A DNA stretch of 44,284 bases from a virus. The notes under the pieces were generated by a model. That model was not told where the DNA came from and did no database searches. It was given only the letters and a program-made list of their open reading frames with translations. The stretch is from positions 1-44,284 of IMG/VR virus record IMGVR_UViG_3300010371_000051; one strand, 5' to 3'. Each line of letters begins with the position of its first letter. Position 1 is the first letter of the stretch. A program made the translations under genes and the position numbers. This document shows, piece by piece, positions 1-44,284 of the stretch.

Positions 1-727
1 AATATGCTAGGGCAATCACAGAGGCGAATACGGATGAAGCAGCCGATTTAGTAGCCGATTCCGCAGCCCAGGCCGCAGCCGATTCCGCAACCGATTTCGC
101 AGCCGATTCCGCAGCGGATTTCGCAGCCGATTCCGCAGCCGATTCCGCAGCCGATTCCGCAGCCCATTTCGCAGCCGATTCCGCAGCCGATTCCGCAGCC
201 CATTCCGCAGCCCATTCCGCAGCCCATTCCGCAGCCCATTCCGCAGCCGATTTCGCAGCCCATTCCGCAGCCGATTTCGCAGAAGGTACATCAGTGATGC
301 GTGTAATTGCCTTCCACCTCTCCGCATCCTCTGTTCTATTCATGGCCAAAAGCGCGATAGGAGCGAAGATCGAAAAACAGGCATCAGCCACGCGGAATGT
401 ACGAGCCTGTTCTATTCCCTTTGATTTTCGAGAGAGGTCGAGTCCTGCGAAAACTTTAAGGCGATTGATGTCGCATCCTGGAATGGCGGCGAACCTATCA
501 TTAAGTCCCTGTAAAAAGTATGTGATCGTAATCGAATCCGATTCTAGGCAGTAGGTACGCTCTGGCACATCAATTAATTCACAGGCCATAAGCGCACGCC
601 AGCGGAGTTCAATCACGCATTCAGGGCACGGCTGCAAGAGATCTTTGGGGGTTCCCGAATGGTTCCCAATGCTCAACTGAGCTTCATCGATAATTCGTTG
701 TCCGAGTTCACAGAGTAGTGTTTTCAT
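1..727 (-). CDS. Alanine-rich tetrapeptide-repeat protein, C-terminus cut by window edge
   Basis: Reading the minus strand from an ATG at 727 gives an open frame that never stops before base 1, so the gene is truncated. A GGAGG site lies upstream of the ATG. The first ~145 residues are non-repetitive (start MKTLLCELGQRIIDEAQ, with a CPEC pair near residue 34). They are followed by about twenty four-residue units of the form A-A-(E/K)-(S/W), then a more degenerate tail (TKSAASSVFASVIALAY). Repeats of this kind occur in uncharacterised phage proteins; the unit would suit a long helix with one face of E/K/S/W. Function is unknown. It is the last visible gene of a leftward cluster (1496, 1210, 959, 727). 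The plus-strand ORFs across the same repeat are shadows. Confidence 0.8.
   Translation of the reverse strand, partial: MKTLLCELGQRIIDEAQLSIGNHSGTPKDLLQPCPECVIELRWRALMACELIDVPERTYCLESDSITITYFLQGLNDRFAAIPGCDINRLKVFAGLDLSRKSKGIEQARTFRVADACFSIFAPIALLAMNRTEDAERWKAITRITDVPSAKSAAEWAAKSAAEWAAEWAAEWAAEWAAESAAESAAKWAAESAAESAAESAAKSAAESAAKSVAESAAAWAAESATKSAASSVFASVIALAY
44..285. repeat. 12-bp in-frame tandem repeat (about 20 copies)
   Basis: The plus strand repeats GCAGCCGATTCC with very little drift. In the minus-strand gene this reads Ala-Ala-(Glu/Lys)-(Ser/Trp). Differences between units are almost all single changes at two positions (GAA/AAA and TGG/TCG), with the other codons held constant. That pattern points to recent expansion of the array rather than an old, diverged one. 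Confidence 0.9.
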
Positions 728-767
728 AGTTGTTTTTGAGTCCTCCAAGACTATAAGAGAGAATAGG

Positions 768-959
768 TTAGGGAACGATCATCGTTTCGACATAGACGGT
801 AGCAGTGTCTTTTGTTTCCGCGTTGAACCATATTTCCCGATCAGATTGAACGTCAGTGCGATGGTAACCAAGACCCTTTAGGCACGAGTCAACAGACTCT
901 TGACTAAGGCCAAAGGCAAAAAATGATCGCTCGCGTTTTGAATAAATATTGAAAAGCAT
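768..959 (-). CDS. Hypothetical protein, 63 aa
   Basis: I chose the internal ATG at 959 (MLFNIYSKRERS...) because AAGGAG lies 12 nt upstream; the longer frame starting at 1037 has no such site. The short protein mixes charged and aromatic residues, with no motif I recognise. It sits 41 nt upstream of the repeat-protein gene in the same leftward cluster. Function unknown. Confidence 0.65.
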   Translation of the reverse strand: MLFNIYSKRERSFFAFGLSQESVDSCLKGLGYHRTDVQSDREIWFNAETKDTATVYVETMIVP

Positions 960-991
960 AGTGTTTTGGATCTCCTTAAAGAGTAGAGGGG

Positions 992-1210
992 CTAGGCGGG
1001 GTGAACTTCGATTTGGCCCGGTTCGTGAATAGAACAAATACCGTTCGCGGATGAGTTCAAGAGCTTCATAGCTCCCTTGCGATCACAAGCCACGATCTTG
1101 GTAGTTCTGGAGTTCATGATTACGTAGTGAGTCGATCCGAGTTTGTCGGCAAGCATTTGGGCTTCCTTCTCGGCGATGCCGAAGCGTTGATTCTGTGGTA
1201 GTTGTGTCAT
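992..1210 (-). CDS. Hypothetical protein, 72 aa
   Basis: Starts MTQLPQNQRFGIAEKEAQ after a weak purine-rich site (TAGGAAA). The middle (THYVIMNSRTTKIVACDRKG) looks like a small alpha/beta fold, with two strands followed by a helix. No family recognised. It lies between two other short leftward genes with normal intergenic spacing. Confidence 0.65.
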   Translation of the reverse strand: MTQLPQNQRFGIAEKEAQMLADKLGSTHYVIMNSRTTKIVACDRKGAMKLLNSSANGICSIHEPGQIEVHPA

Positions 1211-1244
1211 TTTGATTTTCCTAAGTAGGGATAGAGAGTAGAGG

Positions 1245-1496
1245 CTAGGCGAGTTCAGAGAAGAGTTGAGCTGCGGCGGCTTTCAGCGTTCTGAATCTGC
1301 GGCCGGAGGCGTCGCCAACGATGAACCAGTAACCCTGGCTTCGGACTTCGCGTCCTGCTCGCTTGGTGTAGAAACAACCGCTCCATTCGACTTGGCCGAT
1401 CTCGACTCCATTAGCCATAACTGGATTCTTTGAGCATTCCTGCGTGCGCTTGATTGTGAAGCTTGCGGTCTTTTCGGTTGTCTGCGTTGGGTTCAT
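1245..1496 (-). CDS. Hypothetical protein, 83 aa, probably from a leaderless mRNA
   Basis: I chose ATG 1496 (MNPTQTTEKTASFTIKR...) over the GTG at 1511 because a TACAAT box lies 6 nt before it and no ribosome site is visible. The protein has a strand-rich centre (GVEIGQVEWSGCFYTKR and SQGYWFIVG) and a C-terminal helix (TLKAAAAQLFSEL). That is the general layout of small DNA- or protein-binding alpha/beta proteins, but I recognise no family. It heads the leftward cluster. Confidence 0.65.
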   Translation of the reverse strand: MNPTQTTEKTASFTIKRTQECSKNPVMANGVEIGQVEWSGCFYTKRAGREVRSQGYWFIVGDASGRRFRTLKAAAAQLFSELA

Positions 1497-1530
1497 GGAT
1501 TCATTGTACACGATGCTTACGGCAAAACAA
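1497..1530 (-). promoter_or_regulatory. Candidate leaderless promoter for the leftward cluster
   Basis: On the minus strand TTGTTT (1530-1525) is followed after 16 nt by TACAAT (1508-1503), which ends 6 nt before the ATG at 1496. The spacing puts the transcription start at or next to the start codon. No Shine-Dalgarno sequence is present. Confidence 0.45.
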
Positions 1531-1562
1531 GCCTAAACGCATTAAATATCTGCCTTGATGAT

Positions 1563-1742
1563 TTATTTTGATCCTTTTGGACGGATGTAATTGGCTTGTC
1601 GAAGGGCAACGCGGACGAGTTCGGCTTGCTTGATGCCAGTTTTGTGTACAACTTCGGCAAGATCCGCCCCTTCAAGTGCGGTGAGTCGTACGGTTAAATT
1701 GACTGGATGGGTCTTTTGTTTGATGGGTGGGCATTGTTTCAC
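1563..1742 (-). CDS. Ribbon-helix-helix transcription regulator, 59 aa
   Basis: Reads as a short strand (residues 15-21, NLTVRLT), a first helix (22-35, ALEGADLAEVVHKT) and a second helix (39-50, QAELVRVALRQA), the layout of Arc/CopG-type ribbon-helix-helix repressors, which dimerise and put the strand into the DNA major groove. I prefer the GTG at 1742 (MKQCPPIKQ...) because a TATGCT box lies 6 nt upstream; a TTG at 1790 would add 16 residues without a ribosome site. The gene diverges from the terminase operon, so it may control it. Family fold is inferred from the pattern only. Confidence 0.6.
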   Translation of the reverse strand: MKQCPPIKQKTHPVNLTVRLTALEGADLAEVVHKTGIKQAELVRVALRQANYIRPKGSK

Positions 1743-1813
1743 ATTAAAAGCATACCTAAACGCCGTAAGAACACACCGTGAAGATTTCAAATTAGCGTGA
1801 CAGAGAGGGATGT
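1743..1813. promoter_or_regulatory. Divergent region between RHH gene and terminase operon
   Basis: Leftward, TATGCT (1754-1749) sits 6 nt before the GTG at 1742. The sequence CCTAAACGC (1755-1763) overlaps this promoter and recurs at 1532-1540 upstream of the other leftward promoter. In both places it lies close to a CCGTAAG element, but in different relative orientation. These shared elements are candidate operators for the ribbon-helix-helix protein. Rightward, AGAGGGA precedes the small-terminase ATG; I cannot place its -10 box. Confidence 0.35.
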
Positions 1814-2377
1814 ATGGCAGGGTTGACAGGGAAGCAAGAGCGGTTCATTGCTGAGTTTCTAATTGATCTAAACGCAACCCAAGCAGCAATTAGGGCTGGT
1901 TACAGTGCTGACACTGCATATTCCATTGGCAGCGAGAACCTGAAGAAACCTGAAATTCTCAATGCCATTGCAGAAGCACGCGCAAAGATCGCTACAATGT
2001 TAGAAGTCACGGCAGAAAGAATCATCGCGGAGTATGCCAAACTTGGATTTTCCAATATGGCGCACTACACGCGAATTCACCACGGAGACCCGTACATTGA
2101 TTTGTCGGCGGTGAGCCTAGATCAGTTCGCGGCTATTGCCGAGGTCACATCCGAGGACTACACAGAGGGTCGCGGCGAAGATTCGCGAGACATCAAAAAG
2201 ACTAAAATCAAGCTCCATGATAAAAAGGGCGCTTTAGACTCGCTCGCTCGCCACCTCGGAATGTTTAATGATAAATCTACGGTTGATTTGAATGTTACAG
2301 ACCTCACCCCAGAACAGCGAGAGTCAGAGATTAGATCTATCATCGCTAATATCGCCGGAAATTCTAAGAGCGGCTAG
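1814..2377 (+). CDS. terS: Terminase small subunit
   Basis: The 187-aa product opens with the Terminase_2 pattern: LTGKQERFIAEFLIDLNATQ, then AAIRAGYSADTAYSIGSENL and a predicted coiled helix with KIATMLEVTAERI. This N-terminal helix-turn-helix recognises the packaging site, and the rest oligomerises and regulates the large subunit. The length is normal for the family. It starts at an ATG with AGAGGGA upstream and is directly followed by the large subunit, which overlaps its 3' end. Confidence 0.93.
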   Translation: MAGLTGKQERFIAEFLIDLNATQAAIRAGYSADTAYSIGSENLKKPEILNAIAEARAKIATMLEVTAERIIAEYAKLGFSNMAHYTRIHHGDPYIDLSAVSLDQFAAIAEVTSEDYTEGRGEDSRDIKKTKIKLHDKKGALDSLARHLGMFNDKSTVDLNVTDLTPEQRESEIRSIIANIAGNSKSG

Positions 2378-4001
2378 TCCCCAACAGTTTGCTCGGCTAA
2401 AGGAGCTGTTGGGGATTCCGAAGCGAGTTACGTTCGATGATCTGAAGATCAGAACGAAAGATAAGCGGATAATCCCCTTCGTTCCAAATGCGGTCCAGAT
2501 TCGATACCTAGATGATCTTTGCCCAGAGTGGCGGCAGGGGATTTACAATCTGTCTGGGTTGAGGGAGCTGATCCTAAAAGCTAGGCAGCAAGGTTTTTCG
2601 ACGCTTATACAGGCGATATTCTTTTGCCTTACTCTGAATGAGCCAAATACTCAAACAGTAGTCATAGCTCACGACTTGGAGTCAACAGAACGTATATTCC
2701 AGATGATCCAGTTGTTTTACGACAACTTGCCAGATCACAAAAAGCCCTTTGCAAAATACGCCTCCAAGCGCATGTATCACTGGCCGTCCGTGAATTCTTA
2801 CTATTCAGTCGGAACGGCAGGGGCAAAGAGCTACGGACGTGGTGGGACGATCAATAACGTTCACTTCTCTGAGGTGGCGTTTGCGGAATGCGCAGATAAG
2901 GTGGCCTCAGCTCTTCTTCAGGCGGTACCGATGGATGGGAATGTATTTGAAGAAAGCACCGCTAATGGACTTGGAAACTACTTCCATGAGGAATGGGAAT
3001 CAAGTGGGAATGGTGACTCTGTTTTCCGGCGGCACTTTACGGCTTGGTTCGAGAATCCAGAGTATCGGGTAGATGTTCCTTATGGTTTCAAGAGGACACC
3101 AGAAGAGCAGGTAAGGGCTGATCGGTACGTGTTGGATGATGGTCAATTAGCCTGGTACCGAATCAAGGCCAAGGAACTTAAAGAAGAAGTCAAACAAGAG
3201 TATCCCGAGAACGCAGAAGAGGCGTTCCTAGCTTCCGGCCATCCATATTTCGACCGCAAGAACTTAGTTGCGCAAATTGAGAGATGCAGCCCAACAATCG
3301 ATATTCCTAAGACTGATCGATTGAAGAAAATATCCTTGACGCAAGGATTGAACCTCTACATGGCTCCAATCGAGGGCAAGACCTACGTTATCAGCGCCGA
3401 TACAGCCGAAGGGCTGACGGACAAAGGAGACCATGACTACGATAGCGCGAGCGTCTGGGACGCCGAGACGTGGGAGCAAGTTGCTCACCTTCACGGGCGA
3501 TGGGACACTCATGAATTTGGCCTTTTGCTTGCAGAACTAGGATTTTGGTTCAATAAGGCGCTCCTCGTTATCGAGCGAAACAACCACGGCCACGCAGTTA
3601 TTAATGCGGCTATGCACTCAGGGAACTACCCTCCGATGTCGCCAGGCGAATGCAGTGGCCTTTATTATCACGAAGATTACGATGCCCACACTCAAGTTAA
3701 ATCGAGAAAACCAGGGTGGCCTACGACTCCCAAGACAAAGTATTTCGCTCTTGATGGTTTAGCTAGCTCGCTCCTGAATAACGACATCAAAATCAATTCC
3801 CCCGAAATGATTGCCGAAATGGTTCGGTACGTGAAACTGCCGGGCAACAAATCGGGCGGTGAATCGGGTGCACATGACGACCGGGTTATAGATGCAGCTA
3901 TCGGAGATGTCGCGCTCAAATTGGGACTTTGGAAGAAATCTCCTCACACAAGCGCAATCGAATCGATGAAAGCCTTACTTGCCGCGAGAAACAACAAATG
4001 A
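2292..4001 (+). CDS. terL: Terminase large subunit (ATPase and nuclease)
   Basis: The packaging motor. Counting from ATG 2292, Walker A is KARQQGFST at about 96-104 and Walker B is VHFSEVAF at 191-198. The RNase H-like nuclease has Asp in VISADTAEG (371), Glu in VIERNNHG (429) and the HDD triad at about 529-531. All expected catalytic acids are present, so it should be active. The start is uncertain: ATG 2292 overlaps the small subunit by 86 nt and has no clear ribosome site, while a TTG at 2409 would lie only 3 nt after AAGGAG. The stop overlaps the portal start (ATGA). The product translocates DNA into the prohead at the portal and cuts concatemers. Confidence 0.95.
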   Translation: MLQTSPQNSESQRLDLSSLISPEILRAASPQQFARLKELLGIPKRVTFDDLKIRTKDKRIIPFVPNAVQIRYLDDLCPEWRQGIYNLSGLRELILKARQQGFSTLIQAIFFCLTLNEPNTQTVVIAHDLESTERIFQMIQLFYDNLPDHKKPFAKYASKRMYHWPSVNSYYSVGTAGAKSYGRGGTINNVHFSEVAFAECADKVASALLQAVPMDGNVFEESTANGLGNYFHEEWESSGNGDSVFRRHFTAWFENPEYRVDVPYGFKRTPEEQVRADRYVLDDGQLAWYRIKAKELKEEVKQEYPENAEEAFLASGHPYFDRKNLVAQIERCSPTIDIPKTDRLKKISLTQGLNLYMAPIEGKTYVISADTAEGLTDKGDHDYDSASVWDAETWEQVAHLHGRWDTHEFGLLLAELGFWFNKALLVIERNNHGHAVINAAMHSGNYPPMSPGECSGLYYHEDYDAHTQVKSRKPGWPTTPKTKYFALDGLASSLLNNDIKINSPEMIAEMVRYVKLPGNKSGGESGAHDDRVIDAAIGDVALKLGLWKKSPHTSAIESMKALLAARNNK

Positions 4002-6274
4002 TAATGCCGTGGCAAAAGCCTTTATCGAAAATTGTCGATAGAGCTGTACTAGATAAGGCTCCTGAGATTGCACGTGCGGCAGTCGAAGAGGCGTCTGCAC
4101 GACTCAAAAACGAGGGGCGCGAAGAGTTCGCCAAAGAGATAGCGCGAGCGATGTCGAATCAGCTTATGCCTCAAGGCCCGCAGGCAACGTATCCGCAAGT
4201 TGGAGGTTCACCGCATCCGCTTTATGGTTTTGACAATCCTTGGCGCTACAACGTACCGATCAGCCCAAAGCAAAGAATCGGCTCATTGGTATCTGTGGAG
4301 ACTTTGCGAGCGTTCGCGAATTCCTACGATATATTGAGGTCGTGCATCAACCACCTAAAGCGCGAGGTCCAGGCGCAGGCTTTTTCGATCAAGGCGAAAG
4401 ACCCTAAAGACAAATCGAAATCGACTCAAGACCAAATCGCGAGCGCGTACGAATTCTTTTCGAAGTATGGCGGCTTAGGCGAGATCACTGAAACCCGAAG
4501 GCTTTACGAAGCAAAGATGGTCGAAGACACGATGGTCGTTGGGGCATTCGCCTCGTGGAAGTCTTATTCCAAGGGCGGCAAGCTTCTGCAAGTGCTTAAT
4601 ATTGACGCCAGCACTATTCGCCCGAAGATGGATTCTTACGGGTGGCCAGGTCCTGGCGATGATTGGTACGAGCAATGGATTATGGGGATGCTCATAACCG
4701 GATTCCGACCAGAGGAACTCGTTTACACCGGACTTTGGCCAGAAACAACAACGCCCTATTTTCGTTCAGCAGTCGAGTATTTGGTTATGACAACCATCTC
4801 GGCGCTTGCGGCCGATAAGTGGAATCAGTCCTGGCTTACAGATGGCAACACACCAGGTCAGATGATTTCGTTGCCAGAAACATACTCACCGACTCAGGTC
4901 CAAGAGTACGCTGAACTATTCCTTGCGATGCTCGCGGGTGACTCTAACAAGAGACAGCAAGTCACTTTCGTTCCGGGTGGAGCGAAAAACATAGCGGGAC
5001 CTTCGCGTAAAGATCAGGACTTCTCAGAATTCGAGTTGTGGTTAGCTAGGAGAACCGGTGCTATTTGTGGTGTGCAGCTCGCGTCGATCGGCTTTGCAGG
5101 CGAGCAGTACAAAGTAAGCCAGGAAAAGTCAAACGATAACACTTCTCAGTTCGGCGCCGGCGCTTTTCTTGATCTGCGAAAAGAGCACTACGACGATATT
5201 CTGTGCGATCTGGGCCATTCAAATCTCGAAATTCAGAACGGCGAAACTGCTGAGGAATCTGGACTAGAAAGAGCACAGAGGCTTCTTATATCGATGCCTT
5301 GGACAACGCTTGACGAGATCCGCGCGGACGAAGGCCGTGACCCAATCGAAGGCGGCGAAAACATTCTTGTTTCGAGTCTTTTGCAGCCGTTGGAACGGAG
5401 TCTTAATCCTCCCGATCCTGTTCAACCTACCGAAGAGCCCAAACCAGGTCAACCCGTATCGAAAGCAAAAAAGTCCTCCAAGAAGTCAGAAGAAATGGCG
5501 CGTTGGATGCGAAAGTCTCTCGCACGCGTCAAGGATGGCAAGCCCGCGCTTTGCTCATTTGAATCGGCTTCGATTCCGAAGGACACAAACGCTCGAATCA
5601 TGCGAATGCTAGGCGATGCGGAAACCGTTTCAGACGTGAAAGCAATCTTCCGCGATGACGAGGATGAAAGCGAAGAAGATCCCAAGGATAAGCGCAAGAA
5701 GCTATTCGCGTTACTCCAAATCCAAATAGATGAGGTTGAGGGTTCGCTAGCGTCGTCAGTCGGCGACTTGCAGGCAGGTACGGCAGGAATAACGAAGTTC
5801 GTTGACGACGCTACCGAAGCCCTGCTTCCTCACCATATAAACGCAGCGCATTTAGGAAGGCTAAGAGCGGGTGGCACGGGCGCAATTAACGCTTCTGACA
5901 TCCAGATAGGCACAGCAAACGCTGCGAGTCAACAGGAGTTCCTCAGAAAACTCGCGGCTGACATCCAGTCGGGATCGCTTTCTGATGCGGAACTTTCGGT
6001 TCGATTAAGGCTTTTTGGACAAAGAATTGCGGGAACGGCTAATCAATCATGGGTTAGGGCGCTTCCCCAAGATGCCTCCCTCGCTTGGAACGATGAGGAC
6101 GACGCTTCCGAGTGCGAGGACTGCCACAGACTAGCAAGAGGTGGGCCATATACCCCTGAGACGATCCCAACACTTCCTGGCCTTGGAGAGACAACATGTC
6201 GCACCAACTGTCGTTGTTTTATTACAACTAGCGACGGTGAGACATCCTTTTACGACCCTGAGGACAATGTATGA
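3998..6274 (+). CDS. Portal protein fused to a MuF-like minor head domain
   Basis: The first ~480 residues are portal-like: DNPWRYNVPISPKQRIG, then LRSCINHLKREVQAQ, and GVQLASIGFAGEQYKVSQ near the crown region. A charged linker rich in K/E/D follows. The last ~180 residues look like a MuF/SPP1-gp7 minor head domain ending in ECEDCHRLA...TTCRTNCRCF, a Cys-rich signature typical of MuF C-termini. At 758 aa it is far longer than an ordinary portal (about 400-500 aa), in line with a fusion. I chose ATG 3998, which overlaps the terminase stop; MPWQKP at 4004 is an alternative. The portal ring is the DNA channel, and MuF proteins aid head assembly or early ejection. No separate MuF gene is present. 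Confidence 0.85.
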   Translation: MIMPWQKPLSKIVDRAVLDKAPEIARAAVEEASARLKNEGREEFAKEIARAMSNQLMPQGPQATYPQVGGSPHPLYGFDNPWRYNVPISPKQRIGSLVSVETLRAFANSYDILRSCINHLKREVQAQAFSIKAKDPKDKSKSTQDQIASAYEFFSKYGGLGEITETRRLYEAKMVEDTMVVGAFASWKSYSKGGKLLQVLNIDASTIRPKMDSYGWPGPGDDWYEQWIMGMLITGFRPEELVYTGLWPETTTPYFRSAVEYLVMTTISALAADKWNQSWLTDGNTPGQMISLPETYSPTQVQEYAELFLAMLAGDSNKRQQVTFVPGGAKNIAGPSRKDQDFSEFELWLARRTGAICGVQLASIGFAGEQYKVSQEKSNDNTSQFGAGAFLDLRKEHYDDILCDLGHSNLEIQNGETAEESGLERAQRLLISMPWTTLDEIRADEGRDPIEGGENILVSSLLQPLERSLNPPDPVQPTEEPKPGQPVSKAKKSSKKSEEMARWMRKSLARVKDGKPALCSFESASIPKDTNARIMRMLGDAETVSDVKAIFRDDEDESEEDPKDKRKKLFALLQIQIDEVEGSLASSVGDLQAGTAGITKFVDDATEALLPHHINAAHLGRLRAGGTGAINASDIQIGTANAASQQEFLRKLAADIQSGSLSDAELSVRLRLFGQRIAGTANQSWVRALPQDASLAWNDEDDASECEDCHRLARGGPYTPETIPTLPGLGETTCRTNCRCFITTSDGETSFYDPEDNV

Positions 6275-6387
6275 ACCACTTCGATAGCCTATTTGCCATG
6301 TCCATCTTCAAGCAGCGGTTGCAGCGAGATAAAAGGATGAATGCGCAGGCCTTGAGATTGGTTTTCCGTTGTAAACACAACGCCTAA
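6271..6387 (+). CDS. Small basic protein, 38 aa
   Basis: ATG overlaps the portal stop (ATGA), so translation is probably coupled. The product starts MNHFDSLFAMSIFKQRLQRD and is rich in Arg/Lys/Gln with a single predicted helix. No family recognised. It is the last gene before the hairpin terminator at 6408. Small proteins at this position could be virion or assembly factors, but nothing in the sequence proves it. Confidence 0.55.
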   Translation: MNHFDSLFAMSIFKQRLQRDKRMNAQALRLVFRCKHNA

Positions 6388-6407
6388 AACTCCAACTCCA
6401 AAAATTG

Positions 6408-6439
6408 AAAGCGACTTCTCGAAAGAGAGTCGCTTTTTT
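6408..6439 (+). terminator. Rho-independent terminator after the terminase-portal block
   Basis: AAAGCGAC...GTCGCTTT forms the outer stem, TCTC/GAGA the inner stem with one bulged T, and GAAA the loop. The stem runs straight into a T tract. It separates packaging and portal genes from the capsid genes, so capsid transcription probably needs read-through or its own promoter. Confidence 0.75.
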
Positions 6440-6475
6440 CATGCCCGAAAACTAACTCCAAGGAACCGATAGAAA

Positions 6476-7021
6476 ATGATCCAAGCAATTGTAGGACTAG
6501 CATCAACTACGTACACGGCGAATAACAACACGCCATCGTTTAATACGCAAGGGTTGTCAGAACTCCTCATTGACATCAATGTGACCAGCGTGCGAGGCGT
6601 TACCCCATCGATGGCTTGGTTCCTCGACCGCCAAGGAGCAGATGGTCTTTGGTATCCCTGTTACAGCCCCACGGCTCTTACTGCTGCGGGAGTTATTTCG
6701 ACAACACTCGGTCCTGGTCAAGCGACTAATCAGGGATTCTCGAATAGAGCGCGGCTGAGGTGGACGGTAGCAGGAACGGCGACTAACACAACCGTTTCGA
6801 CGGGTGCGAACTCCGCAACCCAAGCACTAACCAGTACGGCTGGAATGCTTGCGGGAGACACCTTGCAGTTTGTAACCGCTGCGACAAGCCGAACGATTCT
6901 AACAGTCACCGATTCGACTCATGTCGTCTTGGACTCGGCGGTCAACTCAACTACCTCAGAGGTCGTAAACGTGACTAACACGCCAGCCATGACGTTCTCG
7001 GCAAGCATTCAGGGTCAATAG
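6476..7021 (+). CDS. Beta-rich virion-like protein with an inserted Thr-rich domain, 181 aa
   Basis: The N-terminal part has GLSELLIDINVTSV and the C-terminal strand reads LRWTVAG...AMTFSASIQGQ. Both ends match the 114-aa protein encoded at 7519-7863 (IETLEIDINVTAI; LSWVLSG...ATFSAMLQGR), so the two are paralogues. Unlike that paralogue it carries an extra segment at about residues 104-166, which closely resembles a segment of the major capsid protein. The Thr/Ser/Val-rich composition suits a decoration or head-surface protein, but this is inferred from position. Starts at an ATG with AAGGAA upstream. Confidence 0.7.
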   Translation: MIQAIVGLASTTYTANNNTPSFNTQGLSELLIDINVTSVRGVTPSMAWFLDRQGADGLWYPCYSPTALTAAGVISTTLGPGQATNQGFSNRARLRWTVAGTATNTTVSTGANSATQALTSTAGMLAGDTLQFVTAATSRTILTVTDSTHVVLDSAVNSTTSEVVNVTNTPAMTFSASIQGQ

Positions 7022-7024
7022 GTC

Positions 7025-7501
7025 GTGAATTTTATAGGGAATTTCCAGAATTCGGAAGCGATTCAATCGGCAATTTCTAGGATTCCAGAACCAATTCTAA
7101 AACAGATTTCTTGTGATTGGGCAATTGGACGATCCCCGAGTGTCCTTAGCCCTTACTCAGATCATCTCACCAGAGACGGTCGCCCATACTCCAAAACCGC
7201 TCATGTCCTATATGAGTTTCACCAGGATCATTTACCGCTGTATAAGCGAAATGTAACAGTCGTACTTCCGTTAGAAGTCGGGCCAAAAACCGTAATCCAC
7301 GAGATCGCTCATGTAATCCACGGACTGGGATGGTGGATAGGATTCAATCCCGTTTGCGACTACGCGAAAACCAACTACATGGAAGCATTCGCATGTGCAT
7401 TTGAAGAGTTCATAACGCCAGGCACATATGATCCTATCCGTGCCAATGAGTGGTTATGGTTTGCGAGAATGGCCAAAGTTGGACCTAATGAAATGCCTTG
7501 A
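7025..7501 (+). CDS. Zinc metallopeptidase (HExxH) in the head operon
   Basis: GTG start, 3 nt after the previous stop; 158 aa. The zincin motif is HEIAH (His92, Glu93, His96), followed 24 residues later by Glu120 in NYMEAFACAFEEFI. That is the spacing expected for the third zinc ligand in a gluzincin-type fold, and it resembles the compact catalytic domain of lethal-factor-like (ATLF) peptidases. All active residues are intact. There is no signal peptide or transmembrane segment. It lies between two paralogous beta-rich genes and before the serine prohead protease, so it may be packaged or act during assembly. The substrate is unknown. Confidence 0.8.
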   Translation: MNFIGNFQNSEAIQSAISRIPEPILKQISCDWAIGRSPSVLSPYSDHLTRDGRPYSKTAHVLYEFHQDHLPLYKRNVTVVLPLEVGPKTVIHEIAHVIHGLGWWIGFNPVCDYAKTNYMEAFACAFEEFITPGTYDPIRANEWLWFARMAKVGPNEMP

Positions 7502-7518
7502 TTTATTAATGGAGCATC

Positions 7519-7863
7519 ATGCCAAGTTTAGTAACACCTTATCAGGTCAACGCGAAAGCCGTAAGCGCGAATGGCCAAACTGATCCTATCGCCACTGGCT
7601 CAATTGAGACTCTTGAGATCGATATAAACGTAACCGCGATTTCTGCGGGGGCCACGATCTCTTTCACCTATTCCCGGCTCGACTCATACGGCAACGCTTA
7701 TCCCGTTTGGACAGGTGGAGTATCGGCGATTGGAACTATTGTCGATGACATTGGCACGGGAATGAATGTCCCGAAGTCGCCGGGCTCTCAGGGAGTTCTT
7801 TCGTGGGTGCTATCTGGAACAACGCCCACAGCCACTTTCTCGGCGATGCTTCAAGGCAGGTAA
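7519..7863 (+). CDS. Beta-rich virion-like protein, 114 aa (short paralogue)
   Basis: Begins MPSLVTPYQVNAKAVSANGQ after a GGAG site. It aligns with both ends of the 181-aa protein at 6476 but has no inserted domain; the C-terminus SWVLSGTTPTATFSAMLQGR shows the join. The strand-rich, low-charge composition resembles small decoration or tail-like proteins. No enzyme motif seen. Function inferred only from position and paralogy. Confidence 0.7.
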   Translation: MPSLVTPYQVNAKAVSANGQTDPIATGSIETLEIDINVTAISAGATISFTYSRLDSYGNAYPVWTGGVSAIGTIVDDIGTGMNVPKSPGSQGVLSWVLSGTTPTATFSAMLQGR

Positions 7864-7870
7864 TCAATAA

Positions 7871-9337
7871 ATGAGAATCCAAAATCAAAACCCGCTTCAC
7901 TTTTTTGCACCGATAGTTCGGTACGACGATGACAAGCGTATCGTTGTAGGCCGTGCTTTCGCGAATGAGGTAGTCACCGGTGAAGGCGGTATAAGGCTCA
8001 AGTCGAGCGCGATGGAAAACGCCACGGCAGACTACATGAAGTACGGGACTATCCGTGCCATGCACCAGCCCGTAGCGGCAGGTACAGCCACCCCAAATGA
8101 TCCAGAAATAGCCAAGGAATGCGGCGTTAGCTGGATTGATTTTGATGGGAAGCGCGTTGCAGACATCTCTTGCTACATCTCCGATGATACGGAATGGAAG
8201 AAAGTCAAAGACGGCACCTATAAAGGCTTTTCCGTTGGCGTTGCCCCTAAGGTTATGCGCGGTAAGACGGTGGAATCGTGCACATGGTTCGAAACTTCTC
8301 TTGTTGATCGCCCCAAAGACCCTGACGCGCTATTTACAGCCTTCCGGGTAGATGGATTGGGTGAGATTCTTTGCGAAATCCACGACGACGAAGAAGAAGA
8401 AATCGAACGATTAGAGGAGCTAGAGCGCGGAAGATGGACCGCTGAAAAGCGGAAAGAACTTCCCGTCAAGGACTTTGGTTGGCCAGAGAAGCGTAAATAT
8501 CCTATCGACACCCAAGAGGATGTTGATTCTGCGGCGAAGCTGATTGGTAAGGCTCCCGAAGACATGCGAGAGCGCATCAAAACAAAGATTATCGCTATCG
8601 CCAAGCGCAAAGGACTTACCGTGCCCGACGCATGGGAGACAGAAGAGACGAAGCGATACCTCGAGCTAACCGCCGTTACCAGGGGAATGTTCGCCAAGGT
8701 AGCCGAAAGTCAGCTTCCCGGTCAACTGCGCTATGTTGCGTTCGATATGCTCTCGAACTGCATTTGGATGATTCAAAGTGCAGTGTTCGCCAGCGATGAA
8801 GAGCGAGAAACAGCTTTGCGAATGGCTGTTGATGAGTTCGCCGACTTCCTCGTACCCATCGTAGTGATGAAGTCGTGGCCGGATCCTGCGATCTTTGCCG
8901 ACGTTGAAGATATCGACGTCGCGCCTTATGACCGTGCGGCAGTTCCGATGCTAACGCGAATGTCCGAAGTTCGGGCAGAACGGATAGCAAATATCACCCG
9001 AGTTGAAGAACTCGAAACACAAGTTTTCGCGCTTACAGCTGAGCGCGATGAATCGATAACCCGAATCGCTGAAGTGCAAGAACTCGAAAGGGTTGCAAAA
9101 GGGCGCATTGCGGAGTTGGAGAACATGCCTACGCGTCCTCGGCCTCAAGTCGGGCAGACGCAAGTTATCGAACGCACGTTCGGTACGAATCCTGACCATT
9201 CCAGCGAAATCAAGAAACTCAAGGACCGTAAATCGGAAATTGAGCGAATGGACCGCTCTCGGGATGGCAAGTCACAAGATGGCCGTGCTCATGAGCTAAT
9301 GCGTATCAAACGCGAGCTTGAGTCACTCGGCGCTTAA
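7871..9337 (+). CDS. Prohead protease (XkdF-like) fused to DUF6582 and a coiled-coil scaffold
   Basis: 488 aa. Residues 1 to about 160 form a serine prohead protease of the XkdF type: FFAPIVRYDDDKRIVVGRAF, a candidate catalytic His in IRAMHQPVAAG, a candidate Ser in YKGFSVGVAPKVM, then WFETSLVDRPKDPDALF. Around 190-255 there is a DUF6582-like stretch (LPVKDFGWPEKRKYPIDTQ, then ERIKTKIIAIAKRKGL). The last ~130 residues are coiled coil (VEELETQVFALTAERDE; LERVAKGRIAELEN). The capsid gene follows directly. In HK97-type phages the scaffold fills the prohead and the protease removes it, so this one chain could supply both functions. Confidence 0.85.
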   Translation: MRIQNQNPLHFFAPIVRYDDDKRIVVGRAFANEVVTGEGGIRLKSSAMENATADYMKYGTIRAMHQPVAAGTATPNDPEIAKECGVSWIDFDGKRVADISCYISDDTEWKKVKDGTYKGFSVGVAPKVMRGKTVESCTWFETSLVDRPKDPDALFTAFRVDGLGEILCEIHDDEEEEIERLEELERGRWTAEKRKELPVKDFGWPEKRKYPIDTQEDVDSAAKLIGKAPEDMRERIKTKIIAIAKRKGLTVPDAWETEETKRYLELTAVTRGMFAKVAESQLPGQLRYVAFDMLSNCIWMIQSAVFASDEERETALRMAVDEFADFLVPIVVMKSWPDPAIFADVEDIDVAPYDRAAVPMLTRMSEVRAERIANITRVEELETQVFALTAERDESITRIAEVQELERVAKGRIAELENMPTRPRPQVGQTQVIERTFGTNPDHSSEIKKLKDRKSEIERMDRSRDGKSQDGRAHELMRIKRELESLGA

Positions 9338-9359
9338 CCCACAAAAAGGAAAAACAAAA

Positions 9360-10790
9360 ATGATTTCACCAACTCTTAGCGGCTTCATGCGAGGGGATTT
9401 GGGGGAAGGGGGATTTAACCCTGCCTTCCTTCAACGATCTCGACCTATTTACCAGGATTCCACCGGCGATATTCAAGGCCGAATGGATCAACTCTTGCGC
9501 GGTGAATTCGGTGATACCGATCCTGCGCAGTTCCTTTTGTCCCTGCAAACGGACCTGTTGCAGCAGCTTAACCGTGCTCAAACGTCAACCGGTATCCCAG
9601 TTCGCGAAGATCTCGAAGCGCCTGCGCTACAGATCGTCCCGCTTGACACTCCGTTTCGCAACCGATTGCCTCGAACGGTGGGGTCTAGCACTGCATCGTC
9701 CTGGGAGCAAGAAGTTGCCTTGGGTGGCGGCTACGGCGTCAACACCACTATAACTTCTGGCACGTCCTCGGCGACTCAGACGGTAGCGTCAACCGCTGGT
9801 ATGCAGCCGGGAACGTCGCTCTACTTTGCGGTGACGGCGGCTTATCGAACCGTTGTATCGGTTACAAATACGACAACTGTCGTATTAAACTCAACGATCT
9901 CTACGACCACGGCAGAAGGTGTCTTCCAAGGTCCTTACGCACAGCCGGGGCAGGCTCCTGTTCAGATGTTCTTCGCTGAAGACGGAGCGCCTGCTACGGC
10001 CAAGGCAACGTACGCAAAGCTCACTCTCGCATACAAGCTGCTAGGTACCATCGGATCAATCACCGGATTCGCAATGGCGGCTGGCGCTACGTACCAAAAC
10101 CAGCGAGATGCCGAAATTCTTGCGGGCATTCGCCGAACAATGCTCTCAGAGGAGAACGGTCTAATCAATGGTTCTTCGACAATTCTCACCGCACCTTGGG
10201 GTGATGGAACTACGAACTTTGCCTTTGATGGCTGCCTTAATCAGACCACAACCGCAAACGGAACGCCGGGACAGCAAGTCCAAACAGCAGTAGGCGCTTT
10301 GACTACCGCTCACATGGATCAGCAGCTAACCCGAATCCATAACGAGGGCGGTATGGATGCCTATATCATCGCAAACGCTCAAGAGGCCCTTTCTCTTGCG
10401 CACCTTGCGACGGCTTCCGGCTCCATTATCCGCGTCGAAGCGACTTCGAGCGCAGATATGATTCTGGGTGGTCGAGTTATCGGATACAAGCATCCTATCA
10501 CTGGGCAAATCGTTCCCATCGAAGTCTCGCGGTTTATGCCGGCAGGCACGATGTGGTTCGGAAGCGAGCGCGGCCCAGACGGTATGGTAGCCGCCGATGT
10601 CCGAGTTCTCCCGCAAGTTCAGCTTCCTGAACTTGCGCCGAACGTCAACATCCAAGGCTACGTAGCCCAGGAGCTTGCGCCGACTACGGCAGCTCCGCAG
10701 GTCTATGCCTTCCTGATCTCAGTGTTCGAAACCTTGCGAATCAAAAACGCTAAGGTCGTCGCCAAGAGTTCGGGGCTCACTCCAGTCTAG
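9360..10790 (+). CDS. Major capsid protein (HK97 fold) with an E-loop-region insertion
   Basis: 476 aa from ATG 9360, preceded by AAAAAGGA. The order after protease and scaffold, and the stretches PFRNRLPRTVGSSTASSWEQ, FFAEDGAPATAKATYAKL, GGMDAYIIANAQEAL and MILGGRVIGYKHPITGQIV, match HK97-fold capsid proteins. About residues 128-187 are an extra Thr/Ser/Val-rich segment set between the SWEQEV strand and the FFAEDGAPA strand, where the E-loop lies. That segment matches the insert in the 181-aa protein at 6476. The N-terminal ~85 residues may be a delta-domain removed by the protease. Forms the icosahedral shell. Confidence 0.92.
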   Translation: MISPTLSGFMRGDLGEGGFNPAFLQRSRPIYQDSTGDIQGRMDQLLRGEFGDTDPAQFLLSLQTDLLQQLNRAQTSTGIPVREDLEAPALQIVPLDTPFRNRLPRTVGSSTASSWEQEVALGGGYGVNTTITSGTSSATQTVASTAGMQPGTSLYFAVTAAYRTVVSVTNTTTVVLNSTISTTTAEGVFQGPYAQPGQAPVQMFFAEDGAPATAKATYAKLTLAYKLLGTIGSITGFAMAAGATYQNQRDAEILAGIRRTMLSEENGLINGSSTILTAPWGDGTTNFAFDGCLNQTTTANGTPGQQVQTAVGALTTAHMDQQLTRIHNEGGMDAYIIANAQEALSLAHLATASGSIIRVEATSSADMILGGRVIGYKHPITGQIVPIEVSRFMPAGTMWFGSERGPDGMVAADVRVLPQVQLPELAPNVNIQGYVAQELAPTTAAPQVYAFLISVFETLRIKNAKVVAKSSGLTPV

Positions 10791-10812
10791 TCTTCCTAGT
10801 CTGCGACAAACT

Positions 10813-10836
10813 GGGCCGCTTCAAGCGGCCCTTTCC
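10813..10836 (+). terminator. Hairpin after the major capsid gene
   Basis: GGGCCGC-TTCAA-GCGGCCC is a perfect 7-bp GC stem followed by a short T-rich run (CTTTCC). The weak T tract suggests partial termination, a usual way to keep capsid message in excess of the tail genes. Confidence 0.6.
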
Positions 10837-10850
10837 ATTTAAGAGGTTAT

Positions 10851-11333
10851 ATGGTTCCAACAGTTATTAATGTATTCCGTCCATATCAGCAGCCATCCCA
10901 GATGCACGATGCTGGATTTAGGCTCTTTCGAGTCGAAGACCCAAGCGGTGTAGTCTTGCCAGGGTGCACCAAGGTCGATGAGGTTCGACTAGATGGCACT
11001 ATGATTCCGCCTTACGTGGATGAGCGAGTTCTGCTCGACACCACAATGAAGAATTTCAAGGACCTTCGAATTCCGCTCTACGATCTGATTGAAGGCCCTG
11101 ACGGTCCCTTACTCATTCGATCGATGAAATCGAACGACGGCAACTGGCAGGTTGGATCAGTCGTGGCTGTTCGTGGGGAATGGTCCCAAGAATCTGATGG
11201 GCTAGACGAAATGAAGCAGTCGGAACTTCAAGAAGAGGGCGTACGCATGGGGCTCAACTTCCCCCGCAAAGGCATGAAGAAAATCGACATGATTAACGCG
11301 ATCAGAGACGCGCGGGCGCTGGCCAGTCGATAA
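10851..11333 (+). CDS. Putative neck-region protein with C-terminal SAP/HeH-like motif, 160 aa
   Basis: Starts MVPTVINVFRPYQQPSQMHD after AAGAGG. The N-terminal ~115 residues are strand-rich. The C-terminal helices, around KQSELQEEGVRMGLNFPRKG and KKIDMINAIRDARAL, look like a SAP/HeH helix-extension-helix motif, which in phage often lies in head or neck proteins next to the capsid gene. It is 4 nt upstream of the adaptor gene. Not assigned to a named family. Confidence 0.6.
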   Translation: MVPTVINVFRPYQQPSQMHDAGFRLFRVEDPSGVVLPGCTKVDEVRLDGTMIPPYVDERVLLDTTMKNFKDLRIPLYDLIEGPDGPLLIRSMKSNDGNWQVGSVVAVRGEWSQESDGLDEMKQSELQEEGVRMGLNFPRKGMKKIDMINAIRDARALASR

Positions 11334-11336
11334 ACC

Positions 11337-12008
11337 ATGAGCCATACTGCCTACCCCGGGGATGCAGACTACGAAGCCTTCGTAGTCGCGTCAGGGCAAG
11401 TTGTCCCTGACGGATACAGCTACACCGGGATAGGCGCTATGGTGTCGAGCGCCTTCGAGCAGGAGATGGGGTATATCCCCTTCCTGCAAGATTCGGTCGC
11501 TTCACTTAGAACTTACAATCCTCCCGGCAACCAACCTGTCAACAAGTCTTTCTCCTATCAATATGGAGGCGGTCGAGTCTTGCAATTAGGAGCTGCTCTT
11601 CAGGATGCGACGGCTATTGTTTCGGTTACATCCAATACCCAGGTAATCGCGGCTTCCGGCTATACACTTAAGCCTCAAAACGCTCCAAGCAGTAAGCGAC
11701 CATACAACCGTTTAGAGTTTGTTTGCCCGCAGTGGGGACCGGTGAACTCGATTGCGATATTGGCCAAGTGGGGCGTACAGCAGATACTTAGCGAGGACGT
11801 TTGGCAAGGGCTTCTAAGGCTCGGGGGATCAATTGTCGCTATAGACATCCTAGAAGGGATTCGCACGGGAACCGTTGTAGTTCAGCAAGGCAGTGAGAAG
11901 TTCCAGTTCAACCCGGACCTGCTGGCTCAAATGGGTACCTCTTGGCAGAATCAAGCCATGAGGCTTTTACAGCCTTATAAAAACACAAACGTCGGGATAA
12001 ACAATTGA
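11337..12008 (+). CDS. Putative head-tail adaptor protein, 223 aa
   Basis: The gene follows capsid and precedes a small stopper-like and a gp10-like gene, the normal adaptor slot. A strand-rich middle (QVIAASGYTLKPQNAPSSKR, then RLEFVCPQWGPVNSIAIL) resembles the beta insert of phiE125-gp8-like adaptors, and helical segments flank it (ILAKWGVQQILSEDVWQGLL; LAQMGTSWQNQAMRLLQPYK). Assignment is by position and general shape. The stop overlaps the next start. Confidence 0.55.
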   Translation: MSHTAYPGDADYEAFVVASGQVVPDGYSYTGIGAMVSSAFEQEMGYIPFLQDSVASLRTYNPPGNQPVNKSFSYQYGGGRVLQLGAALQDATAIVSVTSNTQVIAASGYTLKPQNAPSSKRPYNRLEFVCPQWGPVNSIAILAKWGVQQILSEDVWQGLLRLGGSIVAIDILEGIRTGTVVVQQGSEKFQFNPDLLAQMGTSWQNQAMRLLQPYKNTNVGINN

Positions 12009-12370
12009 GACTGCAAAGCGTGATATTGCAGCGTTGTCGATCGGCTAGTGTCTCGAATCAGACAAGCACGGGGCAGCGATTGCTACAAACGGTTTCAAAG
12101 AATGCGGATGGCTCCAACCTGACTACGTTCGTGGTAAGTGGCCCGGTTTTTACTTGCAATATCCAAGAGACAAAGGGCGATTCTCTGCCGATACCCTTCT
12201 CGCAACTTGACCTCAGCTTCTTTGATTTATTCATCCCGCACACGATCTCTTTCAACGCAAGCGACCGGGTTCGGGTCGATGGGGTGGACTACGAAGTTCA
12301 AGATACAGACGACTGGCTTTCACCCGACCAGATCAGCCGCAAATATCTCATATCGAAGCTGACGCCATGA
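12005..12370 (+). CDS. Putative head-completion / stopper protein, 121 aa
   Basis: Most likely starts with TTG at 12005, which overlaps the previous stop. The all-beta pattern ends RVRVDGVDYEVQDTDDWLSP and then RKYLISKL, like small connector stoppers of the SPP1 gp16 or HK97 type, which seal the portal after packaging. Its stop overlaps the next ATG (ATGA). Assigned by position plus strand pattern, not by a diagnostic motif. Confidence 0.6.
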   Translation: MRLQSVILQRCRSASVSNQTSTGQRLLQTVSKNADGSNLTTFVVSGPVFTCNIQETKGDSLPIPFSQLDLSFFDLFIPHTISFNASDRVRVDGVDYEVQDTDDWLSPDQISRKYLISKLTP

Positions 12371-12939
12371 TTGATCTCCTGGTTGAGACCACCTTTCAGG
12401 GGCTGGATAAATTCACGCAGAATGTCAAAAACAATCTTGTCATAGCGGTCCAAGATGCAGCGGTCGAAGTCGAGCTAATTGGTATCGAAGAGGTCCTTCT
12501 TTTAGATGCCTACGATACGTATGCTTTGATGGAATCGATTTACGTCTCGCTTTACGGCTACTCGACTTACGACGAAAAGACCGATATGGCCGCAGATGCC
12601 GCGCTGAACAACCCAACAAACTGGGAAGCAATTAGAGCATGGAAACTCGGCCAACCTGGTGGGATTCCCCCTCACGCTAATTCTAGGGATTCTGGAATGG
12701 GATCTGGTGAAGCACCGGAAACCTATATTGAATTCGACCCACAGGTAACCAGCGAATCACCTTACGATGCATGGGTAGCGGTTGCGGCATCCCACGGCAA
12801 GTACGTTGAGAACGGCTATATCTCTTGGTTCGGAAACTGGGTTCCGGCAAGACCGTTTTGGGAAGCAACAGCTCAAAGAGCCATCCCAGTGGTTTTAGCG
12901 ATTCTGCAACGGGCAGTAGACGATGCAATGACTGGATAG
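12367..12939 (+). CDS. HK97-gp10-like tail/head joining protein, 190 aa
   Basis: The C-terminal third is typical of the gp10 family: HGKYVENGYISWFGNWVPAR, then PFWEATAQRAIPVVLAILQR, with a closing helix. The acidic middle (ASPYDA-type segment, PETYIEFDPQ) is longer than usual. In related phages this protein joins the tail tube to the head. Its start overlaps the preceding stop, so it is likely translationally coupled. Confidence 0.75.
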   Translation: MIDLLVETTFQGLDKFTQNVKNNLVIAVQDAAVEVELIGIEEVLLLDAYDTYALMESIYVSLYGYSTYDEKTDMAADAALNNPTNWEAIRAWKLGQPGGIPPHANSRDSGMGSGEAPETYIEFDPQVTSESPYDAWVAVAASHGKYVENGYISWFGNWVPARPFWEATAQRAIPVVLAILQRAVDDAMTG

Positions 12940-12954
12940 GCACAAGGAGCTTAA

Positions 12955-13362
12955 ATGGCAGCAGTAGGAACAATCATCAGAGAAATCACGATCACTTCGC
13001 AAGGAGCGAACGGCGATACCATCTCGACCACGTACCAGCTTCTGGGTAACGCTGAATTCAATATTCGGGCGACCGTAGCCGCTGGGACTAACACCCATAT
13101 TACAGGCGCGTTCGCCACCGCCAATGTCCAGGTCGCTGACATTACTAGCTCGACCGCCGCAACTCTGAAATGGAATAGCTCAGGTTCCCCTGCGCCCTTA
13201 ATGAGTGTTGGGCCATCTCAAGCGGTCCACTGGGATGTAAACCAGTACGCGGTAGACGCAACGGCTTTCCCCAACCCTTTCACTGTCGATATCACAGCAG
13301 GCGTTTTCGTGACAAACGTCGCTGAAACCGACCTCAACATCAGCATCCTTCTAAATAACTAA
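12955..13362 (+). CDS. Beta-rich structural protein, 135 aa
   Basis: Good ribosome site (AAGGAGC) 8 nt before the ATG. The sequence is nearly all predicted strand (IIREITITSQG, FNIRATVAAGTNTHITGAF, VDITAGVFVTNVAETDLNIS) and very low in charge, as in virion surface or tube-decorating proteins. It sits between the gp10-like gene and the tail-terminator-like gene. No family recognised. Confidence 0.6.
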   Translation: MAAVGTIIREITITSQGANGDTISTTYQLLGNAEFNIRATVAAGTNTHITGAFATANVQVADITSSTAATLKWNSSGSPAPLMSVGPSQAVHWDVNQYAVDATAFPNPFTVDITAGVFVTNVAETDLNISILLNN

Positions 13363-13363
13363 C

Positions 13364-13543
13364 ATGGAAGATAACACCGAATCAACCGAGACAACTAGCG
13401 AAGTAGCATCCACAGCGCAGAAGACTCAAGTTGCCAGACTTATTCATAGCTCGGCGCTCTCCGCTGCTGAGAATAAGGCGCTAAAAGAAGGCACCGGCAA
13501 CGCCTCAAAAGCAAAGCCTACGCTTGGGCCCGGATCTAAGTAA
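13364..13543 (+). CDS. Small acidic/basic-tailed protein, 59 aa
   Basis: ATG one base after the previous stop; it ends directly before the next ATG (TAAATG). It starts MEDNTESTETTSEVASTAQK, followed by a helix and a Lys/Gly-rich tail (KAKPTLGPGSK). Likely disordered at both ends. No known family. The tight packing between structural genes supports it as real. Confidence 0.65.
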   Translation: MEDNTESTETTSEVASTAQKTQVARLIHSSALSAAENKALKEGTGNASKAKPTLGPGSK

Positions 13544-13972
13544 ATGCTTGACGTCCAGGCTGCGGATACATGGGTTAATGAGGTCCTAAGCGCGAGCACG
13601 GATCTTACGGGCCTTCTGCCACTTGGGGCGGCAAGCATTTACAACCAAATCCCTCCTGCCGGAGTCTTCCCGCCCTATGTGATTTTTAGCGGGATTCCGG
13701 CAGCCGACACGACAACCAATGGTTACGTGTTTGTGGGCGCGAACTTTAACTACTCAGTCCAAGCCGTGATTAGCGACACGGAAGGCGGCAAGCCTTTGAC
13801 TGATGCCTGCGCACAGGCCATATACGACGCTATGTTTACAATCGGAGTCGCAGAAAACGGCTTTTGGATTACCTGTTCTCGTGCGAAGCCAATAAACCTT
13901 GCGCCTCAACTGAAGAACCGACCCTTTCGCTACGGCGGAGGGACTTACACCGTCTCCGTTCGACCACTTTAA
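13544..13972 (+). CDS. Tail terminator / tail completion protein, 142 aa
   Basis: Placed directly before the tail-tube gene. An N-terminal helix (AADTWVNEVLSASTDL), then IYNQIPPAGVFPPYVIFSG, and a ferredoxin-like strand-helix pattern (NYSVQAVISDTEGG; DACAQAIYDAMF; CSRAKPI...YTVSVRP) match the DUF3168/gp17 and lambda-gpU type. This protein caps the finished tail and meets the head connector. Assigned by pattern and synteny. Confidence 0.7.
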   Translation: MLDVQAADTWVNEVLSASTDLTGLLPLGAASIYNQIPPAGVFPPYVIFSGIPAADTTTNGYVFVGANFNYSVQAVISDTEGGKPLTDACAQAIYDAMFTIGVAENGFWITCSRAKPINLAPQLKNRPFRYGGGTYTVSVRPL

Positions 13973-13981
13973 GAGGAACAA

Positions 13982-14431
13982 ATGTCATTACCTGCTTTCG
14001 AATCTGCTGTTAGTGCGCTTCAGGATACGCTGTGCACTTTCTATATTCCCAATGTCGGAGATACGGGCGTGCTTCCTGATGACTGGGGGGCTGGAGTTGT
14101 TTGTTACATCGACAAGGTTAACATCAAATCCTCGATCAATACCGCCGATCATAGCGCGGGACAGAATCCATACCCCATCAACCGAGCCACAAAGGGAGAT
14201 GGGCAACTCGATATTGAGTTTAAGTACGTCGTTTCTCCTTGGCAGCTTAGTTTCCAGGCTCCCAGGCAGATCAAGATGGTCCAGGTATCAACAATCAATT
14301 CTGTATCTAAAACGGTGACGATCACTGGGATAATCACCGACGTTGAAAACGAGATAGCCGGTCCATCGACTTACAAGGTGACCGTCAAGCCGTACGCTGT
14401 TACAGGGCAGCCCCCGGTGGTTTACTCGTGA
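13982..14431 (+). CDS. Major tail (tube) protein, 149 aa
   Basis: AAGAGGAACAA precedes the ATG. It lies directly upstream of the frameshifting tail chaperone pair, the near-invariant place of the tube gene. The sequence is strand-rich, with GDGQLDIEFKYVVSPWQLSF, QIKMVQVSTINSVSKTVTIT and a final YKVTVKPYAV strand. Hexamers should stack around the tape measure to form the tail tube. Its stop overlaps the next GTG. Confidence 0.75.
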   Translation: MSLPAFESAVSALQDTLCTFYIPNVGDTGVLPDDWGAGVVCYIDKVNIKSSINTADHSAGQNPYPINRATKGDGQLDIEFKYVVSPWQLSFQAPRQIKMVQVSTINSVSKTVTITGIITDVENEIAGPSTYKVTVKPYAVTGQPPVVYS

Positions 14432-14883
14432 GTAGTCTGAGAGCGCGGCTCGGGAAGCAACTTAAAACCAGAACCGGAGAAGTGATCGACCCGGAAGACA
14501 ATAGTCTTGTTTATCGGTTCTCCGGTTTGCCTTCGGTCAAGGTCGCAATGGAGTCGATCGGTAACCCGAAGAACAAAGATATTGCCGCAATGTGGAATAT
14601 CCAGTTTGCTCCGAAGGACGATGACGGTAACCGGATTCTCCCGATTCCAGAAATCTTCAACGCGAATTCTGTTGGCGAAATCCTAACAGTGCTTGCCTAC
14701 ATACAACCAGACCCATTAGAAGCTCCTTACACAGAAGTCGAGATCGCAGAGATCTACGCCACTGAACCGGGCTTATTTATCCTGCTGTTTGGCAAGGCAA
14801 GCCAACTTATGTCTATGCCAGGAATTGGCACCGTCGAGATTGCGGCGGGAAACTCTACCGCAGTGGCACCCGCTGCGAACTAG
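14428..14883 (+). CDS. Tail assembly chaperone G, 151 aa
   Basis: GTG start overlapping the tube-gene stop. Helical in the second half (VEIAEIYATEPGLFILLFGK), it precedes the tape measure and ends in a low-complexity tail (GNSTAVAPAAN) lying just after a slippery heptamer. This matches lambda gpG-type proteins, which bind the tape measure and recruit tube subunits. The -1 product is given as its own entry. Confidence 0.85.
   Translation: MSSLRARLGKQLKTRTGEVIDPEDNSLVYRFSGLPSVKVAMESIGNPKNKDIAAMWNIQFAPKDDDGNRILPIPEIFNANSVGEILTVLAYIQPDPLEAPYTEVEIAEIYATEPGLFILLFGKASQLMSMPGIGTVEIAAGNSTAVAPAAN
14847..14853 (+). promoter_or_regulatory. Programmed -1 ribosomal slippery site GGGAAAC
   Basis: In the G frame the codons read GCG GGA AAC, so the heptamer is G GGA AAC and fits X XXY YYZ exactly; lambda uses GGGAAAG. 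The -1 frame is open through the G stop to 15035. No stimulatory hairpin was checked for. Confidence 0.85.
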
Positions 14884-15035
14884 AAATGTGGTGTGTCGAG
14901 GCGACCGGTAAGCCTATCTCCGTTTTGACGCGAGAGGGTTGGACGCCTGACGAGATAGAGACCGCTTGCGCGGCCAAATGGATCTCGGTTCAGTTATCCC
15001 ACGAGCGCGAGAATGGAATGTTAGGCGGCAAATGA
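14853..15035 (+). CDS. T extension of the G/GT tail chaperone (read by -1 frameshift)
   Basis: The frame is -1 relative to G and open across the G stop. After slippage at 14847-14853 the chain continues LYRSGTRCELEMWCVEATGK and ends in LSHERENGMLGGK at 15035, about 60 residues. The full GT product is join(14428..14853, 14853..15035). An internal ATG at 14886 could start a 49-aa protein, but the arrangement fits the classic GT fusion better. T domains contact tube subunits while G holds the tape measure. The stop overlaps the tape-measure ATG. Confidence 0.85.
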   Translation, partial: LYRSGTRCELEMWCVEATGKPISVLTREGWTPDEIETACAAKWISVQLSHERENGMLGGK

Positions 15036-16216
15036 ATCCAAACGTATTAGCTATCCTGATTACCGTTCGAAACGCGAATGCGGCGGTCGAGCAAATCAAC
15101 GGTGTTACTGGTGCTCTAAGCGGAGCGGCCCAGCAAGCAAGGTTGGCGATGATCGCGTTTCGCGCTCTCGCTGTTGCTACGTTATTCCTCTTTGGCACTC
15201 TGAAGGCGGCTGGCGAAGATGAAAGTATGCGCCTTCAGTTGACGGCGCTAACTCATTCGTCATCGATCGCTTTGAGCCAAATGCAGGCGATACGGCAAGA
15301 GTCAGAAAAGGGACTGTTCGACAAGGAGCAACTATTTCAAGCGCGGAAGGTCTTTGATGAAGTCCACGCCTCCATCACGGATCTTTTGCCGCTGTCAGAA
15401 GAGCTTGCATTGCGTTCCGGCAAGGGCCTTGATGCGACCGCCCGCATATTCGCATCCCTAGAATCAGGCGGTATAGCACGACTAGGCGCGGTGCTTCGGC
15501 AGGCTGGGCTTGGTATCGACGCCCTACGCGGCGCTGGACTCGATGTTACAAAATCGTACCAAGTCAAGAGTTCTCCGCAAGAGACGCTTAGGGTTCTTCG
15601 GGAACTCTTGAGCAAAGATAGTCTAACTGATGCGCTAAATAACTCTTTATCATCCTCTGCCAAGGGCACGATGGCTGCGCTCAAGGATCTATTCCGAAGC
15701 ATCGGCGAAGGACTCTTGCCTTTCGTGAAACCGGCGCTCTCGCTCTTAGAAGGACTACTAAAAACCTTAACGCTGCTTAACGATATAACTCACGGCTGGA
15801 TTGGAAATATCGTGCTGGCGGTCGGAGCACTTAAGACCATTTCATTGGTCCTGCCGATCATTCAGTCACTTGTATTGTGGGAGAGGCTTGCCGCTTTTTG
15901 GACAGGATTCCTCATTGTCCTAAACCAGCCTTGGCGTACGATAGCTGATGCTATTTACCTCGTCGTTGCAGCTACGAGGGCACTCATTACAGTTGAGGCT
16001 CTCGCCGCTGTTTGGGAAGCTATCAGAGCAGCTCTAACTAGAAACTGGGTAGGACTTGCGGTTGCAGGCGCTATCGCCGCAGGAGCGGGTATCGCTTGGT
16101 ATGGTGCAAATCATTCATCCAAGAATGAAGAAAGTGTCTCGCCAGCAGAGCGACCTACTAGGCGGTCGGATATCGAATCTCAGCAGCAACGTATGAGGGC
16201 TCGGGCTTGGGCGTAG
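15032..16216 (+). CDS. Tape measure protein, 394 aa
   Basis: ATG 15032 overlaps the T stop. Starts MNPNVLAILITVRNANAAVE, then AAQQARLAMIAFRALAVATL. It is long, helical and Ala/Leu-rich, with hydrophobic segments around residues 260-370 (IGNIVLAVGALKTISLVLPI; VEALAAVWEAIRAAL; VGLAVAGAIAAGAGIAW). These are the membrane-active stretches usual in tape measures. It sets tail length and is ejected into the host. It is short for a siphovirus and would predict a tail of only tens of nanometres under the usual length rule. Confidence 0.85.
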   Translation: MNPNVLAILITVRNANAAVEQINGVTGALSGAAQQARLAMIAFRALAVATLFLFGTLKAAGEDESMRLQLTALTHSSSIALSQMQAIRQESEKGLFDKEQLFQARKVFDEVHASITDLLPLSEELALRSGKGLDATARIFASLESGGIARLGAVLRQAGLGIDALRGAGLDVTKSYQVKSSPQETLRVLRELLSKDSLTDALNNSLSSSAKGTMAALKDLFRSIGEGLLPFVKPALSLLEGLLKTLTLLNDITHGWIGNIVLAVGALKTISLVLPIIQSLVLWERLAAFWTGFLIVLNQPWRTIADAIYLVVAATRALITVEALAAVWEAIRAALTRNWVGLAVAGAIAAGAGIAWYGANHSSKNEESVSPAERPTRRSDIESQQQRMRARAWA

Positions 16217-16370
16217 AGTTGAAATTCGCGGCTAAATAGTATCCAAGCGCGAAGCAAACGCCTATCACTAGCAGATATAGAGCACTCACAACCATCGGCG
16301 CTCTCGGCGGCTTGTAATGAGGGTTCTTTGTCCGAATGACAACTCTTGTACCAGGCGGCAAAATCTTCAT
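16158..16370 (-). CDS. Single-pass membrane protein on the opposite strand, 70 aa
   Basis: Reads MKILPPGTRVVIRTKNPHYK, then a membrane segment at about residues 27-47 (MVVSALYLLVIGVCFALGYY) and a short hydrophilic tail. The Lys/Arg-rich N-terminus before the segment suggests an N-in topology. It overlaps the tape-measure 3' end by 59 nt antisense and fills the only sizeable gap of the tail operon. The ribosome site is weak. If real it is the only leftward gene within the late block; holin-like or superinfection roles are possible but unsupported. Confidence 0.45.
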   Translation of the reverse strand: MKILPPGTRVVIRTKNPHYKPPRAPMVVSALYLLVIGVCFALGYYLAANFNSTPKPEPSYVAAEIRYPTA

Positions 16371-16396
16371 TCGGCTCTTAAAATTCGTGTCGCAAT

Positions 16397-19024
16397 ATGT
16401 CAGACATTACCCTAACTCTTAACCACGCTCAGAGCGAAAAGCTTAACCAAGCCTGGTCGAGATTCAAAACCGCGCATGGTATGGCGTTCTCCCAAAATCA
16501 GGGAGGAGTCTACTTTGACGCTTCCTTGCCTGACTATCTTTGGCAAGAGCCGAATACTGGAATTATCATCATCAAGCCGGGATTCTTTACGGCTAAACGC
16601 TTTGATCCAACGATTGCACTCAGGACTTGGATTAAGCCTTCAGATATCGACTACCGCGGCACTAGCCAGGGTGGAACGCTTTTTAGCTATTTCGGATCTA
16701 CTGGCAATGATACAAGCTTTTCGGCAGACTATCAGGTTTCGAGTCCGACGCTCGTTAGCTCAACCGATATACGCGAATCCGTTATTGTTCCTCCTGGGCT
16801 TATGGGCTTCATTGCTCGCACGGTGTATTCAGACCAAAACATGGTTTGGAATGCCCAAACAACAATACAACTAGAAGCAAATCAAGCCTTCGCTGTAATG
16901 ATCTTCCCGTCCGGCATACCGGGAGACTTTGCCCATACATTTTTCATGATCGCATGGGGGCAGAAGTTCGTCATGGAAATAACCATGTCGGGATTCGCTT
17001 ACCTATGGGGCGACATCGACGGAAACGGACTTTATGTACCGATTGACACTTATGTTTTAAGGGATGGCGGCGTCAACATGACGAACCCGTTCCAGGTATC
17101 TGTTGTGCCACTCGGAAGACGTTTCCTTTCGGTTTCTTTCACTCAGAATCCACTTACGGGTAGAAGCAAGCGAGTAAGCACCTACTCATCTCAGACTGAG
17201 AGCTTCATCACGGTTCTTCAGGGTCAAGGACCTCTTGCCACCGATAACAATAATCTTGAGCCGGTATGGGATGCGTCTCTAAATCAGTGGGTGAAATACC
17301 CTGCGGCCAAGCTTTCGATTGGGCTTAAAGCCGACGATTTTGATTATCACTTCATCATGGCGAAGGGTTACTTTCCGGCGCCTCAAACGATATTCATGGC
17401 TAAGGAGTACCCTCCTGCAAAGCCAACTTGGAATGGTAGCGTCGGAATCGATCATTACCTTTTGTCGATCGAGGGCCAAACGGAAGCGTCTGGCGGTACT
17501 CCTGCTTCTACTTCCGTAGTTCTCTATAACCAGAATGGAACTCCGTATTTAGCGTCTTCAGGACAAGCCCTCGTATCGGCCGTAACACTCAATCCATCTC
17601 AGAACGGCGTTTATTCTCCTGAGTGCCATGCTTACGGAGTTTCCTACCCTGCAAATGTCCACACGCCGGATTGGAATCCAATCGACGCCTCAGCAGATTG
17701 GGTACTCATTCGATTCATCCTATCTACAGATCTTAGCGCCCAGCGAGTTGAGATCAAGCTAAACCGAGACAGCGTTGCCGACTACCTAGACCTTCTCAAG
17801 CAGCCAGGACCATGCCGGGTCAAGGCGCTGAATAACGATGGCGACGAGGTAGTTCTTTGCGACTTCTACCCTTCAAGAGACCAGCCGACTGCCGAAGGCC
17901 CTTCCCAGATTACGACGGACCAGTTAGAGGGTCTCGATATGTGGGACCGATTGGACTCGACGCCTTGTTTGCTCCAATCGGTAGTTGAAGGAGAAATAGT
18001 CGCCGAAAAGTTCGCTGAAGCGATCAAGAGTTGCGGGTTCCTCGATTCAGAAGTCTTTGTCGATTATGCGTCTTCGCCTGAAATGGCCGGCATAACTTTC
18101 GCCAAGTTCACGAATCCAAACGATCTTCTCAGACCGAATACGGACACAAGCGTAGGCGACTTCATTCGGAATGTCGCTTCAAAATTGGGAGTCCAGTTCT
18201 CGCCACCATTTAGAGTTCGTTGGGTTTCAAACGGAATTGGAGGGATGTATTGGAGGATCTATATTGGTCCGATCTATGGCGACCGAACGGATTTCCAACA
18301 CGGAAAAGTGCAGCACCGGTTCTTCCTCGATAACTCGTTAATTCCTTGGGATGATTATTCGACTGAAGCGGAGCGTTATCAAGGGCACGACTTCCTAATT
18401 GTCGGGAAAGAGGAGTTAACGGTTCAAAGACCGGACTTTAACGCGATCCTAGCGAGCGCAGCGAAAGGAGTTGATGGCAAGCAAGGAACCGAGGTCCGCT
18501 ACATCCCTCCTCCTTCAAGGGTTCTAACAGATCCTTCTTACATCGGTTTCGAGGGAGCTGAAAGAGTCAAACAACTCGGCACCGAAGATTTGCAGATTGC
18601 TGAGACGGCGGCATCCGTTGAACAAGTGGCCCGGCAGTATTACGAACAGCATTACAACCTTAAGAGACTGAGATTCTTTGAGTCCTCCGTCGAATGGCAG
18701 CCAGAAGTAGCGGTAGATGAATTCTTCGTAGTTATCGGAAAAGCGAAGTTCGATGATCCTGACGGCAGGTACTTAGCGGGCGCACCCGTTTCGTATGGCG
18801 CGTACCGATTTGAGCATATTGATGTCGAGATTCGGCACGACTTTACTCTTCCGTCCTCATCGTCTTCTCGTTGGGAATGGGCGGGTTCAGTTACTGGCGG
18901 ATATGTTGGACCGTACGAAGATGCTGACTTCCAAGTCGGTGGAATTCCTGCGCCGCTGAAGATGTGGACGACTCCCAATAGGCTTCCTGATAACTACGAT
19001 TTACCCCCAGGGTTTACGCCATGA
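16397..19024 (+). CDS. Large tail-tip / tail hub protein, 875 aa
   Basis: First large gene after the tape measure, where distal-tail and hub proteins are encoded. It starts MSDITLTLNHAQSEKLNQAW. The N-terminal half is strand-rich with many aromatic residues. The middle (VLIRFILSTDLSAQRVEIKL; KQPGPCRVKALNNDGDEVVL) resembles barrel and hub segments, and the C-terminal third has longer helices (ETAASVEQVARQYYEQHYNL). I recognise no single family, so the hub role is by position. Its stop overlaps the next ATG. Confidence 0.6.
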   Translation: MSDITLTLNHAQSEKLNQAWSRFKTAHGMAFSQNQGGVYFDASLPDYLWQEPNTGIIIIKPGFFTAKRFDPTIALRTWIKPSDIDYRGTSQGGTLFSYFGSTGNDTSFSADYQVSSPTLVSSTDIRESVIVPPGLMGFIARTVYSDQNMVWNAQTTIQLEANQAFAVMIFPSGIPGDFAHTFFMIAWGQKFVMEITMSGFAYLWGDIDGNGLYVPIDTYVLRDGGVNMTNPFQVSVVPLGRRFLSVSFTQNPLTGRSKRVSTYSSQTESFITVLQGQGPLATDNNNLEPVWDASLNQWVKYPAAKLSIGLKADDFDYHFIMAKGYFPAPQTIFMAKEYPPAKPTWNGSVGIDHYLLSIEGQTEASGGTPASTSVVLYNQNGTPYLASSGQALVSAVTLNPSQNGVYSPECHAYGVSYPANVHTPDWNPIDASADWVLIRFILSTDLSAQRVEIKLNRDSVADYLDLLKQPGPCRVKALNNDGDEVVLCDFYPSRDQPTAEGPSQITTDQLEGLDMWDRLDSTPCLLQSVVEGEIVAEKFAEAIKSCGFLDSEVFVDYASSPEMAGITFAKFTNPNDLLRPNTDTSVGDFIRNVASKLGVQFSPPFRVRWVSNGIGGMYWRIYIGPIYGDRTDFQHGKVQHRFFLDNSLIPWDDYSTEAERYQGHDFLIVGKEELTVQRPDFNAILASAAKGVDGKQGTEVRYIPPPSRVLTDPSYIGFEGAERVKQLGTEDLQIAETAASVEQVARQYYEQHYNLKRLRFFESSVEWQPEVAVDEFFVVIGKAKFDDPDGRYLAGAPVSYGAYRFEHIDVEIRHDFTLPSSSSSRWEWAGSVTGGYVGPYEDADFQVGGIPAPLKMWTTPNRLPDNYDLPPGFTP

Positions 19025-19260
19025 GATCAACCGAATTCGAGTACATGAAGCAGTCCGAAAGGAAGCGCGATCACCACGAAAAAATTCAAGGCGCTCATTC
19101 TCCATTCACGAGAGGGCGGGCACTTTCTCAAAGTATTAATGTCGATCAACTTCCTATTGCTACCTATCTCAACATGGTTCAAGATGCGACCGGCCCGGTA
19201 CAAACGTTTTACTTCGTGATTGGCTACAGTAGGATTGGCGGGCCGGACGTGGTTCGTTAA
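19021..19260 (+). CDS. Hypothetical tail-region protein, 79 aa
   Basis: Overlaps both neighbours by a few bases (ATGA and TAATG). A charged N-terminal helix (FEYMKQSERKRDHHEKIQ) is followed by LPIATYLNMVQDATGPVQTF and a strand YFVIGYSRIGGPD. No known family. The close coupling to two tail genes suggests a tail-assembly or minor tail role. Confidence 0.6.
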   Translation: MRSTEFEYMKQSERKRDHHEKIQGAHSPFTRGRALSQSINVDQLPIATYLNMVQDATGPVQTFYFVIGYSRIGGPDVVR

Positions 19261-22200
19261 TGCCTACTTGGAAGACTGGAAAGTCCAGAACTATTACGAT
19301 ATCTGGCACGATGTCCGGAGACTATTCCTTTTGGATCGAAACAGTTGCAGTTCCGCTTCCAACTAGAACTCACAATAGTCAGTCTGCCGGTTCAATGGAA
19401 CTCGCTTGGGGCGCTCTTGGGGCGATCGTAACATGGCAGCAAGCGCCGACCGTTCCTACAAATCCATCCGGGGACAAATTCTATGGCGTTATCGTCACGG
19501 CAGATGATGGACAAGGCCATACCGGATCAGATCAGGCAGGCGCATATATTCACGAAACTAGGGGCCCAGGCTTAAATATTGCGTGGGACCTTTCAGCGTC
19601 AGGAACCTGGTCTTTTTCCTGCGATGTCGAAGAATGGGCTTCGACTTATATCCCAACTGCTGCATCTTTAATTGACGGAACTCCGTTCTCGAGTGCGGGC
19701 GGAGCCGCGCAGGGTGACGGATTATCTGCAAGAGGAGTTGTATTTTACGAACTCGCAAAGGTGGGCGGCACCCTTACGGTTCACATTGATTATGGTGGCG
19801 CTTCTGTAACGCTTTCAAATCCAGTCACAACCGCTTTCCCGATTGGATATATCCACGTGGGCACCGTAAATGGGGCCGTATTTGGAGCATCTTTTATTTA
19901 CAACGAAAACGCGACGGTTCAGTTCGATACCGGAGTTGTCTTGCCTTCCCAAACATGGACTAAAACAGATTTCGACGGGACAGCGACTGCCACGTACAGC
20001 GGACGGCTATTAAGCCTTCAGACTCAAAACATTCCAGCAAGAACAGTCGGCGGCCACGGCTCGGCTTCTGGCGCAGTGCAACCAGTTACCGAATACGCGC
20101 TTTCGGGAAGAATCATGTCTTTCCGAAGCCCCTTCCCTGCGCCTGGACATACGTTAACAATTCAAGAAAAAGCAGGGGGAACGAATTCACTTCTGCTCAA
20201 TAACTCGGCATCAACCAGTTGGTCTCAGAACCATTACAATATCGCGGCGTTCTTGCAGAGTACGAACTTTGGGCCACTAGTTCTCGATGAGCTTTCACCT
20301 GTTTCATGCTGGCTCTCTGGGCTTTCTCCTGATGATCCTCATGATTGGCGTTGTATGTTTCGAGGGTTCAAGTGGGACGCGATGACACTGGCTCATGCTC
20401 CTTCGGTTACGGTAGATCCTTGTACGGCTTTGACTCACTGGACAGCCGGGAGCAACACGACCCTATCCATAAGCGGTGGCCACTTGAAAGCCGTCGTAGC
20501 GGGCGGCGCGGGGGCTTTCACGCTAAATGTCCCATCTACCGTAAGAGTATGGGAAGCGTTTCGTTATCTTCAGATTCACGGGTTCTTCACTGCACCTGCT
20601 TACGATAACGGGCGAACGTACTTAACCGGCGAACTAGTTCTTGATGCTGGAATAACCTATAAGTGCATCCTGCCTACGGTTGGCCATGCTCCCCCAAATG
20701 CAACCTATTGGGCTGTCTTTAATGATGTTGTGGCCTTCACTATCTCTATTGGCTCGCAAACTTGGAATGTAAATCTCAAGACTACGACCTCGCAGCCAAA
20801 TACGGATCTCACTTGCTCGACAAACGATACAACGACGGTAAACGGGACTCAGAGTAGGTTCCCAATTGTTAATCCAGGTGGCTTCCCGATTGCGACTGAT
20901 CCGACAAATCAATATGAACTCGGTTGGGGGACAAATTTCTGCGACACCCTTATTTTTGGAGCGATTCCAGATGGTTATACGATTGAACTTACTGGCGTTT
21001 CTCTTGTCGAGTCAACATCTCCACAAAGGCAAGCTGCATTAACGCTTCTTGAACCTTTCATAAGCTTTGTCGATGGTTGGACATCTCCAAGCGATCAAAC
21101 AACCGTTCAGTCGTATGTGTTCATTGAGACCGACTATCGCCCGATGGACATGCCCGCCCTCGCTCATATACAGCCATTCTCAGGAGGTCCAAGCTATCGC
21201 TACTACTCGCTTTCTGAGATGCAGGTTATGCTTGCCTACTTCCCTGGGTTGACGGCTACCTTGCTGCCAGATCCAACAGACGGTTACCACAACTCTGGAC
21301 TCGAAATGCTTCTGGCTGGGGCTGAAGGCGCAACTTATGACTGGACTGCTCTTGCGTGGAAAGATTGGGTAGATGTCCCAGTAAATACGACCATTCCTGC
21401 TCAAGACCTTTGGGACGAAGTGCAAGTTTATCCTGGCGCCGGGAATGTTTGGGATGCTACAGCGGGATACGGAGGGGCAACGCCTTTACTCGTTTCAAAG
21501 AGTTTAAGGGCTCAGGCGTGGGGCATCGTCTTTACGCTTGACGGAATGCCTCAGAACCATGTGACGGTAACGGTTTATGAAACAGGGAGTCCTTCGACCG
21601 GCGAAGGGTCTGGCATAACCAACACATTAGGATTTTATCTAACAGATACACCTTGGGCATTTGGTAACGTGAATTCAACTGTCGAGTTGCAGTTACCTCC
21701 GCTTCCACATCTGACCGACCATGCAGTTTTGCAGAATAGACAAAGGCGCAGAGAGTCGTTTCGGCATCCAAGCCTTGGGCTAGGAGTGGACCTCACCCAT
21801 GACAAATTTGGGATTGTCTACGCCGTGATATCGGGAGGAACGAACCTAATTGCGACTCGATTTAACTTTGCTGATGTCAACGATATCTTTACTGCCTATA
21901 GCGGAACCGCCCTTAATGCTGGCATCGCTTGCACCCCAAGCCGAGGGCTATTCATCGTGTTTGATGACGGGACGACCTCCTATATCATCAGATCGACGAA
22001 CGCGGGGCAAGACTGGAGTTCGCCAGTGAGCGTGGCAACTGGAACATGGCCTGAACCATGCATAGACGATTTATCGGGCACTGAATTTATCGCGATCTCT
22101 GACGGAACAACTTACCATTGCTACCGAAAAACGAACCAAGAAACGACGTTTACAAATGTTGGGGCGATTGTCTCTGTGACGCCTGGAAAGTCGGGGATGA

Positions 22201-22307
22201 CGGTTCGCGGATCAGTCGGACGGCAGGTCATTTTTGAAGTCTCCGACTCGGGGACAGTTAGACGATTTGTGAGCACTAACATGGGCGTCGCCTGGAACGA
22301 AGTATGA
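19260..22307 (+). CDS. Large tail fibre / baseplate protein with BNR-like C-terminus, 1015 aa
   Basis: The bulk is strand-rich, Gly/Thr/Ser-heavy sequence typical of tail-tip fibres. Near the C-terminus are degenerate Asp-box motifs (RSTNAGQDWSSP; STNMGVAWNEV) within a repeated strand pattern (FIVFDDGTTSYIIRSTNAGQ), as in beta-propeller BNR/sialidase-like modules. Key catalytic sialidase residues are not apparent, so glycan binding is more likely than cleavage. The start overlaps the previous stop by one base. A role in adsorption is inferred. Confidence 0.65.
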   Translation: MPTWKTGKSRTITISGTMSGDYSFWIETVAVPLPTRTHNSQSAGSMELAWGALGAIVTWQQAPTVPTNPSGDKFYGVIVTADDGQGHTGSDQAGAYIHETRGPGLNIAWDLSASGTWSFSCDVEEWASTYIPTAASLIDGTPFSSAGGAAQGDGLSARGVVFYELAKVGGTLTVHIDYGGASVTLSNPVTTAFPIGYIHVGTVNGAVFGASFIYNENATVQFDTGVVLPSQTWTKTDFDGTATATYSGRLLSLQTQNIPARTVGGHGSASGAVQPVTEYALSGRIMSFRSPFPAPGHTLTIQEKAGGTNSLLLNNSASTSWSQNHYNIAAFLQSTNFGPLVLDELSPVSCWLSGLSPDDPHDWRCMFRGFKWDAMTLAHAPSVTVDPCTALTHWTAGSNTTLSISGGHLKAVVAGGAGAFTLNVPSTVRVWEAFRYLQIHGFFTAPAYDNGRTYLTGELVLDAGITYKCILPTVGHAPPNATYWAVFNDVVAFTISIGSQTWNVNLKTTTSQPNTDLTCSTNDTTTVNGTQSRFPIVNPGGFPIATDPTNQYELGWGTNFCDTLIFGAIPDGYTIELTGVSLVESTSPQRQAALTLLEPFISFVDGWTSPSDQTTVQSYVFIETDYRPMDMPALAHIQPFSGGPSYRYYSLSEMQVMLAYFPGLTATLLPDPTDGYHNSGLEMLLAGAEGATYDWTALAWKDWVDVPVNTTIPAQDLWDEVQVYPGAGNVWDATAGYGGATPLLVSKSLRAQAWGIVFTLDGMPQNHVTVTVYETGSPSTGEGSGITNTLGFYLTDTPWAFGNVNSTVELQLPPLPHLTDHAVLQNRQRRRESFRHPSLGLGVDLTHDKFGIVYAVISGGTNLIATRFNFADVNDIFTAYSGTALNAGIACTPSRGLFIVFDDGTTSYIIRSTNAGQDWSSPVSVATGTWPEPCIDDLSGTEFIAISDGTTYHCYRKTNQETTFTNVGAIVSVTPGKSGMTVRGSVGRQVIFEVSDSGTVRRFVSTNMGVAWNEV

Positions 22308-22954
22308 GCCAACCACTATCAAGACTTGCTGCAAATATGCCGCTGACCACTTATGTAGTCAATGACAATACGGACTGCCAAGAGCGTAATGTCGTTCAGC
22401 AGCAAGGATCGGGAGTCGTCAATGGGATGGCGCTTTCTGCTGGCGCCCTACTGGTTCTAAACATCGCACCTGGCTACGTCCAGAACCGTAGAACCGTGCC
22501 TTATGCGGGAGGATCTGCAACCGTTCCAGATAGCTCGACCAACTACGTTATGGCCGATTGGGTTTCGAGTGTAGACACCGGAACGGGCATGACAATCTAC
22601 ACGTTTTCGTTTTCGTTCCAAGCAGGATCGACGCCACCAGGGGGCCAAGTTTGCATTGGAAGGGTTACCGCTTCGGGTGGATCGATAACTGAGGTTTCGA
22701 CGGATGGGCTATTTGTTCTTCCGCACGTTTCAGGTTCTTCATTCATCATCGGCCAAAACCGAATTGTTGTTGATGATTCGACGGGTGAAACTTCGATCCA
22801 GTCTGTTCAAGGGTTTTTGGCATCCAAAGATCACTTGGTTTCTGGAGACTCCATTTCGGTCTCTTCTGGCTACCAAGTGGCACTTTTCGACTCGTTTACG
22901 ATTGACGCTGGAGCTTTGTTCTCGTGCTCAGGCAAGCTAAGGATAACTACATAA
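22304..22954 (+). CDS. Tail fibre-associated protein, 216 aa
   Basis: Overlaps the preceding stop (ATGA). Residues 22-100 (ERNVVQQQGSGVVNGMALSA, then GYVQNRRTVPYAGGSATVPD) have the look of phage baseplate/fibre N-terminal attachment domains. The C-terminal part is a strand series ending LFSCSGKLRITT. No enzymatic motif. Probably a minor fibre or fibre adaptor; by position it belongs to the tail-tip complex. Confidence 0.6.
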   Translation: MSQPLSRLAANMPLTTYVVNDNTDCQERNVVQQQGSGVVNGMALSAGALLVLNIAPGYVQNRRTVPYAGGSATVPDSSTNYVMADWVSSVDTGTGMTIYTFSFSFQAGSTPPGGQVCIGRVTASGGSITEVSTDGLFVLPHVSGSSFIIGQNRIVVDDSTGETSIQSVQGFLASKDHLVSGDSISVSSGYQVALFDSFTIDAGALFSCSGKLRITT

Positions 22955-22955
22955 T

Positions 22956-23321
22956 ATGGCTGGAACTTTCTACGCAAACGGCGGCGACGTCGCTCTTAAC
23001 TCTCTTACTGGCAACGGGGTTCCATTTACTAAACTGATCGCTTCAGTTGTGTACGTGGACGCTGACGTAACACCACTGGCTGCGGTTTATTCTTGCCCCA
23101 ACATTCGATGTACCGGTACAAACGCTTCTCAAAGAAAGCTAATTTTGCCACTTGTGGCGGGCGCTGAATGGTATGTAGCTAACGATGGAACCACCCAGAA
23201 CCTGCAAGTTATTGGAGCGTCCGGAACGGGCATTATTGTAGCCAATGATCGGGGGGCGATCCTTTGGAGTGACGGTACCAACATCCTGCGGAAGACTGCT
23301 GACTCGACCATCGCCACCTAA
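22956..23321 (+). CDS. Small fibre-tip-like protein, 121 aa
   Basis: The second half (KLILPLVAGAEWYVANDGTT; NLQVIGASGTGIIVANDRGA; ILWSDGTNILRKT) has the same strand plan as the C-terminal fibre-tip domain of the 964-aa protein at 24153 (TITLPATPFVGETHQITDEG; NNITVAGNGKNI; RYNGTQWIKVA). It may be a stand-alone trimerising tip. It ends just before a terminator. Confidence 0.6.
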   Translation: MAGTFYANGGDVALNSLTGNGVPFTKLIASVVYVDADVTPLAAVYSCPNIRCTGTNASQRKLILPLVAGAEWYVANDGTTQNLQVIGASGTGIIVANDRGAILWSDGTNILRKTADSTIAT

Positions 23322-23345
23322 AATTCAAATCCCGCTCACCCATCC

Positions 23346-23384
23346 AGCCCTGACTCTTTTACTTGGAGTCAGGGCTATTTTGTT
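23346..23384 (+). terminator. Rho-independent terminator inside the fibre region
   Basis: AGCCCTGACTC...GAGTCAGGGCT is an 11-bp perfect stem with a loop of about 9 nt, followed by ATTTTGTT. It separates the 121-aa fibre-tip gene from the next fibre gene. Confidence 0.8.
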
Positions 23385-23424
23385 CACGCACCTAAGGAAT
23401 CTCCAATGTTTATCGAGGCCGTCT

Positions 23425-24153
23425 ATGTCTAATTTAGGAACTATCAGTGCTCAGCAGGCGGGAACTTTCCCTGCCCTTACTCAAGGCTCCTACGTCTCGC
23501 AGGGATGCGGTGCCGGACCAGGGATACTTGATTTCCAAGTCGAGTGGAATGGTTCAGGCTCGTTTTCGCTTCAAGTAGGCGATTCGATTTCAGGCAATGC
23601 TTGGGAAACGTATCCCGTGTCGTCTATTATCGGCACGAGTAACGGGGTGCTAGTCACGGGCGCTCCTACGGCATCTGGCATTTACCGGTGCGCGGTTGAT
23701 GGTGGTGGGGCTTCTGGCCAGTCACCGTTAACGAAACTGGGCGCGATAATTTTCGCTACAGCCCTGTCGGGGGGAGCCGTTGTAACGATTTCAAGTTCGT
23801 TCACCCCTCAATTGGACGCGAGCCCAGGCACACCCGCTGGAGGCGAGGAAGTAACCTTCGTCCCTCCCAATTCCACGGCATTCGGACGAATCACCATCGC
23901 CTCATCGAACGCTGCTCAGCGAGGACCCAATGTGCCCCTTAAAGGTGGTGTAGCACTTCAAGCAGCTCCTAATGACGGAACGTTTACCGGCAACGTCGCG
24001 ACGGTCTGGGTTAAGGGAGATGACACCGTCTCACCATCAACGGGAGCGGCTCTTACAACGTCCGGCGGCGGCTTTGCGGTTGCCTGTTCAAACCTCAATC
24101 AGGTCTGGTTCTACGGGACCGCTGGCGATGTCATTCAATACGGAGCAAGCTAA
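23425..24153 (+). CDS. Putative fibre/virion protein, 242 aa
   Basis: I chose ATG 23425 (MSNLGTISAQQAGTFPALTQ), with GAGG upstream, because longer versions would run back through the terminator. The protein is Gly/Ser/Thr-rich beta sequence, with FQVEWNGSGSFSLQVGDSIS and GRITIASSNAAQRGPNVPLK. The stop overlaps the next ATG by one base. No family recognised; placed among fibre genes. Confidence 0.65.
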   Translation: MSNLGTISAQQAGTFPALTQGSYVSQGCGAGPGILDFQVEWNGSGSFSLQVGDSISGNAWETYPVSSIIGTSNGVLVTGAPTASGIYRCAVDGGGASGQSPLTKLGAIIFATALSGGAVVTISSSFTPQLDASPGTPAGGEEVTFVPPNSTAFGRITIASSNAAQRGPNVPLKGGVALQAAPNDGTFTGNVATVWVKGDDTVSPSTGAALTTSGGGFAVACSNLNQVWFYGTAGDVIQYGAS

Positions 24154-27047
24154 TGGCAGTACCTTCAATTATTAATCCACCGGCAGGCCCCGCGATTGCG
24201 GCTGCTGAAGCCACGGCACTTGGCATCACTTCAACCTTTGCCCTTAATGGGAGATTAACCGATTCAGTCAGTCTCCGAACGATGGCATTTAATCGGATAA
24301 GCGCGGCTGTTAGCTACTCTGGCGCGAATTATACAGCCAACTCCCCACGGTACGAGCCGTTCGTAAAGGCGTCGTTCTGCGGTGTGTCCTTCCATACCAA
24401 AGACGCCGTAAATGGGACATCGACCGTTAGGCCGATGGGAATCAAAAACAATGTCCTTCAGGGCTACGCTGCGAACTCAAGCTTCCCACAGTGGTACACC
24501 GGACCGAACTCCCAACCTTGGACACCAGTCAACAATAACGCTTCGGGACTTAGTAACTTTAACATAGCTTGGATCTTGGCGGATGGCACTATCCTAGCTG
24601 GGATTTCGCCATCTACAGCGTCCTATACAATCAAGAGGTCGATTGATGGGGGGGCTACATTTGTGGACGTGACAGGCCCTTCGGGGTCACCGTTTACCCT
24701 CGGAGTCGCGGCCAATGGAATCACTGCCACCCTTCAAGACGCCTCAGTCCTGCAAGCAGTTAACGGGACGATCATCATGGGTGAGTACCACATCGTTCCA
24801 GGCACCCAAGGATACGCTTGCAAAGTCTATCGCTCGACGGATAGCGGGGCAACGTGGGCACTTGTCTTTGCCCTTCCAACTCCGATACCTGCTCCGACGA
24901 CTAATTACCATTGGCACACCTTCGCGAAGCAGGAAGCCCTTGGAGTGTGGATCGGAATCAACGGAGACGGGAGCCTGAACCGTGGGATATGGAACTCTCT
25001 TGACGATGGTTTGACGTGGAATCGTTCAGCAGCGGCAGGCAGTTTCTATTTTCAACCGGTCGGACTTCTGGACTTTGGGGACCCCACAAGGCTATTAGTT
25101 GGATCAGATACGATCATGGAAACGTCTCTGCTCACTATCAATAGTGCAGGAACCGTACTAGCGATTACGCAGGGTTGGGACGGTGATCCTTCTCACCCGT
25201 ACTATTGGCCATTGGGCTATTTCAGAGGCGTTTTCTACTCTATCGGTACCGATTATGTCACCGCCGATGGATCAAGGCATTGCCCGTTGGTTTGTTCAAC
25301 TGACCTTGTGAACTGGGCTGCGGTATCAGAAGTTTCGATAGACGGTTCCGCTTATTCAAAGCGGATCATTGGGGTTGTAAACAATGAACTTCACGCTCAG
25401 GCTGTTTTGGCGACGGCGGCGGCAGGCCATATTTCATTCCCCCTGCCCACCGTTACAACAACTCAATCAGTCAAGGTAGATCCTCCTGCTTCGAACCTTT
25501 TGACGGGGGATAACTCTACAGATTTTGAAACTGGGATCGGTGGTCTTGTGAAAACATCTGGTTCTCCCACCATTGTGCAATCAAGCACAAACGGAGCTTG
25601 GCATGGTACTTACTACGCTCAGATCACGTACGCAGACAATTCTTGGACTATGGACCAAGCGGTAGCAACCGTCTCGACGGCGAGTATCACCGCGATTACG
25701 GGCCAGGTCTACTACGCTCAGGTTCACATGAGAAGCCCGCTCCCAGGTCAAAGAGTTCAGCTTCAGTTCTTTTCTAACGGCCAAGGCACTACAGTAGGAA
25801 CCGCGCTCCAATATTGTCTCGATAATACGTGGCGAACGTTTGACGCAATTCCTTATACGGCAGTCTCGGGGGACAACGCGGGCAACCTCAATTTACAGAT
25901 CACGATCTATAACGAAGCGTCACCCGGAAACGTCGAAGTGCATTTGGATGGCGTCATGCTTTCCACATCGTCAGGCGCTTGGACTCCTGCGGGTTTTGCG
26001 GCAGCACGAAGTCCGGAGATTCTTTCGCAAGCACTCAGAACTACAACGTCATGGACCCACGGATTTACGATTGAACCATCTAGCCAGTCAGATAAACTGA
26101 TAACGACTCACGCGCTTGTGCTATCTGGGGCGACTAATTCAAGTCCCATTTTCTGTACGGCCACAAGTGCCCACGGCTTAGCAGATGGGCAACGAGTGAC
26201 AATCGCCGGGGGGCTTGCCAATACAGCCGTAAACGGGAATTGGTATACAAAGGTTACCGGGAACTCTGCTACGACGTTCCAGCTTTACCAGGATGCCAAC
26301 CTCACTCTCAACGTGGCAGGAAACGGAACCTACACTGCCAGTTCAGCAAGCATCTCGGCGTCAAGTTTGTACGGAATTGCAACTTACCAGATTGATCCAT
26401 TGAACTACCTTGAAGTGTACTTTGATGCCAGCGACCAAACGTTTGCCATGAGGCGCACAATTGCGGGGGTAGCTCAAACGGCGGTCAAGACTACGGCCCA
26501 ATACTTCACCAAAAAGACCCGAATCAACATCACTGTCTGTTCTGATGTCAATGGGATTACTCTCATTGTCGGAAACGAGACAGATCCAATCCAGATCACA
26601 GATACCGCGTTCCTCGCATTGAATAACGCTCTCATAACGTGGCGAAATGGGACGGTTACCCAGACTTCGCAGTTGCCTATGAGGGTAGCCGATCTAGTCT
26701 TGTCTCATCGTCCAACGTCGGCGGCGAGTCTTGCAAATACCCTTGCTCCGGTTCTTTCGAACTATCAAGCAGCAGTAGCTTCGACATTCACGGTTCTATC
26801 TAATGGAGGGTCCTATGTTGGTTCAACTTACTCTGCAACCGGCACTCAGACGATAACCTTGCCCGCAACGCCATTTGTGGGAGAAACCCATCAGATAACC
26901 GATGAAGGCGGCTCAGCAGGTTCGAACAACATCACGGTAGCTGGAAACGGGAAGAATATAAACGGGGCAGCAAACATGCTGATCTCGGCAAACTTCGGCT
27001 CATTCACGATTCGCTACAACGGTACTCAGTGGATAAAGGTAGCTTAA
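24153..27047 (+). CDS. Tail fibre with Asp-box propeller and carbohydrate-binding-like domains, 964 aa
   Basis: At about residues 140-400 there are BNR/Asp-box motifs: RSIDGGATFVD (163), RSTDSGATWAL (228) and NSLDDGLTWNR (282). At about 455-620 there is a jelly-roll, CBM4/9-like region (NLLTGDNSTDFETGIGG; YYAQVHMRSPLPGQRVQLQF; GNVEVHLDGVMLSTSSG). A further strand module around SAHGLADGQRVTIAGG follows, then a LamG-like stretch, and a C-terminal fibre-tip domain ends RYNGTQWIKVA. Together these suggest surface-glycan recognition. I see no clear catalytic set. Confidence 0.8.
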   Translation: MAVPSIINPPAGPAIAAAEATALGITSTFALNGRLTDSVSLRTMAFNRISAAVSYSGANYTANSPRYEPFVKASFCGVSFHTKDAVNGTSTVRPMGIKNNVLQGYAANSSFPQWYTGPNSQPWTPVNNNASGLSNFNIAWILADGTILAGISPSTASYTIKRSIDGGATFVDVTGPSGSPFTLGVAANGITATLQDASVLQAVNGTIIMGEYHIVPGTQGYACKVYRSTDSGATWALVFALPTPIPAPTTNYHWHTFAKQEALGVWIGINGDGSLNRGIWNSLDDGLTWNRSAAAGSFYFQPVGLLDFGDPTRLLVGSDTIMETSLLTINSAGTVLAITQGWDGDPSHPYYWPLGYFRGVFYSIGTDYVTADGSRHCPLVCSTDLVNWAAVSEVSIDGSAYSKRIIGVVNNELHAQAVLATAAAGHISFPLPTVTTTQSVKVDPPASNLLTGDNSTDFETGIGGLVKTSGSPTIVQSSTNGAWHGTYYAQITYADNSWTMDQAVATVSTASITAITGQVYYAQVHMRSPLPGQRVQLQFFSNGQGTTVGTALQYCLDNTWRTFDAIPYTAVSGDNAGNLNLQITIYNEASPGNVEVHLDGVMLSTSSGAWTPAGFAAARSPEILSQALRTTTSWTHGFTIEPSSQSDKLITTHALVLSGATNSSPIFCTATSAHGLADGQRVTIAGGLANTAVNGNWYTKVTGNSATTFQLYQDANLTLNVAGNGTYTASSASISASSLYGIATYQIDPLNYLEVYFDASDQTFAMRRTIAGVAQTAVKTTAQYFTKKTRINITVCSDVNGITLIVGNETDPIQITDTAFLALNNALITWRNGTVTQTSQLPMRVADLVLSHRPTSAASLANTLAPVLSNYQAAVASTFTVLSNGGSYVGSTYSATGTQTITLPATPFVGETHQITDEGGSAGSNNITVAGNGKNINGAANMLISANFGSFTIRYNGTQWIKVA

Positions 27048-27048
27048 A

Positions 27049-27420
27049 ATGGCATCACAAAATGAACTCGTTACGATCATCGGGCCATCTTTCGACCTTA
27101 CCGCGATTGCGAACATTACGACGCTGACTACCTCATCTTTGAGGTTTAGTGTCATGTCGATCGCACTCGAAATACTCACCGCAACTACCGTCACGATCCT
27201 AAATACTGGGTCTCTAGGAGTCACAAGTTCAGGGTATGTCGATATTGCCCCCGCGCTCATCTCAGGATCGGGAGTCGTCGGGACTATGAACCCTTTGGTT
27301 CTTGTGGCTAATCCTGCGATAGTTCCTGCATCGACGGCCATCGTCTACAGAAACAGCATAGGAGCTACAGCAAGCGCCTTGACTGGCAGAATCCACATGA
27401 CAGGCTATTACCTGCTCTAA
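27049..27420 (+). CDS. Small fibre-associated protein, 123 aa
   Basis: ATG just after the previous stop. Uniform strands of Thr/Ile/Val (LTTSSLRFSVMSIALEILTA; TTVTILNTGSLGVTSSGYVD). No motif recognised. It is the last gene of the late block and ends before the strong terminator at 27444. Possibly a fibre tip, chaperone or minor virion protein. Confidence 0.6.
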   Translation: MASQNELVTIIGPSFDLTAIANITTLTTSSLRFSVMSIALEILTATTVTILNTGSLGVTSSGYVDIAPALISGSGVVGTMNPLVLVANPAIVPASTAIVYRNSIGATASALTGRIHMTGYYLL

Positions 27421-27443
27421 GCGCGTATTCAACTCGCTTAAAT

Positions 27444-27481
27444 GCCCGATCCTTCTTACGAGGGGTCGGGCTCTTTTTTTG
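27444..27481 (+). terminator. Terminator ending the late operon
   Basis: The stem GCCCGATCC...GGGGTCGGGC (9 paired bases with one T-G) runs into CTCTTTTTTT. It stops rightward late transcription before the convergent acyltransferase gene. Confidence 0.85.
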
Positions 27482-27482
27482 T

Positions 27483-28013
27483 TTAAGTCCTATGTTCACG
27501 CATAGCCGAGATTTGGGCCGGATTGCCTACGATGATCGCCATTGGAGGAAATTCGCCGCGAACGACAGAACCAGCCCCGACTATGCACCCATCCCCAATG
27601 ACAGTCCCAGGCAAAATGATGCAGCTGTCTCCTAGCCAAACATCATTGCCTATGGCAATTGGTCTTGTTGGACTTACCCCTTGTTTCAAGATGGGGATAT
27701 CAGTTCGACTGAACCGGTGATTGAGTGTCTTGATTTTGACGTTCGGACCCATGAGAACATCGCACCCAATTGAGCAAGGTCCAGCAATATTGCAGTCAAT
27801 ACCCAGACTCGACCGTGCTCCTATCTTTATGCCCTTCCCAGAACCGAAGTGAGCCCCCTGCTCGACACCTACGCACGGACCCATTTCCTCGATAAGCTTC
27901 CTAGCAAGAGTGCTACGGATCACCGTGTAAAAACTGCAAAGCGGCCAATGCGATGCAGAAGAAGAAGGCAAAAGTCTGGCAATTCTGTAAAGGCAGTAGT
28001 AGAGGTATCTCAT
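27483..28013 (-). CDS. Hexapeptide-repeat O-acyltransferase (LbH family), 176 aa
   Basis: Contains the left-handed beta-helix pattern of CysE/WbbJ-type acyltransferases: GIKIGARSSLGIDCNIAGPC, CDVLMGPNVKIKTLNHRFSR with the family's catalytic Asn-His pair, then AIGNDVWLGDSCIILPGTVI and CIVGAGSVV. The C-terminus IVGNPAQISAMR is the usual GNPA ending. Enzymes of this class transfer an acetyl or similar group from CoA (or ACP) to a sugar or serine. In a phage the likely use is host surface-sugar modification after infection, which is my inference. The start at 28013 has only a weak ribosome site. Confidence 0.85.
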   Translation of the reverse strand: MRYLYYCLYRIARLLPSSSASHWPLCSFYTVIRSTLARKLIEEMGPCVGVEQGAHFGSGKGIKIGARSSLGIDCNIAGPCSIGCDVLMGPNVKIKTLNHRFSRTDIPILKQGVSPTRPIAIGNDVWLGDSCIILPGTVIGDGCIVGAGSVVRGEFPPMAIIVGNPAQISAMREHRT

Positions 28014-28022
28014 GGCTCATAT

Positions 28023-28385
28023 TTAACGCTCGTCGCGAATGATATCAAATAGGGTCTCCACATTTGCGCCAAGATGCTTTTCAATCAAGTCGCCTAGATG
28101 CAGTTCGTCTAGGGCGTTCGTCCACTCCCAATCGTATTCTTCGAATATTTGCTTGAGTTGTGACCTTGCGGAATTCAACTGTTCTGACAGTGCTTCGATC
28201 TTATCGTAATCGGCTTCATCAGTTCTTGCGAGGTCGGCGCGGATGTATTTAACATCGTGCTTGAATACCGGTTCGTGGCACCAGGAAATTTCCTCTCCTT
28301 TGGCTGGATCGCCGTCTTGTGGTTCTCCATCGCCATACCACTGAAGCCATGAAAATCTCGGAGGCGGGTTAGGCTCGTTGCTCAT
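28023..28385 (-). CDS. Hypothetical protein, 120 aa
   Basis: Start ATG 28385 with GGAGAA upstream. The N-terminal half is Pro/Gly/Trp-rich (PPPRFSWLQWYGDGEPQDGD) and includes ISWCHEPVFKHDVKYIRAD, a pattern common in phage proteins built from a short beta region. The C-terminal half is a coiled-coil helix (KIEALSEQLNSARSQLKQIF). No family recognised. Confidence 0.65.
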   Translation of the reverse strand: MSNEPNPPPRFSWLQWYGDGEPQDGDPAKGEEISWCHEPVFKHDVKYIRADLARTDEADYDKIEALSEQLNSARSQLKQIFEEYDWEWTNALDELHLGDLIEKHLGANVETLFDIIRDER

Positions 28386-28415
28386 TCTCTTCTCCTGTCT
28401 TATATTGTGTAGGGG

Positions 28416-28736
28416 TCAAACTTCCTTGTTTTCGAGTCCGCAGTTTGAACAGATACGAATAGCGGTTTGGCCGCAGTCCTCTACGAATTCGTGGGCATCA
28501 TGCGGTTTACCAGAGCCGCATAGCGCGAAGTTCATTCGGAATTCAAGGTCAGGATCGCTGCCCCATCCTGGGCACTGAACCTTTGCTTCCCAATGCTCGA
28601 AACGGTCTGCCTTGTGCTTCAAAAATCGGCCACAACGAGCGCATTTATAGACAGGCGCTTCATAGTCCCCGTTGCCTGGAATGTCACGGACAAAGCATCC
28701 TGGCGGCATATTAAAGCTTGATCTGAGTGCGTCCAT
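28416..28736 (-). CDS. Zinc-ribbon-like protein, 106 aa
   Basis: AAGGAGAG precedes ATG 28736. Cys pairs are YKCARCGRF and RICSNCGLE, with further single Cys/His residues between, so one or two zinc sites are likely. The general role would be nucleic acid or protein binding; no exact family recognised. It shares the leftward orientation of the 28023-31199 group. Confidence 0.65.
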   Translation of the reverse strand: MDALRSSFNMPPGCFVRDIPGNGDYEAPVYKCARCGRFLKHKADRFEHWEAKVQCPGWGSDPDLEFRMNFALCGSGKPHDAHEFVEDCGQTAIRICSNCGLENKEV

Positions 28737-28748
28737 ATGTTCTCTCCT

Positions 28749-28776
28749 TCCCTCTACTTATTTTCAGGTAGAGGGA
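28749..28776. promoter_or_regulatory. Hairpin next to the ribosome site of the 28736 gene
   Basis: TCCCTCTAC / GTAGAGGGA forms a 9-bp perfect stem with a 10-nt loop. Read leftward it ends 1 nt before AAGGAG and may affect translation or message stability. Read rightward it is followed after a few bases by GTTTTTATTT and would look like a terminator, though no rightward gene uses it. Confidence 0.55.
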
Positions 28777-28792
28777 GCGTTTTTATTTGTGG

Positions 28793-29197
28793 CTAGAGTG
28801 CCGCGATTCTGGCGTCAAGTTCCTCCTCAGTCAAGGTCTCAAGACTTTCGTCTTGGCGCTTAGATTTGATCTCAAGTAGACGCTGCTTGAGTGCGCGGTT
28901 CTTGCTAGCCTCCAGTGCGGCGACGTTCTCTTCTTTCTTGATTTTTATGACCTCAAGAACGACGTCGAATTTGGTTCGAAGGTCTTCGTTTTTGATGCTC
29001 GTCTCATTTACGAACGACACGGTATCATCAGTGCTTTTAAGTTCCCGATTGATGCCGATTGCTATAGCATCGAGGTTGGCCGTGTTTGTGCGTGTTGAGC
29101 TTAATGGGATATCCCACAGGTCTTCAACCGTCAAGTGCCCTTGTGGGGTCGAGAATCGGAATTTCTTACGTGATGCGATTGCGAAAATATCTGCCAT
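28793..29197 (-). CDS. Conserved-looking phage protein, 134 aa
   Basis: ATG 29197 with GGAG upstream (MADIFAIASRKKFRFSTPQG). The N-terminal half reads LTVEDLWDIPLSS...ANLDAIAIGI; the C-terminal half is a charged helix ending LEIKSKRQDESLETLTEEEL. This arrangement recalls a small phage protein I have seen in unrelated siphoviruses and myoviruses, without an assigned function. It lies immediately downstream of the 663-aa gene. Confidence 0.7.
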   Translation of the reverse strand: MADIFAIASRKKFRFSTPQGHLTVEDLWDIPLSSTRTNTANLDAIAIGINRELKSTDDTVSFVNETSIKNEDLRTKFDVVLEVIKIKKEENVAALEASKNRALKQRLLEIKSKRQDESLETLTEEELDARIAAL

Positions 29198-29207
29198 GTT
29201 CTTACTC

Positions 29208-31199
29208 CTAGAAAAGTAGCTTAATCGTGCGGCTAAAGGACCCATGCACCTTACAGATAAGGTGGTTCCGCTGGGTTGATGAGAAGCCTAAGCCGCTCAT
29301 TTGATCGTCTGATTGATCGGTTCTCATTTTGGAACCTACAATCTCCATCGTTTTTCGATGTGGTTCGAATTCGGAGCTTAGGAATTCGTTGTAGAACCCC
29401 CGCGCTGATCCGTCGTTTTTGCAACCGTCCAGCATAAAGAAGTAGTGCTTGTTACCAAGTGATCCTTCCCAGAAGTTCGGGGAAAGCATCATAGCCGTCA
29501 CGGGTCGGAACTCCTGAGTTTGGATACCCCAGACTTCTCGAACGGCCTGCGATGACGGCAATGCGGGTATAACCTCGACTCCGCTTGCAGTAACATTAAG
29601 AAAGGCAACTGTGACTTTCGATTGTGATTTGACGGCTTCGGAATAGTGGAATTCGTGAACCGTTCCGAGAATGTCAATCTGCACATCGAAGCCGACATTG
29701 GTTGTCTCCCTCTTGCTATATTGATGGACAAAAAGCTGATAATTACCCTTCGGCATTAACCGCCAATTGTTGTAGAAGATGTTCTCTACGGGCGTTCTCG
29801 TACTGCCGCCACCTGCGTTCATGTCTACGTCAAGTTGGCCACCTGTTGTAGACCGTTTTGTCATGTAGTAAATCTCATTGCCGTTCGCCTCTTTCATGTG
29901 CAAGTCAAGATCGTCAAAGTTGTACCAAGCCAATCTACAGCAAACGTCACCGGTCACATTTCCCCCGGCTTGCTTGACTCTTTCCTTGATGGAGTCCGCT
30001 ACATCGCCATTGTAGGACCATGAGAACGGATTATCCCATTTGAACAGACTCTTGGCTGTCAGGTCTTCGGGCGCGATCAGTGAAACCAGATTCCCAGTCT
30101 GTCGATTCTCAAAAAGCACTTCCAATGACTTCGCGGTAGGGAGAATGTCTGCAATGAACTTCTCAATCGGGATCTCCTCCACCTTGTCAAAGTTCTGAGA
30201 TTGGCCTTTGGTTACAACCTCGTCAAAAACATCGCCTTTCATGCGTCTCTTGGCGCTTCTGTCCGCGAATAGGACATCAGTTACCCGAATATCCTCTAGC
30301 TTCGCATAACGCCTATCCAGTGCCGACATGAGACCAAGTTCTACTAATGCTTGCTTGGCGTTATCCCTCATTCGTGGAGTTACCAAAGCAGTAGGCCGCT
30401 TATAGTTCGTGCCCGACACCTTGTCCTCAAAGGACTTCACGGCCTTTTCGAGTTCAACCCCTTCGGAAAGATCGACCAAGAGCGTTCCGATAACATCATT
30501 TCGCATCCGGCAAATGAACGGGTTCATGGCTACCTGAGACCAAACAAATAAATCCTCGTCGGTCGTCAAAGCATCGAACTGTCTCTTTGCCGATTGGAAC
30601 GCTTCAAGTAACGCCTTTTTCTCCGATCCACGGTACAGGCTATCTTGTGAAACAAGGTCTAATACCGTTTCGATCGCATCGGGGATGATCTCCTTTAGCG
30701 ACCTTAAAAGAACATCGTGTTGTGCCCGATATTCGGACTCCTTCGGTCCTCTTTGATCCGTCGAGCATTGAAGAGCCTGGGTTAATGTGACATGGAAGTG
30801 CTCCCAGGTCAAAACTTCTTTCTCGGTTTGCTCAAAATTCTTATCGGTACCGATTTGCGGATCACAGTGAAGAAATACGTTTTCAATCGGGCATGACCGA
30901 ACGTACTCCGCAAGAGCGTTGATGGAGGGTTGATATTCTCCACCTACTTGGATGTCCCAAAGCGTGACCAGTTGGCCGTTTTGGATTGAAACCATACCGC
31001 CCGCGTTTTTGATGAACGACCGGCAACACGAACAATCATGCTCGGTTCGTTCTCGAAACTTGAGGTTCGTCCCTTCTGGGAAAGAATCTAGATAGAGCGA
31101 CCATAAGCGGTCCCTATCGTATTGCACCCTAAAGAGCGGTTGGCTCTTCATATCGTTGAATTGTCTTTGAACTGCCTGCTTACATTCTCGAAATTCCAT
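29208..31199 (-). CDS. 663-aa phage protein with YfaP/DUF2135-like domain
   Basis: ATG 31199 was chosen because AAAGGAGA lies just upstream; the longer frame to 31352 crosses the promoter. A Cys cluster comes first (HDCSCCRSFIKNAGGMV, residues 55-70), followed by a mostly helical middle. A beta domain lies at about 415-540 (RLAWYNFDDLDLHMKEANGN; GGQLDVDMNAGGGSTRTPVE), matching the DLDLH...LDVD pattern of YfaP/DUF2135 proteins. The C-terminal ~120 residues are unlike anything I know. Similar proteins occur in diverse phages, but I know of no proven function. It leads a leftward operon with the 134-aa gene. Confidence 0.7.
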   Translation of the reverse strand: MEFRECKQAVQRQFNDMKSQPLFRVQYDRDRLWSLYLDSFPEGTNLKFRERTEHDCSCCRSFIKNAGGMVSIQNGQLVTLWDIQVGGEYQPSINALAEYVRSCPIENVFLHCDPQIGTDKNFEQTEKEVLTWEHFHVTLTQALQCSTDQRGPKESEYRAQHDVLLRSLKEIIPDAIETVLDLVSQDSLYRGSEKKALLEAFQSAKRQFDALTTDEDLFVWSQVAMNPFICRMRNDVIGTLLVDLSEGVELEKAVKSFEDKVSGTNYKRPTALVTPRMRDNAKQALVELGLMSALDRRYAKLEDIRVTDVLFADRSAKRRMKGDVFDEVVTKGQSQNFDKVEEIPIEKFIADILPTAKSLEVLFENRQTGNLVSLIAPEDLTAKSLFKWDNPFSWSYNGDVADSIKERVKQAGGNVTGDVCCRLAWYNFDDLDLHMKEANGNEIYYMTKRSTTGGQLDVDMNAGGGSTRTPVENIFYNNWRLMPKGNYQLFVHQYSKRETTNVGFDVQIDILGTVHEFHYSEAVKSQSKVTVAFLNVTASGVEVIPALPSSQAVREVWGIQTQEFRPVTAMMLSPNFWEGSLGNKHYFFMLDGCKNDGSARGFYNEFLSSEFEPHRKTMEIVGSKMRTDQSDDQMSGLGFSSTQRNHLICKVHGSFSRTIKLLF

Positions 31200-31287
31200 G
31201 AGTCTCCTTTTGAAAGCTGACAGGATTGTATCACACTCCGCAATCATTGCGCACGCGATTGTATAAAATACGGTTATACTAAAATCT
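31200..31287. promoter_or_regulatory. Divergent promoter region, 663-aa gene versus RHH operon
   Basis: Leftward: TACAAT (31230-31225) lies about 25 nt before ATG 31199, with AAAGGAGA between them. Rightward: TATACT (31275-31280) ends 7 nt before ATG 31288, so that transcript is probably leaderless. GATTGTAT occurs at 31224-31231 and again at 31257-31264, a spaced direct repeat that could be an operator. Confidence 0.5.
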
Positions 31288-31467
31288 ATGGATGATCTGA
31301 GATCAAAAAGCATTGTCGTTCGCCTCACTCCGTCCGAAAAAGAGGAGTTCAACCAACGCGCAAAGCAATCAAGGCTATCTCTTTCGGCTTATGTTGTGGC
31401 ACTCCATAGAAGTTTCGGCTCAGAAGTCGTCGCGAAGTTTGCAGACAAAGGAGCTAAGGACCAATGA
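31288..31467 (+). CDS. Ribbon-helix-helix regulator, 59 aa
   Basis: Strand SIVVRLT (residues 8-14), helix PSEKEEFNQRAKQSR, then turn and second helix SLSAYVVALHRSF. This is the classic CopG/MobC-like ribbon-helix-helix plan, forming DNA-binding dimers. It is the first gene of the rightward operon and probably leaderless. It may repress its own and the divergent promoter. Its stop overlaps the next start (ATGA). Confidence 0.75.
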   Translation: MDDLRSKSIVVRLTPSEKEEFNQRAKQSRLSLSAYVVALHRSFGSEVVAKFADKGAKDQ

Positions 31468-31649
31468 GATTTGAATACATGACGCTGACGGCGAGTAGCA
31501 ATTACCGCAGGGGTCAATACGACGGCTACGACCCGGTAAGCCTCGCTTCCTTGAACGAGTACGGAAAGGCAGGTTGGGAAGTCATCGCAGTCGAGGATAT
31601 TAGCAGTGACAGCGTAAAAGTCGCTTTCCTCAAGAGGGAACTCCAATGA
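31464..31649 (+). CDS. DUF4177-like small protein, 61 aa
   Basis: Starts MRFEYMTLTASSNYRRGQYD. The tail LNEYGKAGWEVIAVEDISSD and KVAFLKREL is the pattern of small DUF4177-like proteins (strand, helix, GWE, strand, strand). No function known for these. Start and stop both overlap their neighbours by four bases. Confidence 0.7.
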   Translation: MRFEYMTLTASSNYRRGQYDGYDPVSLASLNEYGKAGWEVIAVEDISSDSVKVAFLKRELQ

Positions 31650-31873
31650 CAGAATCGCCATTAAATAATGAACAGAAAGTTTGGCCGGTTTGCGTATCGA
31701 TCCCCATCCGTAACCCCGTTACGAATCGCTTATCGATGGAATATGTAACGGAATACATGTTTAGCGCAGAAGAGCAGGCAATAGCATTTTCAGATTGGTG
31801 TCTCTCTGAGTCGGCTAAATCAGAGAAGCGTAAATCAGAAGCGATTGAACGGATACGTAAGGGGGAGTTTTAG
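31646..31873 (+). CDS. Hypothetical protein, 75 aa
   Basis: Translationally coupled to the preceding gene (ATGA). MTESPLNNEQKVWPVCVSIP, strands, then a basic helix (SAKSEKRKSEAIERIRKGEF). No motif recognised. Confidence 0.65.
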   Translation: MTESPLNNEQKVWPVCVSIPIRNPVTNRLSMEYVTEYMFSAEEQAIAFSDWCLSESAKSEKRKSEAIERIRKGEF

Positions 31874-31874
31874 A

Positions 31875-32198
31875 ATGGAGATACCGTTCAAGGAATTGGA
31901 CTTGATCGAAGTCCTACGTACGACATCGAATCAAAAAGAATGGTTCGAACGCCAAGTCGCGATGGTCAACGACGTTCGTAAAACGGGGAGGCAGAATAAG
32001 CAGGAATGCCAAGTTTGTTTCTATTCGATGAAGGTCGGTGGTGCGGCCATGACCTCATCAAAGTGCGGGATCTGCCAAACAATCCTATCGTTCGGCAGCA
32101 CGAATGTAGACCGCGTGTGCATGAATTGCGCGACCAAGCATCGCCTATGCAAGCACTGCGGCGGCGACATCGAATTTAAGCAACGGAGGAAATTATGA
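31875..32198 (+). CDS. Zinc-finger protein with two Cys clusters, 107 aa
   Basis: I chose ATG 31875 (MEIPFKELDLIEVLRTTSNQ), after GGGGGAG. The C-terminal half has CQVCFY, SKCGICQTILSF, RVCMNC and HRLCKHCGGDIEF, enough for two zinc sites in a treble-clef or ribbon arrangement. The N-terminus is helical. Likely binds nucleic acid or protein; the family is unknown to me. The stop overlaps the next mini-ORF. Confidence 0.75.
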   Translation: MEIPFKELDLIEVLRTTSNQKEWFERQVAMVNDVRKTGRQNKQECQVCFYSMKVGGAAMTSSKCGICQTILSFGSTNVDRVCMNCATKHRLCKHCGGDIEFKQRRKL

Positions 32199-32236
32199 CC
32201 TCCGATCTCCGTAAATGGAAAGAGGAACAGGGATGA
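32195..32236 (+). CDS. 13-codon coupled mini-ORF
   Basis: MTSDLRKWKEEQG begins in the stop of the previous gene (ATGA) and ends in the start of the next (ATGA), after a GGAGG site. It could be a real small peptide or just a coupler that keeps ribosomes moving between the two genes. Confidence 0.4.
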   Translation: MTSDLRKWKEEQG

Positions 32237-32439
32237 AGCAGTGGTATAAGCTTCGGAAGATCTCTCCGACATCGGGATATTTTGCCATCTGGGGCACTCA
32301 GAATTGCGTGTTCGTCTTAGTCCATCCTGAGTTACATTCCTCTCAGATTTTCAAAACCAAAGACAGGAATGCCGGAATATCAAACGTTCGTATTCTCAAT
32401 AAAGCATGGCGAGATCGCCTAAAGGCAGAGTTGAAATGA
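32233..32439 (+). CDS. Hypothetical protein, 68 aa
   Basis: ATG 32233 overlaps the mini-ORF stop. Strand-rich first half (KQWYKLRKISPTSGYFAIWG; NCVFVLVHPELHSSQ), basic C-terminus (ILNKAWRDRLKAELK). No family recognised. Stop overlaps the next start. Confidence 0.65.
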   Translation: MKQWYKLRKISPTSGYFAIWGTQNCVFVLVHPELHSSQIFKTKDRNAGISNVRILNKAWRDRLKAELK

Positions 32440-32651
32440 TCAGGCCCGATCATCAAGATGGCTTCAAATGTCCTAAATTCGTCAACGCGCTTGACAAGAC
32501 GAAATTCTACAAAGTCCAGATCGGAAGGCGTGACCTGTCAATCATTTGGACGCGCCCCGGCGTTTGGGTTGTCTCCCCGCAAGAACCCGGCGCACCTTCC
32601 GTAGAATGGATAATCGAACACGCCCAAATGTGGGTCAAGGAATGTGACTAA
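32436..32651 (+). CDS. Hypothetical protein, 71 aa
   Basis: I chose ATG 32436, in the ATGA overlap, over 32406. MIRPDHQDGFKCPKFVNALD, then strand-rich FYKVQIGRRDLSIIWTRPGV and a final helix. It is the last gene of the rightward operon and faces the convergent DUF4031 gene across a 16-nt gap. Function unknown. Confidence 0.65.
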   Translation: MIRPDHQDGFKCPKFVNALDKTKFYKVQIGRRDLSIIWTRPGVWVVSPQEPGAPSVEWIIEHAQMWVKECD

Positions 32652-32667
32652 GGAAGGGACGGGGAAC

Positions 32668-32952
32668 TTAATCCTCACCCCTTTGGCTTCGTTTGAAAGC
32701 AAGGTGCTGTTCACGGAACTTGATACAGAAGTCTCTACGTCCTAGCTCCACGGCCCCATACTTGACCGCTAGAACCCTTCGTGATGCTGTCAAGTCGTAA
32801 TGGTCACCTTGGAACCAAGTCTTTCTACATCCGATCTTTTCGGCCATCGCGTGTAGTTCATCTTCTGAGTCTGCTCGCATGTGACAAGCCCAATTAAATG
32901 GCCAACCTTTAACGTGTGGGGTTTCGAAAAGCGGATCAATGTAAACACTCAT
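32668..32952 (-). CDS. DUF4031 domain protein, 94 aa
   Basis: [20 protein letters not shown], then [40 protein letters not shown] and [10 protein letters not shown] reproduce the DUF4031 pattern end to end, at the typical length. The family is common in phages and actinobacteria, with no established function. It is the last gene of the ~10-kb leftward operon and overlaps the preceding gene by four bases. Confidence 0.85.
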
Positions 32953-33308
32953 TCCTCGTCCCTCAGTTCTTCTGGAATGGGCTCACCGGCAGGATATTCG
33001 TGTACTGTGACCCATTGGCCGTTGGAGAATGCTTTGACTTTGACCCCCGGTCTACCGCTTCGCCTAGCTCTTCTCATGACATTAGAAATAGAAACAGGCT
33101 TGGCAGGGTTGCCGTCCCATACCCAATCGGACTTTGGCGTGCTGGCTTGAGTTTCGGCGTCTTCCTGCGAGTAAAACACACACGCCCAGCCAGGGATTTT
33201 TTCGCCGTTCGGGTTCCATCCCTGACGCGACCAATAGGACACCTTCCTAGGCCAGCACTCAGGCGCTTCCGTAGTTCGTGGTTCAGTTGCTTCTTGACTT
33301 ACATTCAT
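32949..33308 (-). CDS. Hypothetical protein, 119 aa
   Basis: Starts [20 protein letters not shown]. Short strands ([37 protein letters not shown]) alternate with charged loops, and the C-terminus is acidic. No family recognised. Overlaps the DUF4031 gene by four bases. Confidence 0.65.
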
Positions 33309-33311
33309 ACT

Positions 33312-33446
33312 TTATAATCTCCTTCTGTGTATCAATTCGTTGGTGTCACCGAATTGATTCCAAAGCAACTCATTAGGATAATAATCCCGTGTTCGGAAGT
33401 GCGTTGGATCGACATCACATAGTCTCTTGATTTGTTCAGGGGTCAT
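33312..33446 (-). CDS. Small protein, 44 aa
   Basis: I chose ATG 33446 (MTPEQIKRLCDVDPTHFRTR), with GGAGG upstream and an ATGA overlap with the previous gene. The remainder is DYYPNELLWNQFGDTNELIH. Possibly a small helical protein; function unknown. Confidence 0.6.
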   Translation of the reverse strand: MTPEQIKRLCDVDPTHFRTRDYYPNELLWNQFGDTNELIHRRRL

Positions 33447-33721
33447 GCTGCCTCCTCCTGCTTCGGTTGGTCGATTGCGTCGGCGAGTTGGAGGAGCGAC
33501 CAGGCTGGTACAAACCACACTTCGTCGTCTCCCCATTGCACTTGGTTCCAAGTCTTCGTAAATCGCTTACCGATCTTCTTTCTGGTACTTGAGTTGATCT
33601 TGATTACGACTGGAAACCCGTTGCCGGGTATTGCATTCGGAACTCCATTATCGAGGAGCACGACAAGGGCATCTTTAACCATCGTTCGAAGATGGGTGGC
33701 GAATGGATGGTTATTGTTCAC
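33443..33721 (-). CDS. Hypothetical protein, 92 aa
   Basis: The GTG at 33721 overlaps the previous stop and has GGAG upstream; an in-frame GTG at 33730 would add three residues. Basic mid-section (KINSSTRKKIGKRFTKTWNQ) and aromatic strand (VQWGDDEVWFVPAWSLLQLA). No family recognised. Confidence 0.65.
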   Translation of the reverse strand: MNNNHPFATHLRTMVKDALVVLLDNGVPNAIPGNGFPVVIKINSSTRKKIGKRFTKTWNQVQWGDDEVWFVPAWSLLQLADAIDQPKQEEAA

Positions 33722-33963
33722 TCTTCCCACTCCAATATTTCCCCGTCGGGAAATCGTTCTTCGATGTCTTCCTTGGCGGCCCGCATCAGGTCACGCAGGG
33801 CTTTGAGCGTCCTCGGGGTTGCTCCACCGCCGACCGCCGTGCAGAAGTGGACTTTGAATCCCCTGAAGGGGTTTGCGGCATCGTAGACAGTCACGTCTCC
33901 GTCATCGCTTTGGATGAGGCCCAGTACGCCGCCTTCCGAGTCGTGTAGTTTCAGGTGTTTCAC
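33718..33963 (-). CDS. Hypothetical protein, 81 aa
   Basis: MKHLKLHDSEGGVLGLIQSD, several strands, then a helix (ATPRTLKALRDLMRAAKEDI) and an acidic tail. Overlaps the MazZ-like gene upstream (ATGA). Function unknown. Confidence 0.65.
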   Translation of the reverse strand: MKHLKLHDSEGGVLGLIQSDDGDVTVYDAANPFRGFKVHFCTAVGGGATPRTLKALRDLMRAAKEDIEERFPDGEILEWEE

Positions 33964-34277
33964 GATGCTTCGCCTTCCTCTCGAATGTGTTCAACCGGCT
34001 CTCCGTCTATCGGCTTGGGCCACTTTCGTTCGAATCGGTTAATGTGCTGTTTGCGCTCTAATTGTCGGCAAATAGCGTATGGAGTGTGACCGGCTCTTTG
34101 GGCTCCGTCGAGCGCGATCATTACAATGTCGCACCACTCTTCCAGAGAATCCGGGCAATCGCGAATCTCTTCTATTTCCTTCTCAATGTGCTTAAGATTT
34201 CCTTCAGTTCTTGGACCGCGACCGAATGTTTCGAAACTCCATCGGCGTTGGGTGTTAAGCCATGTGAAGAGATTCAT
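33960..34277 (-). CDS. MazZ-like dNTP pyrophosphohydrolase (DUF550 family), 105 aa
   Basis: ATG 34277 overlaps the previous stop by one base. TQRRWSFETFGRGPRTEGNL, KHIEKEIEEIRD (a helix with the E-x-x-E metal set), then DSLEEWCDIVMIALDGAQRA, GHTPYAICRQLERKQHINRF and KWPKPIDGEPVEHI follow the DUF550 pattern, whose members include cyanophage S-2L MazZ. Family members hydrolyse (d)NTP to (d)NMP and pyrophosphate. The EExxD-type residues look complete. A nucleotide-pool role during phage replication is likely; the exact substrate cannot be read from sequence. Confidence 0.8.
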   Translation of the reverse strand: MNLFTWLNTQRRWSFETFGRGPRTEGNLKHIEKEIEEIRDCPDSLEEWCDIVMIALDGAQRAGHTPYAICRQLERKQHINRFERKWPKPIDGEPVEHIREEGEAS

Positions 34278-34837
34278 TAGCAGCCACGCTCCTTGAAATA
34301 TTCCTTCCAGCGTTGCCAACCTTGGTACGTGAAGAATCCCCAGTCTCGTACGTAGGGGCCGCGAATAACGAGGGTCCACGCTGGTTTGCCATCGATCAGG
34401 ACTACTCTGTGCCGGTGAGTTGCACGTCGGAAAAGGACCATGCCGGGCCACTTGCGCTTTCGGGAGCACATATCTCGCATGCTCCGATCATCAAAATTGG
34501 ATGCGAATGCATCAAGCGACGCGTATTCTATTTGCTCGCGGGTCGTAAATTTTCGACTTATACGGATGCTGACAAGTTCGTGGTACCGCGTCCAATTTGC
34601 GCCTTCGTACTCAATGAGGTCGGGAGTTGGCGTTTCCTCCTCGTACCCGCGCCACAAGATCAGGGACGCGAACGCCCACGGGTGATCATGGTGCTCGTCG
34701 GCGTCCGATCGGTGGAACTTGTGGATGTAAGCCGCGCCGAATCTCGTTTCGATCAGGCAAATACGGGTCAGGTAGGGCGATTCCCCATCACCCCGCGAGT
34801 CGCAACCCATGATCACCTTCTTGGTTAGAAGTCTCAT
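34277..34837 (-). CDS. Cupin-fold protein, 186 aa
   Basis: ATG 34837 with GGAG upstream. RFGAAYIHKFHRSDADEHHD, then HPWAFASLILWRGYEEE, gives the clustered His/Asp/Glu of the first cupin motif. The second half (KWPGMVLFRRATHRHRVVLI) carries the remaining His. The core is a metal-binding beta barrel. Related phage proteins are annotated only as cupin or RmlC-like; catalysis is not known. Confidence 0.75.
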   Translation of the reverse strand: MRLLTKKVIMGCDSRGDGESPYLTRICLIETRFGAAYIHKFHRSDADEHHDHPWAFASLILWRGYEEETPTPDLIEYEGANWTRYHELVSIRISRKFTTREQIEYASLDAFASNFDDRSMRDMCSRKRKWPGMVLFRRATHRHRVVLIDGKPAWTLVIRGPYVRDWGFFTYQGWQRWKEYFKERGC

Positions 34838-35160
34838 CGACCCAACTCCTGGAGTGTCCAATCCTTCAGGGCCTTCATTATTTCGGCAGGCAGTTTGTTT
34901 TGAACGGCTACCCCGTTGACGATGACCTCGATGCAAACGGTGTCCATGCGCCCAGTCAGGTCCGTGATATCGACACCTAGAGCCGAGGCGTAGGCCACTA
35001 GCTTATTAAGGGTGACGTTCTGATTCCCGGCTTCAAGATTAACGACCGACGTTCGAGACAGTCCAACCCTTGCGGCTAACTTGTCTTGCCTTAATCCCAT
35101 CCTGATTCGATGCAGGCGCACGTTTGCGCCAACCCGTTTGCATTCTTCGCTTGCTTTCAT
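34834..35160 (-). CDS. XRE-family HTH regulator, 108 aa
   Basis: ATG 35160 (MKASEECKRVGANVRLHRIR). The helix-turn-helix reads GLRQDKLAARVGLSRTSVVN followed by LEAGNQNVTLNKLVAYASAL, a standard HTH_3 domain. The C-terminal ~40 residues (VNGVAVQNKLPAEIMKALKD) may dimerise. It is embedded in the middle of a leftward operon rather than at its head, so it looks more like a regulator of other phage or host genes than a lysogeny repressor. Confidence 0.85.
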   Translation of the reverse strand: MKASEECKRVGANVRLHRIRMGLRQDKLAARVGLSRTSVVNLEAGNQNVTLNKLVAYASALGVDITDLTGRMDTVCIEVIVNGVAVQNKLPAEIMKALKDWTLQELGR

Positions 35161-35171
35161 TTCACCCACGT

Positions 35172-35654
35172 TTAACCACTCTCCTTGCCGCCACGTTTGC
35201 ACGTGAAGCACAAAGTGCCCCTCTCGTTAACTGGCTTTTTGCATTCGCAGTTGAGGCAAGCACAAGTGAATCCCGTTGGCTTCGGCGCTTCGTTTTTCTC
35301 CCACAGGGATTGCATCCCCATGACTGAGTTGGCCCAGCTTTGAAGCTTGAATTCGTCTATGTCGGGGTAGACATCGCGGAATAGTTCCCGCATCCTGCCA
35401 CCGGAGATCGAGCCGGTACAGAACGCCATTGCAACCATGAAGCCTTCGATGAAAGCTTTGGTTTCCGGCGTTGATTTAGGCGTGACGCCTAAGACATTGA
35501 GTTGATAAGGGTCTTCCTTTTGCAGTCGCCACTCGGGAATGTCGAACTCCTGACATGTGAAGTCGTGGGCGTAGGCGGCTCGCTCAAGAGCTGTGTACCC
35601 GCATGGGTTGTGACCGATCTTGGCTTTCGGTAAGGGGTTAGTTTGTTCGTTCAT
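35172..35654 (-). CDS. Protein with N-terminal helical domain and C-terminal zinc ribbon, 160 aa
   Basis: ATG 35654 with GGAGG. Helical core (ETKAFIEGFMVAMAFCTGSI; RELFRDVYPDIDEFKLQSWA) and a Cys-rich end (TCACLNCECKKPVNERGTLC, then FTCKRGG), consistent with zinc binding. No exact family recognised. Overlaps the previous gene by four bases. Confidence 0.65.
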   Translation of the reverse strand: MNEQTNPLPKAKIGHNPCGYTALERAAYAHDFTCQEFDIPEWRLQKEDPYQLNVLGVTPKSTPETKAFIEGFMVAMAFCTGSISGGRMRELFRDVYPDIDEFKLQSWANSVMGMQSLWEKNEAPKPTGFTCACLNCECKKPVNERGTLCFTCKRGGKESG

Positions 35655-36145
35655 GCTGCGTCCTCCATAAGCTTTGGTTGAGTCTGTAACTCTAAAATTT
35701 TCGCATCTAACCACTTGCGATAAGCGGTTTTGCACCATGAGTACTTGAGGCCGTCTGCGAGCCAGATCGTCTCACCGTGATACTGAGTTCCGTGGTCTTC
35801 GTAACAGCCAGTTTCAGCGCACTTACCGCCTTCTGATATGCCACAAGACCCGTTTTCATCGTGGGGGAACATGGACTCGTACGCCTTAAAGAAAGCCTCT
35901 TTTGTCGGATAGGAGCACCCGGTTCCCTTACAGTACGGGCATGAATTGGGCGAGTGGCAGTGATAGCCAATACCTGTACCATCGCAGTGCCCACAAGGCT
36001 CGAAGCCTTCAATCTCGTGCGCTAGATGGATGATAATTTGCTTCAGCTCAGCCTTAGCCGCGACCCGCCAAGCCTGCCTTGCGGTCGCAAATCCTTTACC
36101 GCAAGCGAAGTACCTATTCACCTTTCGACAAGTGACATGACTCAT
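35651..36145 (-). CDS. DnaJ-like Cys-rich zinc-finger protein, 164 aa
   Basis: CGHCDGTGIGYHCHSPNSCP and CPYCKGTG are two CxxCxGxG repeats as in the DnaJ central zinc domain, but there is no J domain. Extra Cys residues around ENGSCGISEGGKCAETGC may form another site. The protein is probably a zinc-binding adaptor. ATG 36145 overlaps the previous stop (ATGA). Confidence 0.75.
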   Translation of the reverse strand: MSHVTCRKVNRYFACGKGFATARQAWRVAAKAELKQIIIHLAHEIEGFEPCGHCDGTGIGYHCHSPNSCPYCKGTGCSYPTKEAFFKAYESMFPHDENGSCGISEGGKCAETGCYEDHGTQYHGETIWLADGLKYSWCKTAYRKWLDAKILELQTQPKLMEDAA

Positions 36146-36342
36146 TCGGAACCGCCATTGATTACCATCAGTGCTTGTCGAGCTGCCGCACGTATTACGC
36201 TTTGCACTCCTTCATATGGATCACATGCTGAAGCTCTCAGTAGAGCGCAGCAATTAGACGGTAGATGGTGTGGGCACTTCGAGCAGTCCACTTTTTTCAT
36301 AACACCAAGCATTTGCGATAGAGCGCAAGGTATGCGCCTCAT
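36142..36342 (-). CDS. Small Cys-rich protein, 66 aa
   Basis: ATG 36342 overlaps the previous stop; MKKVDCSKCPHHLPSNCCAL at 36300 is a possible shorter start. The four Cys and two His in DCSKCPHHLPSNCC could form a zinc knuckle. Function unknown. Confidence 0.6.
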   Translation of the reverse strand: MRRIPCALSQMLGVMKKVDCSKCPHHLPSNCCALLRASACDPYEGVQSVIRAAARQALMVINGGSE

Positions 36343-36770
36343 GTTCCAACGCTCCCATCATTGTTTCTACAAGGGCTTGTGCCGCAAAATAAATGACATG
36401 GAGGACAGCCCTCGGTCACACCAACACAAAACGCTGTAAGCTTCGCTGCCTTCAAACGATCGATGCGATCCGTAAGCCCGAACATCTCTTTAAGCGCGTA
36501 GTAATGCCTCCACTTGTCAGGCTCGTTTTCCCACTGGCAGAAGTCTGATAGGAACTCTAGGAGCATTGGCGCAGCGGTGACGAGTTTCGCTACATCGCTG
36601 CCTTCTGCGAGCGGCTCTAGTATGCCGTCTGAACCGCAAGTTTCTAGCCCATTCTCGCCCGAGCAGAGAACTACCTTGCAGTGGCCCCCGCGCTGCATAA
36701 TCATGGGGCCGCTTCCGAAGTCGCGGAGGTCCCAGGCTGGGGCGGTGATTGGTCTTGGATCTAGGCTCAT
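36339..36770 (-). CDS. Hypothetical protein, 143 aa
   Basis: ATG 36770 in an ATGA overlap. N-terminus SLDPRPITAPAWDLRDFGSG, central helix (SDVAKLVTAAPMLLEFLSDF) resembling a common phage motif with VTAAPMLLE, and a C-terminal Cys-rich piece (CPPCHLFCGTSPC). Similar proteins turn up in phages without a known role. Confidence 0.7.
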   Translation of the reverse strand: MSLDPRPITAPAWDLRDFGSGPMIMQRGGHCKVVLCSGENGLETCGSDGILEPLAEGSDVAKLVTAAPMLLEFLSDFCQWENEPDKWRHYYALKEMFGLTDRIDRLKAAKLTAFCVGVTEGCPPCHLFCGTSPCRNNDGSVGT

Positions 36771-37126
36771 TCCCAATCACCACCTGGGAAATCAAGTGCG
36801 GATTCTCGCTTAGCGACTTCGATGTTGTCTCGATAGTTTTGTATTGCCCATTCAAGCGGTTTGAGTGGATCTCGAATTAGATACGTCGGGCGATCCGAAT
36901 TAAGATCGTTATTGGCTTTGAACATTCGCTGTTCAAGAATCTCAATAAGGTCATCGCCGTTCTCCCAGTCCTCTTGATCTTTTTGAGTCATACCTAGCAA
37001 AAAGGCATCAATAACCGAAATTACATTAACTTCGTGGGCAACCCTGACGCATCGGAGAATGTCCGTATTCAGGTCTGCTTCGGTAAATACATTATCGTCG
37101 CTTGGTTCTTGTGGTGCTTCGCCCAT
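36767..37126 (-). CDS. Hypothetical protein, 119 aa
   Basis: Acidic helical protein: MGEAPQEPSDDNVFTEADLN, then RVAHEVNVISVIDAFLLGMT. No motif recognised. Coupled to both neighbours by small overlaps. Confidence 0.65.
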   Translation of the reverse strand: MGEAPQEPSDDNVFTEADLNTDILRCVRVAHEVNVISVIDAFLLGMTQKDQEDWENGDDLIEILEQRMFKANNDLNSDRPTYLIRDPLKPLEWAIQNYRDNIEVAKRESALDFPGGDWE

Positions 37127-37323
37127 TAGTTTTTCAAAGCCTCCTGAAGGCGAATCAAGGCGGTTATGGTTAGCTGCAACTTGTGCTCGTTGATGTCGAA
37201 AAGTACGAGCCCAGGATCTAGGCTTATCGCTTCTGACAGTGTGATTTCACCGGTTGTCGCACCGGGAAACGGGGTTGACGGGTACGTGTCTGTTAGGTCC
37301 ATTCGGCGGGTTTTGAAGCTCAT
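37126..37323 (-). CDS. Hypothetical protein, 65 aa
   Basis: MSFKTRRMDLTDTYPSTPFP, short strands, and a C-terminal helix (KLQLTITALIRLQEALKN). Coupled by overlaps. Function unknown. Confidence 0.6.
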   Translation of the reverse strand: MSFKTRRMDLTDTYPSTPFPGATTGEITLSEAISLDPGLVLFDINEHKLQLTITALIRLQEALKN

Positions 37324-37628
37324 GAAATTCCTTCCTTAGTTACGTAAGAGTAGTAAGTTCCAACTTTTACGACTGTCCATCCTAGGGGCTTTAGGAACTT
37401 AGCATGGGCGTTGGCCACCTTGAATGTCGATATCCCATCAACCCTTACGCGCCCCCACTCTCGGATTCCGTGAAGTCCGTTGCCACTGACTGCGTACGGT
37501 TGAACTTCTTCGGTCCCTTCGAATATCCAACCAATCTCAACGTGACGCGCGAACCCGAAAGAGTATCTTTCTTCGCGCCAAACGAACCCAGGTCTATTCT
37601 TGCCTTTACGTGTTTTCGAAATTGTCAT
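37320..37628 (-). CDS. Hypothetical protein, 102 aa
   Basis: Basic N-terminus (MTISKTRKGKNRPGFVWREE) followed by strands (ARHVEIGWIFEGTEEVQPYA; VVKVGTYYSYVTKEG). No family recognised. Its ATG overlaps the NUMOD3-like stop. Confidence 0.6.
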   Translation of the reverse strand: MTISKTRKGKNRPGFVWREERYSFGFARHVEIGWIFEGTEEVQPYAVSGNGLHGIREWGRVRVDGISTFKVANAHAKFLKPLGWTVVKVGTYYSYVTKEGIS

Positions 37629-37798
37629 TTACGTCGCCTGTTTGTATTCCCCATCATCGCCTCAGAGATTAAGGATTTAGTCATCTCTGAGTGCTTAGGC
37701 TGAGTCTTTGCCTTAGTTGTCCAGACCGGATTATTCGCCCTAGCTCGCTTCATCGAGTCCGATATCTTCTGCCTGATTGCGTCGGATGTTTCCCTCAT
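37625..37798 (-). CDS. NUMOD3-like mini-protein, 57 aa
   Basis: MRETSDAIRQKISDSMKRAR, then KHSEMTKSLISEAMMGNTNR, has two copies of the nuclease-associated NUMOD3 pattern (HSE-TK--IS-A--G). In homing nucleases this module binds DNA, but no nuclease domain is attached or adjacent here. It starts at 37798 in the stop of the previous gene (ATGA) and ends in the start of the next. Confidence 0.6.
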   Translation of the reverse strand: MRETSDAIRQKISDSMKRARANNPVWTTKAKTQPKHSEMTKSLISEAMMGNTNRRRK

Positions 37799-38040
37799 TT
37801 ACTATCTCCTTTGGGCCAATAGCTACCCTCGTCTCGATGCAATCTCCCCTCGCATTTAGGACACTGAAGAGGCATCACGGATTTAGTCGCAGCTTGCCAA
37901 GTTTCCCAATGGAGGATGACGGTGGGCATTATGTAACTTCCGTCTGGATACACTGCAAATAGGTCCGCGTGACTTCCAAAGTAAGACTCAAACGCTTCCG
38001 CAAAGTAGGCTTCGAAGTTGGATCTTGTTAAGTCGTTCAT
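37795..38040 (-). CDS. Hypothetical protein, 81 aa
   Basis: ATG 38040 with AAAGGAGA upstream. Helix-rich start (NDLTRSNFEAYFAEAFESYF), strands (DLFAVYPDGSYIMPTVILHW), then a single CxxC (LQCPKCEGRLHRDEGSYWPK), possibly half of a zinc site. Located between the exonuclease and the NUMOD3-like gene. Function unknown. Confidence 0.65.
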   Translation of the reverse strand: MNDLTRSNFEAYFAEAFESYFGSHADLFAVYPDGSYIMPTVILHWETWQAATKSVMPLQCPKCEGRLHRDEGSYWPKGDSK

Positions 38041-38630
38041 GTACTCTCCTTTGCTTGTGCAGGGTCGCACTCAATAGCCGCAAAGACTTTCCCGGCCAAA
38101 ATCGCGTCCTCTAAAGCCCCGTGCACATCCGAACCACGACTTAACCCGAAGTGAGTCGACACGGAGTCAAGCGAGTATTTATCAATCTTCAGCGCATCCA
38201 TAGCGAGCATTCTCACGCACTGCCACGGACCCAAAAACGGCGCAACGAATGATTCGAACGACCTTGTTTGCTGGTTCCATGTCCCAGCCATGAACAGCAA
38301 TTCCGAATAAAACGAAAGATCAAAGGGGGCGTTAAATGCCACCACAGTTAAGCGCCTAGCGTCATGAGTCACTGCCCATTCCATGAGCGTTTGGCAAGTC
38401 TGAAAAGCTGGCGCACCGCCTTTAATCTTCTTCCAGGTCGTACCGGATACCTCCAACGCAACCACGTCATATACCCTCGTTATTCTCCCATCTCGCATTG
38501 GTGGAGCAATGATTATCTCAAATGACTCAATCTCGGTCCCGTCATCCATAAGGGCTACCCCAATGGATACGGGAGCATTAACCTTCGAGTCAAGGCCCGA
38601 TGTTTCGAAGTCGATCGCAACGTACCTCAT
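38037..38630 (-). CDS. DEDDh 3'-5' exonuclease, DnaQ/RNase T-like, 197 aa
   Basis: Exo I motif DFET (Asp7, Glu9), Exo II in AFNAPFDLSFYSELL, and Exo III HGALEDA with catalytic His and Asp, so the DEDDh set is complete. It is free-standing with no polymerase domain. These enzymes chew single-stranded 3' ends; here it probably trims recombination or replication intermediates. It is located directly after RecT in the leftward operon. Confidence 0.9.
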   Translation of the reverse strand: MRYVAIDFETSGLDSKVNAPVSIGVALMDDGTEIESFEIIIAPPMRDGRITRVYDVVALEVSGTTWKKIKGGAPAFQTCQTLMEWAVTHDARRLTVVAFNAPFDLSFYSELLFMAGTWNQQTRSFESFVAPFLGPWQCVRMLAMDALKIDKYSLDSVSTHFGLSRGSDVHGALEDAILAGKVFAAIECDPAQAKEST

Positions 38631-39637
38631 GCTCGCATCCCCTCAGCGAACCCATACAATGCCGCCTTGTCTGCAACCCCAGCGGCTTTAGCTTGCGCCT
38701 GTACATTCTCGGGTTCAAGATTGTTAGATTCGCACCAAATAACAAAATCAAGCCGTTCATTTTCGGGCATACCGAGTTCTAGCGTTAGGGGGATAGGCGC
38801 GCCGAACGCGTTTTCGTCAATGATTGCGCCCTTTGCTTTAGCCTTATCCTTAACCCCGTTGACGCCTTTCGTCGGTTCCGATGGTCCGGGTAATTCTAGG
38901 GCTTCGGGAATGTCGAATTCGAGCAGAGACATATCTCCCGTGTCGATCGCGTCGTCTAGGCGTTCGGCCTTTGCCATCTCGATTGACTTTGGAATAAGCT
39001 TCGTGCCGTTTCTGATGGCGGTCTTCATGTACATGGCCGCTGTGTCTGTATTCCAGGGAGAATAGGCGCTGCTGCTTCCATCTGCTCTCTGCCGAATGCG
39101 GTCTAGTTGCTTGCGGTTAAGCACCTTGAAACTCTTGCTACCGTCCTTCATTCCCACGACCATGTAGGCGTAGATAATCTTGGATGGATCAATATCGTCC
39201 CCGTTGGGAATGTGCTTGAGTTTCGGGTCGAGGCCAAGTTCGAATTCGAAAAGATCATCCTGGTATACGACCTCGGCCGTAAGGAAGGAAACCATGCCCG
39301 AACGATACGCCAAATCGACATACCCCCGGTAGTCGATAATGAGTTGCGCTTCCCATATTGGCGGGTTCATCTTGTTGTTCTTTCGAGGTACGAGGTGCGC
39401 AAGTTGCAAAGCGCTTCCCGGCTCGAATCCGAGTTCCGCGCCTTGCATGACGGCGCGAACTATGCTCTGGGTCGTGCACTGCAACAACATCGGGTTTCGG
39501 GTAGCCGCGCCAAGTGCGACCTTGATTAAGCGTTCGGCGGTTACCCGCTTGGCGGCGACGGCGCTAAAGGAGTTTCGCGCCTTTTCGAGCGCTTGGAGCA
39601 ATCTTTGCTCAGGACGGACTAGTTCATCATTTGCCAT
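38627..39637 (-). CDS. recT: RecT single-strand annealing protein, 336 aa
   Basis: SIVRAVMQGAELGFEPGSAL, QLAHLVPRKNNKMNPPIWEA and QLIIDYRGYVDLAYRSGMVS are the RecT family core. It ends with a charged linker and a small helical C-terminal segment. RecT coats single-stranded DNA exposed by the partner exonuclease and anneals it to a homologous strand. Its ATG follows the YqaJ exonuclease stop by a few bases, the usual pairing. Confidence 0.95.
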   Translation of the reverse strand: MANDELVRPEQRLLQALEKARNSFSAVAAKRVTAERLIKVALGAATRNPMLLQCTTQSIVRAVMQGAELGFEPGSALQLAHLVPRKNNKMNPPIWEAQLIIDYRGYVDLAYRSGMVSFLTAEVVYQDDLFEFELGLDPKLKHIPNGDDIDPSKIIYAYMVVGMKDGSKSFKVLNRKQLDRIRQRADGSSSAYSPWNTDTAAMYMKTAIRNGTKLIPKSIEMAKAERLDDAIDTGDMSLLEFDIPEALELPGPSEPTKGVNGVKDKAKAKGAIIDENAFGAPIPLTLELGMPENERLDFVIWCESNNLEPENVQAQAKAAGVADKAALYGFAEGMRA

Positions 39638-39642
39638 AATAT

Positions 39643-40521
39643 TTAAGCCTTAGCTGATTTGTAGGGAACTCGGAAGCTTCGTTTGCCGTTCTTGTCGGCC
39701 TTCCAAGTGAAGTCGTTTACGCAGGTTTCGAGGACGGATGCATGGCCCATGAATCCCTTCAGAATATTCTTGAGGCGGTCTACCTCTAGTTCTGCCTTAT
39801 CGAGGGCCGGGAGCGCCTCACGGATCAATTGTGCAGCGATGGCGTCATGTTCCTCGTCCGTGTTCGTTTTCCCGCCATTGTCGTACGAATATTGGGTCTT
39901 GACCCATCGGGAGTCAGGCTCATATCCAGACAGAGGAGGAGGAACGTCGGCCAAGTAGTAGTCCTTGTAGAACGCCTTGGCGCGGGTTCCGAGCATGTTG
40001 ATTAGGTCTTCATCGCGAACGATCTTGAATATCTCGAATCGAGAATTGTCGATCAGGACTGCAAGGTAGCAAAGGGCCTTCCCGGTGATGGCCAATTGCC
40101 ACTGGCACTGAATTACGTATTGGTCGGGCACCTCATCAGATCCCCCAAGTCCGAAGTTTTGACCGCTGAAGAATCCTGCGGTCTTGCACTCGAGAAGCGC
40201 GTCCTCGCCAATGACTTCATAGTCGGGAGTGGCCCCGAAATAGCTAACATTGGGATGCGTCGTGAACTCCGACTTCTTGAGTTTCTTCTTGGTTCGTTCC
40301 CGAAAGAGCCGCGCCACGATCGGCTCAAGATGGTTCCCGATTTGCATAGGGAGATTGACTTCAGGAGTGTAAAGGCCCTTCATCTCTAACCAGACTTGAT
40401 GCGCTGTTGCGTATGGATGAAGGTCCATAATCGCGGCGATGCGCGTAGCTGTAATGCAAGGCCGACGCTTTTCGAGCCAGATTTCTTGCTTGGTCTGCTT
40501 CTTAACGCCTGAGTTAGCCAC
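39643..40521 (-). CDS. YqaJ-type (lambda Exo-like) exonuclease, 292 aa
   Basis: RRPCITATRIAAIMDLHPYA, then GNHLEPIVARLFRERTKKKL, and the catalytic core FGATPDYEVIGEDALLECKT (D...E-x-K) with VPDQYVIQCQWQLAITGKAL follow the YqaJ pattern. Expected role: degrade 5' strands from double-strand ends to load RecT. It forms a two-gene recombination unit with RecT. Confidence 0.95.
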   Translation of the reverse strand: MANSGVKKQTKQEIWLEKRRPCITATRIAAIMDLHPYATAHQVWLEMKGLYTPEVNLPMQIGNHLEPIVARLFRERTKKKLKKSEFTTHPNVSYFGATPDYEVIGEDALLECKTAGFFSGQNFGLGGSDEVPDQYVIQCQWQLAITGKALCYLAVLIDNSRFEIFKIVRDEDLINMLGTRAKAFYKDYYLADVPPPLSGYEPDSRWVKTQYSYDNGGKTNTDEEHDAIAAQLIREALPALDKAELEVDRLKNILKGFMGHASVLETCVNDFTWKADKNGKRSFRVPYKSAKA

Positions 40522-40755
40522 CTACCCACCCCCTAAAAGAATCGCCCGAAAGAAAAAGGCCGCGATACCGGCGAGCAACAGAACAACAATCAAAATCCGT
40601 TCAAGAACTGGAATGGCCTTAGTCTTGAGCGTCGAGCAAGTTCGCGCTACTCCGCTGATTACGATCTCTTTTTGAGCCTTCGTATCAAACGAAAACGGTC
40701 CAAACTCATCACTGATAATTTGCCGTGGGTGCAATCGGGTCACTAAGATATTCAT
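40522..40755 (-). CDS. Tail-anchored membrane protein, 77 aa
   Basis: ATG 40755 (MNILVTRLHPRQIISDEFGP) overlaps the previous gene's stop. A hydrophilic N-terminal ~50 residues is followed by one C-terminal transmembrane segment (AIPVLERILIVVLLLAGIAA) and a short end (FFFRAILLGGG). Placed next to the recombination pair. It may anchor a complex at the membrane or act in exclusion; unproven. Confidence 0.65.
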   Translation of the reverse strand: MNILVTRLHPRQIISDEFGPFSFDTKAQKEIVISGVARTCSTLKTKAIPVLERILIVVLLLAGIAAFFFRAILLGGG

Positions 40756-41300
40756 GCTGCCGCCTTCAAGGCCTTTCGGCGGTTCGCAAGGATTCGTTGC
40801 CATTCATCAGCAGGAATGCCCATCCCAAAGGTCTTTTGAAGCCAAGCGTATCGTTGGCTCCCAGGCGGTATTGTCGATAGTTCGGCTATTTCTTGTCGAT
40901 AGTTGTGAACTAAACTTCGGACACTCCATACAGAGGGGAAGTAAGCGGAATCCATCTCAGCCCAAACCGCGTCAGATTTAAGACCATCAGCAAGAAGGGC
41001 GATAGCTGGCCCTAGATATTGATGGTACGCCTTCTTCGTTGGCCTCTTTGTTCGCATTGCTAGTGATGGAGGGATGTGCGCCATCGTTGGGGCTGCGTTT
41101 TGAATGTGGCCATTCGTTTTCTCAACAGGCTTATTGATGATCTCAGGTCTGCAAACCACCGGCTCTGTAAGATCAATTGAGAGTTGTCGAAGGATTGGTA
41201 GCATGAGCCGTTCAGCCATGCTTGGACTATCCTTAAATGAGTCGATGGAACTTTTGACGAGTTCAGTGACGATCTGAAGATTTAGTCCTTCTAATTTCAT
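40752..41300 (-). CDS. Hypothetical protein, 182 aa
   Basis: MKLEGLNLQIVTELVKSSID, a proline/basic linker (PPSLAMRTKRPTKKAYHQYL), then a helical C-terminus (FPSVWSVRSLVHNYRQEIAE; ADEWQRILANRRKALKAAA). Could be a DNA-binding or replication accessory protein by layout and position before the exonuclease, but I recognise no family. Confidence 0.6.
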   Translation of the reverse strand: MKLEGLNLQIVTELVKSSIDSFKDSPSMAERLMLPILRQLSIDLTEPVVCRPEIINKPVEKTNGHIQNAAPTMAHIPPSLAMRTKRPTKKAYHQYLGPAIALLADGLKSDAVWAEMDSAYFPSVWSVRSLVHNYRQEIAELSTIPPGSQRYAWLQKTFGMGIPADEWQRILANRRKALKAAA

Positions 41301-41677
41301 GCTGCTACCCCCCTTGGAAACATTGCCGCTACCCCAAATTGAAGCATTTCGATAGCTTCCCAGTAACTAGCCGTACCGCAAAAACCTTTATGAGAGTGCA
41401 GCCAATAAGCTGTCTTACTCAGTTCCAAATCAACGAATCTCAGCGCCTCGTGCAGTAAAAACCACCTGCCTTCTTTAAGGTATTGGGGGGCTAGTGATAG
41501 GTCATTTACCTCACGTTCGGCTTTCATCTCGGATTCATGGGCATCTGAAATGAGTTTCGAATATCGCTTTATTTCGGAACTGCAATGCTTCTGAGCCTTT
41601 GTATCACCCCTTAATTGGGCGTCGATTAAGGCTGTTTCCCAGATAGTGTATTGGCGGGTTAAGTCGGAACGGTTCAT
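41297..41677 (-). CDS. Hypothetical helical protein, 126 aa
   Basis: MNRSDLTRQYTIWETALIDA, almost wholly helical with coiled-coil spacing (SSEIKRYSKLISDAHESEMK). The second half is aromatic-rich (GRWFLLHEALRFVDLELSKT). Function unknown. Overlaps both neighbours. Confidence 0.6.
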   Translation of the reverse strand: MNRSDLTRQYTIWETALIDAQLRGDTKAQKHCSSEIKRYSKLISDAHESEMKAEREVNDLSLAPQYLKEGRWFLLHEALRFVDLELSKTAYWLHSHKGFCGTASYWEAIEMLQFGVAAMFPRGVAA

Positions 41678-41889
41678 GCTTGCACATTCTCCCTCTGAGT
41701 AGCTTCGAACTCTTGGGCATCGAGATTGATTTGCCCTATCGTTTCGTTTAGCTCGTCAATCGCGTCTGCGATGCCCGTTATTTGGTCGTCTTGCGATTCA
41801 ACGGCTATCCTATTCGCAATCGTTGCGGCGCGACTGAGAAGCCCGTCGATCTCAGCGAGCGCATCGGCTCTTTGGCTTGGGGTCATCAT
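41674..41889 (-). CDS. Coiled-coil protein, 71 aa
   Basis: ATGATG start (41889 or 41886) overlapping the previous stop. Acidic amphipathic helices (ADALAEIDGLLSRAATIANR; GIADAIDELNETIGQINLDA). No family recognised. Confidence 0.6.
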   Translation of the reverse strand: MMTPSQRADALAEIDGLLSRAATIANRIAVESQDDQITGIADAIDELNETIGQINLDAQEFEATQRENVQA

Positions 41890-42083
41890 ACTTCCTCTTT
41901 CGGATCATCTCCGAACTTCCAACCACCGACGCGAGCGTATTTTACGAACGCCTTAATAACATCTCCATCCATGTATATCGGATTCTTCTTCATGTGCCCG
42001 TCGCCATTTTCGAGATAGAGGATGATTCCCCCGAAGTCGTCACCCTCCGCGTAAACTGAATCGCCTAGGTAAATCTTGTTCAC
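41886..42083 (-). CDS. Hypothetical protein, 65 aa
   Basis: MNKIYLGDSVYAEGDDFGGI, ILYLENGDGHMKKNPIYMDG. The strand series GDSVYAE...IILYLENG...NPIYMDGDVIKAFVKYAR resembles a small phage protein family of about this length that I have seen without assigned function. Overlaps the upstream stop. Confidence 0.7.
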   Translation of the reverse strand: MNKIYLGDSVYAEGDDFGGIILYLENGDGHMKKNPIYMDGDVIKAFVKYARVGGWKFGDDPKEEV

Positions 42084-42517
42084 GCTTCGACCTCATATTC
42101 AGGATTGAAGTTCAGAAGGGATGGAGGACAGATATATTCGTACACGGGAACTTCTTCCGTGACCTCTACCATTGGCGTATCTGCTTGGATAAATGAAGGA
42201 TCGACAATCAACTTTGTGACGATCTTGGTTCCACTCAAAACCTTTCTGCAAACGGCGTCTCTGGACGTAAAGCACATAAGCTTAATGTCCCCAAACATCT
42301 TATTCATGTGGAGCGAATCTTCCGTGAATTCCTTCGTAAACGACCCAAGGGCCTTAGCCGTCGCAGCTACCTGATCCTTGCCAATCTGCATGACGATAGT
42401 TCCCGTGTAAGGTACGCCGAGATCGGGACTCTTCTCAATGAGGTTGCATAGATCGCGGATATTTTTAAGCCACTCTCTCTTTTCTTCGGAAACGATGGGC
42501 TTCTTTGTTCGGCTCAT
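42080..42517 (-). CDS. Hypothetical protein, 145 aa
   Basis: ATG 42517 overlaps the stop of the 49-aa gene (ATGA). MSRTKKPIVSEEKREWLKNI, then KDQVAATAKALGSFTKEFTE, and strands with a closing EYICPPSLLNFNPEYEVE. No family recognised. It is the second gene of the leftward early operon. Confidence 0.65.
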   Translation of the reverse strand: MSRTKKPIVSEEKREWLKNIRDLCNLIEKSPDLGVPYTGTIVMQIGKDQVAATAKALGSFTKEFTEDSLHMNKMFGDIKLMCFTSRDAVCRKVLSGTKIVTKLIVDPSFIQADTPMVEVTEEVPVYEYICPPSLLNFNPEYEVEA

Positions 42518-42663
42518 TTCACGCCCCATTTACGAGATTTACGGGCGATCTGATTTAATCGCTGTCTTTTGGCGTTCATCTTGCGGTAGTGGCCTTTCTT
42601 TGCGTTCTTGCGCTTGCCCGGAACGGCGAAAAGCGAAGGCGATAGGATTGTGTCGGGTTGCAT
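42514..42663 (-). CDS. Highly basic small protein, 49 aa
   Basis: ATG 42663 with AAGGAGA 8 nt upstream. Starts MQPDTILSPSLFAVPGKRKN, then a Lys/Arg-rich helix (KKGHYRKMNAKRQRLNQIAR, KSRKWGVK). First gene of the ~10-kb leftward operon. Charge pattern suits nucleic-acid binding. Too short for most gene callers. Confidence 0.75.
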   Translation of the reverse strand: MQPDTILSPSLFAVPGKRKNAKKGHYRKMNAKRQRLNQIARKSRKWGVK

Positions 42664-42777
42664 TTTAGAATCTCCTTGAACGGGGTGTTTCCCGCTTACG
42701 GACTATATTAAAGCAGGTTTTTCGTCCGTTGTGTAATTATTCTGAATAATTCTAAATAATTTGTGATACGATAAGCC
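42664..42777. promoter_or_regulatory. Divergent early control region with palindromic operator candidate
   Basis: The perfect palindrome ATTATTC-T-GAATAAT lies at 42736-42750, followed by a half-similar copy (CTAAATAAT, 42752-42760). Rightward, TACGAT (42767-42772) ends 5 nt before ATG 42778, suggesting a leaderless message. Leftward, TAATAT (42710-42705) is the best -10 candidate for the 10-kb operon, with AAGGAGA before its ATG. This is the main divergent switch visible in the window. Confidence 0.55.
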
Positions 42778-42984
42778 ATGCAGAAAAAAACAGGACCAAA
42801 ACGGTCTTTCCCCGATGCTGTATACCGGTTGGCTTACGAGCTGTATTCCCAACCAAACGCAAGCGCTAGGAGCGTAGCGGATGCCATAAATGCGAAAACA
42901 TTGTGTGACAGGATCAGTGAATCTCAGATTCCTTACTTGGCGCGTGTTGGTGCGGATATGGCTGAAATGCGTGGTGGAGAATGA
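42778..42984 (+). CDS. Hypothetical protein, 68 aa
   Basis: MQKKTGPKRSFPDAVYRLAY, then ELYSQPNASARSVADAINAK and RISESQIPYLARVGADMAEM. The segment from ASARSVADAIN to SQIPYLARV looks like a small helix-turn-helix (a wait-and-recognise pattern as in resolvase-like HTH). First gene of the rightward operon, probably leaderless. Its role could be regulatory. Confidence 0.65.
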   Translation: MQKKTGPKRSFPDAVYRLAYELYSQPNASARSVADAINAKTLCDRISESQIPYLARVGADMAEMRGGE

Positions 42985-43016
42985 CCCTACGCTCTCAATT
43001 GGAGGTAATGGCGTGA
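42981..43016 (+). CDS. 11-codon coupling mini-ORF
   Basis: MTLRSQLEVMA starts in the previous stop (ATGA) and ends on the next GTG (GTGA). Its codons contain the GGAGGT ribosome site for the following gene, so its likely purpose is translational coupling. Confidence 0.35.
   Translation: MTLRSQLEVMA
42999..43016 (+). repeat. Translation-start cassette, copy 1
   Basis: TTGGAGGTAATGGCGTGA, identical to 43459-43476. Both contain the GGAGGT site and the GTG start of the following gene. The flanks are not similar. Confidence 0.85.
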
Positions 43017-43468
43017 CAGTCAGCTACAGATTCGATGAAGTCGTTCAACGCAAAACTTGCAAAGTGCTGTGCCCTCTATGTAAGCGAAAGCGCAACAAGG
43101 TGGTTTCGGAAGGCTATTACGAGAACGGGATGCACAACGTGCAGGAAACCCGCGCCTCTAACTGGGTGAAGATCGACGCGCAGATAGCCAAACTAGAAGC
43201 CGAGGGGCTCATTTGTCAAACGTGCGTTTACGCTCAAGAGCGAGCCGTCTGGAACGCTAAGGGAATAGCCGGACGTGGCGACAAGGTTGTCTTCGTTCAG
43301 GCGATGGCAGTCCCTAACGACCATTTATCATGGGGGCGGAAACTTGAAAACAACGAAGAGTACACGGTCCTTGAAACCGAATATGACCGTTACCGCGACC
43401 AACATAGCCACCGGTTGAAGGGCTTCAAGGATGAATGGTTCCGGTCTGAATTGTTCGTTTGGAGGTAA
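43013..43468 (+). CDS. Zinc-finger protein, 151 aa
   Basis: GTG 43013 with GGAGGT 6 nt upstream fits better than the longer frame. CKVLCPLCKRKRNKVVSEGY and a second pair further on (LICQTCVYAQERAVW) suggest a treble-clef zinc site. The second half has HLSWGRKLENNEEYTVLETE. No family recognised. Ends at TAA within the next cassette. Confidence 0.65.
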   Translation: MTVSYRFDEVVQRKTCKVLCPLCKRKRNKVVSEGYYENGMHNVQETRASNWVKIDAQIAKLEAEGLICQTCVYAQERAVWNAKGIAGRGDKVVFVQAMAVPNDHLSWGRKLENNEEYTVLETEYDRYRDQHSHRLKGFKDEWFRSELFVWR

Positions 43469-43476
43469 TGGCGTGA
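43459..43476 (+). repeat. Translation-start cassette, copy 2
   Basis: Same 18 bases as 42999-43016. Here the TAA inside GGAGGTAA also ends the upstream gene, while the final GTGA begins the next one. Confidence 0.85.
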
Positions 43477-43712
43477 GCGTCACTACAACAGTTTCGACAA
43501 TAACCCCTCAGTATCTTCGCAACAAAACGAAGGACGAGATTATCGACCTTTGCATGATTCTCCTTGATGATAAATGCCGGGTCGAGAAGCGTTCCGAAGA
43601 CTTTGCCGAAGCAATCAAGGTAGCGATTCGCAAGCTTTCGATTTACAAAGGCGATGAGGATAGCGGGAGCGCTCAATCTGCTTGCGACACATTGGAAACG
43701 GCGATCAAATGA
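43473..43712 (+). CDS. Hypothetical helical protein, 79 aa
   Basis: GTG 43473 (MSVTTTVSTITPQYLRNKTK). Helical throughout (DEIIDLCMILLDDKCRVEKR; SEDFAEAIKVAIRKLS). No family recognised. Stop overlaps the next start. Confidence 0.65.
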   Translation: MSVTTTVSTITPQYLRNKTKDEIIDLCMILLDDKCRVEKRSEDFAEAIKVAIRKLSIYKGDEDSGSAQSACDTLETAIK

Positions 43713-43870
43713 ATCCATCCGATCTCGTAACAGTCTGCGATAAGTGCTTTCAGGCTTCGTGCTGGCAAGGTGTTTGTATGTGCGATCAGTCTCGAACCGC
43801 TGGCACTGTTCAAAAGACAATCGCAGAACTAACTGAACTGAATTTAGAACATCCCTCTTGGCAGGGATAA
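43709..43870 (+). CDS. Small zinc-binding protein, 53 aa
   Basis: ATG 43709 overlaps the previous stop. MNPSDLVTVCDKCFQASCWQ and GVCMCDQSR give five Cys, likely one zinc site, then a helix. It resembles short phage zinc-ribbon proteins of unknown role. Confidence 0.7.
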   Translation: MNPSDLVTVCDKCFQASCWQGVCMCDQSRTAGTVQKTIAELTELNLEHPSWQG

Positions 43871-43893
43871 AGAGAATCCAAGGAGTATTTAAC

Positions 43894-44284
43894 ATGCCGA
43901 ACATTCAAATCAAATCACGATGGTATCCGTACGCTGTACTGCACGAAGGCGAGTACGCGACGGTGAAAGATGCGGTTCTAGGGGCGCTCGCAGCCGACGC
44001 CAACCTAACCGACGCCAACCTAACCCGCGCCGACCTAACCGACACCGACCTAACCGACACCAACCTAACCCGCGCCTACCTAACCGACGCCAACCTAACC
44101 GACGCCAACCTAACCGACGCCAACCTAACCGACGCCAACCTAACCCGCGCCAACCTAACCGACGCCAACCTAACCCGCGCCAACCTAACCGACGCCAACC
44201 TAACCGACGCCAACCTAACCCGCGCCGACCTAACCGACACCGACCTAACCGACGCCAACCTAACCCGCGCCGACCTAACCGACA
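43894..44284 (+). CDS. Pentapeptide-repeat protein, cut by window edge
   Basis: ATG 43894 with AAGGAG 8 nt upstream. The N-terminal ~30 residues (MPNIQIKSRWYPYAVLHEGE, then YATVKDAVLGALAA) are non-repetitive and common before phage pentapeptide arrays. From about residue 33 the motif A-(N/D)-L-T-(D/R) repeats about twenty times with no stop before the window end. Such repeats form a right-handed square beta-helix; some mimic DNA and inhibit gyrase (Qnr, MfpA). No specific target can be inferred here. Confidence 0.9.
   Translation, partial: MPNIQIKSRWYPYAVLHEGEYATVKDAVLGALAADANLTDANLTRADLTDTDLTDTNLTRAYLTDANLTDANLTDANLTDANLTRANLTDANLTRANLTDANLTDANLTRADLTDTDLTDANLTRADLTD
43990..44284 (+). repeat. 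15-bp in-frame tandem repeat (about 20 copies, continues beyond window)
   Basis: The unit is GCCAACCTAACCGAC. CTA and ACC codons never vary; differences are AAC/GAC, GAC/CGC and a few ACC/TAC for GCC. Near-perfect identity points to recent slippage or unequal recombination. Confidence 0.9.

Follow-up and report, generated by a model that had tools for sequence, protein, structure and literature searches.

The window (i.e. the whole stretch of DNA that was analysed) is an IMG/VR virus contig of 44,284 bases, IMGVR_UViG_3300010371_000051, in which the head genes lie in the order portal (3929-6274), 181-aa protein (6476-7021), 158-aa ORF (7025-7501), 114-aa protein (7519-7863), protease (7871-9337) and capsid (9360-10790); the portal, both small proteins, the protease and the capsid are encoded on the plus strand. 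The portal protein has an extended C-terminus and matches phrog_2662 (portal) at E 7.8e-34, with residues 588-769 matching phrog_24776, while the protease, a head maturation protease or scaffold-like protein, matches phrog_34096 (head maturation protease) at E 3e-6 and phrog_21715 at E 4e-19. Residues ~189-256 of the protease form a DUF6582-like segment (sub-threshold); a similar one is found in the protease of the related lineage L020 and is apparently absent from the shorter proteases of L006 and L009, and it is possibly another optional module. The 158-aa ORF between the two small paralogues has a GTG start and a HEIAH motif of the kind seen in zinc metallopeptidases, with zero Pfam matches up to E 0.1. 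Elsewhere in the window, a 1015-aa protein (19260-22307) has a weak, sub-threshold match to CBM_5_12 at residues 447-473, and a RecT recombinase (118 bits) is encoded on the minus strand at 38627-39637.

The capsid gene encodes 476 aa from the ATG at 9360, and its open frame contains a further start (TTG at 9318) that gives 490 aa. The protein scores 31.5 bits against the Pfam family SU10_MCP (PF17236), above the cut-off of 24.1, its relatives score 42.7-53.9 bits, and phrog_13692 was matched by the capsids of 15 out of 15 relatives. The predicted model is poor overall (pLDDT 54); in Foldseek its best solved matches were the SU10, VP1 and HK97 capsids and encapsulins, at probability 1.00 and with low TM because of the poor model. 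The window capsid protein is an SU10-type, HK97-fold major capsid protein. Going by the parts of the SU10 description used here (PMC9509320), the SU10 major capsid protein is of the same family by PF17236 profile and by fold; in these parts, no density is reported that would belong to minor capsid proteins, gp10 is described as Ig-like with an unclear role, and there is no mention of an E-loop insert like that of the window.

Within the capsid, a segment of ~65 aa (9729-9935, core 9741-9923, plus strand) is homologous to residues ~100-168 of the 181-aa protein (6773-6979, plus strand), at 45-48% identity and ungapped. The initial annotation had placed a shared beta domain at 9741-9920, which indeed corresponds to capsid residues 128-187 if the ATG at 9360 is taken as the start, and the likeness that it had seen by eye is confirmed by a single 65-residue local alignment with about 48% identity and a BLOSUM62 score of 157 (maximum of 500 shuffles: 78), in which SATQ, STAGM and VVL are in register. 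A tblastn search of the capsid segment against the whole 44,284-base record returned only itself and 6788-6964 (E 1.2e-11). When a profile was built from the three small-protein inserts alone it recovered the capsid of the window (E 1.8e-14), and a profile of five capsid inserts alone recovered the 181-aa protein (E 4.6e-17); the reciprocal profile matches ranged from 1e-14 to 1e-20 in 2741 ORFs, and comparing profile with profile also supports the homology. Within a genome, the capsid and small-protein inserts are 35-57% identical. Since Ser, Thr and Val are abundant in both segments, the likeness could in principle be that of two Ser/Thr-rich beta segments brought together by chance or composition, but with an alignment score at twice the shuffle maximum, with these reciprocal matches and with the empty sites found among relatives (see below), this explanation was ruled out and can practically be dismissed.

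The 114-aa protein is a paralogue that consists of the core only. As had been proposed, the sequences flanking the insert in the 181-aa protein align with it (score 93; highest shuffle score 72), while the insert itself is missing: with its empty site near 7819-7824, the 114-aa protein resumes directly past the insertion point (...SGT|TPTATFSAMLQGR, versus ...AGT(insert)TNTPAMTFSASIQGQ in the 181-aa protein). It could also be aligned to proteins of 116 aa (L006), 112 aa (L009) and 135 aa (L010), and it has nothing in common with the capsid (score 34, under the shuffle mean). Neither of the two small proteins matches any named family by profile, decoration families included. In L010, the core-only protein is followed by a further small protein of 115 aa (L010:4940-5284), which may be virion-like and whose sequence appears unrelated by eye.

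The AF2 model of the 181-aa protein (pLDDT 88.7, pTM 0.71) has an all-beta core, predicted to form a jelly-roll-like beta-sandwich, with the insert at a hairpin tip, where it separates strands 88-101 and 171-180, the last two of the core. Strands are modelled in the insert at 103-109, 112-118, 129-132, 137-144, 149-157 and 163-167, and are predicted in the capsid insert at 135-142, 153-156, 161-168, 173-182 and 187-190, where residues 131-190 of the capsid model form a block with pLDDT 73-85. Compared by strand order alone, the two models match, and different folds for the two segments, the outcome that would have spoken against a common domain, are not what the predicted secondary structures show. 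The proposal of a transferable beta domain is thus upheld by the homology, the empty sites and the matching predicted strand order of both copies. Immediately behind the capsid insert, the flank can be aligned with 9vel_C, a solved capsid chain, along the stretch that leads into the spine helix. This alignment would place the insert in the E-loop, as had been suggested; the fold class of the capsid is a further basis for this placement.

The description of the domain as 'Ig-like', on the other hand, is not supported: four variants of the domain gave no match to Ig-type Pfam families up to E 1, and the domain, at about 65 residues, is smaller than Ig domains typically are and has five to six short strands. 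For the alternative label, 'decoration-type', there is one weak match to Phage_cement_2 (PF09956) / head decoration phrog_122, by the divergent copy of L010 (the sole copy matching), but at 15.5 bits it stays below the cut-off of 24; none of the 15 records exceeded the cut-off for PF09956, and membership of that family was rejected on the basis of a single sub-threshold match. The small core gave weak jelly-roll and TNF-like matches among solved structures (TM about 0.3), as well as a fold match (TMt 0.72) to a 115-aa protein of PPpW-3, which is probably ORF-7, two genes after the PPpW-3 capsid gene (identified by length only).

Alignment-based scans of IMG/VR yielded about 14 further lineages beside the window, and a scan with the resulting alignment of 15 capsids returned the same lineages again, together with near-copies of L020. 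Scans of GTDB genomes with the capsid alignments gave zero relatives, and tblastn with the window domain as query had no hits among 50,697 phage records. The domain is present in the capsid of eight of the 15 lineages (window, L006, L007, L009, L020, L010, L011 and L014) and absent at the same point in the other seven (L008, L012, L013, L015, L016, L017 and L018), with closely similar flanks; for example, the empty site of L013 reads GGGWG-SSYD-QPGGGSA-FF, versus GGGYG-(domain)-QPGGGSA-FF in L011. A tree of the capsids from which the domain columns had been left out requires the domain to have changed state at least twice. The domain is an optional capsid module, present or absent at one point among relatives. 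In L010, L011 and L014 it has a divergent form, and a profile-profile comparison of the L010-type with the window-type domain (probability 92%) gives moderate support for their relation. The capsid copy of L007 (=L003; L007:7319-7672) has an additional loop within the domain and more residues behind it than the other copies. The closest isolate capsid, that of THSA-485A, was considered as a carrier of the domain and gave no match to the domain profile; by eye, this capsid (L062:3875-5287) appears to have, behind the spine-helix region, an FN3-like insert rather than an E-loop domain.

A similar picture is obtained for the small proteins. The insert is found in those of the window, L009 and L020, at an identical position in all three, and four small proteins are without it: the 114-aa protein of the window and those of L006, L009 (second copy) and L010. 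The clean insertion first seen within the window is hence borne out by empty sites at both the capsid and the small-protein loci, and the segment is missing from several relatives of the 114-aa protein, rather than being carried by all of them as simple loss in the window would have it. When a profile of 11 domain copies was run against 16 whole records, the domain appeared only in capsid and small-protein genes and never in tail genes. The small core family occurs in five of the eight records with a domain-bearing capsid and in none of the seven without, although these lineages are related and hence not independent. L007, L011 and L014 have the capsid domain and no detectable small protein, and in L006 and L010 a small protein lacking the insert stands beside a domain-bearing capsid; because of these five lineages, the pairing of the domain in capsid and small protein is not obligatory.

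The domain is maintained by purifying selection in both capsid and small protein. Between the small-protein inserts of the window and L009, third codon positions differ by 0.71, compared to 0.26 and 0.24 for first and second positions. Between the same two lineages, the insert of the small protein is 68% identical versus 51% for the core before it, and that of the capsid is 77% identical versus 64% for the downstream body.

In the tree of the domain set, where support is low, the inserts of the three small proteins group together as a single clade (78/88, i.e. not strong), which branches next to the capsid copies or among them. A tree that pairs each small-protein copy with the capsid copy from the same genome was rejected (p-AU 0.0015 for the window and 0.0065 for L009), which excludes recent intragenomic copying or ongoing gene conversion. 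Therefore, a single old transfer followed by vertical descent is the simplest account, and the one that fits best and is favoured by the tree tests. The cores add a complication, in that the insert-bearing core of L020 groups with the insert-less 114-aa protein of the window (93/91) and a topology uniting all insert-bearing cores is rejected, though at the borderline (p-AU 0.049). Either a later swap between paralogues or an early gain with several losses is needed, and it is likely that some later exchange or loss between the small-protein paralogues took place. The same two observations would also fit a history in which the small proteins had the domain from the outset and the 114-aa type lost it, its empty site being a deletion. 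This seems unlikely, since core-only forms in the window, L006, L009 and the distant L010 would require several losses, whereas a swap between paralogues accounts for L020 in fewer steps, and the position of the small-protein inserts beside or among the capsid copies fits a gain from the capsid. The direction of transfer, from capsid to small protein, is likewise favoured rather than proven by the wider spread of the domain among capsids.

The best explanation, to which a probability of about 0.5 is assigned, is that an optional capsid module was copied once to a small decoration protein and clamps the shell. In an ancestor shared by the window, L009 and L020 phages, the capsid domain would have been copied, once, into the hairpin formed by the last two strands of a small jelly-roll-like protein from the head gene cluster, and selection would have retained it since. 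The capsid copies would lie on the outer surface near the local three-fold sites, at the tips of the E-loops, where they would reinforce the shell; the small protein would serve as a decoration or cement protein, the own domain copy of which packs against the capsid copies or replaces them, such that the shell is clamped.

That the capsid domain is most likely on the shell surface, and that the 181-aa protein may be a virion decoration protein, is suggested by analogy with four known systems. In PhicrAss001 the HK97-fold capsid protein gp32 has a beta-rich E-loop insert comparable to the one predicted here, a beta-barrel I-domain on the outer surface, which makes a three-fold assembly with a separate auxiliary protein, gp36 (PMC10172136). 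The I-domain comprises about 100 residues and gp36 has PH and FD domains (PMC10172136), whereas the domain described here, which would share the surface position, comprises about 65 residues, and the second protein bears a recognisable copy of the same domain. The E-loop insertion of N4 belongs to the decoration interface (PMC11768535). Phage phi29 also combines a capsid insertion domain with a second head protein: the BIG2 insertion of its capsid is contacted by the head fibre protein gp8.5 (PMC7602432), the two meeting at quasi-three-fold sites and both having Ig-like parts (PMC7602432, PMC9509320). An Ig-like fold was not found here, and the sharing is visible in sequence, at the within-genome identities given above. 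In BPP-1, finally, the small jelly-roll cement protein Bbp16 stands beside an HK97-fold capsid and touches the E-loop (PMC3863775); compared by description, it differs in that no insert domain is described for it.

The co-occurrence of the small family with domain-bearing capsids points weakly in the same direction, i.e. towards decoration. Contact between the capsid and small-protein copies is hypothetical. A more specific form of this idea, in which the phage obtained a second shell component by copying its insertion domain, with capsid and accessory protein recognising each other through homotypic clamping or through quasi-equivalent substitution where a capsid copy is missing, is quite speculative.

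A surface-binding role is the main rival to clamping. The domain would then be a general-purpose phage surface module, serving adhesion or the binding of glycans and inserted at whichever hairpin tip is exposed on the virion, and its presence in two genes would raise the display density without implying contact. Segments resembling the divergent form of the domain occur in two jumbo phage proteins, the Tunturi_5 tail fibre (20.7-21.2 bits) and a PA5oct structural protein (29.6 bits with the L010/L011/L014 profile), and the TNF-like fold matches of the small core include lectins, next to a carbohydrate-binding module, all of them weak. There is also precedent in the exchange of Ig-like domains, for which a survey, as far as it is cited in PMC7602432, lists one family in several virion protein classes (coat insertions, decoration and tail proteins). 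That case concerns another domain family; the present one is marked by a probable single old transfer, and empty sites are seen at the donor-type locus as well as at the acceptor locus. Moreover, the window-type profile alone does not reach tail proteins, its link to the tail-fibre type via the L010-type domain (at the 92% mentioned above) is weak, and tail genes of the 16 related records are free of the domain. On balance, a general surface module is somewhat unlikely.

Alternatively, the small proteins could be connector, neck or tail-associated proteins, with the insert serving their own oligomerisation and its likeness to the capsid being without present function. Their genes lie between portal and protease and do not adjoin the capsid gene (as in L006), they match no decoration-family profile, and their fold matches are scattered across many jelly-roll-like proteins. 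Yet the insert is the better-conserved part of the 181-aa protein, the small family is seen only with domain-bearing capsids, and its match at TMt 0.72 is to a PPpW-3 protein probably encoded just two genes past a capsid gene (by length only), which makes a connector role decidedly unlikely. It is thus the copied, shell-clamping capsid module that is retained as the preferred explanation.

Overall, the reading of the domain as a mobile one is well supported. E-loop insertions that meet accessory proteins are already known; what is new is a sharing between capsid and accessory protein that is visible in sequence, with empty sites at both. Such domain sharing is more often recognised from structures, once sequence similarity has faded. 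Here, a virion module has been caught both empty and occupied at two genes of one phage group, at the level of sequence, which opens the question of how surface domains are gained by capsid proteins, and whether an accessory protein can evolve through a domain taken from the capsid that it may bind.
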